Below are positions 1 to 64,000 of a DNA stretch of 64,000 bases, piece after piece. The DNA is from Bacteroidota bacterium (lineage in GTDB: Bacteria > Bacteroidota > Rhodothermia > JANXDC01). The stretch lies in assembly GCA_025059945.1 (NCBI GenBank), contig JANXDC010000004.1:1-64000 (forward strand). Direction: 5' to 3'. Position 1 is the stretch's first letter, and each line of letters begins with the position of its first letter. The notes beneath the pieces were generated by a model that saw only the letters and a program-made list of their open reading frames with translations, was not told where the DNA came from and did no database searches. A program made the translations under genes and the position numbers.

Positions 1-1177
1 TGATGACGTAGAACGTCTCAGTGATAAACTTCTTCTTCTCCCAGAGCATTTTCTGAAAGTTTTCAATTTGCGCTAAGAATTCAATGATCTTGAGTCCCAC
101 ACGCTTGATGAGGCGCATGAGCTGAAACCAGCCTTCGGCTAAGCGTTCACCTGTAACTTCTATCTCGTCCAGGTTGAGCACCTCGTTCTTGAGGTAGAAG
201 TCCAGTTCGCGGGAGAGAAAGCCCTTGAGGTCCTTGTGGATGAAAAAATCACTAGTATTACGACGGGTGTATTGACGTAGGTGGTGTTCAAACCATGAAA
301 CGGATCCCCCTTTTTCTGTTTTGTACCGCTCGACTGTAAGGGCAGTCAGTGCTTCCGTAGCTTTGATATACTTGGGAATCTCCGCTACCGCCTGTGCAAT
401 GATAGCTTCCTGCTGCTTCTTTTCTCCATAACATTTAGTTTCGTCCTCGGTAAGAGGACGAAAATGAAAAGGAATAGTGAGGGTGCAGGTTTCCCCGTCC
501 CAAGCAATACCGTCCAGCATGGGCAAGAAAAAGCGCTTTTCGCCTTTGATGTTATTCTGCTCCACATCAGCTTTCTGAAGCTTGAAGTGGACGGTCACGC
601 CGTTGGGCGCTTTCCAGGAGTAGTCGGTGAAGTATTCGCCGGTCTTGATGTAGTACTGGTCGTGGTTAGCCCAGTACAGATACACTTCCTCGCCGTTGTA
701 AGGGATGGCGTAGCGTTCTTTCTTAGAGTAGCGGCGCTTAGAGATAAAGTCGCCATCCTGCCAGTAGCGGCTAAAGAAAGTGTAGAGGTGATTGTAGACG
801 GCGGTTTCCAGCGATTCGGTTGAGCGTGCGCCCTGCGCTTTAGCCAACGCTTCGAGATACTCCCTCCCTGCTTTCGTGTCTCGGTATTTTTCGTTTAGGT
901 TGCCATCAGCATTCAGTGCGTCTTCGCCCAATGCATTGAGCACCTTTTGGCGTGCTTCCTCCAGCGCTTTCTGCGCCTGCCCCTGCTGCCCCAGAGCGTC
1001 GCGTTGGAGTTCCTCGGCGATAGTTTTAGGCAGGTCTTCGGTAATAAAGCGTTCAATGACCGCGCGCTTGTAGTTCATGATACGGTAGATGCCGAAGTCT
1101 AAGTCCGCGCAGTCAAACTCAAACAGCTCGCGGAGAAGGTCTAGAAACTTGTCTCGAATTTCTTCTTGCATGATCAT
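1..1177 (-). CDS. Type III-like (Mod family) site-specific DNA methyltransferase, N-terminal part, cut by window edge
   Basis: The frame is open from ATG 1177 to the left edge, giving about 392 residues with no stop. Residues 26-38 read LDFGIYRIMNYKR. I recognise this as the N-terminal signature of large adenine-specific methyltransferases of the type III/Mod kind, which usually run to about 900-1000 residues. An N-terminal region of several hundred residues precedes the DPPY and SAM motifs in that family, so the catalytic motifs should lie beyond the edge and are not seen here. The region is rich in charged and aromatic residues, with no signal peptide. Base composition is clearly lower in GC than the rest of the window, which suggests transfer. 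The ATG at 1177 overlaps the TGA of a 45-codon ORF (ATGA). A second ATG at 1171 is in frame, with GAGG about 8 bases upstream, so 1171 is also possible. I am fairly sure of the family and not of the specificity. Confidence 0.7.
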   Translation of the reverse strand, partial: MIMQEEIRDKFLDLLRELFEFDCADLDFGIYRIMNYKRAVIERFITEDLPKTIAEELQRDALGQQGQAQKALEEARQKVLNALGEDALNADGNLNEKYRDTKAGREYLEALAKAQGARSTESLETAVYNHLYTFFSRYWQDGDFISKRRYSKKERYAIPYNGEEVYLYWANHDQYYIKTGEYFTDYSWKAPNGVTVHFKLQKADVEQNNIKGEKRFFLPMLDGIAWDGETCTLTIPFHFRPLTEDETKCYGEKKQQEAIIAQAVAEIPKYIKATEALTALTVERYKTEKGGSVSWFEHHLRQYTRRNTSDFFIHKDLKGFLSRELDFYLKNEVLNLDEIEVTGERLAEGWFQLMRLIKRVGLKIIEFLAQIENFQKMLWEKKKFITETFYVI

Positions 1178-1311
1178 GCCCTCGACTGGATTCGTGGGGA
1201 TCGATCGCCACGGCGCGCCGCTCTAAAGTGGCCGACTTTCTTAGCTATGCCCATGAAGTCCACGATCTTTTCCTCGGGGTCGATCGCTTTTGCCCCTTTT
1301 CTTCGCGGCAT
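1174..1311 (-). CDS. Possible 45-residue ORF coupled to the methyltransferase gene
   Basis: The ORF begins at ATG 1311 (MPRRKGAKAIDPEEK...) and ends at TGA 1176-1174, giving an ATGA overlap with the methyltransferase start at 1177. It is basic, with no signal peptide, membrane segment or domain I recognise. An in-frame stop lies 18 bases before the ATG, so it is not a visible tail of a longer frame. The ribosome site is weak (a purine run GAGAAAAA). The overlap is the main argument that it is translated, perhaps as a leader ORF. It may equally be chance. Confidence 0.3.
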   Translation of the reverse strand: MPRRKGAKAIDPEEKIVDFMGIAKKVGHFRAARRGDRSPRIQSRA

Positions 1312-1684
1312 GGTTGTTTTTCTCGATTCTCAAATGGCGCCGTTGGCCCTCAGGAAGGGCAGCGATCCTGCGAGAGCATGCTCGCTGCTCTGTCGCATCC
1401 GTATTTGGCACGCTGCCGAGGACAAAGGCAGTGGGCTTCTTGGGCAAGAAGACGGGCTTGCGGATGCACCGCAAGATCGAGCTCCTATGAGATGGCGCGC
1501 CTTTAGTCCGCTCATGCCGCAGATCATCTGCGCCTTGCCCTCCGGGCCCTCCTGGATCGGCTACGGGTTATTTTAGCGTCCCGCTTTTCGGAAATCAAGC
1601 GGAAGCCCTAAAGGCTTGCATCTGTTGGGAGCGGGCGCGTAAATCTTTTTGGGGTCTTCGGAACCAAAACGGTCGGAAACCGAC
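1312..1684. other. Intergenic stretch without a recognisable gene
   Basis: This interval separates the leftward methyltransferase unit from the rightward FadL-like gene, so it should hold divergent promoters. Several short overlapping frames exist on both strands, but none has a coherent protein signature. The composition is mixed, grading from the poorer-GC left side to the GC-rich right side. I see no tRNA, no repeat array and no convincing promoter match. Confidence 0.4.
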
Positions 1685-2917
1685 GTGGGCAGGCGATCGC
1701 TAGCGCTTCTGCTTCTTTTCCATCTAGCCTACGAGGTCCGCGGGGGCGGCTACTCCCTCTACGAACAAAGCGCTCGAGCGGGCGGCCTTGCGGGGGCCTA
1801 CACGGCCCACGGCCGTCACGTGTCGACGCTCTACTACAACCCGGCCGGACTGGCTCGGCTTATAGGGTGGCAGTTTTATGCGGGCACAAGCGCCCTCTTT
1901 AGCCAAGGTCGATTCCGGGGCCCGCTTCCGTATGCGCTCGCCGTATATCGGACGACAAGCCCGGCTTTAGCGTGGCCTACCGTGTTTGCCGCCTACGGAA
2001 GGGGAATCGTCTTCGGAGCCGGCCTCCATAGTCCGTACGGCTTTGCGATCCGCTGGCCCCGGGATTGGCCCGGCCGCGGCATCGCCACAGACGGAGCGCT
2101 GCGGACCCTGTTTGCCCAGCTTGCTGCGGCCTATAGCCTGCCGGATCTTCCCGTGGGGCGTCTTTCCCTGGGCGCAGGGCTCATGTACGGCCTTGCGGCC
2201 CAGTTCCGGCTCGAGCGCGCCGTAGTGGACCTCCTGCCTGAGGGCGCGCTCCAAATCCAGGCGGATCTGGACGGGCCTGTTTGGGGCTGGAGCGCCGGGC
2301 TGCTCTATGAGCCGAGCCCCACGCTAGGGGTGGGCCTAGCCTACCGAAGCCGCATGTCGGCGGAGCTAGCCGGCCCCGTAAGCACGCAGAACCTTCCCGG
2401 CTCGGCCTTTCCGGCGGACAACCGAGCGCGCCTGCGCTGGCGCTTTCCCGACAGTTGGTCCTTGGGCCTGAGGCTAAGCCCCCGGAAGGGCCTTACGCTG
2501 CTAGCCGACTACGTCTGGTGGGGCTGGTCGTATTTCGATACGCTGCGGGTGGACTTTAGCAAAGAGGGCGCGCTTCTGAGGGATTGGGCGCTTGCGCGAC
2601 TGTATCGGAATAGCTACCAGGTTCGCGCCGGCCTTGAGTACGAGGGCCCGCTGCCTCGGCTTACGCTGCGTCTGGGGCTGGCCTTCGACAAAAACCCCGT
2701 TCCGGACGAGACCTTGGATCCGACGCTACCGGATGCGGACCGATGGATCTTCGCCGGCGGGCTGAGTTACGCCCTCAGCAAGCAGCTGAGCCTAGAGACC
2801 TCTTACCGGTTTGCGCGCTTTCGGGAGCGGCGCAATAGCGCGGCCCAAAACGGCTTTTGGGGCATCTACAACGCGCGAGGCGATCTGCTGAGCTTCGGCC
2901 TTAGCCTATCGCTATAG
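1685..2917 (+). CDS. OmpP1/FadL/TodX-family outer-membrane transport protein
   Basis: The protein has 410 residues from GTG 1685. A TTG at 1649 is in frame, but the GTG puts a signal peptide (MGRRSLALLLLFHLAYEVRGG) right at the start. The mature N-terminus has the family hallmark: YSLYEQSARAGGLAGAYTA followed by STLYYNPAGLARL, the region that forms the plug in FadL barrels. The rest alternates aromatic and glycine-rich amphipathic strands and ends in a typical barrel strand (LLSFGLSLSL). The length fits FadL relatives (about 400-450). It probably carries long-chain fatty acids or other hydrophobic compounds across the outer membrane; the substrate is not deducible. The SGNH-hydrolase lipoprotein starts 14 bases downstream, so they are likely one operon. 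FadL plus secreted hydrolase suggests uptake after ester hydrolysis, which is inference. Confidence 0.85.
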   Translation: MGRRSLALLLLFHLAYEVRGGGYSLYEQSARAGGLAGAYTAHGRHVSTLYYNPAGLARLIGWQFYAGTSALFSQGRFRGPLPYALAVYRTTSPALAWPTVFAAYGRGIVFGAGLHSPYGFAIRWPRDWPGRGIATDGALRTLFAQLAAAYSLPDLPVGRLSLGAGLMYGLAAQFRLERAVVDLLPEGALQIQADLDGPVWGWSAGLLYEPSPTLGVGLAYRSRMSAELAGPVSTQNLPGSAFPADNRARLRWRFPDSWSLGLRLSPRKGLTLLADYVWWGWSYFDTLRVDFSKEGALLRDWALARLYRNSYQVRAGLEYEGPLPRLTLRLGLAFDKNPVPDETLDPTLPDADRWIFAGGLSYALSKQLSLETSYRFARFRERRNSAAQNGFWGIYNARGDLLSFGLSLSL

Positions 2918-2931
2918 GGAGGAGCGGAGCC

Positions 2932-4215
2932 ATGCGCGCATATGGGCGGCTTTTGGGGTTTTGGGCGCTACTGGCCTCGGGCTGCATGGAGTTTCACGAG
3001 GCCGAACTGGAGCCCGTGCCGTCGGGCTCGGCGCGCTTCGACAAGTACGTGGCCGTGGGCAATAGCCTCACGGCCGGCGTGCAGCATGGAGCCCTCTATG
3101 AGGAGGCGCAGCGTTACTCGTATGCGGCCCTGCTCGCGCGCCAGATGCGCGTGCGGGAATTCGAGATGCCTCTTGTTTCCAGTCCCGGCTTGGGCAACCG
3201 CCTCGAAGTCAGCCGCTTCGACCCCATCACGCTCACCGTAAACGCCTCCCAAGGCCAACCCAAGAACGCCGGGCTAGCCCGGCCCTACGACAACCTGGGT
3301 ATCCCGGGCGCCGTGCTGGCCGATTACCTGAACGCCGACGGCGGCATCTCGAGCCGATCGCAGCAGAACCCGTATTATGCGCTCGTGCTGCGCGGGGCTA
3401 GCTCGATGCACGCGCTCGTAAGCCAGCTGCGCCCCACGCTGCTTACGTTTTGGCTCGGCAATAACGACGTGCTGGGCTACGTCACGAGCGGCGGGCTGCG
3501 CCCGTTTGTGCCCGCGGCCGCCTTCGACGCCCTGTACCGCCAGACCGCGGCCGCCCTCAAACAGACGGGCGCTAGCGTCGTCGTGGCCAACATCCCGAGC
3601 GTGACCGCGATCCCCTTTGTGACGTACCTGAACCTGAGCCTGGAGCAGGCGGGCCAGCTTGTGCGCGACGGGACAAGCTACCGGCTGCGCACCCCGCAAG
3701 GGAACCTACCCCTCTTCATCCAGACCGCTCAGGGCGTTCGGCCCATGACCACGGGGGATTACCTGCTGCTTTCGGCTCAAGCCTACCTGGCGGGCCTGGA
3801 TCTGGCGCGCGGGGATGCCGTCACCCCCCAGCGGCCCATCCCGACGCAATTTGTGCTGGATGCGGCGGAGCTTCAGACGGCCGCCGGGCTCGTGGCGGCC
3901 TACAACCAGACCATCGCGCGCGAGGCGCGGGCCAACGGCTTTGTGCTCGTGGACGTCTTCTCGGAGTTTGAGCGCATCGTGCAGCAATTTTCCTCAAGCG
4001 GCGGCAGGGCCGGGATCACGGAGGACGGTATCTTGTTGCGCCCCATACCCGGGGAGCTGTTTAGCTTTGACGGGGTGCATCCGTCGAACCTGGGCCATGG
4101 GCTGCTTGCCAACCGCTTTATTGCGGCCATCAACGCGGCCTTTGGCGCCCAGATCCCCCGAGTGCACCTGCAGACCATTCCGCGGGGCATCCCCGTAGCC
4201 ATCGGGGCTAGGTAA
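2932..4215 (+). CDS. SGNH/GDSL-hydrolase lipoprotein
   Basis: The protein has 427 residues. A lipoprotein signal ends in LLASGC (lipidated Cys18). SGNH family blocks follow: block I GNSLTAG at 43-49 with nucleophile Ser45, an oxyanion Gly region around GIPGAV, block III GNNDVLGY with the conserved Asn, and block V DGVHPSNLG near residue 380 (Asp380 and His383 complete the triad). The enzyme should hydrolyse esters of lipids or acylated sugars at the cell surface. The C-terminal tail after the triad is about 40 residues. GGAGCGGAGCC before the ATG is a good ribosome site. It follows the FadL-like gene and precedes a strong hairpin. The exact substrate cannot be read from sequence. Confidence 0.85.
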   Translation: MRAYGRLLGFWALLASGCMEFHEAELEPVPSGSARFDKYVAVGNSLTAGVQHGALYEEAQRYSYAALLARQMRVREFEMPLVSSPGLGNRLEVSRFDPITLTVNASQGQPKNAGLARPYDNLGIPGAVLADYLNADGGISSRSQQNPYYALVLRGASSMHALVSQLRPTLLTFWLGNNDVLGYVTSGGLRPFVPAAAFDALYRQTAAALKQTGASVVVANIPSVTAIPFVTYLNLSLEQAGQLVRDGTSYRLRTPQGNLPLFIQTAQGVRPMTTGDYLLLSAQAYLAGLDLARGDAVTPQRPIPTQFVLDAAELQTAAGLVAAYNQTIAREARANGFVLVDVFSEFERIVQQFSSSGGRAGITEDGILLRPIPGELFSFDGVHPSNLGHGLLANRFIAAINAAFGAQIPRVHLQTIPRGIPVAIGAR

Positions 4216-4258
4216 TACATCGTGGAGGTGCGACACACGCTCCAGCCCCGTCGTCTTG

Positions 4259-4291
4259 AGGGCTTGGTGGTCTGATGGACCACCGGGCCCT
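4259..4291 (+). terminator. Strong hairpin after the FadL/SGNH operon
   Basis: AGGGC-TT-GGTGGTC pairs with GACCACC-GG-GCCCT around a five-base loop TGATG. The two TT/GG steps form wobble pairs, giving a continuous 14-pair stem. No T-run follows, so it is not a textbook intrinsic terminator. Its place, 43 bases after a stop codon and ahead of dxr, suggests termination or transcript protection. Confidence 0.45.
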
Positions 4292-4403
4292 CGGGCCGCG
4301 GGGCCGCTGGGGGGATGCGCCGGCATCAGCCCCTCCCCGGCCCGGCGTGCGGGAACTCTCCGGTTTTGCCGGTGGTTGACGGGTCAGTCCCAGGGAATTG
4401 CGC

Positions 4404-5576
4404 ATGAGGCGGGAACTCGTCTTGCTCGGCTCCACGGGCTCCATCGGCACGCAAGCCCTGGAGGTGATCGCCTTGTTTCCGGATCGGTTTCGGGTGCGGG
4501 CTCTAGTGGCCCATAGCCAAGTGGAGCGCCTGGCCGAGCAGGCGCGTCGGTTTTTGCCCGATCAGGTAATCTTGCTCAATCCCGCCGGCCAGGAGGCGCT
4601 CCGAGAGGCCCTGCGCGGTTTGCCGATCCGCGTGACCGCGGGCATGGAGGCCGCTGAGGAGGCCGCTGCGGATCCGGCTGCCGATGTGGTGATCAGCGCC
4701 CTGGTCGGATTTGCCGGCCTGCGGCCCACGCTAGCTGCGCTGCGCTCAGGCAAGCGGGTGGCGCTGGCCAACAAGGAGTCCCTCGTCGTAGCCGGACATC
4801 TGATCAAGCACCTACAACAGCGCACGGGCGCTTCGCTCATACCCATCGACAGCGAGCACAGCGCCATCCTGCAGTGTCTAGCCGGCGAACGGCCTGAGTC
4901 CGTTGAGAAGCTCATTCTTACGGCCTCAGGCGGACCGTTTCGCACGTATTCTGCGGCGCAGCTGGAGCGCGTCACCCCAGAGCAGGCCCTGCGGCATCCG
5001 AATTGGGCCATGGGCGCTAAGATCACGATCGACTCGGCCACACTCATGAACAAGGGCCTGGAGGTGATCGAGGCGTATTGGCTTTTCGGTCTGCCGGCGG
5101 AGCGCATCCAAGTGCTCGTACATCCGCAGTCCATCGTGCACTCCATGATCCAGTTTGTCGACGGCTCCGTCAAGGCCCAGCTGGGCCAGCCGGATATGCG
5201 CCTGCCCATTCAGTACGCGCTCACGTATCCAGATCGGTTGCCGACTTTGTATCCGCGGCTGGACTGGAGCCAGATTCAGCAGCTGGACTTTGAGCCCCCG
5301 GATCTGGTGCGTTTTCCGGCCCTCGGGCTCGCCTACGCGGCGCTCAGGCGGGGCGGCAGCGCTCCGGCCGTGTTGAACGCGGCCAACGAGGTGGCCGTGA
5401 ACTTATTTTTGTCGGGCCGTATCGGCTTTACCCGGATAGCCGCTCTTGTGGAGGCCGCCTTGGAGGCCCTGCCGTGGGAAGCGGATCCGGACCTACAGGC
5501 GCTTGAGGAGATCGACCGGGAAACTCGCCAGTGGACTTTGGGCGCGGCGGGCGTTTCGGTTCCCGTGGAATCATAA
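4404..5576 (+). CDS. dxr: 1-deoxy-D-xylulose 5-phosphate reductoisomerase
   Basis: This is the cytoplasmic enzyme of the MEP isoprenoid pathway; it rearranges and reduces DXP to 2-C-methyl-D-erythritol 4-phosphate with NADPH and a divalent metal. The 390 residues match the family length. GSTGSIG at 9-15 is the NADPH-binding turn. ANKESLV, PIDSEHSAI (metal-binding Asp and Glu) and the PNWAMGAKITIDSATLMNKGLE block are all diagnostic. The start at ATG 4404 is preferred to an in-frame TTG at 4398 because AGGGA lies 7 bases before it. rseP starts 21 bases downstream, the common dxr-rseP pairing in bacteria. Its presence shows that isoprenoids, including quinone side chains, come from the MEP route. 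Confidence 0.96.
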   Translation: MRRELVLLGSTGSIGTQALEVIALFPDRFRVRALVAHSQVERLAEQARRFLPDQVILLNPAGQEALREALRGLPIRVTAGMEAAEEAAADPAADVVISALVGFAGLRPTLAALRSGKRVALANKESLVVAGHLIKHLQQRTGASLIPIDSEHSAILQCLAGERPESVEKLILTASGGPFRTYSAAQLERVTPEQALRHPNWAMGAKITIDSATLMNKGLEVIEAYWLFGLPAERIQVLVHPQSIVHSMIQFVDGSVKAQLGQPDMRLPIQYALTYPDRLPTLYPRLDWSQIQQLDFEPPDLVRFPALGLAYAALRRGGSAPAVLNAANEVAVNLFLSGRIGFTRIAALVEAALEALPWEADPDLQALEEIDRETRQWTLGAAGVSVPVES

Positions 5577-5597
5577 TCGCTTCAGGAGAGGGCTGTC

Positions 5598-6926
5598 TTG
5601 AGTTACGTCCTGTATCTGTTGTTGGCCATTTTCATCCTCGTGCTCGTGCATGAGCTGGGGCACTTCCTGACCGCAAAGCTTTTTCGGATGCGCGTGGAGC
5701 GCTTTTCGATCGGCTTTCCCCCTCGGCTCTTCGGGGTCAAGATCGGGGAGACGGACTACTGCATATCGGCCCTCCCCTTTGGGGGCTACGTCAAGATCGC
5801 GGGCATGATCGACGAAAGCCTGGACGCGAGCACGGCGGGCCGCCCTCCGGAGCCGTGGGAGTTTCGGGCCAAGCCCCTCTGGCAGCGCTTCGTCGTGATC
5901 GTGGCCGGGGTGAGCTTCAACGTGCTGTTGGCTTGGGCGATCTTCTCCGCCTTCAAATACTACATGGGGGAGCGCTATATCCCGGCCCAGAACGTAAGGG
6001 CCATCTACGTGGCCCCCGGTTCGATCGCCCATGAGATGGGCCTGCGCACAGGCGATAGGCTCATCGCCGTAAACGGCCGGCCCCTGGAGCGGGCGCTGCT
6101 AGATAACCAGCTTATCGAGATGCTGACGCGCAGCCGGGTGACCTTTACGGTTGTGCGCGCCGAGCGCGATACGCTCATCTTCGAGGCCCCGCCGCAGTTT
6201 TTGTCGCGTCTTAGCCGAGAGCCTTTGGGCATCGACATCCTGCCTCCGCTTGTGGGGGGCCTTGAGCCCGGGGGGCCGGCGGCCCGGGCGGGGCTTCAGG
6301 TCGGGGACCGCATCACGGAGGTGGCCGGAAGGCCGGTGCGCTTCTTCGCCGAGCTGCGGGAGCTTGTCTCCGCGCACCGCGGAAAGCCGATCCTGCTGCG
6401 CTGGGAGCGCCAAGGCCGCTTCTATGAGGCCGTCCTAACTCCGCGCGAGCAAGACGGCCGCATCGGCATCGCCGGGCCCACGAGCGCCCAGCTTGAGCGC
6501 TACTTCGGGGTGGTCTCCGTGCGCTACGACCTGGGGGGTGCTATCTGGGCCGGCGCTCAGCAGACGGTGGCTTCTCTGCGGGGCATCATACAGGGCTTTG
6601 GGCGCATCCTCACGGGGCAAGAGTCCCTGCGCGAGTCCATCGGAGGGCCGATCCAGATCGCGCGCATAACCCGCGATGCGGCCGTGCAGGGCGGGGCCAC
6701 GGGCTTTTGGTACATCGTGGCCCTGCTGAGCCTGACGTTGGCCTTCATCAACATCCTGCCCATTCCGGCCCTGGACGGCGGGCATGTGGTGTTTTTGCTC
6801 TACGAGGCCATCGCGCGCCGGGAGCCTTCGGTGCGGGTTCGGCTCGTAACACAACAGATCGGCATGGCCCTATTGCTGGGCCTGATGATCTTTGTCGTCT
6901 TCAACGACCTGTCCAAGCTCTTTTAA
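5598..6926 (+). CDS. rseP: RIP zinc metalloprotease RseP (site-2 protease)
   Basis: An inner-membrane zinc protease that cuts transmembrane anti-sigma factors and leftover signal peptides within the bilayer. The 442 residues carry HELGH at 18-22 in the first membrane helix (two His ligands and catalytic Glu), a GGYVKIAGM segment, a membrane helix near 100, two PDZ domains (roughly 120-200 and 205-290, with LEPGGPAARAGLQVGDRI in the second), and NILPIPALDGGHVVF near the C-terminus, which supplies the Asp ligand. The start is TTG 5598 with AGGAGAGGG upstream. It follows dxr by 21 bases. Its last four bases overlap the 3' end of the convergent GntR-family gene. The two PDZ domains are as in E. 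coli RseP. Confidence 0.95.
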   Translation: MSYVLYLLLAIFILVLVHELGHFLTAKLFRMRVERFSIGFPPRLFGVKIGETDYCISALPFGGYVKIAGMIDESLDASTAGRPPEPWEFRAKPLWQRFVVIVAGVSFNVLLAWAIFSAFKYYMGERYIPAQNVRAIYVAPGSIAHEMGLRTGDRLIAVNGRPLERALLDNQLIEMLTRSRVTFTVVRAERDTLIFEAPPQFLSRLSREPLGIDILPPLVGGLEPGGPAARAGLQVGDRITEVAGRPVRFFAELRELVSAHRGKPILLRWERQGRFYEAVLTPREQDGRIGIAGPTSAQLERYFGVVSVRYDLGGAIWAGAQQTVASLRGIIQGFGRILTGQESLRESIGGPIQIARITRDAAVQGGATGFWYIVALLSLTLAFINILPIPALDGGHVVFLLYEAIARREPSVRVRLVTQQIGMALLLGLMIFVVFNDLSKLF

Positions 6927-7813
6927 AGGCCGCCCAGAAGGGCCTGTAGCTCCCCCGGGCTCCAACCCAGGAGCTGCGGCCGAAGCAAAATCGCCGGGCG
7001 TCGGTCTAGATAAGGCCGCAGCGGGCGCAAGCAGGCGGGCGTGTACAGCACCAGATCGCAGCGCGCCAGCACCGGTGCCGGGTCTTCGTGATCGCGCAAC
7101 AGCCCTACGATAGCTCCTCTAAAGCCCGTCCAGGTGCGCAGCCAATCTGCGTAGCGGGCCAGCGTTTCGCGCTCCTGGGCCACCAGCCCTAACGTGGCCT
7201 GCGGCCCTAGCTCGGCGACCGCCTCCAGGACAGGGCGCGCAAAGCCTACTAGAAGGCCTGTGGCCCGCCCCACCCCTTGGGCGCGCAATAGATGCAGGTC
7301 TGCAAGAGCGCAGAAGACGCGCTCGGCATCCGGGTGCATCGAAAGCTCCTCCAGTCGCACGGGCAGGATCGGGTGCAGCGAGCCGGAGCTCAGCAGCAGC
7401 GCTTCCGCCCCCAGTTGGGCCTCCTCCTGGCCGGGTGCGGCGTAGAGCACTTTGGGTGTGGGCTCCTCAGGGGCCTCGTAGGTGAGCTGCTCCTCGAGCA
7501 GGTGCAGGATTTCGCGGGCGCTCAGGCCCAGGGGGATGAGCTGGCGCAGGGTCTGCTCCAGAACGGCCGCCCCGCGTTCTAGGCGTTCGGCTTTAGATAG
7601 CGTAGGCTGTTGTTGCAGCACTACGGCTCCGCGTCCGACCCGCAGCGCGATCCAGCCCTCTTGGGCCAATTCGCGATAAGCCTGGTGCACGATCCGGGGG
7701 CTTACCCCGAGCCGGCGCGCCAGATCCCGGATTGCCGGCAGGCGTTCTCCCGGCTTGTAGGCTCCTCGGGCGATCTCGTAGCGCAGTTCCTGGGCGAGGC
7801 GTTGGGCGTGCAT
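6923..7813 (-). CDS. GntR-family transcriptional regulator with unassigned C-terminal domain
   Basis: The protein has 296 residues from ATG 7813; an open frame extends upstream but adds nothing conserved. Residues 1-70 form a GntR winged helix-turn-helix: YEIARGAYKPGERLPAIRDLARRLGVSPRIVHQAYRELAQEGWIALRVGRGAVV. The remaining 220 residues are Leu/Ala/Glu-rich, with no class I aminotransferase motif and no FadR or UTRA signature that I can see, so the effector is unknown. The ATG abuts a perfect 12-base palindrome (7814-7825), a candidate auto-operator. The gene runs divergently from the ribosomal str operon and shares its control region, so an effect on rpsL transcription is conceivable but unproven. 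Its 3' end overlaps rseP by 4 bases. Confidence 0.8.
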   Translation of the reverse strand: MHAQRLAQELRYEIARGAYKPGERLPAIRDLARRLGVSPRIVHQAYRELAQEGWIALRVGRGAVVLQQQPTLSKAERLERGAAVLEQTLRQLIPLGLSAREILHLLEEQLTYEAPEEPTPKVLYAAPGQEEAQLGAEALLLSSGSLHPILPVRLEELSMHPDAERVFCALADLHLLRAQGVGRATGLLVGFARPVLEAVAELGPQATLGLVAQERETLARYADWLRTWTGFRGAIVGLLRDHEDPAPVLARCDLVLYTPACLRPLRPYLDRRPAILLRPQLLGWSPGELQALLGGL

Positions 7814-7825
7814 GCTACATGTAGC
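7814..7825. promoter_or_regulatory. Perfect palindrome abutting the GntR-family gene start
   Basis: GCTACATGTAGC is an exact 12-base palindrome placed directly before the ATG at 7813. A second short palindrome, TTGTACAA, lies at 7832-7839. GntR-family dimers bind such symmetric sites, so autoregulation by steric block is the simplest reading. No experiment or second copy in the window confirms it. Confidence 0.45.
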
Positions 7826-7866
7826 CTTGTTTTGTACAAGATAACAATACGAAACGTCCCGGACGG

Positions 7867-7895
7867 CCAAAATAGCGAAAAACGCGCTATTTTGG
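7867..7895. promoter_or_regulatory. Inverted repeat upstream of the rpsL promoter
   Basis: CCAAAATAGCG and CGCTATTTTGG are exact 11-base inverted arms around the 7-base spacer AAAAACG. The element lies between the GntR-family gene and the rpsL promoter candidate. Because it sits upstream of that promoter, it is more likely a protein-binding site, or an element in the gntR 5' region, than an rpsL attenuator. Confidence 0.45.
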
Positions 7896-7904
7896 GCCCA
7901 ACGC

Positions 7905-7935
7905 TTGCCTTTTGGGAGGCCCCATCGTAATTTTG
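7905..7935 (+). promoter_or_regulatory. Bacteroidota-type promoter for the rpsL operon
   Basis: TTG at 7905-7907 is followed by 20 bases and TAATTTTG at 7928-7935. This matches the known Bacteroidota consensus TTG-N17-23-TAnnTTTG exactly at all fixed positions. It lies 47 bases before the rpsL start, a plausible leader length. Confidence 0.55.
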
Positions 7936-7981
7936 GCGGCTCTTAAAAAAACGGGCCTGACAAACGTAAGGAAGCCGCGCC

Positions 7982-8356
7982 TTGCCGACGATTCAGCAAC
8001 TCATCCGCAAAGGCCGGGTGCAGAAGGTGGAAAAGAGCAAGTCCCCGGCCTTGCAGGGCTGCCCGCAGAAGCGGGGCGTATGCGTGCGTGTCTACACCAC
8101 GACGCCCAAGAAGCCCAACTCCGCGCTGCGCAAAGTGGCCAAGGTGCGCCTGACCAATGGGATCGAGGTGATCGCCTACATTCCCGGAGAGGGGCATAAC
8201 CTACAGGAGCACTCGATCGTGCTCGTCCGGGGAGGGCGTGTAAAGGACCTGCCTGGGGTGCGCTATCATATTATTCGGGGCACCTTGGACGCGGCCGGCG
8301 TGGACGGGCGCAGGCAGGGGCGCTCCAAGTACGGAGCCAAGCGTCCGAAGAAATAA
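7982..8356 (+). CDS. rpsL: 30S ribosomal protein S12
   Basis: S12 has 124 residues and sits at the decoding centre, where it helps control accuracy. [11 protein letters not shown] opens the protein; [21 protein letters not shown] and [28 protein letters not shown] are the conserved decoding-site loops. Lys43 and Lys44 are the wild-type residues that change in streptomycin-resistant mutants. The start is TTG 7982 with TAAGGAAG upstream. It is the first gene of the str operon, 18 bases before rpsG, and follows a Bacteroidota-type promoter. Confidence 0.97.
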
Positions 8357-8374
8357 CAAAGGGCGAAACGGGCC

Positions 8375-8845
8375 ATGCGGAGAAAACGGGCGGAAAGAAG
8401 GCCAATCGCTCCGGATCTGCGGTACAACGACGTGTTGGTGGCCAAGTTCATCAACCACGTCATGCGGAAGGGAAAAAAGAACCTGGCCCGGCGTATCGTT
8501 TACGGGGCCTTTGACATCATCGCCGAGCGCACCGGGGAAAACCCGCTGGACGTCTTCCGGCGGGCGCTCGACAACGTGGCTCCGGTGGTTGAGGTGCGCA
8601 GCCGCCGCGTGGGCGGTGCCACCTATCAGGTGCCCGTCGAGGTGCGTCCGGAGCGTCGGATTTCGCTGGCCATGCGCTGGATCATCGAGTACGCCAAGCA
8701 GCGGCGCGCTCAGAAGACCATGGAGCTGCGCTTGGCCTCGGAGCTTTTGGATGCGGCCAAGGGGCAGGGCAGCGCGGTCAAAAAGCGTGACGACACCCAC
8801 AGGATGGCGGAGGCGAACAAGGCGTTTGCGCATTTCCGGTTCTGA
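8375..8845 (+). CDS. rpsG: 30S ribosomal protein S7
   Basis: S7 has 156 residues, nucleates folding of the 3' major domain of 16S rRNA and contacts the exit-site t[17 protein letters not shown], the [23 protein letters not shown] helix and the [17 protein letters not shown] beta hairpin are diagnostic. It lies between rpsL (18 bases) and fusA (47 bases). In E. coli S7 is the translational repressor of this operon; I saw no clear mimic of its rRNA site. Confidence 0.97.
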
Positions 8846-8892
8846 GGCGCTGACGTGGATTAGCTAACCGGGCAATCGGATAGGCAAAAGCA

Positions 8893-11022
8893 ATGGGGAT
8901 CCTGAAACCGAGACAGATTCCGCTGGAGCGGGTGCGCAACATCGGCATCATGGCGCACATCGATGCCGGCAAGACCACCACGACCGAGCGCATTCTTTTT
9001 TACACGGGCCTCGTGCACCGCATGGGCGAGGTCCATGAGGGCGCGGCCACGATGGACTTTATGGAGCAGGAGCGGGAGCGGGGCATCACGATCACGGCCG
9101 CGGCCACGACCTGCTTCTGGAGCGGCTCGGCCAAGGATCGGCCGGAGCATCGGATCAATCTTATCGACACGCCCGGACACGTGGATTTCACCGTGGAGGT
9201 CGAGCGCTCCCTGCGCGTGCTCGACGGGGCCGTGGCGCTCTTCTGCGCCGTAGGCGGGGTGGAACCGCAATCGGAGACCGTCTGGCGCCAGGCCGACAAG
9301 TACCGCGTGCCCCGCATCGCCTTCATCAATAAGATGGACCGGGTGGGGGCCAACTTCGCCAACGTCATCCAGATGATGAAGGACCGCCTCAAGGCCACTC
9401 CCGTTCCGGTTCAGATGCCCATCGGTCAGGGCGAGCTCTTCCGCGGGGTCGTAGACCTGATCACGATGAAGGGCATCGTCTGGCACGACGAGACGCTCGG
9501 GGAGACCTGGGATGAGATCGACGTCCCGGCCGATCTCATGCCGGAGGCTCGGCATTGGCGGATCCTCATGCTGGAGGCCCTGGCCGATTTGGACGACACG
9601 CTCTTGCTTAAGTACCTAGAGGGGCAGGAGATCTCCGAGGCCGAACTGAAGGCGATCATCCGCCGGGCCACCATCGAGATGCGCATCACCCCGGTCCTCT
9701 GCGGTTCGGCCTTCAAGAACAAGGGCGTACAGCGGCTGCTGGACGCTGTCATCGACTACTTGCCCAGCCCGCTGGACCTGCCGCCGGTTCGGGGCCGCAA
9801 CCCCGTCACGGGCCAGGAGGAGGAGCGCCCGCCGGACCCCAAGGCTCCCTTTGCGGGTCTGGCCTTCAAGATCATGACCGACCCGTACGTGGGCAAGCTG
9901 ACCTTTATTCGGGTCTATTCGGGCCGGCTTGAGCCGGGCATGAAGGTGCTCAACAGCACAACCGGCAAGGAGGAGCGCATCGGCCGGCTGCTGCTCATGC
10001 ACGCCAACCATCGCGAGGACATCCAGGCCGTGCAGGCCGGGGAGATCTTCGCTGCGGTGGGGCTAAAGGAGGTGCGCACGGGGGATACGATCTGCGATCT
10101 GGCGCACCCGATCCAGCTGGAGGCGATGGACTTTCCGGAGCCGGTCATCCAGATCGCCATCGAGCCCAAGACGAAGGCCGACAGCGACAAGCTGGGCATG
10201 GCCCTTTCCAAGCTGGCCGAAGAAGATCCGACCTTCCGCGTCAAGGTCGATCCCGAAACGGGGCAGACTCTCATCAGCGGCATGGGGGAGCTGCACCTGG
10301 AGATCATCGTCGATCGGCTTCGACGCGAGTTTCGGGTCGAGGCCAACGTGGGCAAGCCCCAGGTGGCCTATCGAGAGGCCATCACGAAGCCCGTGCGGCA
10401 CCGCACGCTCTTCAAGAAGCAGACCGGTGGGCGGGGGAAATACGCCGACGTGGTGATCGAGTTCAGCCCGCTGGAATCGGGTCAGCAGGGGCTCGTGTTC
10501 GAGAACGCCATCGTGGGTGGGGTGGTGCCCAAGGAGTTCGTCCCCGCCGTGGAGAAGGGGCTTCGGGAGGCCATGCTGAATGGGCCCTTGGCCGGCTACC
10601 CCGTAGAAGGGCTCCGGGCGCGGCTTGTGGACGGCTCCTACCATGAGGTGGACTCCGATGCCCTTTCCTTTGAGATCGCCGCGCGCATGTGTTTCCGGGA
10701 GGCCTCGCAGATGGCCGATCCGGTGTTGCTAGAGCCGATTATGCTTGTGGAGGTGATCACTCCGGAAGAATACATGGGGGACATCCTGGGCGATCTCAAC
10801 GCCCGTCGGGGCCGCATCGAGGGCATCCAGGCCCGGCCCGACGCGCAGGTGATCCGGGCCCTGGTTCCGCTGGCTGAGATGTTCGGCTACGCGACCCAGC
10901 TGCGCTCGTTAAGCCAGGGCCGCGCCCTGTACACGATGCAGTTCCATCACTATCAGGAGGTGCCCCGGCACATCGCCGAGGAGATCATCTCGGCATACAA
11001 GGGCAAGGCTGTTCACGCATAG
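8893..11022 (+). CDS. fusA: Elongation factor G
   Basis: This GTPase drives translocation of tRNA and mRNA. The 709 residues match five-domain EF-G: G domain from residue 14 with AHIDAGKT at 21-28, [14 protein letters not shown] and the G-prime insertion; then domain II ([23 protein letters not shown]), III, IV ([23 protein letters not shown]) and V ([29 protein letters not shown]). All GTP-binding motifs are intact. It sits 47 bases after rpsG and 24 before tuf. Confidence 0.98.
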
Positions 11023-11046
11023 ACACCCAAGAAGGAGGTTCGGCTT

Positions 11047-12237
<1,191 letters not shown>

Positions 12238-12250
12238 TCCAGGCTACAGG

Positions 12251-12286
12251 GGCCGGGGTCGGGCGCCTGCCGGGCCCCGGCCTTTT
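12251..12286 (+). terminator. Intrinsic terminator or attenuator between tuf and rpsJ
   Basis: GGCCGGGG (12251-12258) pairs with CCCCGGCC (12275-12282), with a further GGC/GCC pairing inside, followed by TTTTAATT. This is a strong Rho-independent terminator by form. The S10 gene starts only 33 bases after the T-run and no separate promoter is evident, so partial read-through into the S10 operon is likely. Confidence 0.7.
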
Positions 12287-12318
12287 AATTGGCAAGGCCA
12301 AGAAGGGATGCAGCGATC

Positions 12319-12627
12319 GTGGCGGGCAACAAGATTCGCATCAAGCTGAAGTCGTACGATCATACGCTGGTGGATAAGGCCACGGATAAAATCATCCGGA
12401 GCGTCAAAGCCACAGGTGCGATCGTGCGGGGTCCGATCCCGCTGCCGACGGAGCGCACGGTGATCACGGTCAACCGCTCCCCGCACATCGACAAGGAGAG
12501 CCGGGAGCAGTTTGAGATCCGCAATCATCGGCGCTTGATCGACATCGTGGGGGCCGGGCAGAAGACGATCGACGCCCTGATGAAGCTTGAGCTTCCCTCC
12601 GGCGTCGACGTGGAGATCAAGACCTGA
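12319..12627 (+). CDS. rpsJ: 30S ribosomal protein S10
   Basis: S10 (102 residues) belongs to the 30S head and is also NusE, the partner of NusB and NusG in antitermination. GTG 12319 gives [21 protein letters not shown], the normal family start; an upstream in-frame ATG at 12289 would add ten atypical residues. AAGGGA lies ten bases before the [43 protein letters not shown] is the long conserved loop. Its stop TGA shares one base with the ATG of the following lipoprotein gene, an unusual neighbour, since rplC normally comes next. Confidence 0.96.
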
Positions 12628-13064
12628 TGGGGATGGGCAGAACCGTATCGGATTGGCTCCCCAAGTGTCTGGGGTCCCTGCTGTGCGGGTGGGGGATGGC
12701 GCTCCTGGCTGGCTGCGACGCGCTCTTGGGCAGCGACGTTCCGTTGGCGCTCGTGGGCACGTGGCGCTATCGGGCCGCTCAGGTCAACGGCGCGCCGGTG
12801 GACCTCTATCGGGGGCAATCGGCCACGTGGACCTTTACGCAGGATAACGATCCCGGCCAAGTCCCCTCGGGTCGGTTCGTGATCCGCGTTGGCGGGGCGG
12901 TCGACAGCCAGGGGGCTTGGCAGCAGGTGGCGCCGAATCAGATCCGGCTTAACGATGGGCGCAACACGCTCACGGTCACCTGGTCCGTGACGGGGGCGCA
13001 GCTGGTGCTCGAATACACGCAGCAGAATAACCGGGTGGCGATTCTGCTGGAGCGGCAGAGCTGA
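12627..13064 (+). CDS. Small lipoprotein inserted in the S10 operon (lipocalin-like)
   Basis: The protein has 145 residues. A hydrophobic signal segment ends in MALLAGC, with lipidated Cys near residue 30, followed by a 110-residue beta-rich domain. [12 protein letters not shown], a central ATWTFTQD strand, [16 protein letters not shown] and a C-terminal VAILLERQ resemble the small lipocalin-like lipoproteins common in Bacteroidota. That assignment rests on pattern only; no binding residues can be named. The ATG overlaps the rpsJ stop by one base (TGATG) and rplC starts 14 bases after its stop, so it must be co-transcribed and probably translationally coupled with ribosomal genes. An exported lipoprotein between rpsJ and rplC is not part of the standard order. 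Confidence 0.75.
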
Positions 13065-13078
13065 ATCGGAGAAAGATC

Positions 13079-13702
13079 ATGAGCGGGTTGATCGGCCGTA
13101 AGGTGGGCATGACCACCGTTTTCGATCCCCAGGGCAATCAGATAGTCTGCACGGTGATCGAAGCGGGGCCTTGCGTGGTCACGCAGATCCGCACGCGCGA
13201 ACGCGACGGCTACGAGGCCGTGCAGCTGGGTTTTGGAGAGCGTCGGCCCCGTCGGACCCCTAAGCCCCTGCTGGGGCATTTCCAGAAGGTCGGCACGACG
13301 CCCAAGCGCAAGCTGGCCGAGTTCGCGGGGTTCCGGATCGAGGAGCTCCAGCCGGGCCAGGAGATCCGCGTAGAGCAGGTGTTCCGAGAAGGAGACCGGG
13401 TGCGCGTAACGGGGATCTCCAAGGGCAAGGGTTTTCAGGGTGTGGTCAAGCGGCATGGCTTTGCGGGCGTGGGCACGCGCACGCACGGTCAGCACAACCG
13501 GGAGCGCGCCCCGGGCTCGCTGTCCGGCTCGACCTTCCCGGCCAAGGTGCCCAAGGGGCGCCGCATGGCCGGTCGCACGGGCGGGGATCGCGTCACGATC
13601 CGCAACCTAGAGGTCGTGCGCGTGCTGCCGGAGCACAACCTTTTGCTGCTCAAAGGCGCTGTGCCGGGGCCCAAGAACGGTTTGGTGGAAATCCGCAAGT
13701 AA
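13079..13702 (+). CDS. rplC: 50S ribosomal protein L3
   Basis: L3 (207 residues) starts 50S assembly and reaches toward the peptidyl-transferase centre. [13 protein letters not shown] opens the fold; [33 protein letters not shown] is the long extension that threads into 23S rRNA. Length and motifs are typical. It follows the inserted lipoprotein gene by 14 bases and rplD follows by 12. Confidence 0.97.
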
Positions 13703-13714
13703 GGATGCAGGGCG

Positions 13715-14374
13715 ATGCGCGTGCCTGTATACCGCATAGACGGCACCGAGACGGGCCGAAGCGTGGAGCTGCCGGAGTCGATCTTCGGGGTTCCCGTTCA
13801 CGAGCATGCCATCTATTTGGACGTCAAGGCTTACCTGGCCAATCAGCGTCAGGGCACGCATAAGACCAAAAAGCGCGGCGAGGTGCGCGGAGGCGGCCGC
13901 AAGCCTTGGCGGCAGAAGGGCACAGGTCGCGCCCGGCAGGGCTCGATCCGGGCCCCGCACTGGGTGGGTGGAGGCCGGGTCTTTGGGCCGGTTCCGCGCG
14001 ATTACCGCCAGGAGCTCAACCGCAAAGTCAAACGCCTGGCCCGGCTTTCGGCCCTGAGCCAAAAGGCCCAAGCTGGGGCGATTCGGGTCGTGGAGGACTT
14101 CGACTTTGAGGCGCCCAAGACGAAGCGCCTGCTTGAGGTGCTGCGCAATCTGGGTCTGGCGGAGCAGCGGGTGCTTCTGCTCACCCCTGGCGTGCAGCCC
14201 AATGTCTACAAGTCGGGCCGCAACCTGGAGCGGGTGCAGGTGCTGGAGGCGCAGAAGGTGACCACCTACGAGGTGCTGCGCGCCCAGGTCCTGCTTTTCG
14301 AGGAAAGCGCCGTGCGGCGCCTCTCGGAGAGCTTGACCCGCGCGCAGGCCCGTCTTGCCGAAGAAAGCGCCTAA
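13715..14374 (+). CDS. rplD: 50S ribosomal protein L4
   Basis: L4 (219 residues) lines the nascent-peptide exit tunnel and in E. coli also represses the S10 operon. The tunnel loop reads [35 protein letters not shown], which matches the macrolide-contact loop of other bacteria. The C-terminus is slightly long and Arg/Glu-rich ([19 protein letters not shown]). It lies 12 bases after rplC and 11 before rplW. Confidence 0.97.
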
Positions 14375-14385
14375 ACGGAGGGGCC

Positions 14386-14691
14386 ATGGAGGAGCTCAAA
14401 AAGATCATTAAGCGGCCGGTGATCACGGAGAAGTATACCGAACTGCGGGAGCGTTACAATCAGTACGCCTTCGAAGTCGACCGCCGGGCCAATAAGATCC
14501 AGATCCGTCAGGCCATCGAGGCCCTCTATCCCGGTGTGCGGGTGCTGGAGGTGCGCACGATCGTCGTGCGCGGCAAGCGCAAGCGGCAGTTCACCCGTCG
14601 AGGGCTGCTTGAGGGTCGGCGCCCCTCCTGGAAGAAAGCCATCGTGACGCTTCGGCCAGGCGATAAGATTGAGCTTTTTGAGGCGATCTAA
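14386..14691 (+). CDS. rplW: 50S ribosomal protein L23
   Basis: L23 (101 residues) sits at the tunnel exit and is the docking site for trigger factor and [54 protein letters not shown] is the conserved core, and the [27 protein letters not shown] arm is present. The VDRRANK segment sits where trigger factor docks. Confidence 0.96.
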
Positions 14692-14703
14692 GAGGGGACG
14701 ACG

Positions 14704-15543
14704 ATGCCGATACGCAAGCTCAAGCCCGTAACGCCCTCGACGCGCTTTATGACCTTCGACGCGTTTGAGGACATTACGACCGATAAGCCGGAGAAGGCCC
14801 TGCTGGAACCCCTGAAGAGGACCGGGGGGCGCAACAACCTGGGGCGCGTGACGATGCGGCATCGCGGGGGCGGGCACAAGCGCCTGTATCGCCGCATCGA
14901 TTTCAAGCGCGACAAAATCGGCATACCCGGGGTGGTCAAGACCATAGAGTACGATCCCAACCGTTCGGCTCGGATTGCGCTTATAGCGTATGCGGACGGC
15001 GAAAAGCGCTACATCCTAGCTCCGGACGCGCTGCGGGTAGGCCAGAAGGTGCTCTCCGGTCCCGATGCGCCCCCGGAGGTAGGCAACGCGCTGCCGCTGC
15101 GGAACATCCCATTGGGCAGCTTTGTGCACAATGTCGAGCTCAAGCCCGGAAAGGGCGGGCAGCTGGCCCGCAGCGCCGGCACCTACGCGCAGCTTCTGGC
15201 CAAGGAGGGGCGCTACGCCACGCTCAAGCTGCCCTCTGGGGAGATGCGCCTGGTTCCGCTGGACTGCATGGCCACGATCGGCGCGGTCTCCAATCCGGAT
15301 CACATGAACGTGACCTTGGGCAAGGCGGGTCGGAGTCGGTGGCTGGGTCGCAGGCCGCATGTGCGCGGTGTGGCCATGAACGCCGTCGATCACCCCCAGG
15401 GGGGCGGCAAGGGCAAATCCAAAAGCGGCGGCGGCTGGCATCATCCGCGCTCTCCATGGGGGCAGTTGGCCAAAGGTTTTAAGACGCGCAAGAAGCGCAA
15501 TCCGTCGGATAAATACATCCTTCGTCGGCGCAACCAAAAGTGA
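14704..15543 (+). CDS. rplB: 50S ribosomal protein L2
   Basis: L2 (279 residues) bridges the subunits and is needed for peptidyl-transferase assembly. [29 protein letters not shown], the [35 protein letters not shown] core and the C-terminal [27 protein letters not shown] loop identify it. In that loop many bacteria have DHPHGGG; here the second His is Gln, a variation seen at this position in some lineages. The loop also carries extra Lys, Ser and Gly. It lies 12 bases from each neighbour. Confidence 0.97.
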
Positions 15544-15555
15544 GGCGCACCCGCT

Positions 15556-15843
15556 ATGGCGCGATCGCTCAAGAAAGGGCCCTTTGTTGACGAGCATCTG
15601 CTCAAGAAGATCCGCGAGATGAACCAGACGGGCAAAAAGCGCGTCCTCAAGACCTGGTCCCGCCGCTCCACGATCACCCCGGAGTTCGTGGGGCACACCA
15701 TTGCGGTGCACAACGGCAAGCAGTTCATCCCGGTTTACATTACGGAAAACATGGTGGGGCACAAGCTTGGGGAGTTTGCCCCGACCCGGACCTTCCGGGG
15801 GCATCCGGGCACGAAGGCGGAAAAGGCGGCCCGTAAGAAGTGA
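15556..15843 (+). CDS. rpsS: 30S ribosomal protein S19
   Basis: S19 (95 residues) contacts the A-site tRNA region from the 30S head. [67 protein letters not shown] are all canonical. It lies 12 bases after rplB and 9 before rplV. Confidence 0.97.
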
Positions 15844-15852
15844 GGGGGTGCG

Positions 15853-16212
15853 ATGGAAGCACGCGCGATTCGTCGGTATATTCGCCGTTCTCCGCGTAAG
15901 ATGCGCCTGGTGGCGGATCTGGTTCGGGGGCTGGACGTGGACCAGGCCTTGCGACTACTCCGCCTTAGCCCGCAGGCGGCCGCGCGGGACATCGAGCGCA
16001 CCGTGCACGATGCGGTGAATAACCTTATGCAGCGACATCCGGACGTCCGCTTCGATGAGGGCCAGTTGTATATCAAGGCCATCATGGTCGACGGGGGGCC
16101 TATGCTCAAGCGCATTCGTCCGGCCCCTATGGGGCGGGCTTTCCGGATACGGAAACGCAACAGCCACCTGACCGTTGTGGTGGCGCGTAAGCCGAAACAC
16201 CAAGCCCAGTGA
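15853..16212 (+). CDS. rplV: 50S ribosomal protein L22
   Basis: L22 (119 residues) lines the exit tunnel opposite L4. [25 protein letters not shown], the [31 protein letters not shown] beta hairpin and the total length are typical. The hairpin tip reads APMGRA. rpsC starts 13 bases after its stop; a longer open frame for rpsC that overlaps rplV is not the real start. Confidence 0.97.
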
Positions 16213-16225
16213 GCCGAGGCGAGCT

Positions 16226-17020
16226 ATGGGGCAGAAAACGCATCCGATTGGGCTCCGGTTGGGCATCATCCGGGCCTGGGACGCCAGCTGGTATCCGGAG
16301 AAGCATCGTTTCGCCGAAGCCCTCATCGAAGATGAGGCGCTGCGCAAGTACCTGCGCACGCGCCTAAAAAACGCCGGCCTGTCGCGCGTGACCATAGAGC
16401 GCACGCCGAAACGGATCATCCTGACGATCCACACCTCGCGGCCTGGTGTGGTCATCGGCCGGGGGGGCCAGGAGGTGGAAAAGCTTCGGGAAGAGCTGCG
16501 CAAGCTGACCAACAAGGAGATCCAGCTCAACATCAACGAGATCAAGCGACCGGAGCTGGATGCGAGCCTGGTGGCCCAGAACATCGCCCGGCAGATCGAG
16601 GGGCGTATCTCCTACCGGCGTGCCATGAAGGCGGCCGTCGCCTCGGCTATGCGCATGGGCGCCGAGGGGGTTCGTATCAAGGTGTCCGGCCGCCTGGGCG
16701 GGGCCGAGATCGCGCGCTCCGAGCAGTACTTGGAGGGGCGCGTGCCCTTGCACACGCTGCGGGCCGATATCGACTACGCTCAGGAGACGGCCAGAACCGT
16801 GTACGGTACGATTGGGGTTAAGGTCTGGATCTGCCGGGGCGAGATCATCGGAAAAGTCGACCTGACGCCCCAGGGCATGAGCGCCCGCCTGGCGGGGCCG
16901 GTTGCCGGCGCCCCGGTGGTATCCTCGGTTGGTGAACGGCGCACCCGGCGCGCGGCGGCAGGCGCGGGCAGGGCCCGTAGGCGAGGCGGACGGGCTGCGG
17001 ATGCGGAAACGGAAGCGTAA
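16226..17020 (+). CDS. rpsC: 30S ribosomal protein S3
   Basis: S3 (264 residues) forms part of the mRNA entry channel and its helicase activity. The start is ATG 16226 ([16 protein letters not shown]), the standard N-terminus; the upstream extension of the frame is shadow of rplV. The KH domain carries [19 protein letters not shown]. The C-terminal domain has [37 protein letters not shown] basic Ala/Arg/Gly tail of about 35 residues (from [10 protein letters not shown]) extends beyond the common core. Confidence 0.97.
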
Positions 17021-17033
17021 GGAGTAGTCGGCC

Positions 17034-17456
17034 ATGTTGATGCCGAAGCGCACCAAATTCCGGCGCATGCACCGACCCAAAGTGCGCCGGGTGGCCAAGC
17101 GGGGTACGGAGTTCGCTTTCGGGGACTTCGCCCTCAAGGCCCTCGAGGGGGGGTGGATCACCAGCCGGCAGATCGAGGCGGCCCGTGTGGCCATGACGCG
17201 CAAGATGCGTCGCGATGCCAAGATCTGGATTCGTATTTTTCCGGATCGGTCCATTACGCGCAAGCCGCAAGAGGTCCGCATGGGTAAGGGTAAGGGGTTG
17301 CCCGAGTATTGGGTGGCTCCGGTTGAGCCGGGGCGGATCCTGTTCGAGGCTTCGGGGGTGGCCCGGGAGCTGGCTGAGGAGGCCATGCGTTTGGCCCAAG
17401 CCAAGCTTCCGATCAAGACCAAGTTCGTCATCCGACGCGATTACGAGGGGGCTTAA
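17034..17456 (+). CDS. rplP: 50S ribosomal protein L16
   Basis: L16 (140 residues) helps position A-site tRNA near the peptidyl-transferase centre. [71 protein letters not shown] and the [23 protein letters not shown] loop are diagnostic. Only 3 bases separate its stop from rpmC. Confidence 0.97.
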
Positions 17457-17459
17457 GGG

Positions 17460-17678
17460 ATGAAGGCCCGAGAGATTCGGGAGCTCTCTACAGAAGAGAT
17501 CCGTCAGCGCATTCGGGAAGAGGAAACGGAGCTACAGCAGCTTCGTTTTCGGCACGCCGTGGCGCAGTTGGAAAACCCCGCGATTCTGCGCACCAAGCGG
17601 CGCCTGATCGCCCGCCTGCGCACGATTCTGCGAGAGCGGCAGTTGAACCTCAGCCCAGGCAAGAGCGCGAAGGGATAA
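17460..17678 (+). CDS. rpmC: 50S ribosomal protein L29
   Basis: L29 (72 residues) is a two-helix protein at the tunnel exit. MKAREIRELSTEEIRQRIREEETELQQLRFRHAVAQLENPAILRTKRRLIARLRTILRER shows the family pattern, including ENPAILRTKRRLIARLRT. It is packed 3 bases from both rplP and rpsQ. Confidence 0.95.
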   Translation: MKAREIRELSTEEIRQRIREEETELQQLRFRHAVAQLENPAILRTKRRLIARLRTILRERQLNLSPGKSAKG

Positions 17679-17681
17679 GGT

Positions 17682-17942
17682 ATGCACGCAGCACGGGGAC
17701 GCCGTAAAGAGCGCATAGGTCGGGTCGTATCCGATCGGATGCAGAAGTCCATCGTCGTGGCCGTGGAGCGGCAGGTGCCCCATCCGCTTTACGGTAAGAC
17801 CGTCAAGCGCACCACCAAGCTTATGGCGCACGACGAGCGCAACGAGGCTCGGGTGGGGGACCTGGTCCGCATCATGGAGACCCGCCCCTTAAGCAAACGG
17901 AAGCGCTGGCGTCTGGTGGAGATCATCGAGCGCGCCCAATAA
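17682..17942 (+). CDS. rpsQ: 30S ribosomal protein S17
   Basis: S17 (86 residues) is an OB-fold protein that organises the 5' domain of 16S r[75 protein letters not shown] matches the family throughout. A strong start follows rpmC by 3 bases; rplN comes 27 bases later. Confidence 0.96.
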
Positions 17943-17969
17943 CGGGGCTTCGCAGCAGGAGAACGTGCC

Positions 17970-18338
17970 ATGATTCAGCAGGAGAGCCGACTCAAGGTGG
18001 CCGATAACTCCGGGGCCCGGGAGGTGCTCTGCATACGCGTCCTGGGAGGATCCAAACGTCGCTACGCCCGAGTCGGGGACATCATCGTGGTCTCCGTTAA
18101 AAGCGCCATTCCCGGAGGGGCTGTCAAGAAAGGCGACGTTTCCAAAGCCGTTGTGGTGCGAACCAAGAAAGAATACCGCCGCAAGGACGGCTCCTATATC
18201 CGCTTTGACGACAACGCGGCCGTGCTTTTGAACAACCAGCTAGAGCCGCGCGGCACGCGCATTTTCGGCCCTGTGGCCCGCGAGCTGCGCGAGAAGCAGT
18301 TTATGAAGATCGTCTCGCTGGCTCCCGAGGTGCTCTGA
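17970..18338 (+). CDS. rplN: 50S ribosomal protein L14
   Basis: L14 (122 residues) forms intersubunit bridge B8 and is where RsfS silences ribosomes. [88 protein letters not shown] is textbook. Length is exactly the family norm. It opens what in E. coli is the spc operon, though no promoter is visible in the 27-base gap before it. Confidence 0.98.
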
Positions 18339-18354
18339 GGCAAGGATCGAACGT

Positions 18355-18708
18355 ATGCGCAAGTTCAACAAGCAGAAGAAGCTCCCGATCAAGAAAGGCG
18401 ATCTGGTGCGCGTTATCGCCGGCAACGACAAGGGCAAGCAGGGCAAGGTCCTGCGCGTTTTCCCAGAAAAGGAGCGGGTGCTTGTGGAAGGCGTCAACAT
18501 GCGCATCCGGCATGTGCGCCCTAGCCCCAAGTATCCCCAAGGCGGGCGTTTGCTTCGGGAGATGCCCATCCACGTTTCGAACGTGATGGTCATCGACCCC
18601 CAGACAGGCCGGCCCACCCGCATCGGGCGTAAGTGGGTCGTGGACCCGAACACGGGTCGGGGTCGATGGGTGCGGTATGCCAAGAAAAGCGGTGTAGAAC
18701 TGGACTAA
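18355..18708 (+). CDS. rplX: 50S ribosomal protein L24
   Basis: L24 (117 residues) is one of the two proteins that start 50S assembly. The KOW motif reads [45 protein letters not shown]. The C-terminal part ([19 protein letters not shown]) is of normal form. rplE begins 6 bases after its stop. Confidence 0.96.
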
Positions 18709-18714
18709 ACGGCC

Positions 18715-19287
18715 ATGGAAAAACCGCGTTTGCAACAACGCTATGAGGAGCTTGTGCGTCCTGCCCTGATGCAGCGCTTTGGGTACAAGTCCATCATGCA
18801 GGTGCCTCGGCTGGAGAAGATCGTCGTCAACATGGGTGTGGGCGAGGCCGTGGCCGACCGCAAGGTGCTCGATGAGGCCGTCGAGCAACTGGCGCTCATC
18901 ACGGGGCAACGGCCCGTGATCACGCGCGCCAAGCGTTCGATTTCGAACTTCAAGTTGCGCGAGGGCATGCCTATCGGCTGCAAGGTGACGCTGCGCGGGG
19001 CCCGGATGTACGAGTTCTTCGATCGCCTCGTGACGCTGGCCCTGCCGCGGGTGCGCGATTTTCGCGGCGTCTCCGACCGCAGCTTCGATGGCCGGGGCAA
19101 CTACTCCCTGGGGATCCGGGAGCAGATAGTCTTCCCCGAGGTCGACATCGACAAGGTAAGCCGCATCCTGGGCATGGACATCACGTTCGTGACCACGGCC
19201 CGAACCGATGAAGAGGCCTATGAGTTGCTAAAGGAACTCGGGATGCCGTTCCGGCGCCGCGAAGGGCAAGCGGCGGCCGCGGCCTAA
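18715..19287 (+). CDS. rplE: 50S ribosomal protein L5
   Basis: L5 (190 residues) binds 5S rRNA and contacts P-site t[73 protein letters not shown] is the conserved core; [33 protein letters not shown] follows. A short Ala-rich tail ends it. It lies 28 bases before rpsN. Confidence 0.97.
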
Positions 19288-19315
19288 ACACACAAAAGGG
19301 TAAGGAGGAAAGGCC

Positions 19316-19501
19316 TTGGCGCGACTGGCGCTTATCGTCAAAGCTAAAAGGAAGCCCAAGTTCAAGGTGCGCCAACGCAACCGCTGTCAGCGATGTGGGC
19401 GCCCGCGTGCATACCTGCGCAAGTTCGGCTTGTGCCGGATCTGCTTCCGCGAAATGGCCCTGCAGGGGCTCATTCCGGGCGTGCGCAAGGCCAGCTGGTA
19501 A
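19316..19501 (+). CDS. rpsN: 30S ribosomal protein S14, zinc-binding type
   Basis: This is the short, 61-residue S14 form (type Z). Zinc ligands are Cys24, Cys27, Cys40 and Cys43 ([23 protein letters not shown]). The start is TTG 19316, giving [29 protein letters not shown] precedes it. Here S14 keeps its zinc site while L36 in the same cluster has lost it. Confidence 0.95.
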
Positions 19502-19536
19502 CGGGACGTGGCGCAAACGACGGGGATGGAAACGCT

Positions 19537-19932
19537 ATGATGACGGATCCGATCGCGGACTTTTTGACGCGCATCCGCAACGCTTATCGGGCGCGCCTCC
19601 GATATGTAGATGCGCCCAACGCCAAACTCAAACAGGCTATTGCGGAGATCCTCTTGGATCAGGGTTATATCCAGAACTACCTCGTCATCGACGACGGCAA
19701 GCAGGGCATCTTGCGGCTGTATCTGAAGTACACCTACGCGGGCCAGCCGGCCATCCGGCGGCTGGAGCGCGTAAGCAGACCCGGGCGTCGGGTCTACCGG
19801 GGGATTCGGGATATGCCCCGCGTCGCCAACGGGCAGGGGATCGCTATTCTGTCGACCTCGCGGGGCATCATGACCGACAAGGAGGCCCGAAAGCAAAACG
19901 TCGGGGGCGAGGTCATCTGCTACGTCTACTGA
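19537..19932 (+). CDS. rpsH: 30S ribosomal protein S8
   Basis: S8 (131 residues) is a core central-domain binder and, in E. coli, the repressor of the spc operon. The start at ATG 19537 ([20 protein letters not shown]) is the family N-terminus; the longer frame upstream is shadow of rpsN. The C-terminus [33 protein letters not shown] is diagnostic. It lies 35 bases after rpsN and 46 before rplF. Confidence 0.97.
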
Positions 19933-19978
19933 ACACGGGTCCTCGGCCTATCGGGCCGATTGCCATAGGGGACGCGCT

Positions 19979-20533
19979 ATGTCACGGATCGGCAGAAAAC
20001 CCATCAGCCTACCCAAGGGGGTGACGGTCTCGGTATCCCCGCGCAACGTGGTGACAGTCAAGGGGCCGAAGGGAAGCCTGGAGTTGGCCGTAGACCCTGA
20101 TATTCGGGTGGTGCTCGAAGAGCAGCAGGTGCGCCTGGAGCGCCCCACGGATCAGAAGCGGCATAAAGCCCTGCATGGTCTTTATCGGGCCCTCCTGGCC
20201 AACATGGTGCGCGGGGTTTCCGAAGGCTATAGCCGCGAGCTTGAAATCGTCGGCATCGGGTACCGGGCTGCGCTGAAGGGGCCGATGTTGGAGCTGGCCC
20301 TGGGCTATTCGCATCCGGTGTACTTCATCCCCCCAGAGGGGGTGACGTTGGAAGTGGGCACGAGCCCGGATAAGAACCCCTTGATCCGGGTCTCCGGCAT
20401 CGATAAGCAGTTAGTTGGGCAGGTGGCGGCCAAGATCCGTTCCCTGCGCCCTCCAGAGCCCTATAAAGGCAAGGGGATTCGCTATCTAGGCGAATACATC
20501 CGGCGCAAGGCGGGCAAGACCGCGGGCAAATAA
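19979..20533 (+). CDS. rplF: 50S ribosomal protein L6
   Basis: L6 (184 residues) lies near the GTPase-associated centre. MSRIGRKPISLPKGVTVSV, KGPKGSLELAV, EIVGIGYRAALKGPMLELALGYSHPV and the C-terminal SLRPPEPYKGKGIRYLGEYIRRKAGKTAGK identify it. Length is as expected. Confidence 0.97.
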   Translation: MSRIGRKPISLPKGVTVSVSPRNVVTVKGPKGSLELAVDPDIRVVLEEQQVRLERPTDQKRHKALHGLYRALLANMVRGVSEGYSRELEIVGIGYRAALKGPMLELALGYSHPVYFIPPEGVTLEVGTSPDKNPLIRVSGIDKQLVGQVAAKIRSLRPPEPYKGKGIRYLGEYIRRKAGKTAGK

Positions 20534-20581
20534 ATTCCGGTGGGTCGGCAATCCCCGGAAGCGGAAAGGAGTGTGTGTGCA

Positions 20582-20950
20582 ATGGATCGGTTGAAGAAGA
20601 AACGGCTGCGGCGCGAGAAGGTGCGCATGCGCGTGCGGGCCCGCGTTCGCGGCACGGCCGCACGGCCTCGTCTATCGGTTTTCCGAAGCAATCGCTACAT
20701 CTACGCGCAGCTCATAGATGACGATCGGGGGTACACGCTTGCGGCGGCCTCCTCGCTAGAGCCGGAGGTGCGCGCTGTGCGCGAGGGCAAAACGCCCACC
20801 CAGATCGCCTTCGAGGTGGGCCGTCGCTTAGCCGAGCGCGCCCTGGCCAAGGGGATCAGCAAAGTGGTTTTCGATCGCAACGGCTACCTCTATCACGGTC
20901 GGGTGAAGGCTTTGGCCGAAGGCGCGCGCGAAGGGGGGCTGCGCTTCTGA
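20582..20950 (+). CDS. rplR: 50S ribosomal protein L18
   Basis: L18 (122 residues) binds 5S rRNA with L5. ATG 20582 ([58 protein letters not shown]) is chosen over an in-frame ATG at 20540 because GAAAGGAG lies close before it and the N-terminus is then standard. [34 protein letters not shown] closes the protein canonically. Confidence 0.96.
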
Positions 20951-20993
20951 AAAGCGCTGCCGAGGACGGAAACGTTAACGTGGAAGCCTAGCT

Positions 20994-21512
20994 ATGTCAG
21001 CCAAACGCAGCCAATTCATCAAACCCGGCGAGCTTAACCTGCGGGATCGCCTGGTGACCGTCAAGCGGGTGGCCAAGGTCGTGCAGGGCGGTCGTCGGTT
21101 CTCCTTTAGCGCTCTTGTGGTTGTAGGAGACGGGCAGGGCCATGTGGGGATCGGCAAGGGCAAGGCGCGCGAAGTCAACGACGCCGTGGCCAAGGCCGTC
21201 GAGAACGCCAAAAAGCACATCGTGCGCGTCCCTATCTTGCGGGGGACCGTTCCGCATGAGGCCATAGGCAAATTCGGCGCGGCCAAAGTCCTGCTTAAGC
21301 CGGCTCTGCCTGGTACGGGAGTGATCGCAAGCGGCCCTGTGCGCGCGGTCCTGGAGAGCGCCGGCTATACGGACATCCTGACGAAATCGCTGGGTTCTCG
21401 CAATCCGCACAACGTGGTCAAGGCCACCCTGAAGGCCTTGGAGCAGATAGAAGACCCGGTTTCTGTGGCGCAACGTCGGAGCATACCGCTGCACAAGGTG
21501 TTTCATGGTTAG
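20994..21512 (+). CDS. rpsE: 30S ribosomal protein S5
   Basis: S5 (172 residues) affects decoding fidelity and the mRNA entry channel. [59 protein letters not shown] is the N-terminal RNA-binding domain; [43 protein letters not shown] is the C-terminal one. It lies 16 bases before rpmD. Confidence 0.97.
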
Positions 21513-21528
21513 TCTGAGGGGAGAGGCG

Positions 21529-21741
21529 ATGACCAAGAAGCTGCTCATTCGCCAAAAGCGCAGCATCATCGGCGAGCCCGAGCGACAGAAGCGCACGATC
21601 CGCGCCTTAGGCCTGGGTCGGCCCAACTGGCAGGTGGTGCACGCCGACACCCCCACGATCCGAGGGATGATCGCACGGGTGGCGCACTTGGTCGAGGTGC
21701 ACCCAATCGAGGAAGGAACAAGCGGCCATGGAGTTGCATAA
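21529..21741 (+). CDS. rpmD: 50S ribosomal protein L30
   Basis: L30 (70 residues) is a small domain II binder. ATG 21529 (MTKKLLIRQKRSIIGEPERQKRTIRALGLGRPNWQVVHADTPTIRGMIARVAHLVEV) gives the standard length; a frame from 21505 would overlap rpsE. The gene overlaps the start of rplO by 14 bases, so the two are translationally coupled. The C-terminal EEGTSGHGVA is encoded by this overlap region. Confidence 0.95.
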   Translation: MTKKLLIRQKRSIIGEPERQKRTIRALGLGRPNWQVVHADTPTIRGMIARVAHLVEVHPIEEGTSGHGVA

Positions 21742-22189
21742 CCTGCGCTATGCGCCCGGATCGCGCCGTAAGCGCAAGCGCGTCGGGCGCGGAGAGAGTT
21801 CTGGACATGGCAAGACCGCTGGCCGGGGCACCAAAGGGCAGCGATCCCGCAGCGGAGATCGAGCCATGCCCGCCCACTTCGAGGGCGGCCAGATGCCCCT
21901 GGGGCGTCGTGTGCCCAAGGTGGGTTTTCGCAGTCCCTTTCGGGTCGTCTATCGCGTGATCTCGGTGGGGCAGTTGGAAGCGCTGCTGGCCTCAGGCCGT
22001 TTGCAGGCCGACCGCATCACCCCGGAAGTGCTCATGCAGCATGGACTGGCCCGAAAGCGGGACCGGATCAAGATCCTGGGGGATGGCGAGCTCACGCGGG
22101 CCCTCCGTGTTGAAGCCCATGCGGCCAGCGCTTCGGCCCGGCGGAAGATCGAAGCGGCCGGTGGGCAATTTGTGCCCATCGCCTCATAG
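21728..22189 (+). CDS. rplO: 50S ribosomal protein L15
   Basis: L15 (153 residues) enters late in 50S assembly. MELHNLRYAPGSRRKRKRVGRGESSGHGKTAGRGTKGQRSRSGDRAMPAHFEGGQMPLGRRVPKVGF is the conserved Gly/Arg-rich N-terminus. The C-terminal half carries RVEAHAASASARRKIEAAGGQFVPI. It starts inside the end of rpmD and secY follows 15 bases after its stop. Confidence 0.97.
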   Translation: MELHNLRYAPGSRRKRKRVGRGESSGHGKTAGRGTKGQRSRSGDRAMPAHFEGGQMPLGRRVPKVGFRSPFRVVYRVISVGQLEALLASGRLQADRITPEVLMQHGLARKRDRIKILGDGELTRALRVEAHAASASARRKIEAAGGQFVPIAS

Positions 22190-22204
22190 AGCAGGGGCTA
22201 AGCC

Positions 22205-23521
22205 ATGAGCACGTTCGCCGAGACGCTGCGCAACATTTTTAAGATCGAAGAGCTGCGGCAGCGCATCCTGTACACGCTCGGGATCCTGATCGTATACCGG
22301 ATCGGGGCCCACATCACCCTGCCCGGCGTGGACGCGGCCCGGCTTGTCGACGAAGTCAGCGGGCAGCGCACAAGCGACCTCTTCGGTATGTTCGATCTTT
22401 TCGTGGGTGGGGCCTTCAGTCAGGCCGGCGTCTTCGCCCTGGGGATCATGCCTTATATCACGGCCTCGATCATCATCCAGCTGATGGGCGCCGTGGTGCC
22501 ATACCTGCAGAAGCTGCAGCGCGAAGGAGAAGAGGGACGCCGCCGGATCATCCAGATGACCCGATACGGAACCGTGCTGATCACGGCCATGCAGTCGATC
22601 GGCTACGCCGTCTATTTGCGCAGCCGCTTCCCGGGCGCCATCGTGGTCAGCCCCGGGCTGTTTACGTTCACCACGATGGTGGTGCTCACAGCGGGCACGA
22701 TCTTCGTCATGTGGCTCGGGGAACGGATCACCGACCGCGGGATCGGCAACGGGATTTCGCTGCTCATCATGGTCGGGATCGTGGCTCGGCTGCCCGTGAA
22801 TCTGTACAACGAGCTCATCACACGAGCGAACTTGATCATCTTCTTAAGCGAGCTTGCCGTTTTGGTCCTGATCGTGGCCGCGGTCGTGCTCGTAACCCAA
22901 GGCACCCGGCGCATTCCGGTGCAATACGCCAAGCGCGTAGTGGGCCGCAAAGTCTACGGGGGTACTACCCAGTATCTGCCCCTTCGGGTGAACGCCGCGG
23001 GGGTGATGCCGATCATCTTTGCGCAGTCCATCATGTTTATCCCGAGCACCATTGCCACCTTCTTCCCCAACAGCGAGGCCATGCAAACCGTGGGCGCCTG
23101 GTTTGCCGACCACACGGGGGTGGGCTATTCGCTGCTGTTCGCCGTGTTGATCGTGTTCTTCACGTATTTCTACACGGCCATCGCCGTCAACCCCAAGGAT
23201 ATGGCCGACACCATGAAGCGTCAGGGGGGGTTTATACCCGGCATTCGGCCGGGCAAGCAGACGGCGGATTTCATCGACAACATCCTGACCCGGATCACGC
23301 TGCCGGGCTCGATCTTTTTGGCTTTGGTGGCGATTTTGCCCGCCGTTGCCGTGCGGGTGGGGATTACACCGGGCTTTGCGCAGTTTTACGGGGGCACGAG
23401 CCTGTTGATCATCGTGGGCGTGGCCCTGGATACCCTGCGGCAGATCGAAAGCCACCTGCTTATGCGGCACTACGAGGGCTTCAGCCGGGCTGGACGCATC
23501 CGCGGGCGGACGGGCTTTTAG
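22205..23521 (+). CDS. secY: Protein translocase subunit SecY
   Basis: SecY (438 residues) forms the inner-membrane channel for unfolded preproteins and membrane proteins. About ten membrane helices are evident. FGMFDLFVGGAFSQAGVFALGIMPYITASIIIQLM is the helix 2 region, KLQREGEEGRRRIIQMTRYGT the first large cytoplasmic loop, and PLRVNAAGVMPIIFAQSIMF the central pore region. The cytoplasmic loop FIPGIRPGKQTADFIDNILTRITLPGS and the C-terminal LLMRHYEGFSRAGRIRGRTGF are canonical. map starts 7 bases on, so adk, often found between them, is absent here. Confidence 0.98.
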   Translation: MSTFAETLRNIFKIEELRQRILYTLGILIVYRIGAHITLPGVDAARLVDEVSGQRTSDLFGMFDLFVGGAFSQAGVFALGIMPYITASIIIQLMGAVVPYLQKLQREGEEGRRRIIQMTRYGTVLITAMQSIGYAVYLRSRFPGAIVVSPGLFTFTTMVVLTAGTIFVMWLGERITDRGIGNGISLLIMVGIVARLPVNLYNELITRANLIIFLSELAVLVLIVAAVVLVTQGTRRIPVQYAKRVVGRKVYGGTTQYLPLRVNAAGVMPIIFAQSIMFIPSTIATFFPNSEAMQTVGAWFADHTGVGYSLLFAVLIVFFTYFYTAIAVNPKDMADTMKRQGGFIPGIRPGKQTADFIDNILTRITLPGSIFLALVAILPAVAVRVGITPGFAQFYGGTSLLIIVGVALDTLRQIESHLLMRHYEGFSRAGRIRGRTGF

Positions 23522-23528
23522 GGGCGCG

Positions 23529-24347
23529 ATGATCGCGATCAAAAGCGAGCGTGAGATCGAGCGCATACGGGCCGCCTGCGAGCTTGTGGGGCGCACCTTG
23601 GCCGAGGTGGCGCAACGCATCGTCCCGGGGGTGCGCACACGCGATCTGGACGCAATCGCCGAGGCCTATATCCGCGATCACGGGGGAATTCCGGCCTTTA
23701 AGGGCTATCGAGTCGGAGGCCGGCGCTTCCCGGCTGCGCTCTGCATATCCGTAAACGACGAGGTCGTGCACGGCATCCCGGGGGATCGGGTGCTCGTCTA
23801 TGGAGATATAGTCTCCGTGGACTGCGGGGTCCTGCTGGAGGGTTATTACGGAGACTCGGCTTACACGTTCGTGGTGGGGGAAACGAGTCCTGAAAATGAG
23901 CGGCTGTTGCGCGTCACCTACGAGGCCCTCTACAAGGGCATCGCGCAAGCCGTTCCGGGCCACACGGTGGGCCATATCGGGGCGGCCATACAGGCCCACG
24001 TGGAGGCGCACGGCTTTCATGTGGTGCGCGACTTGGTTGGCCACGGCATCGGTCGACACCTGCATGAAGAGCCCCCTGTGCCCAACTACGGACGCCCCGG
24101 TGAGGGGCCGCGCCTGGTTGCGGGCATGACCTTGGCGATCGAGCCGATGGTCAACCGCGGCACCTGGAAAGTCAAAACACGCAAGGACGGCTGGACGATC
24201 GCGACCGCTGACGGCAGCCCGTCGGCGCATTTTGAACATGTAATCGTTGTGCGCGATCAAGGGGCGGAAATTTTGACGACATTTTCGTATATTGGACAGC
24301 TTTTAGCTTCGGAAAGCCTCCCCCATGGGCAAGCAGCCGGTCATTAA
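23529..24347 (+). CDS. map: Type I methionine aminopeptidase
   Basis: This cytoplasmic dimetal enzyme removes initiator Met. The 272 residues carry the five metal ligands: Asp in [20 protein letters not shown] (two Asp), His in [19 protein letters not shown], Glu in TLAIEPMV and Glu in [28 protein letters not shown] is the usual start. The last 23 bases overlap infA, so its 14-residue tail after the catalytic core is probably a by-product of coupling. It stands between secY and infA as in many bacteria. Confidence 0.97.
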
Positions 24348-24543
24348 ACAGGATGGGACAATCCTGGAAGCCCTGCCAAACGCCCAGTTTCGGGTGCGTC
24401 TAGAGAGCGGTCATGAGGTTTTGGCTCATATCTCCGGCAAGATGCGCATGCATTTTATCCGGATCCTGCCCGGGGACAAGGTGACCGTCGAGCTCAGCCC
24501 GTATGACTTGAGCCGAGGACGTATCGTGTATCGCTATAAATAA
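24325..24543 (+). CDS. infA: Translation initiation factor IF-1
   Basis: IF-1 (72 residues) is an S1-type OB fold that blocks the A site during initiation. [62 protein letters not shown] is diagnostic over its whole length. The N-terminus [11 protein letters not shown] differs a little from the usual MAKEE. It begins 23 bases inside map and rpmJ follows 10 bases after its stop. Confidence 0.97.
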
Positions 24544-24553
24544 GGAGAGCGTC

Positions 24554-24670
24554 ATGAAGGTGCGGGCTTCGGTAAAGAAGCGCAGCTCGGACGATAAGAT
24601 TGTGCGCCGTAAAGGCCGCATCTATGTGATCAACAAGAAGAACCCCAAACACAAGCAGCGGCAGGGGTAA
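24554..24670 (+). CDS. rpmJ: 50S ribosomal protein L36, cysteine-free form
   Basis: L36 has 38 residues: [21 protein letters not shown] then [17 protein letters not shown]. The usual zinc ligands are replaced: CxxC by SSDD and the third Cys by Asn, so this is the zinc-independent form known from several lineages including Bacteroidota. TAAGGAGAGC sits just before the ATG. It lies between infA (10 bases) and rpsM (3 bases), the standard place. Confidence 0.96.
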
Positions 24671-24673
24671 ACG

Positions 24674-25054
24674 ATGGCGCGGATTGCTGGTGTGGAGATC
24701 CCGCGGGATAAGCGCGGGGTGATCAGTCTGACCTACATCTATGGGATAGGCCGCTCCAGCGCCGAAAAGATCTTGGCCAAGGCCCAGGTTGATCCCCATA
24801 AGCGCGTCAAAGACTGGACGGACGAGGAACTGGCCCGGATCCGGGAGATCATCAACAACGAGTACAAGGTCGAGGGCCCGTTGCGGACCGAAGTCCAGAT
24901 GAACATCAAACGGCTCATGGACATCGGCTGCTATCGAGGCCTGCGTCACCGCAAAGGGCTGCCCGTTCGGGGCCAGCGCACGCGCACCAACGCCCGCACG
25001 CGCAAAGGCAAACGCAAGACCGTGGCCGGAAAGAAGAAAGCGCCCAAGAAGTAA
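24674..25054 (+). CDS. rpsM: 30S ribosomal protein S13
   Basis: S13 (126 residues) forms intersubunit bridges and touches P-site t[37 protein letters not shown], the helix-two-turn-helix region and the basic tail [39 protein letters not shown] are canonical. It opens the alpha segment, 3 bases after rpmJ. Confidence 0.97.
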
Positions 25055-25067
25055 AGGATGAACCCCA

Positions 25068-25463
25068 ATGGCCAAGCAACAGAGTAGGGGGAGCACCCGG
25101 AAAAAGAAGTTGCATGTGGAGCCCCATGGTCAGGCCCATGTTCAGGCCACCTTCAACAACACCATCGTGACGATCACGGACAATTACGGCAACACGATCG
25201 CGTGGTCCTCAGCCGGACGCGTAGGGTTTAAGGGGTCGCGCAAAAGCACCCCCTATGCCGCCCAGATGGCCGCGCAGGCCGCGGCTCGGGAGGCCTATGA
25301 GGCGGGATTGCGCAAAGTGGACGTCTTCGTTAAAGGCCCCGGCTCGGGCCGGGAGGCCGCGATTCGCGCCCTGCACACGGCCGGTCTGGAGATCGCCACG
25401 ATTCGGGATGTGACGCCGATTCCCCACAACGGGTGCCGTCCCCCCAAACGGCGTCGGGTCTAA
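25068..25463 (+). CDS. rpsK: 30S ribosomal protein S11
   Basis: S11 (131 residues) lies on the 30S platform at the mRNA exit. [54 protein letters not shown] and [26 protein letters not shown] match the family exactly. It lies 13 bases after rpsM and 21 before rpsD. Confidence 0.98.
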
Positions 25464-25484
25464 CCGCAACATAGGCGAAGCACC

Positions 25485-26087
25485 ATGGCACGTTATCGAG
25501 GTCCCAAGCAGAAGATCGCGCGACGGTATCGGGAGCCGCTCTTCGGCCCCAATAAGGCCTTGGAGCGCAAGCCCTACCCGCCAGGGCAGCACGGGCCCAA
25601 CCGAAGGGGTAAGGTATCCGAGTACGCCGTGCAGTTGGCCGAAAAACAAAAGGCCAAATTCATCTACGGGCTTCTGGAACGGCAGTTCCGCAACCTCTTC
25701 GAAAAAGCCCAGCGCCGCAAGGGCAACACGGGCGAAAATCTGCTGCAGCTGCTAGAGGCGCGGCTGGACAACACGGTCTATCGTCTGGGGTTTGCCCGCA
25801 CGCGGGCGCAGGCCCGACAGCTGGTCGTGCACCGACATATCATGGTGAACGGCCAGGTGGTCAATATTCCCTCTTACACCCTCAAACCCGGCGACATCGT
25901 GCAGGTGCGCCCCAAGAGCCAACAGCTGCAGGTGATCCGGGAAGCGCTCCAGCGCACCCGGCGGCAGTTCCCCTGGTTGGAGGTGGACCGCAAAACGCTC
26001 ACCGGCAAGTTCCTGGAGCTGCCGTCCCGGGAGGATATTCCAGAAAACCTCAAGGAATCGCTCATCGTCGAGCTCTACTCCAAGTAA
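25485..26087 (+). CDS. rpsD: 30S ribosomal protein S4
   Basis: S4 (200 residues) nucleates the 16S 5' domain and guards fidelity with S5. [72 protein letters not shown] is the N-terminal domain, without zinc cysteines. The S4 RNA-binding domain reads [38 protein letters not shown]. rpoA follows after 68 bases, the longest gap within this half of the cluster. Confidence 0.97.
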
Positions 26088-26155
26088 GACGGGCCGCGTG
26101 CCCGGGCTTTGGGTGTGTGACGACGGGGAGAACCTTAGCGCAAGGCAGGGAATCT

Positions 26156-27184
26156 ATGAGCTACCATATCCAGATGCCGAATAGTGTGCGCTTGGAGGAG
26201 TCGAGCCCCACGTTCGGGCGCTTCATCATGCAACCGTTGGAGCGCGGTTACGGGGTAACGATCGGCAACGCGTTGCGGCGCGTGCTCCTGTCCTCTTTGC
26301 CGGGCGTGGCCTTCATAGGGGTTCGCATCGCAGGCGTCTTACATGAGTTCGCCACCGTTCCGGGGGTCATCGAAGATGTGGCCGATATCGTGCTCAACCT
26401 TAAGGCGGTGCGGCTGCGCAAGCTCGTGGACCAACCCTCGGGTCGCATTCAGCTAAAAGTTAAGGGCCCCAAGCATTTCCGAGCCGGGGATATCGCCTTC
26501 GCAACTCGGGAGTACGAAATCCTCAACCCCGAGCAGCCGATCGCGACCCTGGACCGGGATGGAGAGCTGGAGCTGGAGCTCCTCGTGGGGGAGGGCAAAG
26601 GATACGTACCGGCCGAGGACAACAAATTGCCGGATCACCCCATCGGGCTCATCGCCATGGACGCTATCTTCACCCCCATCAAAAATGTTCGCTACGTGGT
26701 GGAGAATACCCGCGTGGGGCAGCGCACGGACTACGAAAAGCTTATCTTGGAGGTGACCACCGACGGCTCCATCCGGCCCGATATGGCCCTGAGCTACGCC
26801 GCGCAGATTCTGCGCGAGCATCTGGAGATGTTCATCCATTTTGACAAAGCGCCCGTGCTCAACAAGGCGGCCGAGGGCCCTGGTTCTAGTTCGGCCGCCG
26901 CTTCGGCCTCTGGGGGGCAGGAGGACGAAGCCGAGGTCCAGCGCATTCGCAATCTGCTTCGGATGAGCGTCGATGAGCTGGAGCTCTCCGTGCGGGCGCA
27001 AAATTGCCTCAAAGCAGCCAATATCCGCACCATAGCGGACCTGGTGCAGTACGACGAAAAACGCATGCTAAGCTTTCGCAACTTCGGCAAAAAATCCCTG
27101 GCCGAAATCGTAGAAGCCCTACGGGAACGCGGCCTGAGTTTCGGCATGGATGTGCGGCGGTATCTAGAGCCGGAGTCGAAATAA
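26156..27184 (+). CDS. rpoA: DNA-directed RNA polymerase subunit alpha
   Basis: Alpha (342 residues) dimerises to seed RNA polymerase assembly, and its C-terminal domain contacts promoters and activators. ATG 26156 (MSYHIQMPNSVRLEE) is preferred to an upstream in-frame start. FGRFIMQPLERGYGVTIGNALRRVLLSSLPG is the N-terminal dimer signature. A Ser/Ala/Gly-rich linker (PGSSSAAASASGG) joins it to the C-terminal domain, with SVDELELSVRAQNCLKAANIRTIADLVQYDEKRMLSFRNFGKKSLAEIVEAL containing the conserved NFGKKSL. It sits between rpsD and rplQ as in most bacteria. Confidence 0.98.
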   Translation: MSYHIQMPNSVRLEESSPTFGRFIMQPLERGYGVTIGNALRRVLLSSLPGVAFIGVRIAGVLHEFATVPGVIEDVADIVLNLKAVRLRKLVDQPSGRIQLKVKGPKHFRAGDIAFATREYEILNPEQPIATLDRDGELELELLVGEGKGYVPAEDNKLPDHPIGLIAMDAIFTPIKNVRYVVENTRVGQRTDYEKLILEVTTDGSIRPDMALSYAAQILREHLEMFIHFDKAPVLNKAAEGPGSSSAAASASGGQEDEAEVQRIRNLLRMSVDELELSVRAQNCLKAANIRTIADLVQYDEKRMLSFRNFGKKSLAEIVEALRERGLSFGMDVRRYLEPESK

Positions 27185-27199
27185 GAGGGGCATCTGGCT

Positions 27200-27706
27200 A
27201 TGCGACACGGGGTAAAAGGACGGAAACTGGGGCGCACAGCCGAGCATCGGCGCGCCACCTTGGCGGCGCTTTCGCGTGCGCTCATCCAGCATAAGCGCAT
27301 TATCACCACCCTGGCCAAGGCCAAGGAGCTGCGGCGGGTGATCGAGCCCATCATCACGCGCGCCAAACTTGACAGCACGCACAACCGGCGCATCGCCTTC
27401 GCTTTTCTACAAGACAAAAGGGCGATTCAGGAGCTCTTTGGCTCGGTGGCTCCGAAAGCCAAGGAGCGGCCAGGGGGCTATACGCGTGTCGTTCGTCTGG
27501 GCCGACGCCAGGGCGACGGGGCGGAGATGGCCGTAATCGAGCTGGTGGACTTTAACGACGTCAAGCCCACTCAGCCGGGAACACGCCGCAAGCGTACGCG
27601 CCGCGGAGGCGGTAAGTCCCGAAGCGGTGGGGCAGGCAAGCCCCCTGAGGCCGCCAGTCCGACGGGCTCCTCTAGCCCCTCTGAGCCGGTCCAGCCGGAG
27701 GCGTAA
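27200..27706 (+). CDS. rplQ: 50S ribosomal protein L17 with C-terminal extension
   Basis: L17 occupies about residues 1-120: MRHGVKGRKLGRTAEHRRATLAALSRALIQHKRIITTLAKAKELRRVIEPIITRAK and GGYTRVVRLGRRQGDGAEMAVIELVD. A further 45 residues are low-complexity, basic then Pro/Ser-rich (TRRKRTRRGGGKSRSGGAGKPPEA...), a kind of extension found in some Bacteroidota-related L17 proteins. It is the last gene of the cluster, followed by an intrinsic terminator. Confidence 0.96.
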   Translation: MRHGVKGRKLGRTAEHRRATLAALSRALIQHKRIITTLAKAKELRRVIEPIITRAKLDSTHNRRIAFAFLQDKRAIQELFGSVAPKAKERPGGYTRVVRLGRRQGDGAEMAVIELVDFNDVKPTQPGTRRKRTRRGGGKSRSGGAGKPPEAASPTGSSSPSEPVQPEA

Positions 27707-27731
27707 CCTCAGCCCAGGATAGCTGGGAGGA

Positions 27732-27760
27732 GGGTCCGCCTCGGCGGACCCTTTTCGTTT
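27732..27760 (+). terminator. Intrinsic terminator of the ribosomal supercluster
   Basis: GGGTCCGCC and GGCGGACCC form a GC-rich stem with a CTCG-type tetraloop, directly followed by TTTTCGTTT. It lies 26 bases after the rplQ stop and only 6 bases before the engB start. Confidence 0.9.
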
Positions 27761-27765
27761 CCCCT

Positions 27766-28368
27766 ATGCGCCCTCTTATGCGCATTCAATCGGCCGAATT
27801 GGCCCGCAGCGCCCTCCGGTGGGAGGATCTCCCCCGGGAAGGGCTGCCTGAGGTGGCGTTTCTAGGTCGCTCCAACGTGGGCAAATCCTCACTGATCAAC
27901 GCTCTGCTGGGGCGCCCGGGTCTGGCGCGCACGTCTTCGCAGCCGGGCAAGACGCGCACGCTTAACTTCTACCTCATCAACCGGGCCTTTTACTTCGTGG
28001 ATTTGCCCGGCTTAGGTTACGCGCGTGTATCGCAGCAAGAGCGCGCCCAATGGAATGCTCTCCTGGAACGTTACGTCCTGGAACGCACCGGTCTGCGAGG
28101 ACTACTGCATCTAGTCGATAGCCGCTTGTCGCCTCAACGCATCGATCAGGCCATCGCGGCGTGGGCGCCCCAGCAGCGCTTCGCTTACGCGCTGGTGCTT
28201 ACGAAGACGGATAAGCTCTCCCGAGAGGCGCTTCGCCGCCAAGAGGCCACCTGGCGCGCGCTGCTGGGCTCGGATCGGGTGCCGATATTCGTCACCTCTG
28301 CCCTTCGCGGGTTGGGCCTGCGGGAGTTGTGGCGACACATAGAGGCGATGCTTAATCAGGGGGCATAG
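27766..28368 (+). CDS. engB: Ribosome-biogenesis GTPase EngB (YsxC/YihA)
   Basis: A small GTPase (200 residues) needed for late 50S assembly. G1 is GRSNVGKS at 34-41, the switch segment holds SQPGKTRTLNFY, G3 is DLPG, G4 TKTD and G5 TSA. The family sequence VAFLGRSNVGKSSLINALLGR is clear. The start at 27766 is only 6 bases after the terminator T-run, leaving almost no leader; ATG 27778 (MRIQSAELARSA) is an alternative and may be the real start. It is followed by a class V aminotransferase after 3 bases. Confidence 0.94.
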   Translation: MRPLMRIQSAELARSALRWEDLPREGLPEVAFLGRSNVGKSSLINALLGRPGLARTSSQPGKTRTLNFYLINRAFYFVDLPGLGYARVSQQERAQWNALLERYVLERTGLRGLLHLVDSRLSPQRIDQAIAAWAPQQRFAYALVLTKTDKLSREALRRQEATWRALLGSDRVPIFVTSALRGLGLRELWRHIEAMLNQGA

Positions 28369-28371
28369 CCT

Positions 28372-29523
28372 ATGTATAAAATGCGTCTTTTTACGCCGGG
28401 CCCCACGCCGGTGCCCGAGTCGGTGCTGCTAGCCCTGGCGCGGCCGGTGCTGCATCATCGGCATGCGGAGTTTCGCGCGTTGTTCGCGGAACACAACCGC
28501 CTGCTTGGCTACCTGTTTCAAACCGAACAGCCCGTGCTGAGTCTGACCTGCTCCGGAACAGGGGCCATGGAGGCGGCCGTGGTGCACGCCATGCGCCAGG
28601 GGGCCAAGGCCCTGTATGTGGCGGCGGGCAAGTTCGGGGAACGATGGGGCGAGATCCTAAGGGCCTACGGGTTAAGAGCTGTGCCCTTGGCGATACCCTG
28701 GGGGCAGGCGCCCGCGCCGGAGCAGCTCGAGGAGGCCCTACGGCGGCATCCCGACGTGCGGGCCGTCTTCCTTACGCACAGCGAGACCTCCACGGGCACC
28801 TGGATGGACGTGCGCGCGCTGGCGGAGTCCGTGCGCCGCACGGTCCCGGAGGCGCTCGTCATAGTCGACGGCATCACGGCCGTGGGCGCCCATGAGCTGC
28901 GCATGGATCTGTGGGATCTGGACGTAGTCATCACGGGCTCTCAGAAGGGCGTTATGGTGCCGCCTGGGCTGGCGTACATCGCTTTAAGCGCGCGAGCCTG
29001 GGAACGGGCCCGCGAAAGCGACCTGCCCCGCTACTATTTTGATCTGCTCGCCGCACGCCAGGCCTACGAGCAAGGGGACACCCCCTGGACGCCGGCCGTG
29101 AGCCTGATCGTGGCGGCCTGTGAGGCGCTGCGGCGCATCGCCGAGGAAGGGCTAGAAAACGTCTGGAGTCGGCATGCCCGGCTGGCGCGAGCGTTTCGAG
29201 CCGGCGCACAGGCCATCGGCTTGCGGCTTGCTTCGGCTCAGCCCTCAAATGCCCTCACGGCCCTTTGGCTGCCGGACGGCGTTTCCTGGGAGGCCTTGAA
29301 TCAAGCCCTCAAGCGCCGCGGCCTTACGGTCGCCGAGGGGCAGGGGCCCTGGAGGGGGCGCGTATTTCGGGTCTCGCATCTAGGCTATTACGACGCCTTC
29401 GACATGCTGGCCGCTATGGCCGCCATAGAGGAAGCCCTGCAGGAGCTGGACTACCCCTTCGAGCCCGGATCGGGGGTTGTAGCGCTACAGCGGGCTCTGT
29501 TAGAGACCGAGCAGGAAGCTTAG
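28372..29523 (+). CDS. Class V aminotransferase, probably phosphoserine or serine-pyruvate type
   Basis: A PLP enzyme of 383 residues. FTPGPTPVPESVLLALARPVLHHRHAEF is the substrate-phosphate or carboxylate region of the alanine-glyoxylate/serine-pyruvate group; CSGTGAMEAAVVHA binds PLP phosphate; HSETSTGTWMDV and VIVDGITAVGAHELRMDLWDLDVVITGSQKGVMVPPGLAYIAL follow, with Lys192 in SQKG as the Schiff-base lysine. The gene ends 3 bases before serA, so the natural reading is the second step of serine synthesis, 3-phosphohydroxypyruvate to phosphoserine. Family members with this architecture also act on serine, alanine and glyoxylate, so the assignment is contextual. Confidence 0.85.
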   Translation: MYKMRLFTPGPTPVPESVLLALARPVLHHRHAEFRALFAEHNRLLGYLFQTEQPVLSLTCSGTGAMEAAVVHAMRQGAKALYVAAGKFGERWGEILRAYGLRAVPLAIPWGQAPAPEQLEEALRRHPDVRAVFLTHSETSTGTWMDVRALAESVRRTVPEALVIVDGITAVGAHELRMDLWDLDVVITGSQKGVMVPPGLAYIALSARAWERARESDLPRYYFDLLAARQAYEQGDTPWTPAVSLIVAACEALRRIAEEGLENVWSRHARLARAFRAGAQAIGLRLASAQPSNALTALWLPDGVSWEALNQALKRRGLTVAEGQGPWRGRVFRVSHLGYYDAFDMLAAMAAIEEALQELDYPFEPGSGVVALQRALLETEQEA

Positions 29524-29526
29524 ATC

Positions 29527-31110
29527 ATGCGCGTATTGCTTGCCGATCACGTCGATCCGGTCTGCGCTCAGGTGTTGCGGGATCGAGGGTTTGAGGTCCG
29601 GGAGCTTGCCGAAGCCGGCCCGGAGGCTTGGCGAGAGCTCCTGGTGGAAGCCGACGCGCTGATCGTGCGCTCCGCCGTTCAGGTTACGGCGGAGCTCATG
29701 CGCGCTGCGCCGCGGCTTAAGGTGATCGGCCGTGCCGGCGTCGGGGTCGACAACATCGACCTGGAGGCCGCCACGCGACAGGGGATTCTGGTCCTGAACG
29801 CACCGGATGCGAACACGATCTCGGCCGCGGAGCACACCTGCGCGCTCATTCTGGCTTTGGCCCGCCACATCCCCCAGGCGGACGCCTCGATGAAGGCCGG
29901 CCGGTGGGACCGCAGGGCCTTTTTGGGCGTAGAGCTTTACGGCAAAACGCTGGGCATCATCGGACTGGGCAAAATCGGCCGAGAGGTGGCAAGCCGCATG
30001 CGCGCTTTCGGCATGCGCCTGCTTGGCTACGATCCGATGCTCGCCCCAGAGGTGGCGGCCTCCATAGGAGTGGAGCTTGCAGATTTGGAGACCGTATTGG
30101 CGCAGGCGGACTTTTTGACCCTGCACACGCCTCTTACGGAACAGACCCGCAACCTGCTTAACCGCGCCCGTCTGGCGCAGACCAAGCCCGGGGTGCGGAT
30201 CATCAACTGCGCCCGAGGGGGTATTGTGCGAGAGGAGGACCTGCTGGAGGCCCTGGAGTCGGGTCATGTGGCGGGGGCCGCGTTGGACGTCTTCAGCCAA
30301 GAGCCCCCGGGGGAGGCATTGGGCGCGCTCATCCGTCATCCCCGCGTGATCACCACCCCTCATATAGGGGCCTCTACCGAGGAGGCGCAGCACAAGGTGG
30401 CGCGACAGATCGCCGAGGCCGTAGCCGACGCCCTGTTGGGGCGCGCGGTGCGCAACGCCGTAAACGGGATGGCCATTCAACTGGCCATGAACGAAGAGGT
30501 GCAACCCTACCTGCGGCTGGCGGAGCAGATGGGCAGGCTGCTAGCGGGCTTTCTGCGCGGACAGCTGCGTCGGGTGCACGTGCGCTACGTCGGAGAGCGG
30601 ATCCGGCGCTTCCCGGAGGTGCTGACCGTGGCCCTGCTGAAGGGGCTTTTAAGCGAATGGCTGTCGGAGCCCGTAAACTACATCAACGCTCCCGTGCTGG
30701 CCGAACAGATGGGGCTGGGGGTTCGTCAGGAGCTTGATTCGGCGGTCGACAACTACACGAACTTGCTCGAACTCCTCTACGAGAGCACGCAGGAAAGGCG
30801 CCTGCTGGCCGGAACCGTCTTCGGCAAGGACGTGCGCATCGTGCGCGTCGACGAATACCCCCTTGAGCTGCGCCCCGAGGGGCATCTGCTCTTCTACCAT
30901 AACCTGGATCGACCGGGGATGTTGGCCCGGGTGGGGGCGATGCTGGCCGAGGCGGGCATTAACATCGCGGCCCTCTCCTTGGGCCGGCTTGCCCCCGGAT
31001 CGGCGGCCCTGACCGTGATCGTGACCGATCAGCCCATATCCGAAGCCGTCCAAGAGCGGTTGCGAGGCTTAGAGGGGGTCTGGGATGTGCGCGTGGTGAC
31101 GATGGCGTAG
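29527..31110 (+). CDS. serA: D-3-phosphoglycerate dehydrogenase, long form
   Basis: This is the NAD enzyme that commits 3-phosphoglycerate to serine. The 527 residues match the long form: substrate domain split around an NAD domain with GLGKIG at 146-151, an NCARGGIVREEDLLEAL segment with catalytic Arg, and TPHIGASTEEAQ with catalytic His. Next come an intervening domain (about 315-450) and a C-terminal ACT domain (HNLDRPGMLARVGAMLAEAGINIAALSLGR) that usually senses serine. It pairs with the aminotransferase gene just upstream. Its last 42 bases overlap the end of the convergent metalloenzyme gene. Confidence 0.96.
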   Translation: MRVLLADHVDPVCAQVLRDRGFEVRELAEAGPEAWRELLVEADALIVRSAVQVTAELMRAAPRLKVIGRAGVGVDNIDLEAATRQGILVLNAPDANTISAAEHTCALILALARHIPQADASMKAGRWDRRAFLGVELYGKTLGIIGLGKIGREVASRMRAFGMRLLGYDPMLAPEVAASIGVELADLETVLAQADFLTLHTPLTEQTRNLLNRARLAQTKPGVRIINCARGGIVREEDLLEALESGHVAGAALDVFSQEPPGEALGALIRHPRVITTPHIGASTEEAQHKVARQIAEAVADALLGRAVRNAVNGMAIQLAMNEEVQPYLRLAEQMGRLLAGFLRGQLRRVHVRYVGERIRRFPEVLTVALLKGLLSEWLSEPVNYINAPVLAEQMGLGVRQELDSAVDNYTNLLELLYESTQERRLLAGTVFGKDVRIVRVDEYPLELRPEGHLLFYHNLDRPGMLARVGAMLAEAGINIAALSLGRLAPGSAALTVIVTDQPISEAVQERLRGLEGVWDVRVVTMA

Positions 31111-32010
31111 CTGGCCAAAGCCAAGCCCCTCCCGTAGCACGGCGCACAAAACGGGCACGACCTCCGCGATGGAGCCTATAGAGTCCCAGCGCCCTGCCGC
31201 GGCTCCGAAGGCGACTAGCGGCACAAGGTTGCGCGTATGGCCGCGCCAGCTTAGGTCCTCTACGTTGCCGTGGTCGCTGCAGAGCAGCAGCAGATCGCTT
31301 TCGGGGTCGCAGGCGCTCAGGTAGCCCATCAGAAATCGATCTAGGCGCTCCAGTGCCAGGCGGGCGCGAGCCGGGTCCTGTTCATGTCCGGCCTGGTCCG
31401 GAAGCGGGTACTCGAATAGGCAAACGTGCGCGCCGCGGCCCAGAGCGTGCCACCGGCGGCCGGCCTCTTCGGGCCGGAGCTCGGGCACGGGCAGCTTCAG
31501 GCGTTCGCGCCAGGCCGCTCCGGTCATGTCGGCCGTAAGGGCCCGACATCCCAGGACATCGGCCACCCCTTGCAGGCGCAGCCCTGCGGCCCAGGCGGCC
31601 CGGCTCATCACACTCCAGCGCCCGCTGCGACGGAGGGCTTCAAAAAAGACAGGAGGATAGGCGTTGGCCAATTGGGCGCGCAGTCCAAGAGCGCGCACCC
31701 GGCTGAAGAGGTTTTCCCGGTCTAGCAGGGGCCACAGGGCCCGTGGGGCCCAGGGCCCGAAGTGCCGGCCCATCAGCCGGGCGGCGTTGTAGCCCGTTAG
31801 CAACGCCACTTGGCCGGTGCCGCTCTGCGGTAGCCCCGGTAGGCCGAGCGTCGCATCCAAGGCCGTGAACACGACCCGATCCGCGCGCACAGAGGTGGCC
31901 GCGCTCGTCCAGCGCTGTCCCCCGGCGAGCCATCTCAAAGCCGGGTAGTCGGCATCAAGCGGATTACGGGGGCCAGGCTCGCCCAGGCCCAAACCGTCCA
32001 CAAAAAGCAC
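31069..32010 (-). CDS. Alkaline-phosphatase-superfamily metalloenzyme
   Basis: The protein has 313 residues. VDGLGLGEPG carries the first metal Asp; LPQSGTGQVALLTGYNAARLMGRHFGPW matches the nucleophile loop of phosphopentomutase/iPGM-like enzymes (Thr or Ser in SGTGQ); LCSDHGNVEDLSWRGHTRNLVPL provides the Asp-His and later His metal ligands. It should act on a phosphate or sulfate ester, but the substrate is unknown. The GTG start at 32010 lies inside a perfect 20-base palindrome. The frame reads back as [13 protein letters not shown] without a standard start, so the true N-terminus is uncertain. It is the last gene of the minus-strand series and overlaps serA tail-to-tail by 42 bases. Confidence 0.75.
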   Translation of the reverse strand: MLFVDGLGLGEPGPRNPLDADYPALRWLAGGQRWTSAATSVRADRVVFTALDATLGLPGLPQSGTGQVALLTGYNAARLMGRHFGPWAPRALWPLLDRENLFSRVRALGLRAQLANAYPPVFFEALRRSGRWSVMSRAAWAAGLRLQGVADVLGCRALTADMTGAAWRERLKLPVPELRPEEAGRRWHALGRGAHVCLFEYPLPDQAGHEQDPARARLALERLDRFLMGYLSACDPESDLLLLCSDHGNVEDLSWRGHTRNLVPLVAFGAAAGRWDSIGSIAEVVPVLCAVLREGLGFGQLRHRHHAHIPDPL

Positions 32011-32023
32011 GTATACGTGCTTT
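32004..32023. promoter_or_regulatory. Perfect 20-base palindrome at the dtd-metalloenzyme junction
   Basis: AAAGCACGTATACGTGCTTT is exact over 20 bases. In minus-strand RNA it folds as an 8-pair stem with a UAUA loop followed by further U residues. It contains part of the dtd stop codon and the GTG start at 32010. It could be a weak terminator, an attenuator or a start-codon-masking hairpin. Confidence 0.6.
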
Positions 32024-32486
32024 ACGGGGCAGAGGGGAAGCGCGGAGCCTTCTCCAGCCAGATCGTAACCGGTCCGTCGTTTAGCAGTTCGACCTCCATC
32101 ATGGCCCCGAAGACGCCCGTCGGCACGCGCCGTTGCAGGATCGCCTCCAGCTGGGCTATGAAGCGCTCATAGAGCGGGATGGCCCGTTCGGGAGGGGCCG
32201 CCTCTGTGAAGCTAGGCCGAAAACCCTTGCGGAGCTCTCCGTAGAGCGTAAACTGGGACACGACGAGCGCCTCGCCGCCCACGTCGCGCAGGGACCGGTT
32301 CATGCGGCCCTGCGCATCGGGAAAGATGCGCAGCCCGGCGCACTTGCGGGCCAGCCAGTCGGCCTCTTCAGGTCCGTCTTGTGCGTGCACGGCAAGGAAA
32401 ATCAACAGTCCGGTCCCGATATGCGCGACCTCGCGGCCCTCGACCCGCACCCGGGCGCAGCGTACGCGTTGAAGCAGCGCGCGCAT
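32022..32486 (-). CDS. dtd: D-aminoacyl-tRNA deacylase
   Basis: This dimeric proofreading enzyme removes D-amino acids (and Gly from tRNA-Ala). The 154 residues begin at ATG 32486: [33 protein letters not shown] is the family start. [30 protein letters not shown] contains the SQFTLY motif; the GP-cis-Pro motif is present as [10 protein letters not shown]. The frame upstream belongs to shadow sequence. The start shares one base with the stop of the GH3/beta-lactamase gene (TGATG), so translation is coupled. Confidence 0.95.
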
Positions 32487-35329
32487 CAGCGCTCCCGCAG
32501 CGCTTCCAGGACGGTATCCGCTACGGCCGCGCGCACTTCGGCGATGCGCGGGTTCTCCCGTGTCGGATGCACGCGGTTTGTGAGCAGGATCACAGCTAGC
32601 TCGTGATCCGGATCGATCCACATCGAGGTGCCCGTAAAGCCCGTATGCCCGAAAGCCCGGACCGACATACGCTTGCCCGCCGCGGAGTATCCCTGCGTGT
32701 TGCGCGTATCCCATCCCAGCGCCCGTGTGCTGCCTTCGGAGGCCCGGCTTCGAAAAAGCTGGATCGTCTCGGGCCGCAGCAGCGCCTGCCCTCCGTACCA
32801 GCCGCCGTTGAGGAGCATCTGGGCGAAGACGGCCAGGTCGCGCGCCGTGCTAAATAGCCCGGCATGCCCAGCCACGCCGCCTAAGGCGGCTGCCGTCTCA
32901 TCGTGCACGGTGCCGTGTATGAGCCGGTTGCGCCAGTACCGGTCTTGTTCCGTAGGGGCGATCTCCTCCGGAGAAAACCCGTGCTCTAGCGGACGAAAGA
33001 CCGTGCGCCGCATGCCCAGGGGCCGCCAGAAGGTCTCCTCCAGGTACCGATCCAGGCTCTTGGCCGTGATGCGCTCCACGAGTTTGCCCAGCACAATAAA
33101 GCCGAAGTCGCTGTAAAGCGTGCGCGTTCCGGGCTCGTATTGGAGTGTGTCTTCCAGGATGAAGCGCCAGACGAAGTCCGCTTGCTCCGATGGGGATAGC
33201 TTGCGAAAAGCGGAGTCCTGATAGAACGGCTTGTAAGCCCGCAGCCCGCCGGTGTGCAGAAGAAGCTGACGGATCGTGATCCGCTCCTTGCTCGGACCGC
33301 GAAACTCGGGCAGATACCGGGATACGGGATCATCCAGACGCAGGCGACCCTCCTCGTAAAGCTTCATTACGGCTGAGGTGGTGCCCACGACTTTGGTCAG
33401 CGAAGCCAGATCGAACAGCGTCTGCGGCGTGACCGGGGTCTCCGATTCGTAGGTGAGCGCGCCAAAGCCCTTTAGATAAGCCAACACCCCGCGGCGTACT
33501 ACAGCCAAAGCCGCGCCCGGGAAGACGCGCTCCCGGATGGCCCGCCGTATGATCCCGTCTAAGCGCTCCAGGCGTTCGGCGTCGAAGCCCGCCTCCTCGG
33601 GGGTGCCATAGCGCAGGGTTATCTGAGGCCACTCTATGCCGAGGCCATAGGGAAAGTCCGGGGATATGGTAATGGGCAGTTTGCCCCGAATCGGGGCCAT
33701 GCCCAGCAGCGCGTCGGCCGTGACGGCGTAAGTCGTCTCCCCCCAGGAGAACGTAATGACACAGGCATCCACCTCGGGCACCTCTCGCAGGATGTACGGG
33801 TTGCCGAAGGCTATAAGGATCGTGGGCTGCCGGTAGCGTCGGGCCAGGCGCCGAAGCAGCTCTACGTGCTCCTTGGGCAGTCCCAGCCGGTTGCTATAGG
33901 AGCGGATGTAGACGTAGGAGGCCACAACAAGGTAGTCGGCCTTTTTAGCTCGGCTGAGGGCGTCCCGGTAATCCCGCTTTGTGCTGCGGGTGTCCAGGCG
34001 CACATGTTCTACTTCGGGGTAACGGGCGCGCAGGTGGGCAAAAAAGCTGCGGCCCACGGCGGGGTCGTCGCTATCGGAAAGGGAAATGAGCAGAATGCGC
34101 TCTCCGTTCAGACGCGTCAGGGGCAAAACGGCCCGGTCGTCTTTGACCAACGTCAACGCTTGCCGGGCGATTTCGCGCGCCAGCTCTTGATGCTCCTGCA
34201 CGCCTACCCGCTGGGAGATCTGCTCGATGTCTACGAATCGGTTCGTGTGCAGACCCATGAGCTCCTTTAAGCGCAGCAGGCGCAGCACGGATCGGTCGAT
34301 GCGCTCCTCTGAGAGCTCCCCGCGCTGCACGGCCTCGACAATGGCGTCGATCACCCCGGCCTCATCGGGGGGCATGAGCAGCAGATCGACGCCGGCCTTA
34401 AGAGCCAGGATGCTGGCGCGCTTCAGACCGAAGTGCTTGGTCACGCCCCGCATGTCCATGGCATCGCTTACAAGCAGGCCCTGAAAGCCGAGCCCCTTGC
34501 GGAGCAGCGAGTCCAAGACGGCAGCCGACAGCGTAGCGGGCACCCGCGCATCCGGCTCCAGGGCCGGAAAGGCGATGTGGGCGGTCATGATCGCCAGCAC
34601 GCCGCTTTCGATAGCCGCCCGAAACGGGGCCAGCTCCACGCTATCCAGACGCGTCAGGGAGTGCCGGATGATGGGCAAATCCAAGTGCGAATCCACATCC
34701 GTATCCCCGTGTCCGGGGAAGTGCTTAGCCGTGGCCACTAGCCCGCCCTCCTGCATGCCGCGAATCATGGCGCGCGCCAGATCGGCCACCAGGCGCGGGT
34801 CTTCGCCGAAGGAGCGCACGTTGATGATCGGATTGCGCGGGTTGTTGTTGACGTCCACCACGGGGGCGAAGTTTTGGTGCACGCCAATAGCCCGGGCCTC
34901 ACGCGCGATGGCATACCCCATCCGATAAGCCAGCTCCGGATTGCGCGTGGCCCCCAGGGCCATCGCCTTGGGGAACTCCGTGCCCCCCTCCAGGCGCATA
35001 GCCAAGCCCCATTCCATATCTTGCGCGATCCACAGCGGCAAGGGGGCTAGAGCCTGCAGCCGGTTTGTAAGCAGCGCCTGATCGTAGAGATTGCCCCGAA
35101 AGAAGATGATCCCGCCCACGCGCTCATCGCGTACCAGGCGCACCAGGCGTCGGTAGCCCGGATCGTCTTCGCTTCGGTAGGTGGCCGTAGCCGCGGGGAT
35201 GATAAGCTGCGCCACCTTATCGCGCAGCGACAGCGTGTCCAATACGCGCTCAGCCCAGCCGCGCTGGCCTGAGGCTTCCGGAGCAGATAACAGCACACAG
35301 GCTAGCAGGACAAAGGACCTAGGGCTCAC
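32486..35329 (-). CDS. Beta-N-acetylhexosaminidase (GH3) fused to a class C-type beta-lactamase/transpeptidase-like domain
   Basis: The protein has 947 residues from GTG 35329, which overlaps the kinase stop as GTGA and gives a clean signal peptide ([21 protein letters not shown]). Residues about 25-390 are a NagZ-like GH3 domain: KHFPGHGDT near 202 is the mobile-loop motif with the Asp/His dyad, and VSDAMDM near 289 holds the nucleophile Asp. About 400-570 is the GH3 C-terminal domain. From about 580 comes a serine beta-lactamase-like domain with SLTK (Ser643, Lys646), YSD in place of YxN, and HTGFTG as the KTG-like box. The fusion is known in Bacteroidota relatives. It probably trims GlcNAc-anhydroMurNAc peptides in the periplasm; the second domain could be an esterase or peptidase. 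Confidence 0.92.
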
Positions 35330-36225
35330 GGCTTGGGCACCTCGTCTGCGTACAAGGCTGCCCCTAGGGCGGGGCGGTTTCGAGGTGGAAAGATAGGCCA
35401 CCCGGGGAGGGCTTGCGCAAGCGTCCGCACCAACGCCTCTCGGAAGGCCGGCAGATGGGTGAGGCCTCCGCTGTAGCTAATCTGGCGCGCGCTCCTGTCC
35501 AGGGCTTGGGCCACCAGGCGCGCCTGTTGCGCCAAAGCGCGCAGCTGCGCTTCGACCAGACGTCGAGCTTGAACATCTCCGGCAAGCAGACGGTCCGCGA
35601 TCCAGGGAGCCAGTTCCGCCGGGGAGCGCCCGGATCGGTACAGGATTCGGATCAGGTCCGCTCTATCGCGAACGCCCCAGTGCTGCATGAGCGCGCGCGT
35701 CAGCTCCGTATGCCGTTTGGGGTCGTCCAAGGCCCGCGCCAACCGGCGCAGCGCCTCAAGCCCGATCCGATAGGCGCCGGCCTCATCGCCGAGCAGATAT
35801 CCCCATCCGCCGGCGCGTATCCAGGCGTTTTGTCCGGAGCGCCCGAGCACAAGAGACCCCGTGCCGCAGAGCACAAGCAACCCCGGCTGACCTCCCAGGG
35901 CTCCCAGATGGGCGATGAGCCCATCGTGGCCGATGCGCACATCTAGCCCCGGAAAACGCGCCTCCAGCGCATAGCGCAGCGTTCGTTGCAGAGTCGGATC
36001 GCTTGCCCCCGCGGCGCCGACGGCCAGGCGATCCGGAATCCGCCCGAGGGCAGCTTGGGCGCGCTCCAGTAGGTCCTCCCAGCGGGCCAGTACCTCTTGC
36101 GCCGACAGCAAGCTCAGGGACGATCCCGGGGCCTCAGCCGCAAAAACGAGACGGTCCTCCGGGTCCAGTACGAGCAGTTCCGTCTTCGTGGCCCCCGCGT
36201 CTAGACCGGCTCGCCACATCTTCAT
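35326..36225 (-). CDS. BadF/BadG/BcrA-family kinase, probable N-acetylglucosamine kinase
   Basis: The protein has 299 residues with an ASKHA fold. DAGATKTELLVLD at 9-21 is the phosphate-1 loop, VLCGTGSLVLGR the phosphate-2 region, and GGWGYLLGDEAGAYRIGLEAL the family signature of GlcNAc/MurNAc kinases. ISYSGGLTHLPAFREAL is the adenosine motif. It should phosphorylate an amino sugar in the cytoplasm. The context supports that: it lies between a penicillin-acylase-family gene (4-base ATGA overlap) and a GH3 hexosaminidase gene (GTGA overlap). GlcNAc versus MurNAc cannot be separated from sequence alone. Confidence 0.88.
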   Translation of the reverse strand: MKMWRAGLDAGATKTELLVLDPEDRLVFAAEAPGSSLSLLSAQEVLARWEDLLERAQAALGRIPDRLAVGAAGASDPTLQRTLRYALEARFPGLDVRIGHDGLIAHLGALGGQPGLLVLCGTGSLVLGRSGQNAWIRAGGWGYLLGDEAGAYRIGLEALRRLARALDDPKRHTELTRALMQHWGVRDRADLIRILYRSGRSPAELAPWIADRLLAGDVQARRLVEAQLRALAQQARLVAQALDRSARQISYSGGLTHLPAFREALVRTLAQALPGWPIFPPRNRPALGAALYADEVPKP

Positions 36226-38696
36226 CGCAACGGCTCCAGGCGCAGTGAAGGGCCCCGAATGCGGGCGCCCGTGCTATCCCAAAGCAAGCGCTTGTAGCGC
36301 CCCGCAAGCCAATCGGCCAGCTGATCGCCGTAGTGGCGGCTTACGGGATGTCCGGATTGCCCCCCCGGAAGGCTGGAGTAGCTGCTTGTGGGATCGGCCA
36401 GGTCTACGATGCGCCGGATCGAGGCCCCTACGCGCATCGCATACGGCTCGGTGAGCCAATATTGGGCCTGGGGGATGGTCGTATAGCTTCCCGCAGCCCC
36501 GTAGGGGCCCAGACAGAAAAGGCCGCGTACGAGCAGGCGCAGCAGCCCATGCGCGTTCGGGCGGCGGGCCGCCTCGCCCAGCAGCGGGGGCTCAAGGGTC
36601 AGGGTGTGCAAATGCTCCCAGCGCCAATTATGGCTCTCTGGCCCCAGGCGGGCCGATAGGTCCCGGACGGCCTCTTCGAGGGCCTGCCGAATTCGCAGCT
36701 CGCGCCCCTCGATTTCGGCGGTGCGGGGATCGTCGTACCAGGGACTTTCGGGTTGCGCTATAAGCGCCTCCACCGTACGCACAGGGGCCAGGGCGATAAA
36801 GAGCCAGTGCGCGTAAGATGGCCCCATAGCCTCGGCAAACAGCAGGCGGCAGAAGGCCAGAAACCAGGACTCAAAAATCGAGGCCGCTATGCTTTCCGGG
36901 CCGTATCCGTAATCCCAGGCGCGCAGATACGCCAGAGCCTCTCGAACAGGTCCTGAGGGCGATCCTTGACCTTCGAAGGCGCGCAGGATGTAGGGCACAA
37001 GGCGCCGCGCAAAGGGGCTGAGCAGGTCCGTCTGCGCGCGCATCATGTCGGCCACCGTAAGGTCTGTTCGGTTTTCCAGCAGCTCTCGGATGCGTTCGAT
37101 GCGAGCCGAGGGCTCCCAGAGCTCGGATAGGTAGTAGGGATAGTCCGGCGGCGCAGGCGGATTGTTGGCCGTTGCGATGAACCCCGATGGCGGATCAAAC
37201 AGCTGCGGTTGGGCCTCAAAGGGCACGTACCCGATCCAGCGCCCTCGCGTCTCCCATCCTCGGGCCAGGGGTTGCGGCCGACCCCCTTGTCGAATCGGGA
37301 TGCGGCCCGCAAGCAGGTAGCCGATACGGCCCGTTACGTCCGCGTACACGAAGTTCTGCGCCGGGACACCGAAGTCGCGCAGGGCCTCTTGAAACTCCCC
37401 CCAATTGCGGGCTCGGTTGACGCCCCAGAGGGCGCGTAGCTCATGACTGCGCTCCAGACCTGTCCAGCGCATCGCGATCAGCCGGTCCCGGATCTGAGCC
37501 GAATCCGGTAGAAGGTCCGTTACGACGGGCCCCCGCTCCGTGTAGCGGATCACAATGAGGCTATCCGGTCGGCCCTTGATGCGGATGCGCTCCGTACGGG
37601 TCTGAAAACGCGCGTATGTGATCGCCCCGGCGGGACGTCCTGCAGAATCCGTGCGCTCGGCGCTAAGCACGTACCAGCCCGGTCTTCGGGGGTCAACGGC
37701 TTCTAGGTAAAAGTCGCAGTCATCGAGCATGGCGTTCGTCACACCCCAGGCGATTCGTTCGTTGTGCCCCAGCACCACGGCCGGACCTCCGGGTAGTGTG
37801 GCGCCCACTAGGCGCCAGCCCGGCCCATGTAGCGCGACCTCGTACCAGCGGGGCGGAACCTGCAACATGAGGTGCGGATCGTTAGCCAGCAGGGGTTTGC
37901 CGGAGCGCGTGCGCAAGCCGGAGACAACCCATGCGTTCGACCCGGCCGCTGAAGGGGAGCCAAACCAATCCGCTAGCAGCTCGTGCACGCGCTGAAGCGC
38001 CTGCAGGGTTTTGCTTATGCTGGAGGGCGCGACCTGCTGCTCTGGATACGGTATGGGCCAGAGGGCGCGAAAGCGCGCGGAATCCAGCCGCTCGGCCAGC
38101 ACCCCCAAAGTGGTCTCGATCCGCCAGGCGAAGTTGAGCTCCCAAGCCATCAGCCGCACCAGTCCCAGCGAATGCAGGGGGCTCCAAGGAAGCGGATCGA
38201 AGCCGACGAGGGCATGCTCTACCGGACGCGGACGCCGACGGCTGGCCGCGTTCACCCCGGCGCTATAGGCTTCAAGCCGAGCCCGCTCCTGCGGGGTGAG
38301 CTCCCGCCAGAGCGCCTGGGCCATCTGCCAGATGCCGATCGTGCGCAGCAGACGATCCAAGGGCACAAGCTCGGGGCCGAAGAACTCGGCAAACCGGCCC
38401 TCTGTGGCAAGCTGCAGCAACGTCATCTGCCATCGGCGTTCATAGGCGTGCACGTAGCCCAAGGCGAAGAACAGGTCCTCTTCCGTTTCCGCATAGATGT
38501 GCGGCACTCGGCTTGAGTCCCATTGGATCAAAACGGGCCTGCTGAGGCCATCGAGCCGGATTTGGCCTCGATACTCGGGCAGGGGACGGTAGACCAGAAA
38601 CCAGACCACAAGGCCTGCAAAGGCGGCAAAGCCTATCAGGGCGAAAAACAGGCCCCAAAGCCAGCGCCTTAGCGGCCCTCCTATCGCCGGGGCCAT
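36222..38696 (-). CDS. Penicillin-acylase-family N-terminal nucleophile hydrolase
   Basis: The precursor has 824 residues. A membrane helix at 13-36 anchors or exports it. The alpha chain follows, then the autocleavage site AAGSNAWVVSG, with Ser253 as the expected new N-terminal nucleophile. LANDPHLMLQVPPRWYEVALHGPGWRLVGATLPGGPAVVLGHNERIAWGVTNAMLDDCDFYLE is the start of the beta chain and is highly diagnostic. These periplasmic enzymes cleave amides such as beta-lactams, N-acyl amino acids or acyl-homoserine lactones; which one is unknown. The start overlaps the TPR gene by 16 bases and the stop overlaps the kinase by 4. Confidence 0.93.
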   Translation of the reverse strand: MAPAIGGPLRRWLWGLFFALIGFAAFAGLVVWFLVYRPLPEYRGQIRLDGLSRPVLIQWDSSRVPHIYAETEEDLFFALGYVHAYERRWQMTLLQLATEGRFAEFFGPELVPLDRLLRTIGIWQMAQALWRELTPQERARLEAYSAGVNAASRRRPRPVEHALVGFDPLPWSPLHSLGLVRLMAWELNFAWRIETTLGVLAERLDSARFRALWPIPYPEQQVAPSSISKTLQALQRVHELLADWFGSPSAAGSNAWVVSGLRTRSGKPLLANDPHLMLQVPPRWYEVALHGPGWRLVGATLPGGPAVVLGHNERIAWGVTNAMLDDCDFYLEAVDPRRPGWYVLSAERTDSAGRPAGAITYARFQTRTERIRIKGRPDSLIVIRYTERGPVVTDLLPDSAQIRDRLIAMRWTGLERSHELRALWGVNRARNWGEFQEALRDFGVPAQNFVYADVTGRIGYLLAGRIPIRQGGRPQPLARGWETRGRWIGYVPFEAQPQLFDPPSGFIATANNPPAPPDYPYYLSELWEPSARIERIRELLENRTDLTVADMMRAQTDLLSPFARRLVPYILRAFEGQGSPSGPVREALAYLRAWDYGYGPESIAASIFESWFLAFCRLLFAEAMGPSYAHWLFIALAPVRTVEALIAQPESPWYDDPRTAEIEGRELRIRQALEEAVRDLSARLGPESHNWRWEHLHTLTLEPPLLGEAARRPNAHGLLRLLVRGLFCLGPYGAAGSYTTIPQAQYWLTEPYAMRVGASIRRIVDLADPTSSYSSLPGGQSGHPVSRHYGDQLADWLAGRYKRLLWDSTGARIRGPSLRLEPLR

Positions 38697-39592
38697 CGGG
38701 CTAGCTCCGCTTCAGCAGCGATGTATCCGAAGGCGGCCCAATTGGCGCTTTGGATCAAGCGCTCAAAGAGCGCGCGTGCGCGCTCCGGATGGCCCGTGTA
38801 GAGGTAATAGTTGCCCACCCCATAGCCTTGCGTAAGATAAGTCAGCTCATCGGCGTCTGGACCGAGCAACGCCTCGGCCGAAAGCTCTCCGCGATAGAAG
38901 CGCAGCCGGTTCAGGTAGGCGTGGTTCTCCAGGATGCGCATCCGATCCAGGCGCAGGGTATCGAGCAGTCTTTGGGCCTCCTGATGACGGCCAAGCCGGC
39001 GCAGGCTCATGTAGAGCCAGTCCAAAGTGGCCACGCGCATATCGTCTGTGGTGGCCCGCTCCAGGGCAGCCCGGTAGGCCGCAAGGGCGCGCGCGAAGTC
39101 GCCTTTAAGGTAATAGGCCAGCCCGAGATGGTAGTAGATGTTACCCTGCAGGGTGCTCGTGGGGATCCCGTGCGGATTGGGCAGGCCGTCGGGTTCGACT
39201 TCGTCGGGCTTTCCGCGGGTGAGTCTAGCGGCCCGCTCCAGGTCTTCGATGGCCCGGTCAAACTGGCGCAGCGTGATATACCGATGCCCTCGGTGCCGAT
39301 ACAGGCGGGGGTCTTGCGGAAAGCGGGCTATCGCCTCCGTGTATAGGGCCACGGCCTCCCGGTAGCGGCCCAGATAGGCCGTGCGGCGGCCCAGCCAGAT
39401 CCAGTTTTCGACGTTACCCGAATCGGCCCGCAGCCGCGTGTGCGCCTCTTGCCATTGCGCCTCATAGCGGGCCCGGGTTTCCGGGGCGAGCTGAGGGCGA
39501 TACAGAGGGCGACCAAGAAGCGAAAGCGCCTCCGGCTCTTGAGCGTAGGCGGCCGGGGCTCCCAAGAGAAGCGCAAACAGCCATCGCCTCAT
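38681..39592 (-). CDS. Secreted TPR-repeat protein
   Basis: The protein has 303 residues. MRRWLFALLLGAPAAYAQ is a cleavable signal peptide. TPR-like helices begin at about 60: NWIWLGRRTAYLGRYREAVALYTEAIARFPQDPRLYRHRGHRYITLRQFDRAIEDLERAARL, then YYHLGLAYYLKGDFARALAAYRAALERA, YMSLRRLGRHQEAQRLLDTL and YYLYTGHPERARALFERLI. It is likely a periplasmic scaffold with no enzymatic motif. Its start overlaps the SpoIIE-phosphatase gene by 4 bases and its end overlaps the acylase gene by 16, so it is made with them. Confidence 0.85.
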   Translation of the reverse strand: MRRWLFALLLGAPAAYAQEPEALSLLGRPLYRPQLAPETRARYEAQWQEAHTRLRADSGNVENWIWLGRRTAYLGRYREAVALYTEAIARFPQDPRLYRHRGHRYITLRQFDRAIEDLERAARLTRGKPDEVEPDGLPNPHGIPTSTLQGNIYYHLGLAYYLKGDFARALAAYRAALERATTDDMRVATLDWLYMSLRRLGRHQEAQRLLDTLRLDRMRILENHAYLNRLRFYRGELSAEALLGPDADELTYLTQGYGVGNYYLYTGHPERARALFERLIQSANWAAFGYIAAEAELARWPRR

Positions 39593-42066
39593 GGATCTGC
39601 TCCTGGCTCATGGGTTTGCGGATGCAGGCGGATCACGACCAAGGTGCGATCATCCGTTCGCGAGGCGCCGTTTTCAAACCGCTCCACGGCCCGCAGCAGC
39701 TCCTCCAGAATGCCCTCAGCGGGTTGGTGGGCGTGTTCTTGGATCAGCGTAAGGAGCACTTTTTCCTCCAAAAGCTCCCGCTGGGCGTTGCGGGCCTCGC
39801 TTAGGCCGTCGGTGTAGAGCACGAGCACGTCGCCGGGCTCCAGATGAATACGCTCCTCAACGAGATGGGCCTCGAAGCGAGAGTCGGCCACCAAGCCGAT
39901 CGCCATGCCCGGAGGGCGCAGCGACTCAACCGCTTTTTGGCCGCGGTGCCACAGCAGCAGCGGAGTGTGTCCGGCGCGGGCGAAGGTAAAGCTTCGATCC
40001 CGGAGGTCCAGGATACCGTAGAGCATAGACAGGAAAAGCCCGCGCTGGGCGTGTCGATGAAAGAGTCGGTTGAGCCGGCACAGCACCTCAGCCGGCGGCA
40101 GCCCCTGTTCGCTGAGGGGTTGCACAAGACCTTTAACCAGGGTCATGTAAAAGGCCGCGGGGATGCCCTTGCCGCTCACGTCTCCGATGAGCACCCCAAT
40201 CCGATGCGCGTCGAGCTCGCAGAAGTCGTAGTAGTCGCCTCCGACCTCCAGAGCCGGTTCGCAGCGGGCGGCGATCTCCAGTCCAGGCCGCTGGGGCGTG
40301 CGCCGGGGCAGAAAGGAAAGCTGCACTTGCCGGGCGATCTCAAGCTCCCGCTCCAAGCGCTGCCGGCGGGTCAGCTCCTGTAGGTAGGCGGGTAGATACG
40401 GGCCCTCTTCCTCTGAGCTCGGTTTAAGCAGGCCGAGCGCGTAACCGGCCGCAAGCAGCAGGAGCGGAAACGCCAGCAGGGCCACGCCATCGCCCGTAAG
40501 CGAGCCCGTCAGGGGTGACCCCAACTCCCGCAGCCCCCACCAGGCGCTTGCGCCCCAGTAGGCGAGCCAAGCCGTGAGCGCGTCGTAGCGCCAAAACAAC
40601 CAGCCCATGACCAGGCCCGAGGCGGCCTGTGGAAGGGCTTGCGCCGTCCAGGGGTGCAGCGAAAACCCCATCGGATCCCCCGCTAAGCCCACCCACAGCA
40701 GGGCAGGCCCCAGCCCGAACACCCAGGGCCGAGGCCAGCGCCGATACACGAGCGCCACCCCTCCCAGCAGACCCATAAGCACAAGGAATCCTCCTAGCCA
40801 CCCCGAAGCCCCCAGTACAAACAGGGCGTACGGCCGAATGAGCATAGGCGTCCAGTCTTGGCTCCGCTGGTCGAAGGAGGCTGGAGCCTCAGGGATAAGC
40901 GCGATCAAAAGCGCCGTAAGCCCCGCCAAGGCCAGCGCGCCCAGCCCTCCGCGCCGTAAGGCCTGGGCCAGCGCGCGAGAGCGTAGATCCCCCCGCGCAA
41001 GGGCGGCCAGGGCCCGAAAGCGATCCGGGCTGATCTGTCGCGCTAGCGACTCCGCCGTGGCGCCCAATACAAAAAAGACCCCCGCCCCGCCCAGAAGAGC
41101 CAATAGAAAGGTGAAGACCACCGGGATTACGGCTAGCCAAAAATCCCCTTGCGGAGGATCTTGTGCGGACAGATTCGATACGGGCAAAACAAGCGCTATC
41201 GTAGCTAGTACCGCTCCCCCTACCGCTATAGATAAAGCGAAGGGTACGTCAACAAGACGAGCGTGCAGGCGTCTTAGGAACACCACCAGCAGGGCTACAC
41301 CCACGAGTAGGTAGGTGCCTAAGCGCAGCATGAAGTCGCCGAGCTCGGACCCAAACGCGGCCCTTTTGAGGGGCTCCCAGCGCGGTCGCAACGCCAATAG
41401 CCGTCCGTCCGATCCGATGTGCGCTACGACCCGAACGGGGCGCTCCAGCAGGGGCAGCTGCGCCATACCCGAGACCTCATAGCCCAGGGCCGGAAGGAGG
41501 CGAACGGAGTCGGGCCTCCAACCCAGCCTGCCCCACAATGTGGTCCCCAGCCGGAGGCGCGCTAGCGCCCAAGCGGAATCACGCGCAAGCGCTCCGTCAG
41601 CGCTTTGCTCGATCGGAGGGGGGCCGTGCCGCTCTAAGTACCACGGAAGTCCGGCCGGGTTCAGGCGTACGCGCAGGGAAGCCGATCCGCGAGCTCCCTC
41701 TGCCCGGGACATCGGGGCCGAGTTTGTGTCGCGCTCCTGAGGCTCCCAGGAGACCTCCCAATAGTAAGCCGGGAGGTGCGCACCGTGTTCACGCAAACGC
41801 CGCGTAAGGCCCATGCGGCCGTGTTGCTGACCGAGCAGCTCCAGCAGTTCCGGGGTGCGCCGGAATACGGCCTGTGCCGTCAATCCCCCCACGTCATAGC
41901 CTTGAGCCCGCACGAAACGCTCCGCTAGCCGCACAGCCGACGTTCTGTCGAGGTAAAAGCGCACCGCCTGATCGGGATGTTGATAGGGCAAAAACACAAA
42001 AAACGCCACCGCTCCCAGGCAGGCGGCTAGCCATAGAACCAGCTCTCTTCGGGATACGAGGCGCAT
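39589..42066 (-). CDS. Membrane SpoIIE/RsbU-type serine phosphatase
   Basis: The protein has 825 residues. A membrane helix lies at about 10-27, an extracytoplasmic region at about 30-240, then a cluster of roughly eight or more hydrophobic segments (about 245-560), and finally a cytoplasmic PP2C-type domain from about 590. Metal-site motifs are LEVGGDYYDFCEL, VLIGDVSGKGIPAAFYM, LVLYTDGLSEARN and TDDRTLVVIR, all intact. Such phosphatases usually act on an anti-anti-sigma STAS protein; none is encoded nearby. It is the first gene of the coupled minus-strand series and its stop overlaps the TPR gene start (ATGA). Confidence 0.92.
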   Translation of the reverse strand: MRLVSRRELVLWLAACLGAVAFFVFLPYQHPDQAVRFYLDRTSAVRLAERFVRAQGYDVGGLTAQAVFRRTPELLELLGQQHGRMGLTRRLREHGAHLPAYYWEVSWEPQERDTNSAPMSRAEGARGSASLRVRLNPAGLPWYLERHGPPPIEQSADGALARDSAWALARLRLGTTLWGRLGWRPDSVRLLPALGYEVSGMAQLPLLERPVRVVAHIGSDGRLLALRPRWEPLKRAAFGSELGDFMLRLGTYLLVGVALLVVFLRRLHARLVDVPFALSIAVGGAVLATIALVLPVSNLSAQDPPQGDFWLAVIPVVFTFLLALLGGAGVFFVLGATAESLARQISPDRFRALAALARGDLRSRALAQALRRGGLGALALAGLTALLIALIPEAPASFDQRSQDWTPMLIRPYALFVLGASGWLGGFLVLMGLLGGVALVYRRWPRPWVFGLGPALLWVGLAGDPMGFSLHPWTAQALPQAASGLVMGWLFWRYDALTAWLAYWGASAWWGLRELGSPLTGSLTGDGVALLAFPLLLLAAGYALGLLKPSSEEEGPYLPAYLQELTRRQRLERELEIARQVQLSFLPRRTPQRPGLEIAARCEPALEVGGDYYDFCELDAHRIGVLIGDVSGKGIPAAFYMTLVKGLVQPLSEQGLPPAEVLCRLNRLFHRHAQRGLFLSMLYGILDLRDRSFTFARAGHTPLLLWHRGQKAVESLRPPGMAIGLVADSRFEAHLVEERIHLEPGDVLVLYTDGLSEARNAQRELLEEKVLLTLIQEHAHQPAEGILEELLRAVERFENGASRTDDRTLVVIRLHPQTHEPGADP

Positions 42067-42170
42067 AGGGTCGCCGATTTACGTTGACAAGATACAACGG
42101 GTGCAAAAAAAGGGAAGCCCGTTAGGCTTAACGCGGACGAGCGATAGACTGTAGCCGACTTTAGGGAACG

Positions 42171-42202
42171 AAAAACCCCATCCGCCTCAAGAGCGGATGG
42201 GG
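42171..42202 (-). terminator. Intrinsic terminator of the tRNA-Ala gene
   Basis: Read on the minus strand, CCCCATCCGC pairs exactly with GCGGATGGGG around the loop TCTTGAG and is followed by TTTTT. It starts 14 bases after the tRNA 3' end. Confidence 0.9.
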
Positions 42203-42216
42203 ACTTCTAGCAGCTG

Positions 42217-42290
42217 TGGACCCGAGGGGAGTCGAACCCCTGACCTCGTGAATGCCATTCACGCGCTCTAGCCAACTGAGCTACGGGCCC
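42217..42290 (-). tRNA. tRNA-Ala, anticodon GGC
   Basis: The 74-base cloverleaf is complete. The acceptor stem GGGCCCG pairs with CGGGTCC and contains the G3-U70 pair that identifies alanine tRNA. The D arm is GCTC-AGTTGGCTA-GAGC; the anticodon stem CGTGA/TCACG encloses ATGGCAT, so the anticodon is GGC. The T arm is AGGGG-TTCGACT-CCCCT; the discriminator is A. CCA is not encoded. A terminator follows. It lies between recR and the phosphatase series and is probably its own transcript. Confidence 0.97.
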
Positions 42291-42366
42291 ATTGGGGATG
42301 GCAAAGATAACCGCATCAAGAAGGGCAAGTCAAGACGCGCTCGGCATCTTCTTGGCGGGCGCAGCC

Positions 42367-42987
42367 CTACTGAAGGGCTATGCGACCCTCTAGGGCGCGC
42401 AGCAGCGTGGCCTCATCGGCGAACTCCAGATCGCCGCCAATCGGCAGGCCGCGCGCAATTCGGCTGATCCGAACCCCCAGCGGGCGGAGTAGCTGCGCCA
42501 GATAATAGGCCGTCGCATCGCCTTCGGTGTTGGGATTAAGGGCTAGAATGACCTCCTGCACGGGCTCCCCTTGAGAGGCGGCCTCCTGGATACGCGCCAC
42601 CAGTTGTCGGATCTTGAGATCATCGGGTCCTACGCCCTGCAGGGGGGAGATCACCCCTCCTAATACGTGATACAAGCCCCGGTATTCGTTTGTGCGTTCG
42701 ATCGCCAGCACGTCGTTGGGTTCTTCCACGACGCAGATCGTGCGCCGATCGCGGCGGGGATGGGTGCAGATCGCGCACGGATCCTCATCGGTTACGTTGT
42801 GGCAGATTCGACAGAAGCGGACCTCGTCTTTCAAGGCCAGCAGGGCTTCCGCCAGGCGCGCCACCTCCTCCCGGGGGCGCCTGAGCAGATACATGGTGAG
42901 CCGCTGGGCCGTTTTGCGGCCGATCGAGGGCAGACGGCTTAGCTCCAGAATCAACCGTTCTACGGCTGCTGCGGTGTACTGCATCAC
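42367..42987 (-). CDS. recR: Recombination mediator RecR
   Basis: RecR (206 residues) works with RecF and RecO to load RecA at gaps. The N-terminal helix-hairpin-helix has [23 protein letters not shown], the zinc finger ligands are Cys59, Cys62, Cys71 and Cys74, and the Toprim domain holds [28 protein letters not shown] and [21 protein letters not shown]. Its start overlaps the ybaB stop, as in the classic dnaX-ybaB-recR operon. Confidence 0.97.
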
Positions 42988-43307
42988 CAGCCAGGAAGCC
43001 TAAATCCAGGGGGCAACAAGCCGGCCGTAATCCGGCTCATTTCCTCTTGTGCTAGCCGGCGGGCCTCCTCTAGGGCCTTGTTTACGCCGGCAACGAGCAG
43101 GTCCTCTAGCACCTCTCGCTCTTCAAGGTTCAGGGCGCTGGGCTCAATCTGGATGCGCACGATCCGACCCGAAGCGGAGGCCGTGATCTGCACAAGCCCA
43201 CCTCCGACTTCGACAGAGGTGGTTTTGCGTTCTAATTCCGCCTCCAGCGTGGCAACGCGTTGTTGCAGCTCCTGGAGTTTGCCGAACAGGTCAGCGAGGT
43301 TCAGCAT
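42984..43307 (-). CDS. ybaB: YbaB/EbfC-family nucleoid-associated protein
   Basis: The protein has 107 residues from ATG 43307 ([25 protein letters not shown]), chosen because GGAGG sits just before it. The family forms dimers with long helical arms that bind [62 protein letters not shown] fits the family well. It lies 11 bases after dnaX and overlaps recR. Confidence 0.92.
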
Positions 43308-43318
43308 AAGCCTCCGTT

Positions 43319-45088
43319 TTACCAAATGGGTTCCGCCCCGAAGCGTTCTAGCAAGCGCCTCAGGGCGGGATATTGTTCCTGCAGTCGACGAAACTCCTCT
43401 AGGGGGTCCGGCGGCACAACGCTCGGATGCACGTCAACGGTCTCGGCGTTTTCAGGAAGAATAAAGTGCAGGCCATACGCCAATCCGAAAAAGGCCTCCA
43501 GATGTCGGCGCAGCGACAAGCGCTGTTCGGAGAGCGTTTTCTGATGAAAGGGATCTGGGGTGAGCACCTCCAAATGTCGCTCTGTGATACGATAAGGGCG
43601 ACAGGCGCTCAGTAACGCGGCCAGTCGCACGGAATGCGAACGCACGTGGCGCACAAAATCACTCCAGGCCTGCTGGAGCGCCTCCACGTTCGGCTGCGCC
43701 GGCGTCGCTGGGGCCTCGATTTTGCGGGCTGCGTTACCCTCCATGGGTGGGGGCGGATCAGGGGGGGAGGGAAAGGCCTTGGCACCTAGGGCGGGAGGGC
43801 CGAAGGGAGGGCGAATGGGTTCTGGCGTCGCCGGATCCGGGGCCGTAGCGGATGGTTTAGGAGTAGAGCGAGGTTCCGGCGCAGGGAGGGGGGAAGAGGC
43901 ATCCGAGGAAGAAGGGGCTGCTCCGCGCGGCGTTCCGGTTAGGCGCCGTTCCAGTTTGTCTATGCGCGCGATGAGCTCTTCTAGTTCCACCGTACGTTCT
44001 AGGGAGGCCAGCCGCACCAGGGCCCACTCCAGTTTAAGCCGGGGCTGCGGATGGCCCTTGAGGGTTTGCTCCGTATCGGATACGATGCGGAGCATCCGGT
44101 ATAGATCGGCCTCCCGTAGCTCGCGGGCTAGCTCCGCATAACGGGCCCGGTCCGCCTCAGAGGCCTCAATAAGCCTCGTATCTCCCCCCATTATGCGGGC
44201 TACGAGCACATGCCGCAGGTGTTCAGCTAGCCCCTGCAGGAACTCCGTCGGATCTACACCGTGCTGAAACAGCTCATCCACCAGGCCAAAGGCCTCGGCC
44301 ACGTCCCGCTTTCGCACTAGATCGGTGGCCCGGAAAAAGTATTCCGCATGCACCACCCCCAGAGCCTGGACTAGCTCGTCGTATTGCAACTGGGCTCCGC
44401 AGAGGCTTATGGATTGATCGAGCAAACTTAAAGCGTCGCGCAGAGAGCCTTCGCTGCGGCGTGCGATCAGGTGCAGGACTTTGTCGTCCGCCTCAACGCC
44501 TTCTTGCGCGCATACCGCCCTGAGATGGTCCACGATGTCGGCCGTGCCGATGCGGCGAAAACCAAAGCGCTGACAGCGCGACAGAATCGTGGGCAGCACT
44601 TTCTGCGGTTCGGTTGTCGCAAATATGAACAGCACATACGGAGGCGGCTCTTCTAGCGTTTTGAGCAGCGCGTTAAAGGCCGCATTCGAAAGCATGTGCA
44701 CTTCATCGACGATGTAAACCTTGTAGGGACCGTATTGGGGGGGGATGCGCACTTGTTCGCGCAACAGGCGCACGTCTTCTACGGAGTTATTGGAGGCCGC
44801 ATCGATTTCGATAATGTTCAGGCTGCGTCCCGAGACTACATCCAGGCAGGAAGGGCATGCGTTGCAGGGTTCCCCCTCCGGGCTCCGATGAGAGCAGTTG
44901 ACGGCCTTGGCCAGGATGCGGGCCACGCTTGTTTTCCCCACCCCACGCGGTCCGCTGAACAGATAGGCGTGCGCCACACGGCCGCTTTGGACGGCTTTCC
45001 GAAGGATTGCGGTCACATGGGGTTGCCCTACGACTTCCTGGAACCGCTGAGGGCGATACTTGCGGGCTGCGACTTGATATGCGCTCAT
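43319..45088 (-). CDS. dnaX: DNA polymerase III subunits gamma/tau
   Basis: DnaX (589 residues) is the clamp-loader ATPase. The start is ATG 45088 (MSAYQVAARKYRPQRFQEVVGQPHV); an in-frame TTG at 45145 is less likely. Walker A is GPRGVGKT at 46-53, zinc ligands are Cys65, Cys75, Cys78 and Cys81, the sensor-1 region is VLFIFATTEPQKVLPTILSRCQRF, and the Walker B-like motif is VYIVDEVHML. Domain III extends to about 375, then a Pro/Ser-rich linker to about 470 and a C-terminal tau region. I saw no long A-run that would shift frames to give gamma. The ATG lies inside a perfect 18-base palindrome. Confidence 0.96.
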   Translation of the reverse strand: MSAYQVAARKYRPQRFQEVVGQPHVTAILRKAVQSGRVAHAYLFSGPRGVGKTSVARILAKAVNCSHRSPEGEPCNACPSCLDVVSGRSLNIIEIDAASNNSVEDVRLLREQVRIPPQYGPYKVYIVDEVHMLSNAAFNALLKTLEEPPPYVLFIFATTEPQKVLPTILSRCQRFGFRRIGTADIVDHLRAVCAQEGVEADDKVLHLIARRSEGSLRDALSLLDQSISLCGAQLQYDELVQALGVVHAEYFFRATDLVRKRDVAEAFGLVDELFQHGVDPTEFLQGLAEHLRHVLVARIMGGDTRLIEASEADRARYAELARELREADLYRMLRIVSDTEQTLKGHPQPRLKLEWALVRLASLERTVELEELIARIDKLERRLTGTPRGAAPSSSDASSPLPAPEPRSTPKPSATAPDPATPEPIRPPFGPPALGAKAFPSPPDPPPPMEGNAARKIEAPATPAQPNVEALQQAWSDFVRHVRSHSVRLAALLSACRPYRITERHLEVLTPDPFHQKTLSEQRLSLRRHLEAFFGLAYGLHFILPENAETVDVHPSVVPPDPLEEFRRLQEQYPALRRLLERFGAEPIW

Positions 45089-45100
45089 AGCGCTATGAGC
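45083..45100. promoter_or_regulatory. Perfect 18-base palindrome over the dnaX start codon
   Basis: GCTCATAGCGCTATGAGC is exact over 18 bases and contains the dnaX ATG in its minus-strand right arm. In RNA it would fold as a 7-pair stem with a GCGC loop and cover the start codon. No Shine-Dalgarno site is evident just upstream, so this hairpin or a bound protein may set dnaX output. Confidence 0.55.
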
Positions 45101-45164
45101 TAGCCAGGGTTTGTTAAGGTACGCGGAATCGGGCGGCCGGTACAACCCATCCGGGACCGGGGTT

Positions 45165-45884
45165 TTACACCTCCAGGTAGCGCAGCAGCTCCCGAAGCCG
45201 GTGTTGCAGATCTTCCTCCGAAAGTCGCCCTTGAGCTGATACAGTGGTGGGGTAGCCGAAGCGCTCCAGCGTGCGGGCGATCGGTTCGGCGTTCAGCGTA
45301 TTGAGTTTGATCGTAACGCGGTGCCGGTTCTCTTGGAGGGTTTCCGTCTCCGTTTCGAACCCCTCTTTTTGTGCGACCGGTGGGCTGCTAAAGGGCACAA
45401 GTTCAGTGGAGATGCTTAAGATCTTAACCCCGTGCGATTCGATCAGACGCACGATCTCCGAGAGCATATAGTCCCGAGGGGCGAGCTCGACGGTCAACAC
45501 CGCCCCGTATTCGTGAGTGGAGAGCATGTGGGCAAACCGGCTGTAGAGCGCTTCCCGTTCGACGGCGCCTACGTAGCGTCCTGTGGCGTCTACGACGGGC
45601 CAGAGTGTCCACCCATGGCTCTGCATACGTCGGGCGGCTTCGAACGGGTGGTCCGCCAGCGTTACGGGTTCTCCCGGGGGAGGTCCGGATACCGAGGCCA
45701 CCGGCTGATCCGGTGAAGCCGTTCGGAGAGCTTCCAGCTCCAAAGCCCCCACCCAGTGTCCTTGGGCATCCAAGACGGGCACTTGCCGATGATCAGCCGT
45801 GCGGAGGCGTTCCAGGGCGCTCTGAACGGGTTCTTCTAAGTACGCGACCGGCGTGTTGGGGTTCAGGACGTCCTGGATCGTCAT
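45165..45884 (-). CDS. CBS-domain-pair protein with ACT-like C-terminus
   Basis: The protein has 239 residues and no membrane segment. The first CBS motif is DVLNPNTPVAYLEEPVQSALERLRTADHRQVPVLDAQGHWVGALELEAL; the second is EPVTLADHPFEAARRMQSHGWTLWPVVDATGRYVGAVERE. The C-terminal part, AVLTVELAPRDYMLSEIVRLIESHGVKILSIST with HRVTIKLNTLNAEPIARTLERFGY, looks like an ACT-type fold. It probably senses a nucleotide or SAM. It lies 26 bases after hflX and 76 before dnaX. Specific function unknown. Confidence 0.8.
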   Translation of the reverse strand: MTIQDVLNPNTPVAYLEEPVQSALERLRTADHRQVPVLDAQGHWVGALELEALRTASPDQPVASVSGPPPGEPVTLADHPFEAARRMQSHGWTLWPVVDATGRYVGAVEREALYSRFAHMLSTHEYGAVLTVELAPRDYMLSEIVRLIESHGVKILSISTELVPFSSPPVAQKEGFETETETLQENRHRVTIKLNTLNAEPIARTLERFGYPTTVSAQGRLSEEDLQHRLRELLRYLEV

Positions 45885-45910
45885 GGCTTTTTAGCGTCCG
45901 GACACAAACT

Positions 45911-47257
45911 TTATGCCTGCAGAAAATCAACAGAAATAGGCTCACGACCGTTCCAGGAGCGCAGCGCGCGCTCAAGCGCGCCCGCTCGCTTGGGATCTAC
46001 GCGCAGCCGCAGCCGAATCCAATCGGGTCCCTCTACGTTTTGTTCTAATATCTCGGCTGTTCTGTGCAAGTACGCCAGCGTGCGGGCCTCGGAGGCCGGT
46101 ATGCGCACCTCCCGCTCCTCATAACCGGATTCCACCAGCCCTAGAAGCCGGCCGCGGAGCTCCATCAGGCCGATCCCCCGCAGGGCTGAAAGCAGGACAG
46201 CGTCTGGAAACTCGCGGCGCAAGGCCAGCACCCGGCTGCGATCCTCGATACGGTCGATCTTGTTGAGCACGAGCACCACAGGCTTACCGGCGGCTCCGAT
46301 CTCTTGGAGCGTTTTTTCCACGACGCGAATCTGCTCTTCGAGTTGCGGGTGGCTAGCGTCGGCCACATGAAGCAGCATGTCCGCCTCGCGGACTTCGTCC
46401 AACGTGCTCTTAAAGGAGGCCACAAGATGGGCTGGCAGTTTACGGATAAACCCAACGGTGTCGGAGAGCAGGATGCGCCGATTAGGGGCCAAGTACACCT
46501 GACGCACCGTGGTGTCCAATGTGGCGAAAAGCCGATCCTCCGTCAACACGCGGGCGCCGGAGAGCAGGTTCATGAGGGTGGACTTACCCGCGTTTGTGTA
46601 GCCTACTAGCGAGATCCGAATCTCTTCGGATCGGCCCTTGCGTTGGGTGCGCCGTTGTTGTTCGATTTCCGCTAGCTTGCGGCGCAGTGTGGCGATGCGC
46701 CGCTTGACCAGCCGACGGTCGGTCTCTAGCTGCGTCTCCCCCGGGCCTCGAGTGCCGATGCCGCCGGCTTGCCGCTCCAGGTGCGTCCACTGTCCGGTAA
46801 GGCGCGGTAACAAGTACTCCAGTTGCGCTAACTCCACCTGCAATTTGGCTTCGGCCGTACGGGCGCGCGAAGCGAAAATATCCAGAATAAGCCCCGTGCG
46901 GTCGATTACCTTCACGCCTATTTCCCGCTCCAGGTTGCGGCTCTGAACCGGAGACAGATCCTCATCGAAGATCACCAGATGGGCCCCGGACTCCAAGACC
47001 CACTGCCGAAGCTGTGCGACTTTGCCGCGCCCAATAAAGAAGGCGGGATCTATCGTGCGGCGTTCCTGCCAGAGGCGCCCTACGACCTCAGCTCCGGCCG
47101 TGTCGGCCAAGAGGGCCAGCTCATCTAGGTATTCTTGTGCCTTCTGTCGGGGCACTTGAGGGGTAACGATGCCCACCAGGAGGGCGCGCTCCCGAGTCGG
47201 CCTCGAGGGTTCTAAGCCCGCGGCCTGGTGGGGGGCTGTGTGCCAAGTCTGCCTCAT
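45911..47257 (-). CDS. hflX: Ribosome-associated GTPase HflX
   Basis: HflX (448 residues) splits stalled or hibernating ribosomes. The N-terminal subdomain holds IDPAFFIGRGKVAQLRQWV and DLSPVQSRNLEREIGVKVIDRTGLILDIFASRARTAEAKLQVELAQLEYLLPRL; the linker has GGIGTRGPGETQLETDRRL. G1 is GYTNAGKS at 219-226, G3 DTVGF, G4 NKID. The length fits. It sits amid replication genes, a common but functionally loose arrangement. Confidence 0.95.
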   Translation of the reverse strand: MRQTWHTAPHQAAGLEPSRPTRERALLVGIVTPQVPRQKAQEYLDELALLADTAGAEVVGRLWQERRTIDPAFFIGRGKVAQLRQWVLESGAHLVIFDEDLSPVQSRNLEREIGVKVIDRTGLILDIFASRARTAEAKLQVELAQLEYLLPRLTGQWTHLERQAGGIGTRGPGETQLETDRRLVKRRIATLRRKLAEIEQQRRTQRKGRSEEIRISLVGYTNAGKSTLMNLLSGARVLTEDRLFATLDTTVRQVYLAPNRRILLSDTVGFIRKLPAHLVASFKSTLDEVREADMLLHVADASHPQLEEQIRVVEKTLQEIGAAGKPVVLVLNKIDRIEDRSRVLALRREFPDAVLLSALRGIGLMELRGRLLGLVESGYEEREVRIPASEARTLAYLHRTAEILEQNVEGPDWIRLRLRVDPKRAGALERALRSWNGREPISVDFLQA

Positions 47258-47293
47258 GGGCGATCGAGAGGGCGAATAAGAAAAGGAGACGGC

Positions 47294-47893
47294 TTATTCG
47301 TTATTAAGCGCTTCGCGGCCATAGACGCGCTCAAGCGGATACTGGAAGCGGCGGTCCACTTTGAGCTGCACAATTCGCCGAAAGGCGGGCAAGAGCGTTC
47401 GGGGCACCCGCAATCGGATTCGTTGTCGGCAAGAACAGCTAGACCAGCCGGTTTGGCTGTAGAGGAAGGTGTAGCATACGTACCGAGGGGTTTCGGTGGT
47501 GAAGTAGTCGACAATTGCCTCCCAGGGTATAGCCCGATGCGGGGCATTTACGTGCGGCACAAGCCCGTGGTCCGTTACCAGGCGTTGACAGAGCAGGTAG
47601 GCGCTCACAAACCAGAACCCGCCCAGCAGCAGAGCCGGTATGAGCTCTCCCAGATAATCCCAACGGCCCTCCCAGAGGGTCCAGACCCCCCAGGCCAGCA
47701 CAGATCCCAGGTACACCGTGGGGGCCAGCGGATAGCCCATCAACCGGCCTTCGGACCAGTACAACAGGACGCGCCGTATCCGCAGGCGGTTCCAAAGGGT
47801 CAGAACGGCCAGTAGTGCCGATAATCCGACCAGAATCCAGAGGCTGAAGCTCTGGGCGAAGGCGATCACGGTGTGCACCGTCTGTGCCGGCAT
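47294..47893 (-). CDS. Small membrane protein of unknown function
   Basis: The protein has 199 residues. Three or so hydrophobic segments (about 10-33, 52-72 and 78-100) are followed by a soluble part: VTDHGLVPHVNAPHRAIPWEAIVDYFTTETPRYVCYTFLYSQ...IRLRVPRTLLPAFRRIVQLKVDRRFQ. The soluble part resembles a bacterial PH-like domain in rhythm only. Three Cys residues fall near residues 141-161. No catalytic motif is present. It lies between the VWA protein and hflX genes on the same strand, so it may be part of that transcript. Confidence 0.6.
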   Translation of the reverse strand: MPAQTVHTVIAFAQSFSLWILVGLSALLAVLTLWNRLRIRRVLLYWSEGRLMGYPLAPTVYLGSVLAWGVWTLWEGRWDYLGELIPALLLGGFWFVSAYLLCQRLVTDHGLVPHVNAPHRAIPWEAIVDYFTTETPRYVCYTFLYSQTGWSSCSCRQRIRLRVPRTLLPAFRRIVQLKVDRRFQYPLERVYGREALNNE

Positions 47894-47926
47894 CGACTTA
47901 ATAAAAGGTCTCCGCGTTGCACCTTG

Positions 47927-50035
47927 TCAAGCTGCGTGGCTTGCTGGGACGGCGTCTGTAGCGATCAGGGGTCGGCGACTTAGCCACCCTTCCACAACCA
48001 GCAGCAGGATCGCCACAAGCAGAAAATAAGCCCATGCTTCCGCCCCGTATCGCCACGCCCGAACGCGTTCCGGCGTGGGGGGCTGCTCTAGGGGATGCAG
48101 CTGCACGGTCCAGCCGAATGCTCGCAAACGCCGTTCCAACTCCCCCAGCGGTATGCGGCGCACATCGCCCTCCAGAGGCGAGAGATTAAACGCCGCATAG
48201 CGCAGGAACGTTTCTTCGCTGCGTATCTCGTATAGGCCCGCCTCTTGGGCCGTATACGAGATCCCGATCTGATGGGCTAAAAAGGTCGGCTCTAGCGGTT
48301 GCGGAATCCCATCAGGTCCGATCAAGCGCACCGGACCGGCAAGCGGGCCAGGTAGCCGTATCCAAGCGCTCTGCCCCACCCAAAAGGCCATGGGGCGGTT
48401 CCAGTCTGGTGTGGCCGTATAGAGCAGAGCCCGATACAACAACGGGGCGAAAAGCCCTCGGAACGGCCAATCCGACCAAGCCGGATCGGGGCTTAGCCCG
48501 AAAAGCAGTACAGGGCCGCCCGAGGAGCGCAGTTCGCTTAAGAAGGCCTCGCCCGTGGCTAAGCTCATAATCACCTGATCGCGCCCTGAGGGGCCCACCT
48601 GGTACGGAAGCAGCCGAAAGACCTCCGGGGATTCGGGCCGCGTTGCTTGTTCGGCGGTGCGCAAAAAAAGACCGTTTAAGAGCGGATGATCCAGCTCAAT
48701 CGCCCCTAAGCCCACGGGGCGTTCGAAGCGCCGCATCGGTCCCCAGGATCCCCCACCCAGCGCGGCCACGAGCCGGCCATACGGCTCGGCCGATCGTTCA
48801 GCCGGAAACAAGCACATGCCGCCTCCCCGCTCCACGAAACGCACCAGCCGTTCCTGCGCGGTCGGGCTGAGGGCCTCCAGCCCTACAAGCCATATCGCCT
48901 CAAAGCCGGACAGGTCCATGTCCTCTAACCCATCCGGGCTAGCGGAGCTCCAGACGATCTGGCCCGATCCCAGCACCTCCGGGCTCAAGGCGAGCTCTAG
49001 CCATCCCGCGTCCGCCCCCGGACCCTTTACCAGCAGCACCCGGAAGCGGTCCGGAACATGCAGGCTGAAAAGCAGCTGATTGTCATAAGGGAAGGGGTCC
49101 TCCTCGAGCGCGAGCACACCCGAAAGCCATCCGGCTCGGGGTGGCGTGAAGAGCACCTCAACCTCTGTGCGGCCCTCGGGGGGAAGCGAGAAGGTGCTCT
49201 GCCCGAGTCGCTGTCCTTCGATGTGCACCGAAAGAAGCGCCCCCTCTACCGGAGCTCGACTGTAGTTGGCCACTACAGCCCGTATCCGCGCCGGTTGTCC
49301 AGCTGCTAGGAGGACGCTGGGAAGTTCCGCTGAAACGATCCCCACGTTGTGCGGCGGTCGGGGGCCGATAGTTAGGGCTCGCAGTAGGCCCGATCCGGGC
49401 AAGCGGGGCAGGGTGTCGGAGCCGAATGCGGTGCGCTGAAAATCGGACAGGATCACGATCTCGCGCGCACCCGAAGGGCTTTCCTGCAGAGCTTCGGCCG
49501 CAGCCTTGATGGCCTCCGCAAGCGAATGCGATGCAGCCTCAGGGCCAAGCCTTTCAAGCCTTTGGCGGGCCGCTTCGGGGGAGGTAAGCGCTTCCGGCTT
49601 CTCCGGCCAAGACCCCGCGGTGGGGATCACGTAGATCCAGTCTCCGCCCCGAAGGGTCTGCAGCAAGGCCCGAGCCGCCTCTTGGGCTTGTCGCCAGTAG
49701 GTGCCGCGCTCATCGGCAAGCGTCATGCTCAGGGAGTTGTCCACCACAAGGGCCACCGAGACGCGCTCGGAAGCCCCAGCCCACTGAGCTAGCGGCCCCC
49801 GGAGAACCGGCTGTGCGAAGGCCAAAACCAGCGCAGCGACGGCCAGCGTGCGCACCAGAAGCAGCCACCATTGCTGCACACGAAACCGACGGATGGCCGA
49901 GGCCTCTAGGGCCCGAAGAAACCGCAGTGAGCTAAAAGCTATGCGCTTGGGGCGTCGCAGGTGCAATAAGTGGATCAGCAGTGGGATCGCCGTTGCCGCC
50001 AAAGCCAAGAGCATCCAGGGGTTGAGAAACGACAT
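47927..50035 (-). CDS. BatA-like membrane protein with VWA domain
   Basis: The protein has 702 residues. The N-terminus MSFLNPWMLLALAATAIPLLIHLLHLRRPKRIAFSSLRFL is the BatA-type signature, with a second helix near 58-76. A von Willebrand A domain follows with MIDAS DNSLS at 99-103. The middle and C-terminal parts are beta-rich with a last membrane helix near 670. Such proteins are widespread in Bacteroidota and are linked to aerotolerance clusters, but MoxR and other Bat genes are not adjacent. The role is probably in envelope integrity or complex assembly, which is inference. Confidence 0.85.
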   Translation of the reverse strand: MSFLNPWMLLALAATAIPLLIHLLHLRRPKRIAFSSLRFLRALEASAIRRFRVQQWWLLLVRTLAVAALVLAFAQPVLRGPLAQWAGASERVSVALVVDNSLSMTLADERGTYWRQAQEAARALLQTLRGGDWIYVIPTAGSWPEKPEALTSPEAARQRLERLGPEAASHSLAEAIKAAAEALQESPSGAREIVILSDFQRTAFGSDTLPRLPGSGLLRALTIGPRPPHNVGIVSAELPSVLLAAGQPARIRAVVANYSRAPVEGALLSVHIEGQRLGQSTFSLPPEGRTEVEVLFTPPRAGWLSGVLALEEDPFPYDNQLLFSLHVPDRFRVLLVKGPGADAGWLELALSPEVLGSGQIVWSSASPDGLEDMDLSGFEAIWLVGLEALSPTAQERLVRFVERGGGMCLFPAERSAEPYGRLVAALGGGSWGPMRRFERPVGLGAIELDHPLLNGLFLRTAEQATRPESPEVFRLLPYQVGPSGRDQVIMSLATGEAFLSELRSSGGPVLLFGLSPDPAWSDWPFRGLFAPLLYRALLYTATPDWNRPMAFWVGQSAWIRLPGPLAGPVRLIGPDGIPQPLEPTFLAHQIGISYTAQEAGLYEIRSEETFLRYAAFNLSPLEGDVRRIPLGELERRLRAFGWTVQLHPLEQPPTPERVRAWRYGAEAWAYFLLVAILLLVVEGWLSRRPLIATDAVPASHAA

Positions 50036-50046
50036 ATCCCTTCACC

Positions 50047-52248
50047 TCAAGCCCGCCGCAGCCGCGCGTACTGCACGACGAGCTTCTTTTGTCCATAGGC
50101 CTCAAAATCCACCACCACGCGCGCCTGTGGACCGGATCCTTGCACCTCAAGCACCCGACCCTCTCCAAACTGCGGATGTTCTACGCGCATGCCGGGACGC
50201 AGCGCGCGCCAGTCCAGGGGCTCCTCCTGCAACATGGCCTCCCGATCCCCTGCACGCGGCACAAGGGGGGGGCGGCTCAGGGTGCTGGCCAACGGGTGTC
50301 CCTGCTCATCCACTAACACTTCCGGATCGATCTCCTCCAGAAACCGAGAGCGCTTCATGTACTGCAGCGTCCCGAACCGATATCGACTCCGGCTGTAGGA
50401 CAAAAAGAGCCGTTCCTTGGCTCTGGTAAGGCCCACGTAGAAAAGCCGACGCTCCTCCTCCAGATCGGTATCCGAGGCTAAAATCGGGAAAAGCCCCTCC
50501 TCTAGTCCCGCAATCCAGACCACGGGAAACTCAAGACCCTTGGCCGCGTGCACGGTCATGAGCACCACCCGGTCGGCGTGCGGTTCGTAGGTGTCGGCGT
50601 CTGTAAGCAACGAAACCTCCTGCAGGAACGCTTCCAGCATGGCCTCTGGATGCAGACTCTGGTACTCCGCAATGGCGTTCAGCAGTTCCTGTACGTTCTC
50701 CCAACGGGCCTCGGCCTCCGGGGTGCGCTCGGCTAGCAGCGCCTCCAAAAGCCCCGTGGCCGCGATGTAATCCCGCACCCATTCCGCGGGCGGTCTTTTG
50801 AAGGCGAGCTCGCGATAGCGGTCAAGAAGCGTTCGAAACGCATCCAGCACGCCAACGGCGCGGCCTGAAAGCCCCGATGCGTGCGCTCGCTCGATAGCCT
50901 GCCAAAGCGACTCATGGCGCTCGGCCGCCATCTGACGCAAGCGCTCTATGGTGCGCTCGCCGATGCCCCGCGGCGGTACGCTTAGGGCGCGCAACAGGGC
51001 CTCTTCATCATGCGGGTTGATAAGCAATCTAAGGTAGGCCAGGACGTCCTTGATCTCCCGCCGCTTGTAAAAGGAAAGCCCTCCTACGAGTTGGTACGGA
51101 ATGGCGAACGTGCGCAGGCCGTCTTCGATAGCGCGCGATTGGGCGTTGGTGCGATACAAAACGGCCATATCCCGATATCGATAACCCTCCCGGCGCAAGA
51201 GGCTAAGGCTTTGGGCGATCTTCTGACCCTCCTCGCGCTCGGATTCGCAACGTACTAGCATGACCGGTTCCCCATCCGGATTAGCCGTCCAGAGCCGTTT
51301 GGGGAATTGATTCCGGTTGTAGCGGATCACGGCGTCCGCCGCGCGCAGGATGGCCTTCGTGGAACGGTAGTTTTGTTCTAGCCGAAATATCGCCGCCTCT
51401 GGGTAGTCCCGTTGAAAGCTCAGCATGTTGCGTATATCCGCCCCTCGGAAGGCATAGATTGCCTGCGCGTCATCGCCTACTGCGCACAGGTTGCGGTGTC
51501 CGGAGGCGAGTAGGCGCGCGACGAAGTATTGGGCTCGATTGGTGTCTTGATATTCATCGATCAGGATGTACCGAAACCGTTCCTGATACCGCGCCAAAAC
51601 CCCCGGAAACCGATCAAAGAGCCATAGCGGCACCAGCAACAAATCGTCGAAATCCAACGCGTTGGCGCGCTGTAGCCGCTCCCGGTAAATCGCGTACAAT
51701 TCGGCTGCGCGTTCTTCAAAGATGTTTTCCGCTCGCCGAAGGGCCTCCTCTGGGTCTATAAGCTGGTTTTTCCAGAAGCTGATCCGATGCCGCAGCGCGC
51801 GGGGGGAAAGCAGCTTAGGATCCCAACCCGCCTCCCGGAGCAGACCCAGTAGGAGGCGCTCTTGGTCCTCGGTGTCGTAGATCGTAAACTGGCGGGTCCA
51901 GATGCCCAGGTGCTCGATTTCCAGGCGCAGCAGGCGGGCAAAGAGGGCGTGAAAGGTGCCCACCCACAACGCACGCGCCTCGGGCCCGATCAAAGCCTCA
52001 ATGCGCTCTTGCATCTCCCGAGCAGCCTTGTTGGTGAAAGTCAAGGCCAGGATTTGTTCCGGATAGGCTCGGCCCGTAGCCAGCAGGTAAGCGATCCGGT
52101 ATGTAATCACGCGCGTTTTACCCGACCCCGGCCCCGCGATGATGAGCACGGGCCCCTCGGTATGTTCGACAGCTTGGCGCTGCGCGTCGTTGAGTTCATC
52201 CAGGAAAAGCAGCCTCTCTGAGGCACGGGATAGCCAGAGCCGATGCAT
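50047..52248 (-). CDS. UvrD/PcrA-family superfamily 1 DNA helicase
   Basis: The protein has 733 residues. LNDAQRQAVEHTEGPVLIIAGPGSGKTRVITYRIAYLL is the Q motif and Walker A (38-45). TFTNKAAREMQERI is motif Ia, IDEYQDTNRAQY motif II, AVGDDAQAIYAFRGADIRNML motif III, LEQNYRSTKAIL motif IV, MTVHAAKGLEFPVVWIAGLEEGLFP motif V and EERRLFYVGLTRAKERL motif VI. All are intact, so it is an active 3'-5' translocase of repair and replication. The C-terminus ends in a Tudor-like PcrA segment (RPGMRVEHPQFGEGRVLEVQGSG). Eight bases separate it from the methyltransferase gene upstream. Confidence 0.93.
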   Translation of the reverse strand: MHRLWLSRASERLLFLDELNDAQRQAVEHTEGPVLIIAGPGSGKTRVITYRIAYLLATGRAYPEQILALTFTNKAAREMQERIEALIGPEARALWVGTFHALFARLLRLEIEHLGIWTRQFTIYDTEDQERLLLGLLREAGWDPKLLSPRALRHRISFWKNQLIDPEEALRRAENIFEERAAELYAIYRERLQRANALDFDDLLLVPLWLFDRFPGVLARYQERFRYILIDEYQDTNRAQYFVARLLASGHRNLCAVGDDAQAIYAFRGADIRNMLSFQRDYPEAAIFRLEQNYRSTKAILRAADAVIRYNRNQFPKRLWTANPDGEPVMLVRCESEREEGQKIAQSLSLLRREGYRYRDMAVLYRTNAQSRAIEDGLRTFAIPYQLVGGLSFYKRREIKDVLAYLRLLINPHDEEALLRALSVPPRGIGERTIERLRQMAAERHESLWQAIERAHASGLSGRAVGVLDAFRTLLDRYRELAFKRPPAEWVRDYIAATGLLEALLAERTPEAEARWENVQELLNAIAEYQSLHPEAMLEAFLQEVSLLTDADTYEPHADRVVLMTVHAAKGLEFPVVWIAGLEEGLFPILASDTDLEEERRLFYVGLTRAKERLFLSYSRSRYRFGTLQYMKRSRFLEEIDPEVLVDEQGHPLASTLSRPPLVPRAGDREAMLQEEPLDWRALRPGMRVEHPQFGEGRVLEVQGSGPQARVVVDFEAYGQKKLVVQYARLRRA

Positions 52249-52256
52249 GGGAGCTC

Positions 52257-53447
52257 CTATGAGGCCTGTAGGATGTAAAACTTAAGGTAACGCGTCTCCG
52301 GCATAGCCAAAAGCACGGGGTGATCCGCGGGTTGATAACCCCGATACAGCACGCGCAGTGTGCGGCCCACCGCGATGGCGCTTTCCTGTAGGATCTCCAG
52401 AAACGTCTCCTCGTAAAGGTGATGCGAACAGGAGGCGGTAGCCAGAAAGCCACCGGGCTCCAACCACTGCAGGGCGCGCATGTTCAAGTGCCGATAAGCG
52501 CGTCGGGCGGACCCGAGGGTTTTGCGGCTGCGCGTAAAGCTTGGAGGATCAAGGATGATCAGCCCAAAGGGGCCGTACTCGGGCATGGGGCCGGCCAGAA
52601 AATCCAGCGCCTCGGCCCGCATAAGCTCCACGGAGGAGGCGGCAAAGCCGTTGCGGGCTAGGTTCCGATGAAGGCGCTCCAGAGCCGACGCGGATATGTC
52701 CACGGCCCATACCGAGTCTGCCCCTCCCGCCAGGGCGTTGAGCGTAAAGCCCCCCTCGTTACAGAACACGTCGAGCACCTTGCGGCCCCGGGCGAAGGGG
52801 CGGACCGCCAGGCGATGGTCGCGTTGGTCCAGAAAAAAGCCCGTTTTCTGTCCATGGAGCACGTCGAGCTCATAGCGCAAGCCGTGCTCCTCGATCTCTA
52901 TCGACTGGGGCAGACGACCCCGTGCCACCGCGCGATGCTCCGAAAGCCCCTCATGGCGACGCAGGGGGGAATCGTTGCGCAATACGATGGCCTGGGGGCA
53001 GAACAGTTCCTCCAGCGCGTCCAAAAGAGCCGCCTCGCGCTGGGCCATGCCGATAGAGAGCGTCTGCACGGCCAGCACATCGGCGAAACGGTCCACGATC
53101 AGGCCGGGTAGCCCGTCGCTCTCCCCGAAACAAACCCGGTAAGCGTTTGTGCGGGGCTCCAACAGCGCACGTCGCAGGCTCCAGGCCGTCTCAAGTCGCT
53201 TGAGAAAGAAATTTTTATCGATTGGCTCTGGTTTACCCCGACCAAGCAGGCGAACCGTGATAAGAGAGTGCGGATTATACAGGCCCCAACCTAAGTAAAG
53301 CCCGTCGGCGCGCCGAACCTCGACTACGGCGCCCGCCTGAGGCGGTGGGCCCTCGCAGGATTCGACCTCGTTCGAAAAGACCCAATAGTGACCTCGCAGC
53401 AGACGCCACTCGGCGCCCTTTTTGAGGCGGATACGGGCTAGCGCCAT
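52257..53447 (-). CDS. Class I SAM-dependent 23S rRNA methyltransferase, RlmI-like
   Basis: The protein has 396 residues with an N-terminal PUA-like domain (about 1-80: RIRLKKGAEWRLLRGHYWVFSNEVES) and a RlmI/PlmI fold. LIVDRFADVLAVQTLSIGM, then YELDVLHGQKTGFFLDQRDHRLAVRPFARGRKVLDVFCNEGGFTLNALAGGADSVWAVDIS is the SAM-binding region; FGLIILDPPSFTRSRK holds the target-cytosine motif DPPSF. SCSHHLYEETFLEIL provides the TCS-like Cys. It probably methylates C5 of a 23S cytosine. It lies just upstream of the UvrD-type gene. Confidence 0.88.
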   Translation of the reverse strand: MALARIRLKKGAEWRLLRGHYWVFSNEVESCEGPPPQAGAVVEVRRADGLYLGWGLYNPHSLITVRLLGRGKPEPIDKNFFLKRLETAWSLRRALLEPRTNAYRVCFGESDGLPGLIVDRFADVLAVQTLSIGMAQREAALLDALEELFCPQAIVLRNDSPLRRHEGLSEHRAVARGRLPQSIEIEEHGLRYELDVLHGQKTGFFLDQRDHRLAVRPFARGRKVLDVFCNEGGFTLNALAGGADSVWAVDISASALERLHRNLARNGFAASSVELMRAEALDFLAGPMPEYGPFGLIILDPPSFTRSRKTLGSARRAYRHLNMRALQWLEPGGFLATASCSHHLYEETFLEILQESAIAVGRTLRVLYRGYQPADHPVLLAMPETRYLKFYILQAS

Positions 53448-53480
53448 GCCGCAAAAGTACGCCTTCGGGCGCTTTAAAGC

Positions 53481-54350
53481 TCATCGGCGCGTCGAGACCC
53501 ACAACAGCCCCACCCAAGGTCGGAACCCCGGCCGAAGGCGAAGGGTTGGCGCGGGCCCGTGTATCGGCTCCAAAAGCCGCAAAAGAAAACCCCATGGGGA
53601 TCGAGCTAAATGAGCCAAATCATAGTCCAGGGCGAACATCCATTCCAGGTAACGGCGCCTGCGGTCCTCCGGTGTCGGACGGTCCCCAGAGCGCAGATGC
53701 TTTCCTCCCACGCCCAGGGCGATCCCGAGCCACCGCGGCCAGGGTGGGCCCAGCCCAAGTCGATGCGGGTAAAAGACGAGCCAATAGTTATGCCCCTCGT
53801 AGTCATCCACGAAAGCGTGTTTAAATCCCGCTGAGGGCCAGTAGCTCCACTTCAGGGCCACCGCCTGAAGGCCGGGATGACGGGACCTTAACGCAGCCCA
53901 CCACGCCCCGAGCGCGCCAAAGAGCCAGTCTATGGGATCCGCCCCGTAAGTCCGCCCATAGCCATCGAAAAATTCGATGTAGGCGGCAAAGAGCGTAACC
54001 AAAACGGCGCTGTAAAGGGCCGAACGGTCAGCCGAAAACCCCGCCCATTGCAGCGCCCTCCAGTAGGTATCCGAGAGCACCGAGGCCGCGTAGAAATGCC
54101 CCAGTTTGTCCAGGTGCAAGGCATAGGGGCCCTCGATGCGGATCTGCCAAGGTCCGCGCAGGGAGTCCGGCCACCAAACTTGCGTATGCCACAAGTGGCT
54201 AAGCAGGAAGGCCACACCCGTGCCGAGGCCCAATAGGGCGCGCCGCTCAAAGCGCACCTGCGTGGCCCGGTGATTGGAATCCGGCGCGGCCGCTTTCGCT
54301 TGCATGCCCGCCAGCAGCAGGCCCAGCGCAAGAGCGATTCGTATGCGCAT
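53481..54350 (-). CDS. DUF2279-like exported or membrane protein
   Basis: The protein has 289 residues from ATG 54350 (MRIRIALALGLLLAGMQAKA, a signal peptide). LDKLGHFYAASVLSDTYWRALQWAGFSADRSALYSAVLVTLFAAYIEFFDGYGRTYGADPIDWLFGALGAWWAAL matches the family I know as DUF2279/YfiM-like, with conserved Asp, His and Gly positions (DKLGH, EFFDGY, DPxDWLFN-like). Two or three hydrophobic segments are present. Function is unknown. It lies 76 bases after the UpxY-like gene and 33 before the RlmI-like gene. Confidence 0.75.
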   Translation of the reverse strand: MRIRIALALGLLLAGMQAKAAAPDSNHRATQVRFERRALLGLGTGVAFLLSHLWHTQVWWPDSLRGPWQIRIEGPYALHLDKLGHFYAASVLSDTYWRALQWAGFSADRSALYSAVLVTLFAAYIEFFDGYGRTYGADPIDWLFGALGAWWAALRSRHPGLQAVALKWSYWPSAGFKHAFVDDYEGHNYWLVFYPHRLGLGPPWPRWLGIALGVGGKHLRSGDRPTPEDRRRRYLEWMFALDYDLAHLARSPWGFLLRLLEPIHGPAPTLRLRPGFRPWVGLLWVSTRR

Positions 54351-54426
54351 CAAGAATGTAGGCGATCGGCTAGAGCCTTGGATCTTGCTCGCCAGCTGGG
54401 GCACACGAGGCGGCTTATGGGCTAAG

Positions 54427-54990
54427 CTAACGCACGCCGCCTGCTGCGCACAGGGGGGCACCCATCGGCAACCGCTCCACCTGTGCGGCCGGCACTTCGA
54501 TCGCCAAGCCCTGGCAGAGGTGCTCGATGTAGACCACCAGACGGCCCCCACCTTTGCGCATCACGTATCGTCCCACTATGCCTCTGAGGGGACCGGCTAC
54601 GACGCGGACCGGATCCCCCGGAACCAGGGTCTCGCCGAGTACCTCAACCCGTTCGGGTTCGTAGGTGAGTATGCGGCGCACGGCCTCGATTTCGTGATCC
54701 GGAATCGGCGTAGGCTCCCCTCCGAAGCGCACAAACTGCACCACCCCCTCTACCTGTAGCACAGCCAGACATTCCCGAAGCGTGATGCGGACAAAGACGT
54801 AGTTGCGAAAGACAGGTACGTCTACCCATTTCTTCCGGTCTTTCCATTGGCGTCGCTGCCGCAACAGCGGTAGATAGGCTTCAATACGCCGCTCCACGAG
54901 CCGCGCAAAAACGCACTTCTCCGCGTTAGCTCGTGTGTAGATGGCATACCACCGAAGTGATGAGCCCGAGCCCGACAACACCTCCTCCAC
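54427..54990 (-). CDS. UpxY/NusG-family transcription antiterminator
   Basis: The protein has 187 residues. The NGN domain reads WYAIYTRANAEKCVFARLVERRIEAYLPLLRQRRQWKDRKKWVDVPVFRNYVFVRI, and GVVQFVRFGGEPTPIPDHEIEAVRRIL follows. The KOW domain is LVPGDPVRVVAGPLRGIVGRYVMRKGGGRLVVYIEHLCQGLAIEVPAAQVERL. In Bacteroidota such specialised NusG paralogues usually head polysaccharide loci, but the genes downstream here are a DUF2279-like protein and housekeeping enzymes. The GTG start at 54990 lies beside a GGAGGAGG run that itself could be the ribosome site for a slightly later start. Confidence 0.85.
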   Translation of the reverse strand: MEEVLSGSGSSLRWYAIYTRANAEKCVFARLVERRIEAYLPLLRQRRQWKDRKKWVDVPVFRNYVFVRITLRECLAVLQVEGVVQFVRFGGEPTPIPDHEIEAVRRILTYEPERVEVLGETLVPGDPVRVVAGPLRGIVGRYVMRKGGGRLVVYIEHLCQGLAIEVPAAQVERLPMGAPLCAAGGVR

Positions 54991-55278
54991 AATAATGCGA
55001 TGGACATCCTAAAGACGCCTTAAGCGGGCACTGGGTTACATGCCGCCCTTTGCTTCGGTTTTCCTCAAGGACTTACTAGCAAGCCTAAGACCTACGGCTT
55101 TAAGTCGTGCCCATGAGGCAAGATGCGCGCTGCGGAATGCGCTAGGGCGGCAAAAACGAACCCTCAGGGTGGAATACCCCGTCATTGAGAGGTCGATCTC
55201 GTAAACAATACTCGTCACACAGTTCGAGCTTAATGGGGAGACGACCCCGGGCATGCTTTTTACAGAGCGGGCTCGTGT

Positions 55279-56718
55279 ATGAGAGCACCTCTCAGGTCCA
55301 TACGGCAATGGTACGCGGAGCTGCCGCGGGTCCACCCTGTCCGCCTGACCTTGGAGTATGCGCGACGATTCTTCTTGAACACCCCCAAGCCGGGCCTCGG
55401 CTTCGATGTGGATCTGTTTCTTTCGGGGCGTCTAAAACGTTTGGAGCGCCGGATGCTTCGGGTGCGCGCTTTGGGGGGGCTGGGCGGACTGAGCATAGGC
55501 GGAATTTTGACCTGGCCAGAGGGGGTCTTCTTGTGGGCGCTTGCGCTGATCTATGTAGCTGGGTTGTGGGGGCTTTGGCGCAAGATACGGCTAGCCTATC
55601 GACCCGTACGCGCACGATGGTTTCTAGGGGCCTGGGATGGGCTATGCGGGTTGGGGTTGTTCACCTTGGAGACGGGGTCCTCCTTCTGGGGATGGGGGCT
55701 TTTGGGACTTTTTCTGTATGTCTTTTACGCCGATGCCCGCCTAGTGGGGGCTTTGGGCGCCGTTTGGGGCTTGGGATTAATCGGGCTTGGCGGTCTAGCT
55801 CTTGAAGAAGGGCTACTCTGGGTCGCGGGTGTGCTTTTGGCCTCTGCTACGGCCTACAGTCTGCGCCATCAGTGGGCGCATTACGTGCAACTACAGCACC
55901 GGCAAACAACCGATGCGCTGCGCTCGAATTTTGAGGCGCTTCGCCGCGGTGAACTAGAGCGGCTTGATGCAATGAAGCGCCAGTTTATCACGCTGCTTTC
56001 GCATGAGCTGCGCACCCCTGTTACCCCGATCACGAGTGCCCTGGAGATGATGGGCCCCTACGTCCGAACGCAGGCCGATCTGCAAGAGCTATGGAGCATC
56101 GCCTCAGAAGCCGCCGGTCGGCTCAGCCGGCTTGTGCAGGATTACACGCAGCTGGCCGAGCTGCTCCTAGAGGAGCAGCCTGTGTCGCTCTGGGAGGCCG
56201 ACGTGGGCGCCATAGCCCGCGCCGTGGTGCAGCGGGTCTTGCCCAGCGTTCAGAGCCAAGGGCATGAGATGCAGTGTGTTATTCCCGACTCCCCGCTTCT
56301 GGCGCACACCAATTCGCCCTTGCTGGAGACGATCCTGGAGGCGCTTTTTCGGCGCGTTCTGGGGGCGCCTCAGGAAAGAATCCGGCTTCGCTTGGAGCTT
56401 GCGGCGCACAGTCCAGGAGAGCTATCCATTCGGTTTTGGGATTCCTTTACGCTCGTCTCGGAATCCGATGTGATCGCCCTGGAGGATCCCTTCGGCCTCA
56501 CAGCGGAGCGGGCCTACTTTACCCGGGCTAGCGGGCTGGAACTTACCCTGGTTCGCCGTGCTCTGGAGCGATTGCGAGGGCGTTGGACCATACGCAGCCA
56601 GGCCGGATGGGGTACGGAGGTAACCCTGTATATACCCCGCAACCCCGTAGCCGATCGGCACGGACCGGAGAAAAGTCGTCTGCGCTTTGCTTTCCTAGGT
56701 TCTGCGTCGAGCGGCTAG
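55279..56718 (+). CDS. Orphan histidine-kinase-like membrane protein with degenerate ATPase domain
   Basis: The protein has 479 residues. Four to six hydrophobic segments lie between about 65 and 195. The dimerisation domain is intact, LDAMKRQFITLLSHELRTPVTPITSALEMM, with phospho-acceptor His242 in the HELRTP box. The ATP-binding half is odd: the expected N-box has no Asn (TILEALFRRVLG at 351-362), and the G1 box lacks the glycine pattern (FWDSFTLVSESD). The G2 region survives (SGLELTLVRRALERLRG and GWGTEVTLYIP). So it may bind ATP poorly and act as a sensor or phosphatase. No response regulator is adjacent. Its last 4 bases overlap aroC tail-to-tail. Confidence 0.8.
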   Translation: MRAPLRSIRQWYAELPRVHPVRLTLEYARRFFLNTPKPGLGFDVDLFLSGRLKRLERRMLRVRALGGLGGLSIGGILTWPEGVFLWALALIYVAGLWGLWRKIRLAYRPVRARWFLGAWDGLCGLGLFTLETGSSFWGWGLLGLFLYVFYADARLVGALGAVWGLGLIGLGGLALEEGLLWVAGVLLASATAYSLRHQWAHYVQLQHRQTTDALRSNFEALRRGELERLDAMKRQFITLLSHELRTPVTPITSALEMMGPYVRTQADLQELWSIASEAAGRLSRLVQDYTQLAELLLEEQPVSLWEADVGAIARAVVQRVLPSVQSQGHEMQCVIPDSPLLAHTNSPLLETILEALFRRVLGAPQERIRLRLELAAHSPGELSIRFWDSFTLVSESDVIALEDPFGLTAERAYFTRASGLELTLVRRALERLRGRWTIRSQAGWGTEVTLYIPRNPVADRHGPEKSRLRFAFLGSASSG

Positions 56719-57923
56719 GCGAAACCGGCGTAGGCGCGCGCCTGCAGCGCGGAAAACCGCTCCCGGATCTCCTCCAGGTGGTCTCCCCCGGTTACCTCCA
56801 GCAGAGCCTGGGCCAAGCAGAAGGCCACGACCGCCTCGGCGATCACGGCCGCAGCGGGCACGGTGCAGATATCGGAGCGCTCATAGCGGGTGCGTGTGCG
56901 CTGGCGCGTGCGCACGTCTACGGTCCATAGGGCGTTGGAGGCGATGGTCGGGATGGGCTTCATGGCCGCGCGCAACACGATGGGCGCGCCCGTGGAGACC
57001 CCGCCTTCGATGCCCCCGGACCGGTTGGTGCGGCGCGCAAAGCGGCCCTCCTGGAGCACGATCTCATCGTGGGCCTCTGAGCCATAACGGGCGGCTAGCT
57101 CACAACCGTAGCCGATCTCCACGGCTTTGATGGCCTGAATAGACATGACGGCCTGAGCCAGCCGGCCGTCGAGTTTGCGATCCCAGTGCACATATGAGCC
57201 CAGGCCTGGCGGCAGGCCCGTGACGAGCACCTCAAAGACCCCTCCTAGGGAGTCCCGGCGGCTTTTGGCGGTTTCGATCGCGGCCAGCATCTGGGCCTCC
57301 AGCTCCGGATCAAGACAGCGAACAGGCGAGGCGTCAGCGGCCTCCGCTACGGCCCCGGCCCCCCGTTCCAGGAGCGGAGCCGTGCGGGCCTCGACGTGCG
57401 CGCGATCCGAGTAGGCCGCAGAACCGATCTGCAGCACGTGGCTGCCGATCTGCACGCCCAGCGCCTCCAAGAGGGCGCGCGCCACGGAGCCGCAGGCCAC
57501 GCGCATGGCGGTTTCCCGGGCGCTGGCGCGCTCGATTACGGGGCGCAGGTCATCGAAGCCGTACTTCTGCCAGCCCACCAGGTCCGCATGCCCCGGCCGA
57601 GGCACAGTGACCGGAGGGGCGGGATCCGGGACGGGCTCCAGAGCCATAACGTGAGCCCAGTTGACGGCGTCGCGCCGAAAGACGGCGTTTTCGATCAGAA
57701 GGGCCACGGGGCTGCCGATCGTGCGGCCATAGCGGAGACCGGATAGGATGCGAACCGTGTCGGTTTCGAGCCTCATCCGCCCTCCACGACCATAGCCCAG
57801 CTGCCGACGCTGTAGGTGCCGTTGGATGAACTCGGCCTCCAGGGGCACCCCGGCCGGCATGCCTTCGACGATGCCCACAAGCGCCGGCCCGTGCGATTCC
57901 CCCGCGGTCAGATAGCGCAACAT
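56715..57923 (-). CDS. aroC: Chorismate synthase
   Basis: This FMN-dependent enzyme makes chorismate from EPSP. The 402 residues are typical, slightly long. MLRYLTAGESHGPALVGIVEGMPAGVPL, RRQLGYGRGGRMRLETDTVRILSGLRYGRTIGSPVALLIEN, GHADLVGWQKYGFDDLRPVIERASARETAMRVACG and RTNRSGGIEGGVSTGAPIVLRAAMKPI carry the FMN and substrate-binding residues including the conserved His and Arg. It lies 13 bases downstream of the UbiA fusion gene, a useful pairing because chorismate is the precursor of menaquinone. Confidence 0.97.
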   Translation of the reverse strand: MLRYLTAGESHGPALVGIVEGMPAGVPLEAEFIQRHLQRRQLGYGRGGRMRLETDTVRILSGLRYGRTIGSPVALLIENAVFRRDAVNWAHVMALEPVPDPAPPVTVPRPGHADLVGWQKYGFDDLRPVIERASARETAMRVACGSVARALLEALGVQIGSHVLQIGSAAYSDRAHVEARTAPLLERGAGAVAEAADASPVRCLDPELEAQMLAAIETAKSRRDSLGGVFEVLVTGLPPGLGSYVHWDRKLDGRLAQAVMSIQAIKAVEIGYGCELAARYGSEAHDEIVLQEGRFARRTNRSGGIEGGVSTGAPIVLRAAMKPIPTIASNALWTVDVRTRQRTRTRYERSDICTVPAAAVIAEAVVAFCLAQALLEVTGGDHLEEIRERFSALQARAYAGFA

Positions 57924-57936
57924 CGGCGCAAACCCG

Positions 57937-59292
57937 TTAGCTCAAAAGGCGATCCAGAAATAGCCCCCCGATCAGGGCGGCCGAGAAGTACAGATGCAGC
58001 TGGGCGCTGAGCAGATCCAAGAAGCTAAAGGCCACGCGGGCGTGATTGAAGGCCACCTGGATGTTACGCGCGGCCACAGGCAACGTGGCCCATACGGCCA
58101 GGGCCCAGACGGGAAGCCATCCGGCCGCCACGAAGGCCGTGCTCAGCGCGTAAGCGCCCGCAAGCAGGGCCACATAATACCAAGCCGACCCCCGAGGGCC
58201 TAAAAGCCCGGCTAGGGTTCGGTAGCCCGCGCTTCGATCTTCCAGGATATCCCGGTAGTTGTTGCCGTGCAGAACGGCGATCGTCAATAGCCCAAGCGGC
58301 ACCGAAAGCCAAACCGGATCCGAAGCCAGCGCGCCCGTTTGCACATAATAGGAGCCGAGGGCCATCAGAGGGCCGAAGGCCAGAAAAACGGCTATGTCGC
58401 CTAGAGCCCGGTACTTGAGCCCAACCGGAGGGGCGGTGTAGAAGACCCCCAAGGCCGCGCCGGCTAGGGCAAGATAGCCGACCGCCGGCCCGCTTCGAAG
58501 GGCCAACCAGGCGCCGATGAGCGCGGCCAAAACAAGCAGCAACGCGCCAAAGGCCCGATGGAGCTGAGGCCGCATGAGCTTGTCGACAAGCACGCGGCTA
58601 GAGCCGAGCACGCGCCAGGTGTCTGCGCCGCGGCGCCAGTCCATGTAATCGCTCAGCACGTTGATTCCGGCATGCGCCAGAAGCGCCCCTAGAAGCGTAA
58701 GGCCCAAAAGCGGCCAAGAGAGCTGGGGGGCCAGCATCGCCCCCAGCAGCACCGGGGCTAAGGTGACGGTAAAGGAAAACGGTCGGACCGCCTTCCAATA
58801 GAGGCGCCAACTGGAATGGCGATCCTTGAGCTCCGTGCGGAATAGCTCCAGAACGTCCTCGGTCACCTCCACCTCGGCGCGCGGCTTCCAGAACTTCGTA
58901 AAGTCGGAAACAAAAAGCTTCGTGGGCCGGATCCGAAAAACCGTGACCCCGGGGATAAGCTTCGCATACAGCACAAGCTCCAGGGCCTTGCGAAAGATGT
59001 AATGCCGCTCGGGCCGATCTTCGATGGGACCCAGCGGTTCGGCGATGCCCTTGCCCTGCACGAAGCGATCCGGCACCCCGCGCTCGATCACGAAGGTCAC
59101 CTCCGGGTTCTCGAGTAGGTTGCGATAGTTGCGGCCCTGCTCCAGGGCTGTATAAAGGTAGCCGTCGTGCTCGGCGAAGTAGGCCTTGCCGGCCCAAACG
59201 CCCGAGGAACCTTGCGTAACGAGGGTAAAAGCCTTATTCTCCCGAAAAACCTGCTTGGCTACGCGCAAAGCGTCTCGATCGGTTGCCGACAT
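57937..59292 (-). CDS. PNPOx-like domain fused to UbiA/MenA-type prenyltransferase
   Basis: The protein has 451 residues. Residues 1-about 155 form a pyridoxamine-phosphate-oxidase-like split barrel: FTLVTQGSSGVWAGKAYFAEHDGYLYTALEQGRNYRNLLENPEVTFVIERG and a C-terminal VTVFRIRPTKLFVSDF. From about 165 is a UbiA membrane domain with eight or nine helices. Its first Asp motif is NVLSDYMDW (211-219) and the second NNYRDILED (344-352), both complete. It probably prenylates an aromatic acceptor such as 1,4-dihydroxy-2-naphthoate; aroC next to it supports a quinone role. The flavin or haem ligand of the first domain is unknown. Confidence 0.87.
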   Translation of the reverse strand: MSATDRDALRVAKQVFRENKAFTLVTQGSSGVWAGKAYFAEHDGYLYTALEQGRNYRNLLENPEVTFVIERGVPDRFVQGKGIAEPLGPIEDRPERHYIFRKALELVLYAKLIPGVTVFRIRPTKLFVSDFTKFWKPRAEVEVTEDVLELFRTELKDRHSSWRLYWKAVRPFSFTVTLAPVLLGAMLAPQLSWPLLGLTLLGALLAHAGINVLSDYMDWRRGADTWRVLGSSRVLVDKLMRPQLHRAFGALLLVLAALIGAWLALRSGPAVGYLALAGAALGVFYTAPPVGLKYRALGDIAVFLAFGPLMALGSYYVQTGALASDPVWLSVPLGLLTIAVLHGNNYRDILEDRSAGYRTLAGLLGPRGSAWYYVALLAGAYALSTAFVAAGWLPVWALAVWATLPVAARNIQVAFNHARVAFSFLDLLSAQLHLYFSAALIGGLFLDRLLS

Positions 59293-60259
59293 AGATACCC
59301 CCTACTTGTATTGCAATGTTGCATGAACCTCGTTAAGAAATGCGAGCGTTCCCAGTAAAAAACAACGCCCCGGCCCCCAAAAGCTCAGCATGGGGCGATG
59401 CTAGATGCGGCCTTTGGGGGCATCGGATGAGAGGCCTCGCTGAACAGTCCAACCGGGCTTGTGCCCCCTGGCGCCGGCCCCACGGGCGCGGTGGAGCGGT
59501 TTAGCAGCTTCCGGCTCTACGAGTGCGTGCCTTTAGCGCAGGCTTTGTGGGGCGATACCAAGCCGGTGTGGGAATTGCTCGCCCCAAGGCGGAAACGCTA
59601 AGGCTAAAACAGGCTCGGGAGGGGCTCTCGCTGCACCCTATGAGGCGTCTGCATGAGGGCCGTTTTGCGCTCCATGAGGCCGCGTGCGTTCCGGTATCTG
59701 CACCCCTTAGCTGCTTCCGATCGGGCCGATGGCCGCAGTCTGGGCTTGGGTCTGCCCGGCCATTTGCTCGGATGCGCGACGCATGCGGCCATCCATAAGG
59801 TGCTGGCTATGGTTGCCGTATGGCCGATGCCTCTTGTAAGGAGGGGAGGCATGCGCGAGCCGATTATTTCGCCTCTCCGTCTGCGACACGGGAGGGCTAG
59901 GTCGCGCGCACGCGTAGTTTCTGAGGGTGCACCGTCGCTACAAGCGGCCTAAGAGGCTGCCTTATAAGCTAAGAGCTGCGCACCCGGGAGGTGCGATATC
60001 CGTATGGCTTGCCCAAGCGGCGATTTTGATTGTCTACGCCAGGAGCCAGGCCCTCAGGCGTTCTCTTCGCCGGGGCAGGGCGATTGCTCCCTCCGGGGTG
60101 TAGCCGCAAAGCGAAGGGGAAAGGCGGGATGTTTTGGCATAAAAAACTTTAAAGGTCTTAAAAGCTAAAAATTCACAAAACCTTCATGCACGACCTTTCC
60201 TCATTCGGGTATATTAAGAATCGCCTGCTTAAAAGAACTCAAGCGAAAGGGGTTGACGT
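59293..60259. other. 967-base region without a recognisable gene
   Basis: The left 830 bases are GC-rich with scattered short frames on both strands. One plus-strand stretch, 59431-59601, is open and protein-like in composition (it ends ...WELLAPRRKR) but has no good start. A minus-strand stretch near 60020-60120 has similarly coherent but short reading (...LPRRRERLRAWLLA then stop). Neither can be assigned, and they could be decayed gene fragments. I looked for and did not find RNase P RNA, tmRNA and SRP RNA cores. From about 60135 to 60240 the sequence is strikingly AT-rich and probably holds the cytochrome gene promoter. Confidence 0.4.
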
Positions 60260-60721
60260 ATGCGTCTCTTATTGGCTGCGGGTTTGATCCTTGGGTTGGG
60301 CGTATGGATAGGCTGCGGACGAGGGGGTTCCCAGGCAGAGCCTTCGGTTGAGAAGGGGGGAAGTGCTCTGGGAGCGCGGCCCGTTGAGCTTGAGATCGGG
60401 CCGATCAAGGAGCGGATGCAGTTGGGGCCGGTTGATCCCGCCTTGGCCGATCAGGGCAAGGCGCTTTTTGAACAGAAATGCACCAGTTGTCATAAGCTCG
60501 ATATGCGTTATGTGGGCCCCCCGCTGCGGGAGGTCGCGCTTGTGCGCTCACCGGAGTACATCATGAACATAATCTTAAACCCCGAGGGCATGCAGGAGCG
60601 GCATCCGGTGGTCAAGCAACTTGTCGAAGAGTACATGACCAAGATGACGTTTCAGAACGTAACGCAGCAGGAGGCGCGAGCCATCTTGGAGTTTCTGCGG
60701 CAGGCCGCGGGAGAGGGTTGA
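60260..60721 (+). CDS. Monohaem cytochrome c lipoprotein
   Basis: The protein has 153 residues. The lipoprotein signal ends in GVWIGC, with Cys19 lipidated. The haem site is CTSCH at 74-78. GPPLREVALVRSPEYIMNIILNPEGM is the middle of a class I cytochrome c fold, and the axial Met is probably Met126 or Met129 in YMTKM. A final helix VTQQEARAILEFLRQ is standard. It should carry electrons at the outer face of a membrane, perhaps for the molybdoenzyme encoded nearby on the other strand; that link is inference. AAAGGGG precedes the ATG and an intrinsic terminator follows. Confidence 0.92.
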   Translation: MRLLLAAGLILGLGVWIGCGRGGSQAEPSVEKGGSALGARPVELEIGPIKERMQLGPVDPALADQGKALFEQKCTSCHKLDMRYVGPPLREVALVRSPEYIMNIILNPEGMQERHPVVKQLVEEYMTKMTFQNVTQQEARAILEFLRQAAGEG

Positions 60722-60749
60722 TAAGTAAGTCCAGAGCGCGTTTTGACTT

Positions 60750-60783
60750 GGCGCCCTCACTTGCTGAAGAGGGCGCCTTGTTT
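60750..60783 (+). terminator. Intrinsic terminator after the cytochrome c gene
   Basis: GGCGCCCTC pairs exactly with GAGGGCGCC around a ten-base loop and is followed by TTGTTT. It stands 28 bases after the stop codon and between convergent genes. Confidence 0.8.
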
Positions 60784-60840
60784 AGCCCTCTTCGCTTACA
60801 TGCGATCCATCGGGTGCTCAGATCTCGGTGGCTTGCATGT

Positions 60841-62640
60841 CTACTGGAGCCTCCGCGGCAGGCGGCCTGGAATCGGGGGGTTTGCGGCTAGTTCCTTTTC
60901 CCGGTAGGCCCGCCAGGCGGGGGAGAGGGCTTCCTCCTCCAGGCGGGGCAGCCAATCCCGGAGGGCTTGCCTGAAGGCCTCTAGCAGCGAGGAAGTGGCG
61001 GGGTAGACCTGCTCCGGAGGAAGCACGGCCTGCATGCCCGCCTCCTGAATAAGCCGCGCGTAATCCGGTCGCACGCCCACGAGGATGAGCTTACCCCCGC
61101 TGCGCTCCAAGTGCTCTGCGAATTCAAAAAGCACGTTCCAGCAGGCATAATCGATCGAATGCGCGCCCCGGGTGCGCAGCAGGATCAGGCGCGGCCGCTG
61201 CAGCGCGACAATCTCGTGCAGCTGTTCCCGGAGCTCTTGGGCCACGGCGAAAAACAGCTCCCCGTATACGCTGAGGGCCACAAGGGCGCTGGGCGCGTGC
61301 GCGCGGCCCGGCAGGTAGAGCTCCTCGGCAAAGGAGCCATCGGGCCGTGGGATGAGCTCAAATAGATGTAGGATCCGGGCTCGATGCAGCACGGCGGCCA
61401 GCCCGACCAGGATGCCGACGAAAATACCCCATTCGATCCGGTATAGCACCGTCACGGCGCACGTTAGGCCGAGCACGAGCGCATCTGTACGGGAGGTCTG
61501 CCAGACCCGCCTCAATAGGCGCAGGTCAAGGAGCTTATAGCCGATATACAGCAGCAGCCCGGCCAGAGAGGCTACGGGTATGCGTTCTAGGAGCGGTCCC
61601 GCGCTGAGCACGGCGATCACGATCCAGAACGCATAGGCCACGTTGGCCAGTCGTGTGCGGCCACCGGCTTGCTCGATCAGGGCTGATCGGCTAAAGGAAC
61701 CCGATCCCGGGATGCCTTGAAAGAAGGCGGCCACGACGTGGCTGAGCCCTTGGCCGAAGAACTCTTGGTTGAAGTTCAGCCGCTGGCCGTGTTTGAGCGC
61801 AAGCGCTTGTCCGATCGATACGGCCTCGATCAGGCCCAGCAGGGCCACGGCCAAGGCTGCGGGCAGCAAGCTGTCGATCAGCTCTAGCTCCAATATGGGG
61901 GGATGCCATTGGGGCAGCCCCCGGGGAATCGGGGCTATATCCTGGACCAAGGCCAATTCTGCAGGGGCCAGGATCCAAACGAGCCCGGTGGCCAAGCCGA
62001 TCACCCCCAAGGCGACCGGAAAACGCCGGTTGTAGCGCTCGAAGGTCAGCAGCAAGGCGGCCGTGCCCAATCCAACGCCGGCCGCCCAGGGGTTGGCCTC
62101 GGGCAGGCGGCTGAGCGTTTGCCAGAGCCTACCCGGAAACCAGCTGCCCGATGGGGCCGGCACGCCGAGCAGATGGTGCAGCTGGCCAAGCCCAATAAGC
62201 AGGCCCGCGCCGATCGTAAAGCCCAAGAAGGCCGATTCGGGCACAAAACGCACTAGCCCTCCCAGGCGCAACAAGCCGAAGGCCAGCCGGATGAGCCCCA
62301 CCAGAAGCGTAAAGGCGAAGACAAGCTCCAGAAACGCCGGGCTGTTCGCAAGGGCCGACAAGGCGGCGGCCGTAAGCAGGGAGGCCGAGTTCGTGGGTCC
62401 CGTGTTGACGAAGGGCGAGCTCCCCCAGAGCGCGGCTACGGCCGAGGCCGTGATCGCCGCGTAAAGCCCGTAGACGGGGGGCACGCCGGCCAGGATCGCA
62501 TAGGCCATGACCTGTGGGATGGCGAAAACGGCCACCGTAAGCCCCGCCTGCAGATCCAGGCGCAGCTTGTGGGCGTCGTAGCGCCGCAGGTCCTCAAGAA
62601 AAGGGGCCGGATGGATCCGGTCTTCTGGCGGATGGATCAT
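60841..62640 (-). CDS. SulP-family anion transporter with STAS domain
   Basis: The protein has 599 residues. HKLRLDLQAGLTVAVFAIPQVMAYAILAGVPPVYGLYAAITASAVAALWGSSPFVNTGPTNSASLL is the N-terminal SulP signature; about 12-14 hydrophobic segments follow up to about 430. The C-terminal STAS domain has PRLILLRTRGAHSIDYACWNVLFEFAEHL. SulP proteins move sulfate, bicarbonate, molybdate or dicarboxylates. The ATG at 62640 overlaps the molybdopterin oxidoreductase stop (ATGA), so the two are made together. That points to sulfate, a sulfur oxyanion or molybdate as cargo, which is inference. Confidence 0.9.
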   Translation of the reverse strand: MIHPPEDRIHPAPFLEDLRRYDAHKLRLDLQAGLTVAVFAIPQVMAYAILAGVPPVYGLYAAITASAVAALWGSSPFVNTGPTNSASLLTAAALSALANSPAFLELVFAFTLLVGLIRLAFGLLRLGGLVRFVPESAFLGFTIGAGLLIGLGQLHHLLGVPAPSGSWFPGRLWQTLSRLPEANPWAAGVGLGTAALLLTFERYNRRFPVALGVIGLATGLVWILAPAELALVQDIAPIPRGLPQWHPPILELELIDSLLPAALAVALLGLIEAVSIGQALALKHGQRLNFNQEFFGQGLSHVVAAFFQGIPGSGSFSRSALIEQAGGRTRLANVAYAFWIVIAVLSAGPLLERIPVASLAGLLLYIGYKLLDLRLLRRVWQTSRTDALVLGLTCAVTVLYRIEWGIFVGILVGLAAVLHRARILHLFELIPRPDGSFAEELYLPGRAHAPSALVALSVYGELFFAVAQELREQLHEIVALQRPRLILLRTRGAHSIDYACWNVLFEFAEHLERSGGKLILVGVRPDYARLIQEAGMQAVLPPEQVYPATSSLLEAFRQALRDWLPRLEEEALSPAWRAYREKELAANPPIPGRLPRRLQ

Positions 62641-64000
62641 GGCCCTTTCCCGCCGGGACCGAGCTCCGCCTCAGCAGAAGAGACGTAGAAGGCCTCCGTG
62701 GCGGGGCGGAAGGGGCGGTTCAGCCATAGCGGGCGCCGTAGGTTATGGGGGCCTGGTCCGGGGCGCGTGAGGGCTAGCCACTGCTTGTAGATCGCAAAGG
62801 CCTTTTCCGTGTCCACGAACACGTCCCCGTAGCGGTCCTCGGGTCGAGCCGGCTCGATCCGGCACCACTGATGCCAGCAGTGCATGCCCGAGATGGGGTC
62901 CGGGTGCACCGCGTGCGTGAGGTTCTGGTGCACCCCGCCGTCGCGCCAGAAGATCCGCTTCGAGTCGGGATCGGCGCTCTCGAAGGGCTCTATGCCCTGC
63001 GCCACGCGCATACGCCACTGGCCCGGGCCAAGCTCTTCGATGCGCACCGTGTTCGTAGCCCATCGATTGCCCGGAGGGTCTTGTTCGCGACGCCAACGCC
63101 CGATGTGGTGCGAGCAGGCCACGATGCCCGGTTTGACGGCCTCCGTCACCCAGACGCGGTCGACGAAGTAGCCGATCTCGGTCGTAACGCGCACCAGATC
63201 GCCTGTGCGCAACCCCAACCGGGCGGCATCCGAGGTGTGGATCCAGATCGGGTTGCGATGCGAAAGCTCCACCAGGTATTTGGCGTTTCCGCTTCGGGTG
63301 TGGATCAGGGTCGGCAGCCGGAAGGTGGGCAAGAGCAGAAACTCCCCGCGTTCTCGGTTGATGCGGTCTCGATGTACGTGGCTTTTGATGTAAACGGGGA
63401 TCGCGTACTCAGACCAGCCCCAGTCGACCATGGTCTGCGAGTAGAACTCCTGCTTGCGCGTTGGCGTGGGGAATCCGACTCGGATCTGACCTTTATACCA
63501 GACGCCCACGGCTTCGCGCTCCCCGTCGGAGCCGCGCACGTAGGCGATGTGCGTCTCCGGATCGATCTCGGCCCTCTGGGCGAGTTCCTCCGGGATCGGG
63601 TCTAAGTGCTTCTGGTATACCTGCCGTTTGACCTCGAAGGCGCCGTAGCGGCGCATGTATTCCAGAGGATCGAGCCCCTCCCGCGCGGCCGCCTCAGGTA
63701 GTCCGGGCACGTGTTCGAAGATGTAGCGGTAGTATTCCTCAATCGTCATTTTCTCCCCTGCTCGGTAGGGGGACTCAAAATGCCGCCGGATGCCCAGGTG
63801 GCCGTCCGGATCGATGCGCCAGGAGAGCTCGATCCAGAACTCGTCCTCCTCCCAGACCTCGCCCGGGTTGGCTTCGTATGTGTAGCGCACCGGGCGGCCC
63901 TGTCGGCGCAGGGCCTCGCGCAGCACGGGCTGTCGGAAGCCAATCCAGATGCCCGAATGGGTCTCGTAGCTTACGATGTCGTGTCGTTCTGAGGCGTGTC
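62637..64000 (-). CDS. Molybdopterin-dependent oxidoreductase, C-terminal part, cut by window edge
   Basis: The frame is open to the right edge (about 453 residues), and an internal GTG at 63926 is not a true start. HASERHDIVSYETHSGIWIGFRQPVLREALRRQG lies where large-subunit molybdopterin proteins of the DMSO-reductase family have the region before the last domain. PTRKQEFYSQTMVDWGWSEYAIPVYIKSH and the MGD-binding C-terminal domain (LVELSHRNPIWIHTSDAARLGLRTGDLVRVTTEIGYFVDRVWVTEAVKPGIVACSHHIGRW) support the assignment. The N-terminal Fe-S and Mo-ligand residues are beyond the edge. The substrate could be a sulfur, nitrogen or other oxyanion. Its stop overlaps the SulP start. Confidence 0.85.
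   Translation of the reverse strand, partial: HASERHDIVSYETHSGIWIGFRQPVLREALRRQGRPVRYTYEANPGEVWEEDEFWIELSWRIDPDGHLGIRRHFESPYRAGEKMTIEEYYRYIFEHVPGLPEAAAREGLDPLEYMRRYGAFEVKRQVYQKHLDPIPEELAQRAEIDPETHIAYVRGSDGEREAVGVWYKGQIRVGFPTPTRKQEFYSQTMVDWGWSEYAIPVYIKSHVHRDRINRERGEFLLLPTFRLPTLIHTRSGNAKYLVELSHRNPIWIHTSDAARLGLRTGDLVRVTTEIGYFVDRVWVTEAVKPGIVACSHHIGRWRREQDPPGNRWATNTVRIEELGPGQWRMRVAQGIEPFESADPDSKRIFWRDGGVHQNLTHAVHPDPISGMHCWHQWCRIEPARPEDRYGDVFVDTEKAFAIYKQWLALTRPGPGPHNLRRPLWLNRPFRPATEAFYVSSAEAELGPGGKGP

Follow-up and report, generated by a model that had tools for sequence, protein, structure and literature searches.

A gene in the window (the whole 64,000-nucleotide stretch of DNA that was analysed), which belongs to a bacterium related to hot-spring species, encodes a PNPOx-like split barrel joined to a UbiA-family membrane prenyltransferase, an architecture that is real, conserved across at least 15 genomes and apparently undescribed. 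The kind of enzyme, UbiA/UBIAD1, is known; the fusion appears to be new. The prenyltransferase half is more like UBIAD1, which makes vitamin K2 in humans, than like MenA, its usual counterpart in bacteria, and the fusion is probably not an ordinary MenA. The reading that we favor, at a probability of roughly 0.4, is that of a bifunctional reductive quinone prenyltransferase in which the barrel acts as a reductase feeding a UBIAD1-type prenyltransferase; its cofactor, redox step, head group, and physiological role are those that we infer below.

Architecture, distribution, and neighborhood of the fusion

The fusion gene (57937..59292, minus strand) is a single open frame of 451 codons (451 aa) with an ATG start, zero internal stops, and a likely ribosome-binding site, GGGGGT (59297..59302, minus strand), four bases 5' of the ATG. 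Searched as a whole, the protein matches Pfam PNPOx_N at residues 13-126 (E 8.8e-5) and UbiA at residues 178-406 (E 2.8e-32, above the cut-off), the PF01040 score of 112 bits against a cut-off of 34.2 placing it in the UbiA superfamily. The PNPOx-like split-barrel domain covers residues ~8-140 (58873..59271, minus strand) by Pfam PF01243, AlphaFold, Foldseek, and conservation, and is followed by a variable linker of lower identity than both neighboring domains (residues ~141-160; 58813..58872, minus strand) and by the UbiA-family membrane domain (residues ~161-445; 57958..58812, minus strand), delimited by Pfam UbiA and by the likeness to UBIAD1 in 8djk in both sequence and fold. Taken alone, the window's barrel scores just under the gathering score of PF01243 (26.4 against 28.1 bits, E 1e-5), and this family is matched by all 13 fusion barrels tested (E <= 1, best E 1.3e-6). 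Mean pairwise identity across 15 fusions is 77% in the barrel, 67% in the prenyltransferase half, and 46% in the linker; the barrel is thus the better conserved half, which argues that it is functional.

By prediction, the N-terminal part folds as a split barrel and the membrane domain resembles UBIAD1. AlphaFold models, run with relatives from fetched loci, had a mean pLDDT of 81 for the full protein and 85 for the barrel alone. In Foldseek the barrel model matched PDB split barrels with probability 1.00 and TM ~0.7, led by 2iab (E 2.5e-8, TM 0.72) and followed by 2i02, the heme-binding MSMEG_6519 and At3g03890, 6vna, HutZ, PhzG, and PNP oxidase, while the full model best matched UBIAD1 in 8djk (E 4.8e-10, 32% identity) and then barrel entries and archaeal UbiA enzymes. 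By sequence, UBIAD1 8djk was the sole PDB chain matched at E <= 1e-5 (E 6.1e-33), and the barrel sequence gave nothing significant against the PDB beyond a weak match to 3f7e, named PNP oxidase-related, its matches coming from the fold search alone.

Full-length fusions are present in 14 other genomes, 15 with that of the window, namely KatS3mg041, of the same genus, and 13 genomes of the Kapabacteria group. Nine genome_contigs records hold both domains: that of KatS3mg041 is 83% identical, and the other eight, MAGs under the names Kapaibacterium, Kapabacteria, Bacteroidota or Chlorobiota, are 69-75% identical; five further fusions, at ~58-60% identity, are in the class of the single-contig Kapabacterium G041. 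The 38 other searched genomes of the window's class gave a match of ~30% identity only, nearly always to the membrane domain alone, and a plasmid search gave zero matches with the barrel and, with the whole protein, matches to the prenyltransferase half only. Since the fusion is full length in 14 other genomes, it is neither chance nor a frameshift artefact, and the possibility that two genes were joined by a sequencing error, which the sequence-only reading had itself raised, is ruled out. That reading proposed a split-barrel flavin-type domain fused N-terminally to a quinone-type UbiA prenyltransferase, which Pfam, AlphaFold/Foldseek, and the 14 further genomes bear out, and did not recognize the architecture as an established one; a literature search found no description of it, and nothing suggests that the fusion is common or characterized. 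The fusions form one clade in the tree (support 100/99), with the window's genus inside it next to Kapabacteria (subgroup support 97/89). From this position we infer a single fusion event, probably in Kapabacteria, and a subsequent horizontal transfer that would have run toward the window's genus.

Immediately downstream is aroC, which had been placed beside the fusion from the sequence and encodes chorismate synthase (56715..57923, minus strand; Pfam PF01264, E 7.3e-118); it starts 13 bp from the fusion gene and is probably in the same operon, and KatS3mg041 (L024) has the same fusion-aroC order with a gap of 22 bp. A gene divergent from the fusion gene (60260-60721) encodes a protein with a cytochrome c domain and what appears to be a lipoprotein signal, and a cytochrome c-like gene has the same place and orientation in KatS3mg041. 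In futalosine Kapabacteria (L138, L139, L140) the fusion adjoins a CDP-alcohol phosphatidyltransferase-like gene and a LutABC-like cluster, and in four loci (L026, L027, L029, L031) genes for 4-hydroxyphenylpyruvate dioxygenase (HPPD) and a Glu/Leu/Phe-type dehydrogenase are found a few kb downstream. An Rce1-like CAAX protease gene (PF02517) adjoins the fusion gene at L032:6356-6991 and unfused kin at L154:9406-10041 and L159:9203-9787, which supports the orthology of fused and unfused genes.

A UBIAD1-like active site and the case for a built-in reductase

Active-site residues were compared in an alignment of 15 fusions, 17 unfused kin, three paralogues, UBIAD1, and 26 MenA, the last including the Thermomicrobium MenA from a menB-menA-menC cluster (L163). 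Both Asp motifs had been called intact from the sequence, and this stands for the Asp residues, D215, D218, D224, D348, and D352 being present in 15/15 fusions, but not for the first motif as a whole, which reads NxxSDxxD rather than the usual NxxNDxxD, with S214 in place of Asn in every fusion and in about half of the kin. This first Asp-rich motif (H207-D224, HAGINVLSDYMDWRRGAD; 58621..58674, minus strand) is unlike MenA at both H207 and S214. K293 and A296, in KYRALGD (residues 293-299; 58396..58416, minus strand), and H342, in the second Asp-rich motif (H342-D352, HGNNYRDILED; 58237..58269, minus strand), are the residues of UBIAD1. Together H207, K293, A296, and H342 are found in all 15 fusions and in UBIAD1 but in none of the 26 MenA, which have Gln, Ala/Gly, Gly/Pro, and mostly Val/Leu at these positions; conversely, Q207, A/G293, and G/P296 are common to all 26 MenA and absent from all 15 fusions. 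K293 is also present in 17/17 unfused kin and, in our own mapping, aligns with K181 of UBIAD1, which was among the positions tested in that enzyme (PMC4398444).

In the maximum-likelihood (ML) tree a branch with support 100/98 splits the 26 MenA from the fusions, their kin, and UBIAD1; UBIAD1 is itself a long branch, and the tree fixes its side alone, not its nesting. UBIAD1, the animal MK-4 synthase, is the closest solved structure to the fusion by sequence and fold, although it is eukaryotic, lacks a fused reductase domain, and is only ~30% identical. MenA shares with the fusion a UbiA branch by profile and the Asp motifs, but differs at the four diagnostic residues and occurs with MenD, as the fusion does not.

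Prenyl transfer to the naphthoquinone nucleus requires the hydroquinone. In the mechanism that we propose, the split barrel at the N-terminus, probably homodimeric with a putative FMN at its interface, would convert an oxidized (naphtho)quinone head group into its hydroquinone by reduction; the fused UbiA domain, a UBIAD1-type enzyme and not one of the DHNA/MenA type, would then attach an isoprenoid diphosphate to it. In the window's own genome, with its futalosine genes, the fusion may serve to recover quinone head groups or to exchange their side chains. UBIAD1 made no MK-4 unless DTT was added; on its authors' assumption, this reductant turns menadione into the hydroquinone (PMC4398444). 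Ddn, a split-barrel enzyme, reduces menaquinone (PMC8498797). Given that UBIAD1 needs a reductant and that split barrels such as Ddn can act on menaquinone, a built-in reductase is the most economical reading. Counting against it, heme rather than FMN is the ligand in several of the barrel's closest fold matches, and the unfused kin do without a barrel, a separate barrel gene having been sought in their 1.5-kb flanks and none found. The sequence-only reading had suggested a redox or flavin-prenyl step; the UBIAD1 requirement and the Ddn precedent make a redox step plausible, whereas a flavin-prenyl step of the UbiX type is not indicated, UbiX and UbiD being separate genes elsewhere in the same genome. 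Moreover, UbiE/MenG is kept in every fusion genome, and therefore an unmethylated acceptor fits better than menadione, whose salvage fits poorly; the product may still need methylation.

Two known systems come close to this arrangement. Ddn and the FDOR-A menaquinone reductases have the split-barrel fold in common with the fused barrel, and Ddn also shows the action on (mena)quinone that is proposed for it (PMC8498797), but they are stand-alone, F420-dependent proteins, unlike the barrel in its fused setting. Coq12 of S. pombe, a flavin-reductase-like CoQ protein of the split-barrel superfamily, is likewise tied to quinone synthesis, and its authors mention orthologs fused to prenyl transferase; it is, however, assigned to pfam01613, not PF01243, and acts upstream of PHB synthesis (PMC10279924).

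Quinone gene content and competing explanations

Family profile searches, on which all gene absences given here are based, show that the window's own genome has three UbiA-family genes, for heme o synthase (L001), an MqnP-like enzyme (L002), and the fusion, the MqnP-like gene adjoining an aminofutalosine-deaminase-like gene (L002, L080). MqnC and MqnE are found over their cut-offs, together with three PF02621 genes, MenG, and an MqnL-type decarboxylase, also over cut-off, beside UbiX; MenB and MenD are absent over cut-off. With a futalosine gene set and an MqnP-like enzyme of its own, this genome therefore appears to use the fusion as an extra prenyltransferase. MqnP, the prenyltransferase of the futalosine route to menaquinone, is of the UbiA superfamily too, but the fusion has no match to NCBIfam MqnP/TIGR01475, and a role as MqnP substitute is rejected in view of the separate MqnP-like gene.

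Elsewhere the picture differs. Neither MenD in any fusion genome nor MenB in the ten searched for it was found over cut-off; MqnC is present in 5/13 Kapabacteria-group fusion genomes, and the other eight have no MenB/MenD over cut-off, no MqnC, and absent or weak MqnA/D-family matches. UbiE is present even in fusion genomes where the fusion is the only MenA-like enzyme found. Over cut-off, MenD and MqnC are both missing from the eleven searched genomes with unfused kin, and four Kapabacteria-class genomes with an ordinary MenA have MenD. Counting fused and unfused UBIAD1-type genes together, 19 Kapabacteria-class genomes (G040-G047, G073, G063, G110, G137, G151, G157, G093, G102, G052, G138, G158) lack both MenD and MqnC over cut-off, with UbiE/MenG in all those tested. 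Many Kapabacteria thus appear, from these profile matches, to be without both known menaquinone routes; a literature search found nothing on menaquinone in Kapabacteria.

Such a pattern raises the possibility of an undescribed respiratory-quinone route of Kapabacteria, whose gene was acquired by the window's genus. A UBIAD1-type enzyme would here prenylate a head group supplied by other enzymes of that route, UbiE would methylate it, and the barrel would perform or support a redox step. Speaking for this are the eight Kapabacteria fusion genomes (two on single contigs) that keep UbiE although MenB/MenD are absent over cut-off, MqnC is missing, and MqnA/D-family matches are weak at best, and also the eleven genomes with unfused kin; in G041, moreover, genes that by eye are alternative-complex-III-like and cytochrome oxidase genes imply a quinone. 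On the other hand, futalosine genes occur in the window's genus and in five fusion genomes, the loci compared show no conserved set of possible head-group genes next to the fusion, and ordinary cross-feeding would equally explain the missing genes. Nor is a homogentisate (plastoquinone-like) origin of the head group, prompted by the HPPD genes near the fusion in four loci, supported in general: HPPD, above cut-off in the G041 copy (L135), has no match over cut-off in five fusion genomes and does occur in genomes with MenD; a methyl-plastoquinone route is rejected as well, the UbiE proteins tested scoring well under the MpqE cut-off. We regard a new route as unlikely. A shade less likely is its fullest form, in which the fusion and its unfused kin constitute a third respiratory-quinone route in Kapabacteria, with a head group that is neither Men nor futalosine and a built-in flavin reductase, acquired horizontally by the window's genus atop its futalosine route.

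Alternatively, the barrel might be no reductase at all but a heme- or ligand-binding sensor, HugZ/HutZ-like or CREG-like, controlling the prenyltransferase. Its Pfam match under the gathering score and the heme-binding split barrels among its top fold matches (MSMEG_6519, At3g03890, HutZ, HugZ) lend themselves to this explanation. In contrast to His-ligated heme enzymes with the split-barrel fold, however, the barrels of the 15 fusions contain no invariant His, which favors a flavin over HugZ-type heme without proving it; the top two matches, 2iab and 2i02, are FMN-type barrels. A sensor is accordingly doubtful in our estimation, and the reductase of the favored mechanism is retained.

Still more improbable is a plain MenA, a DHNA prenyltransferase carrying the barrel as an accessory, for which DHNA would be imported from neighboring bacteria. 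The best NCBIfam matches of the fusion are indeed DHNA polyprenyltransferases, its catalytic Asp residues are kept, UbiE/MenG is present, and aroC is adjacent; nevertheless, it misses every MenA equivalog cut-off (TIGR00751, 91.0 against 102.15; PRK06080.1-1, 151.5 against 277), and the residue signature common to the 26 MenA is replaced. The single-contig G041 has three MenA-like enzymes (L070, L077, L079) and no MenD/MenB over cut-off; besides the fusion, the three comprise an unfused paralogue of the UBIAD1 type and a MenA that passes the TIGR00751 cut-off (L070). The presence of this MenA alongside the fusion suggests that the two enzymes differ. DHNA, among the acceptors suggested from the sequence for an assay, is thus an unlikely substrate: in the window's own genome MenB and MenD are absent over cut-off and the futalosine route is present, with an MqnP-like enzyme besides the fusion, and the residues at the active site are of the UBIAD1 kind.

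If the favored reading of a reductive quinone prenyltransferase is true, the fusion would be a prenyltransferase with its own reductant-delivery domain, and one protein could prenylate an oxidized quinone head group. More broadly, these findings point to a bacterial UBIAD1-like group apart from MenA, and also to a group of bacteria many of whose genomes show no recognized way of making a respiratory quinone. If the fusion were annotated by its best hit, it would be labeled MenA, and both the UBIAD1-like group and the missing quinone route would be hidden.
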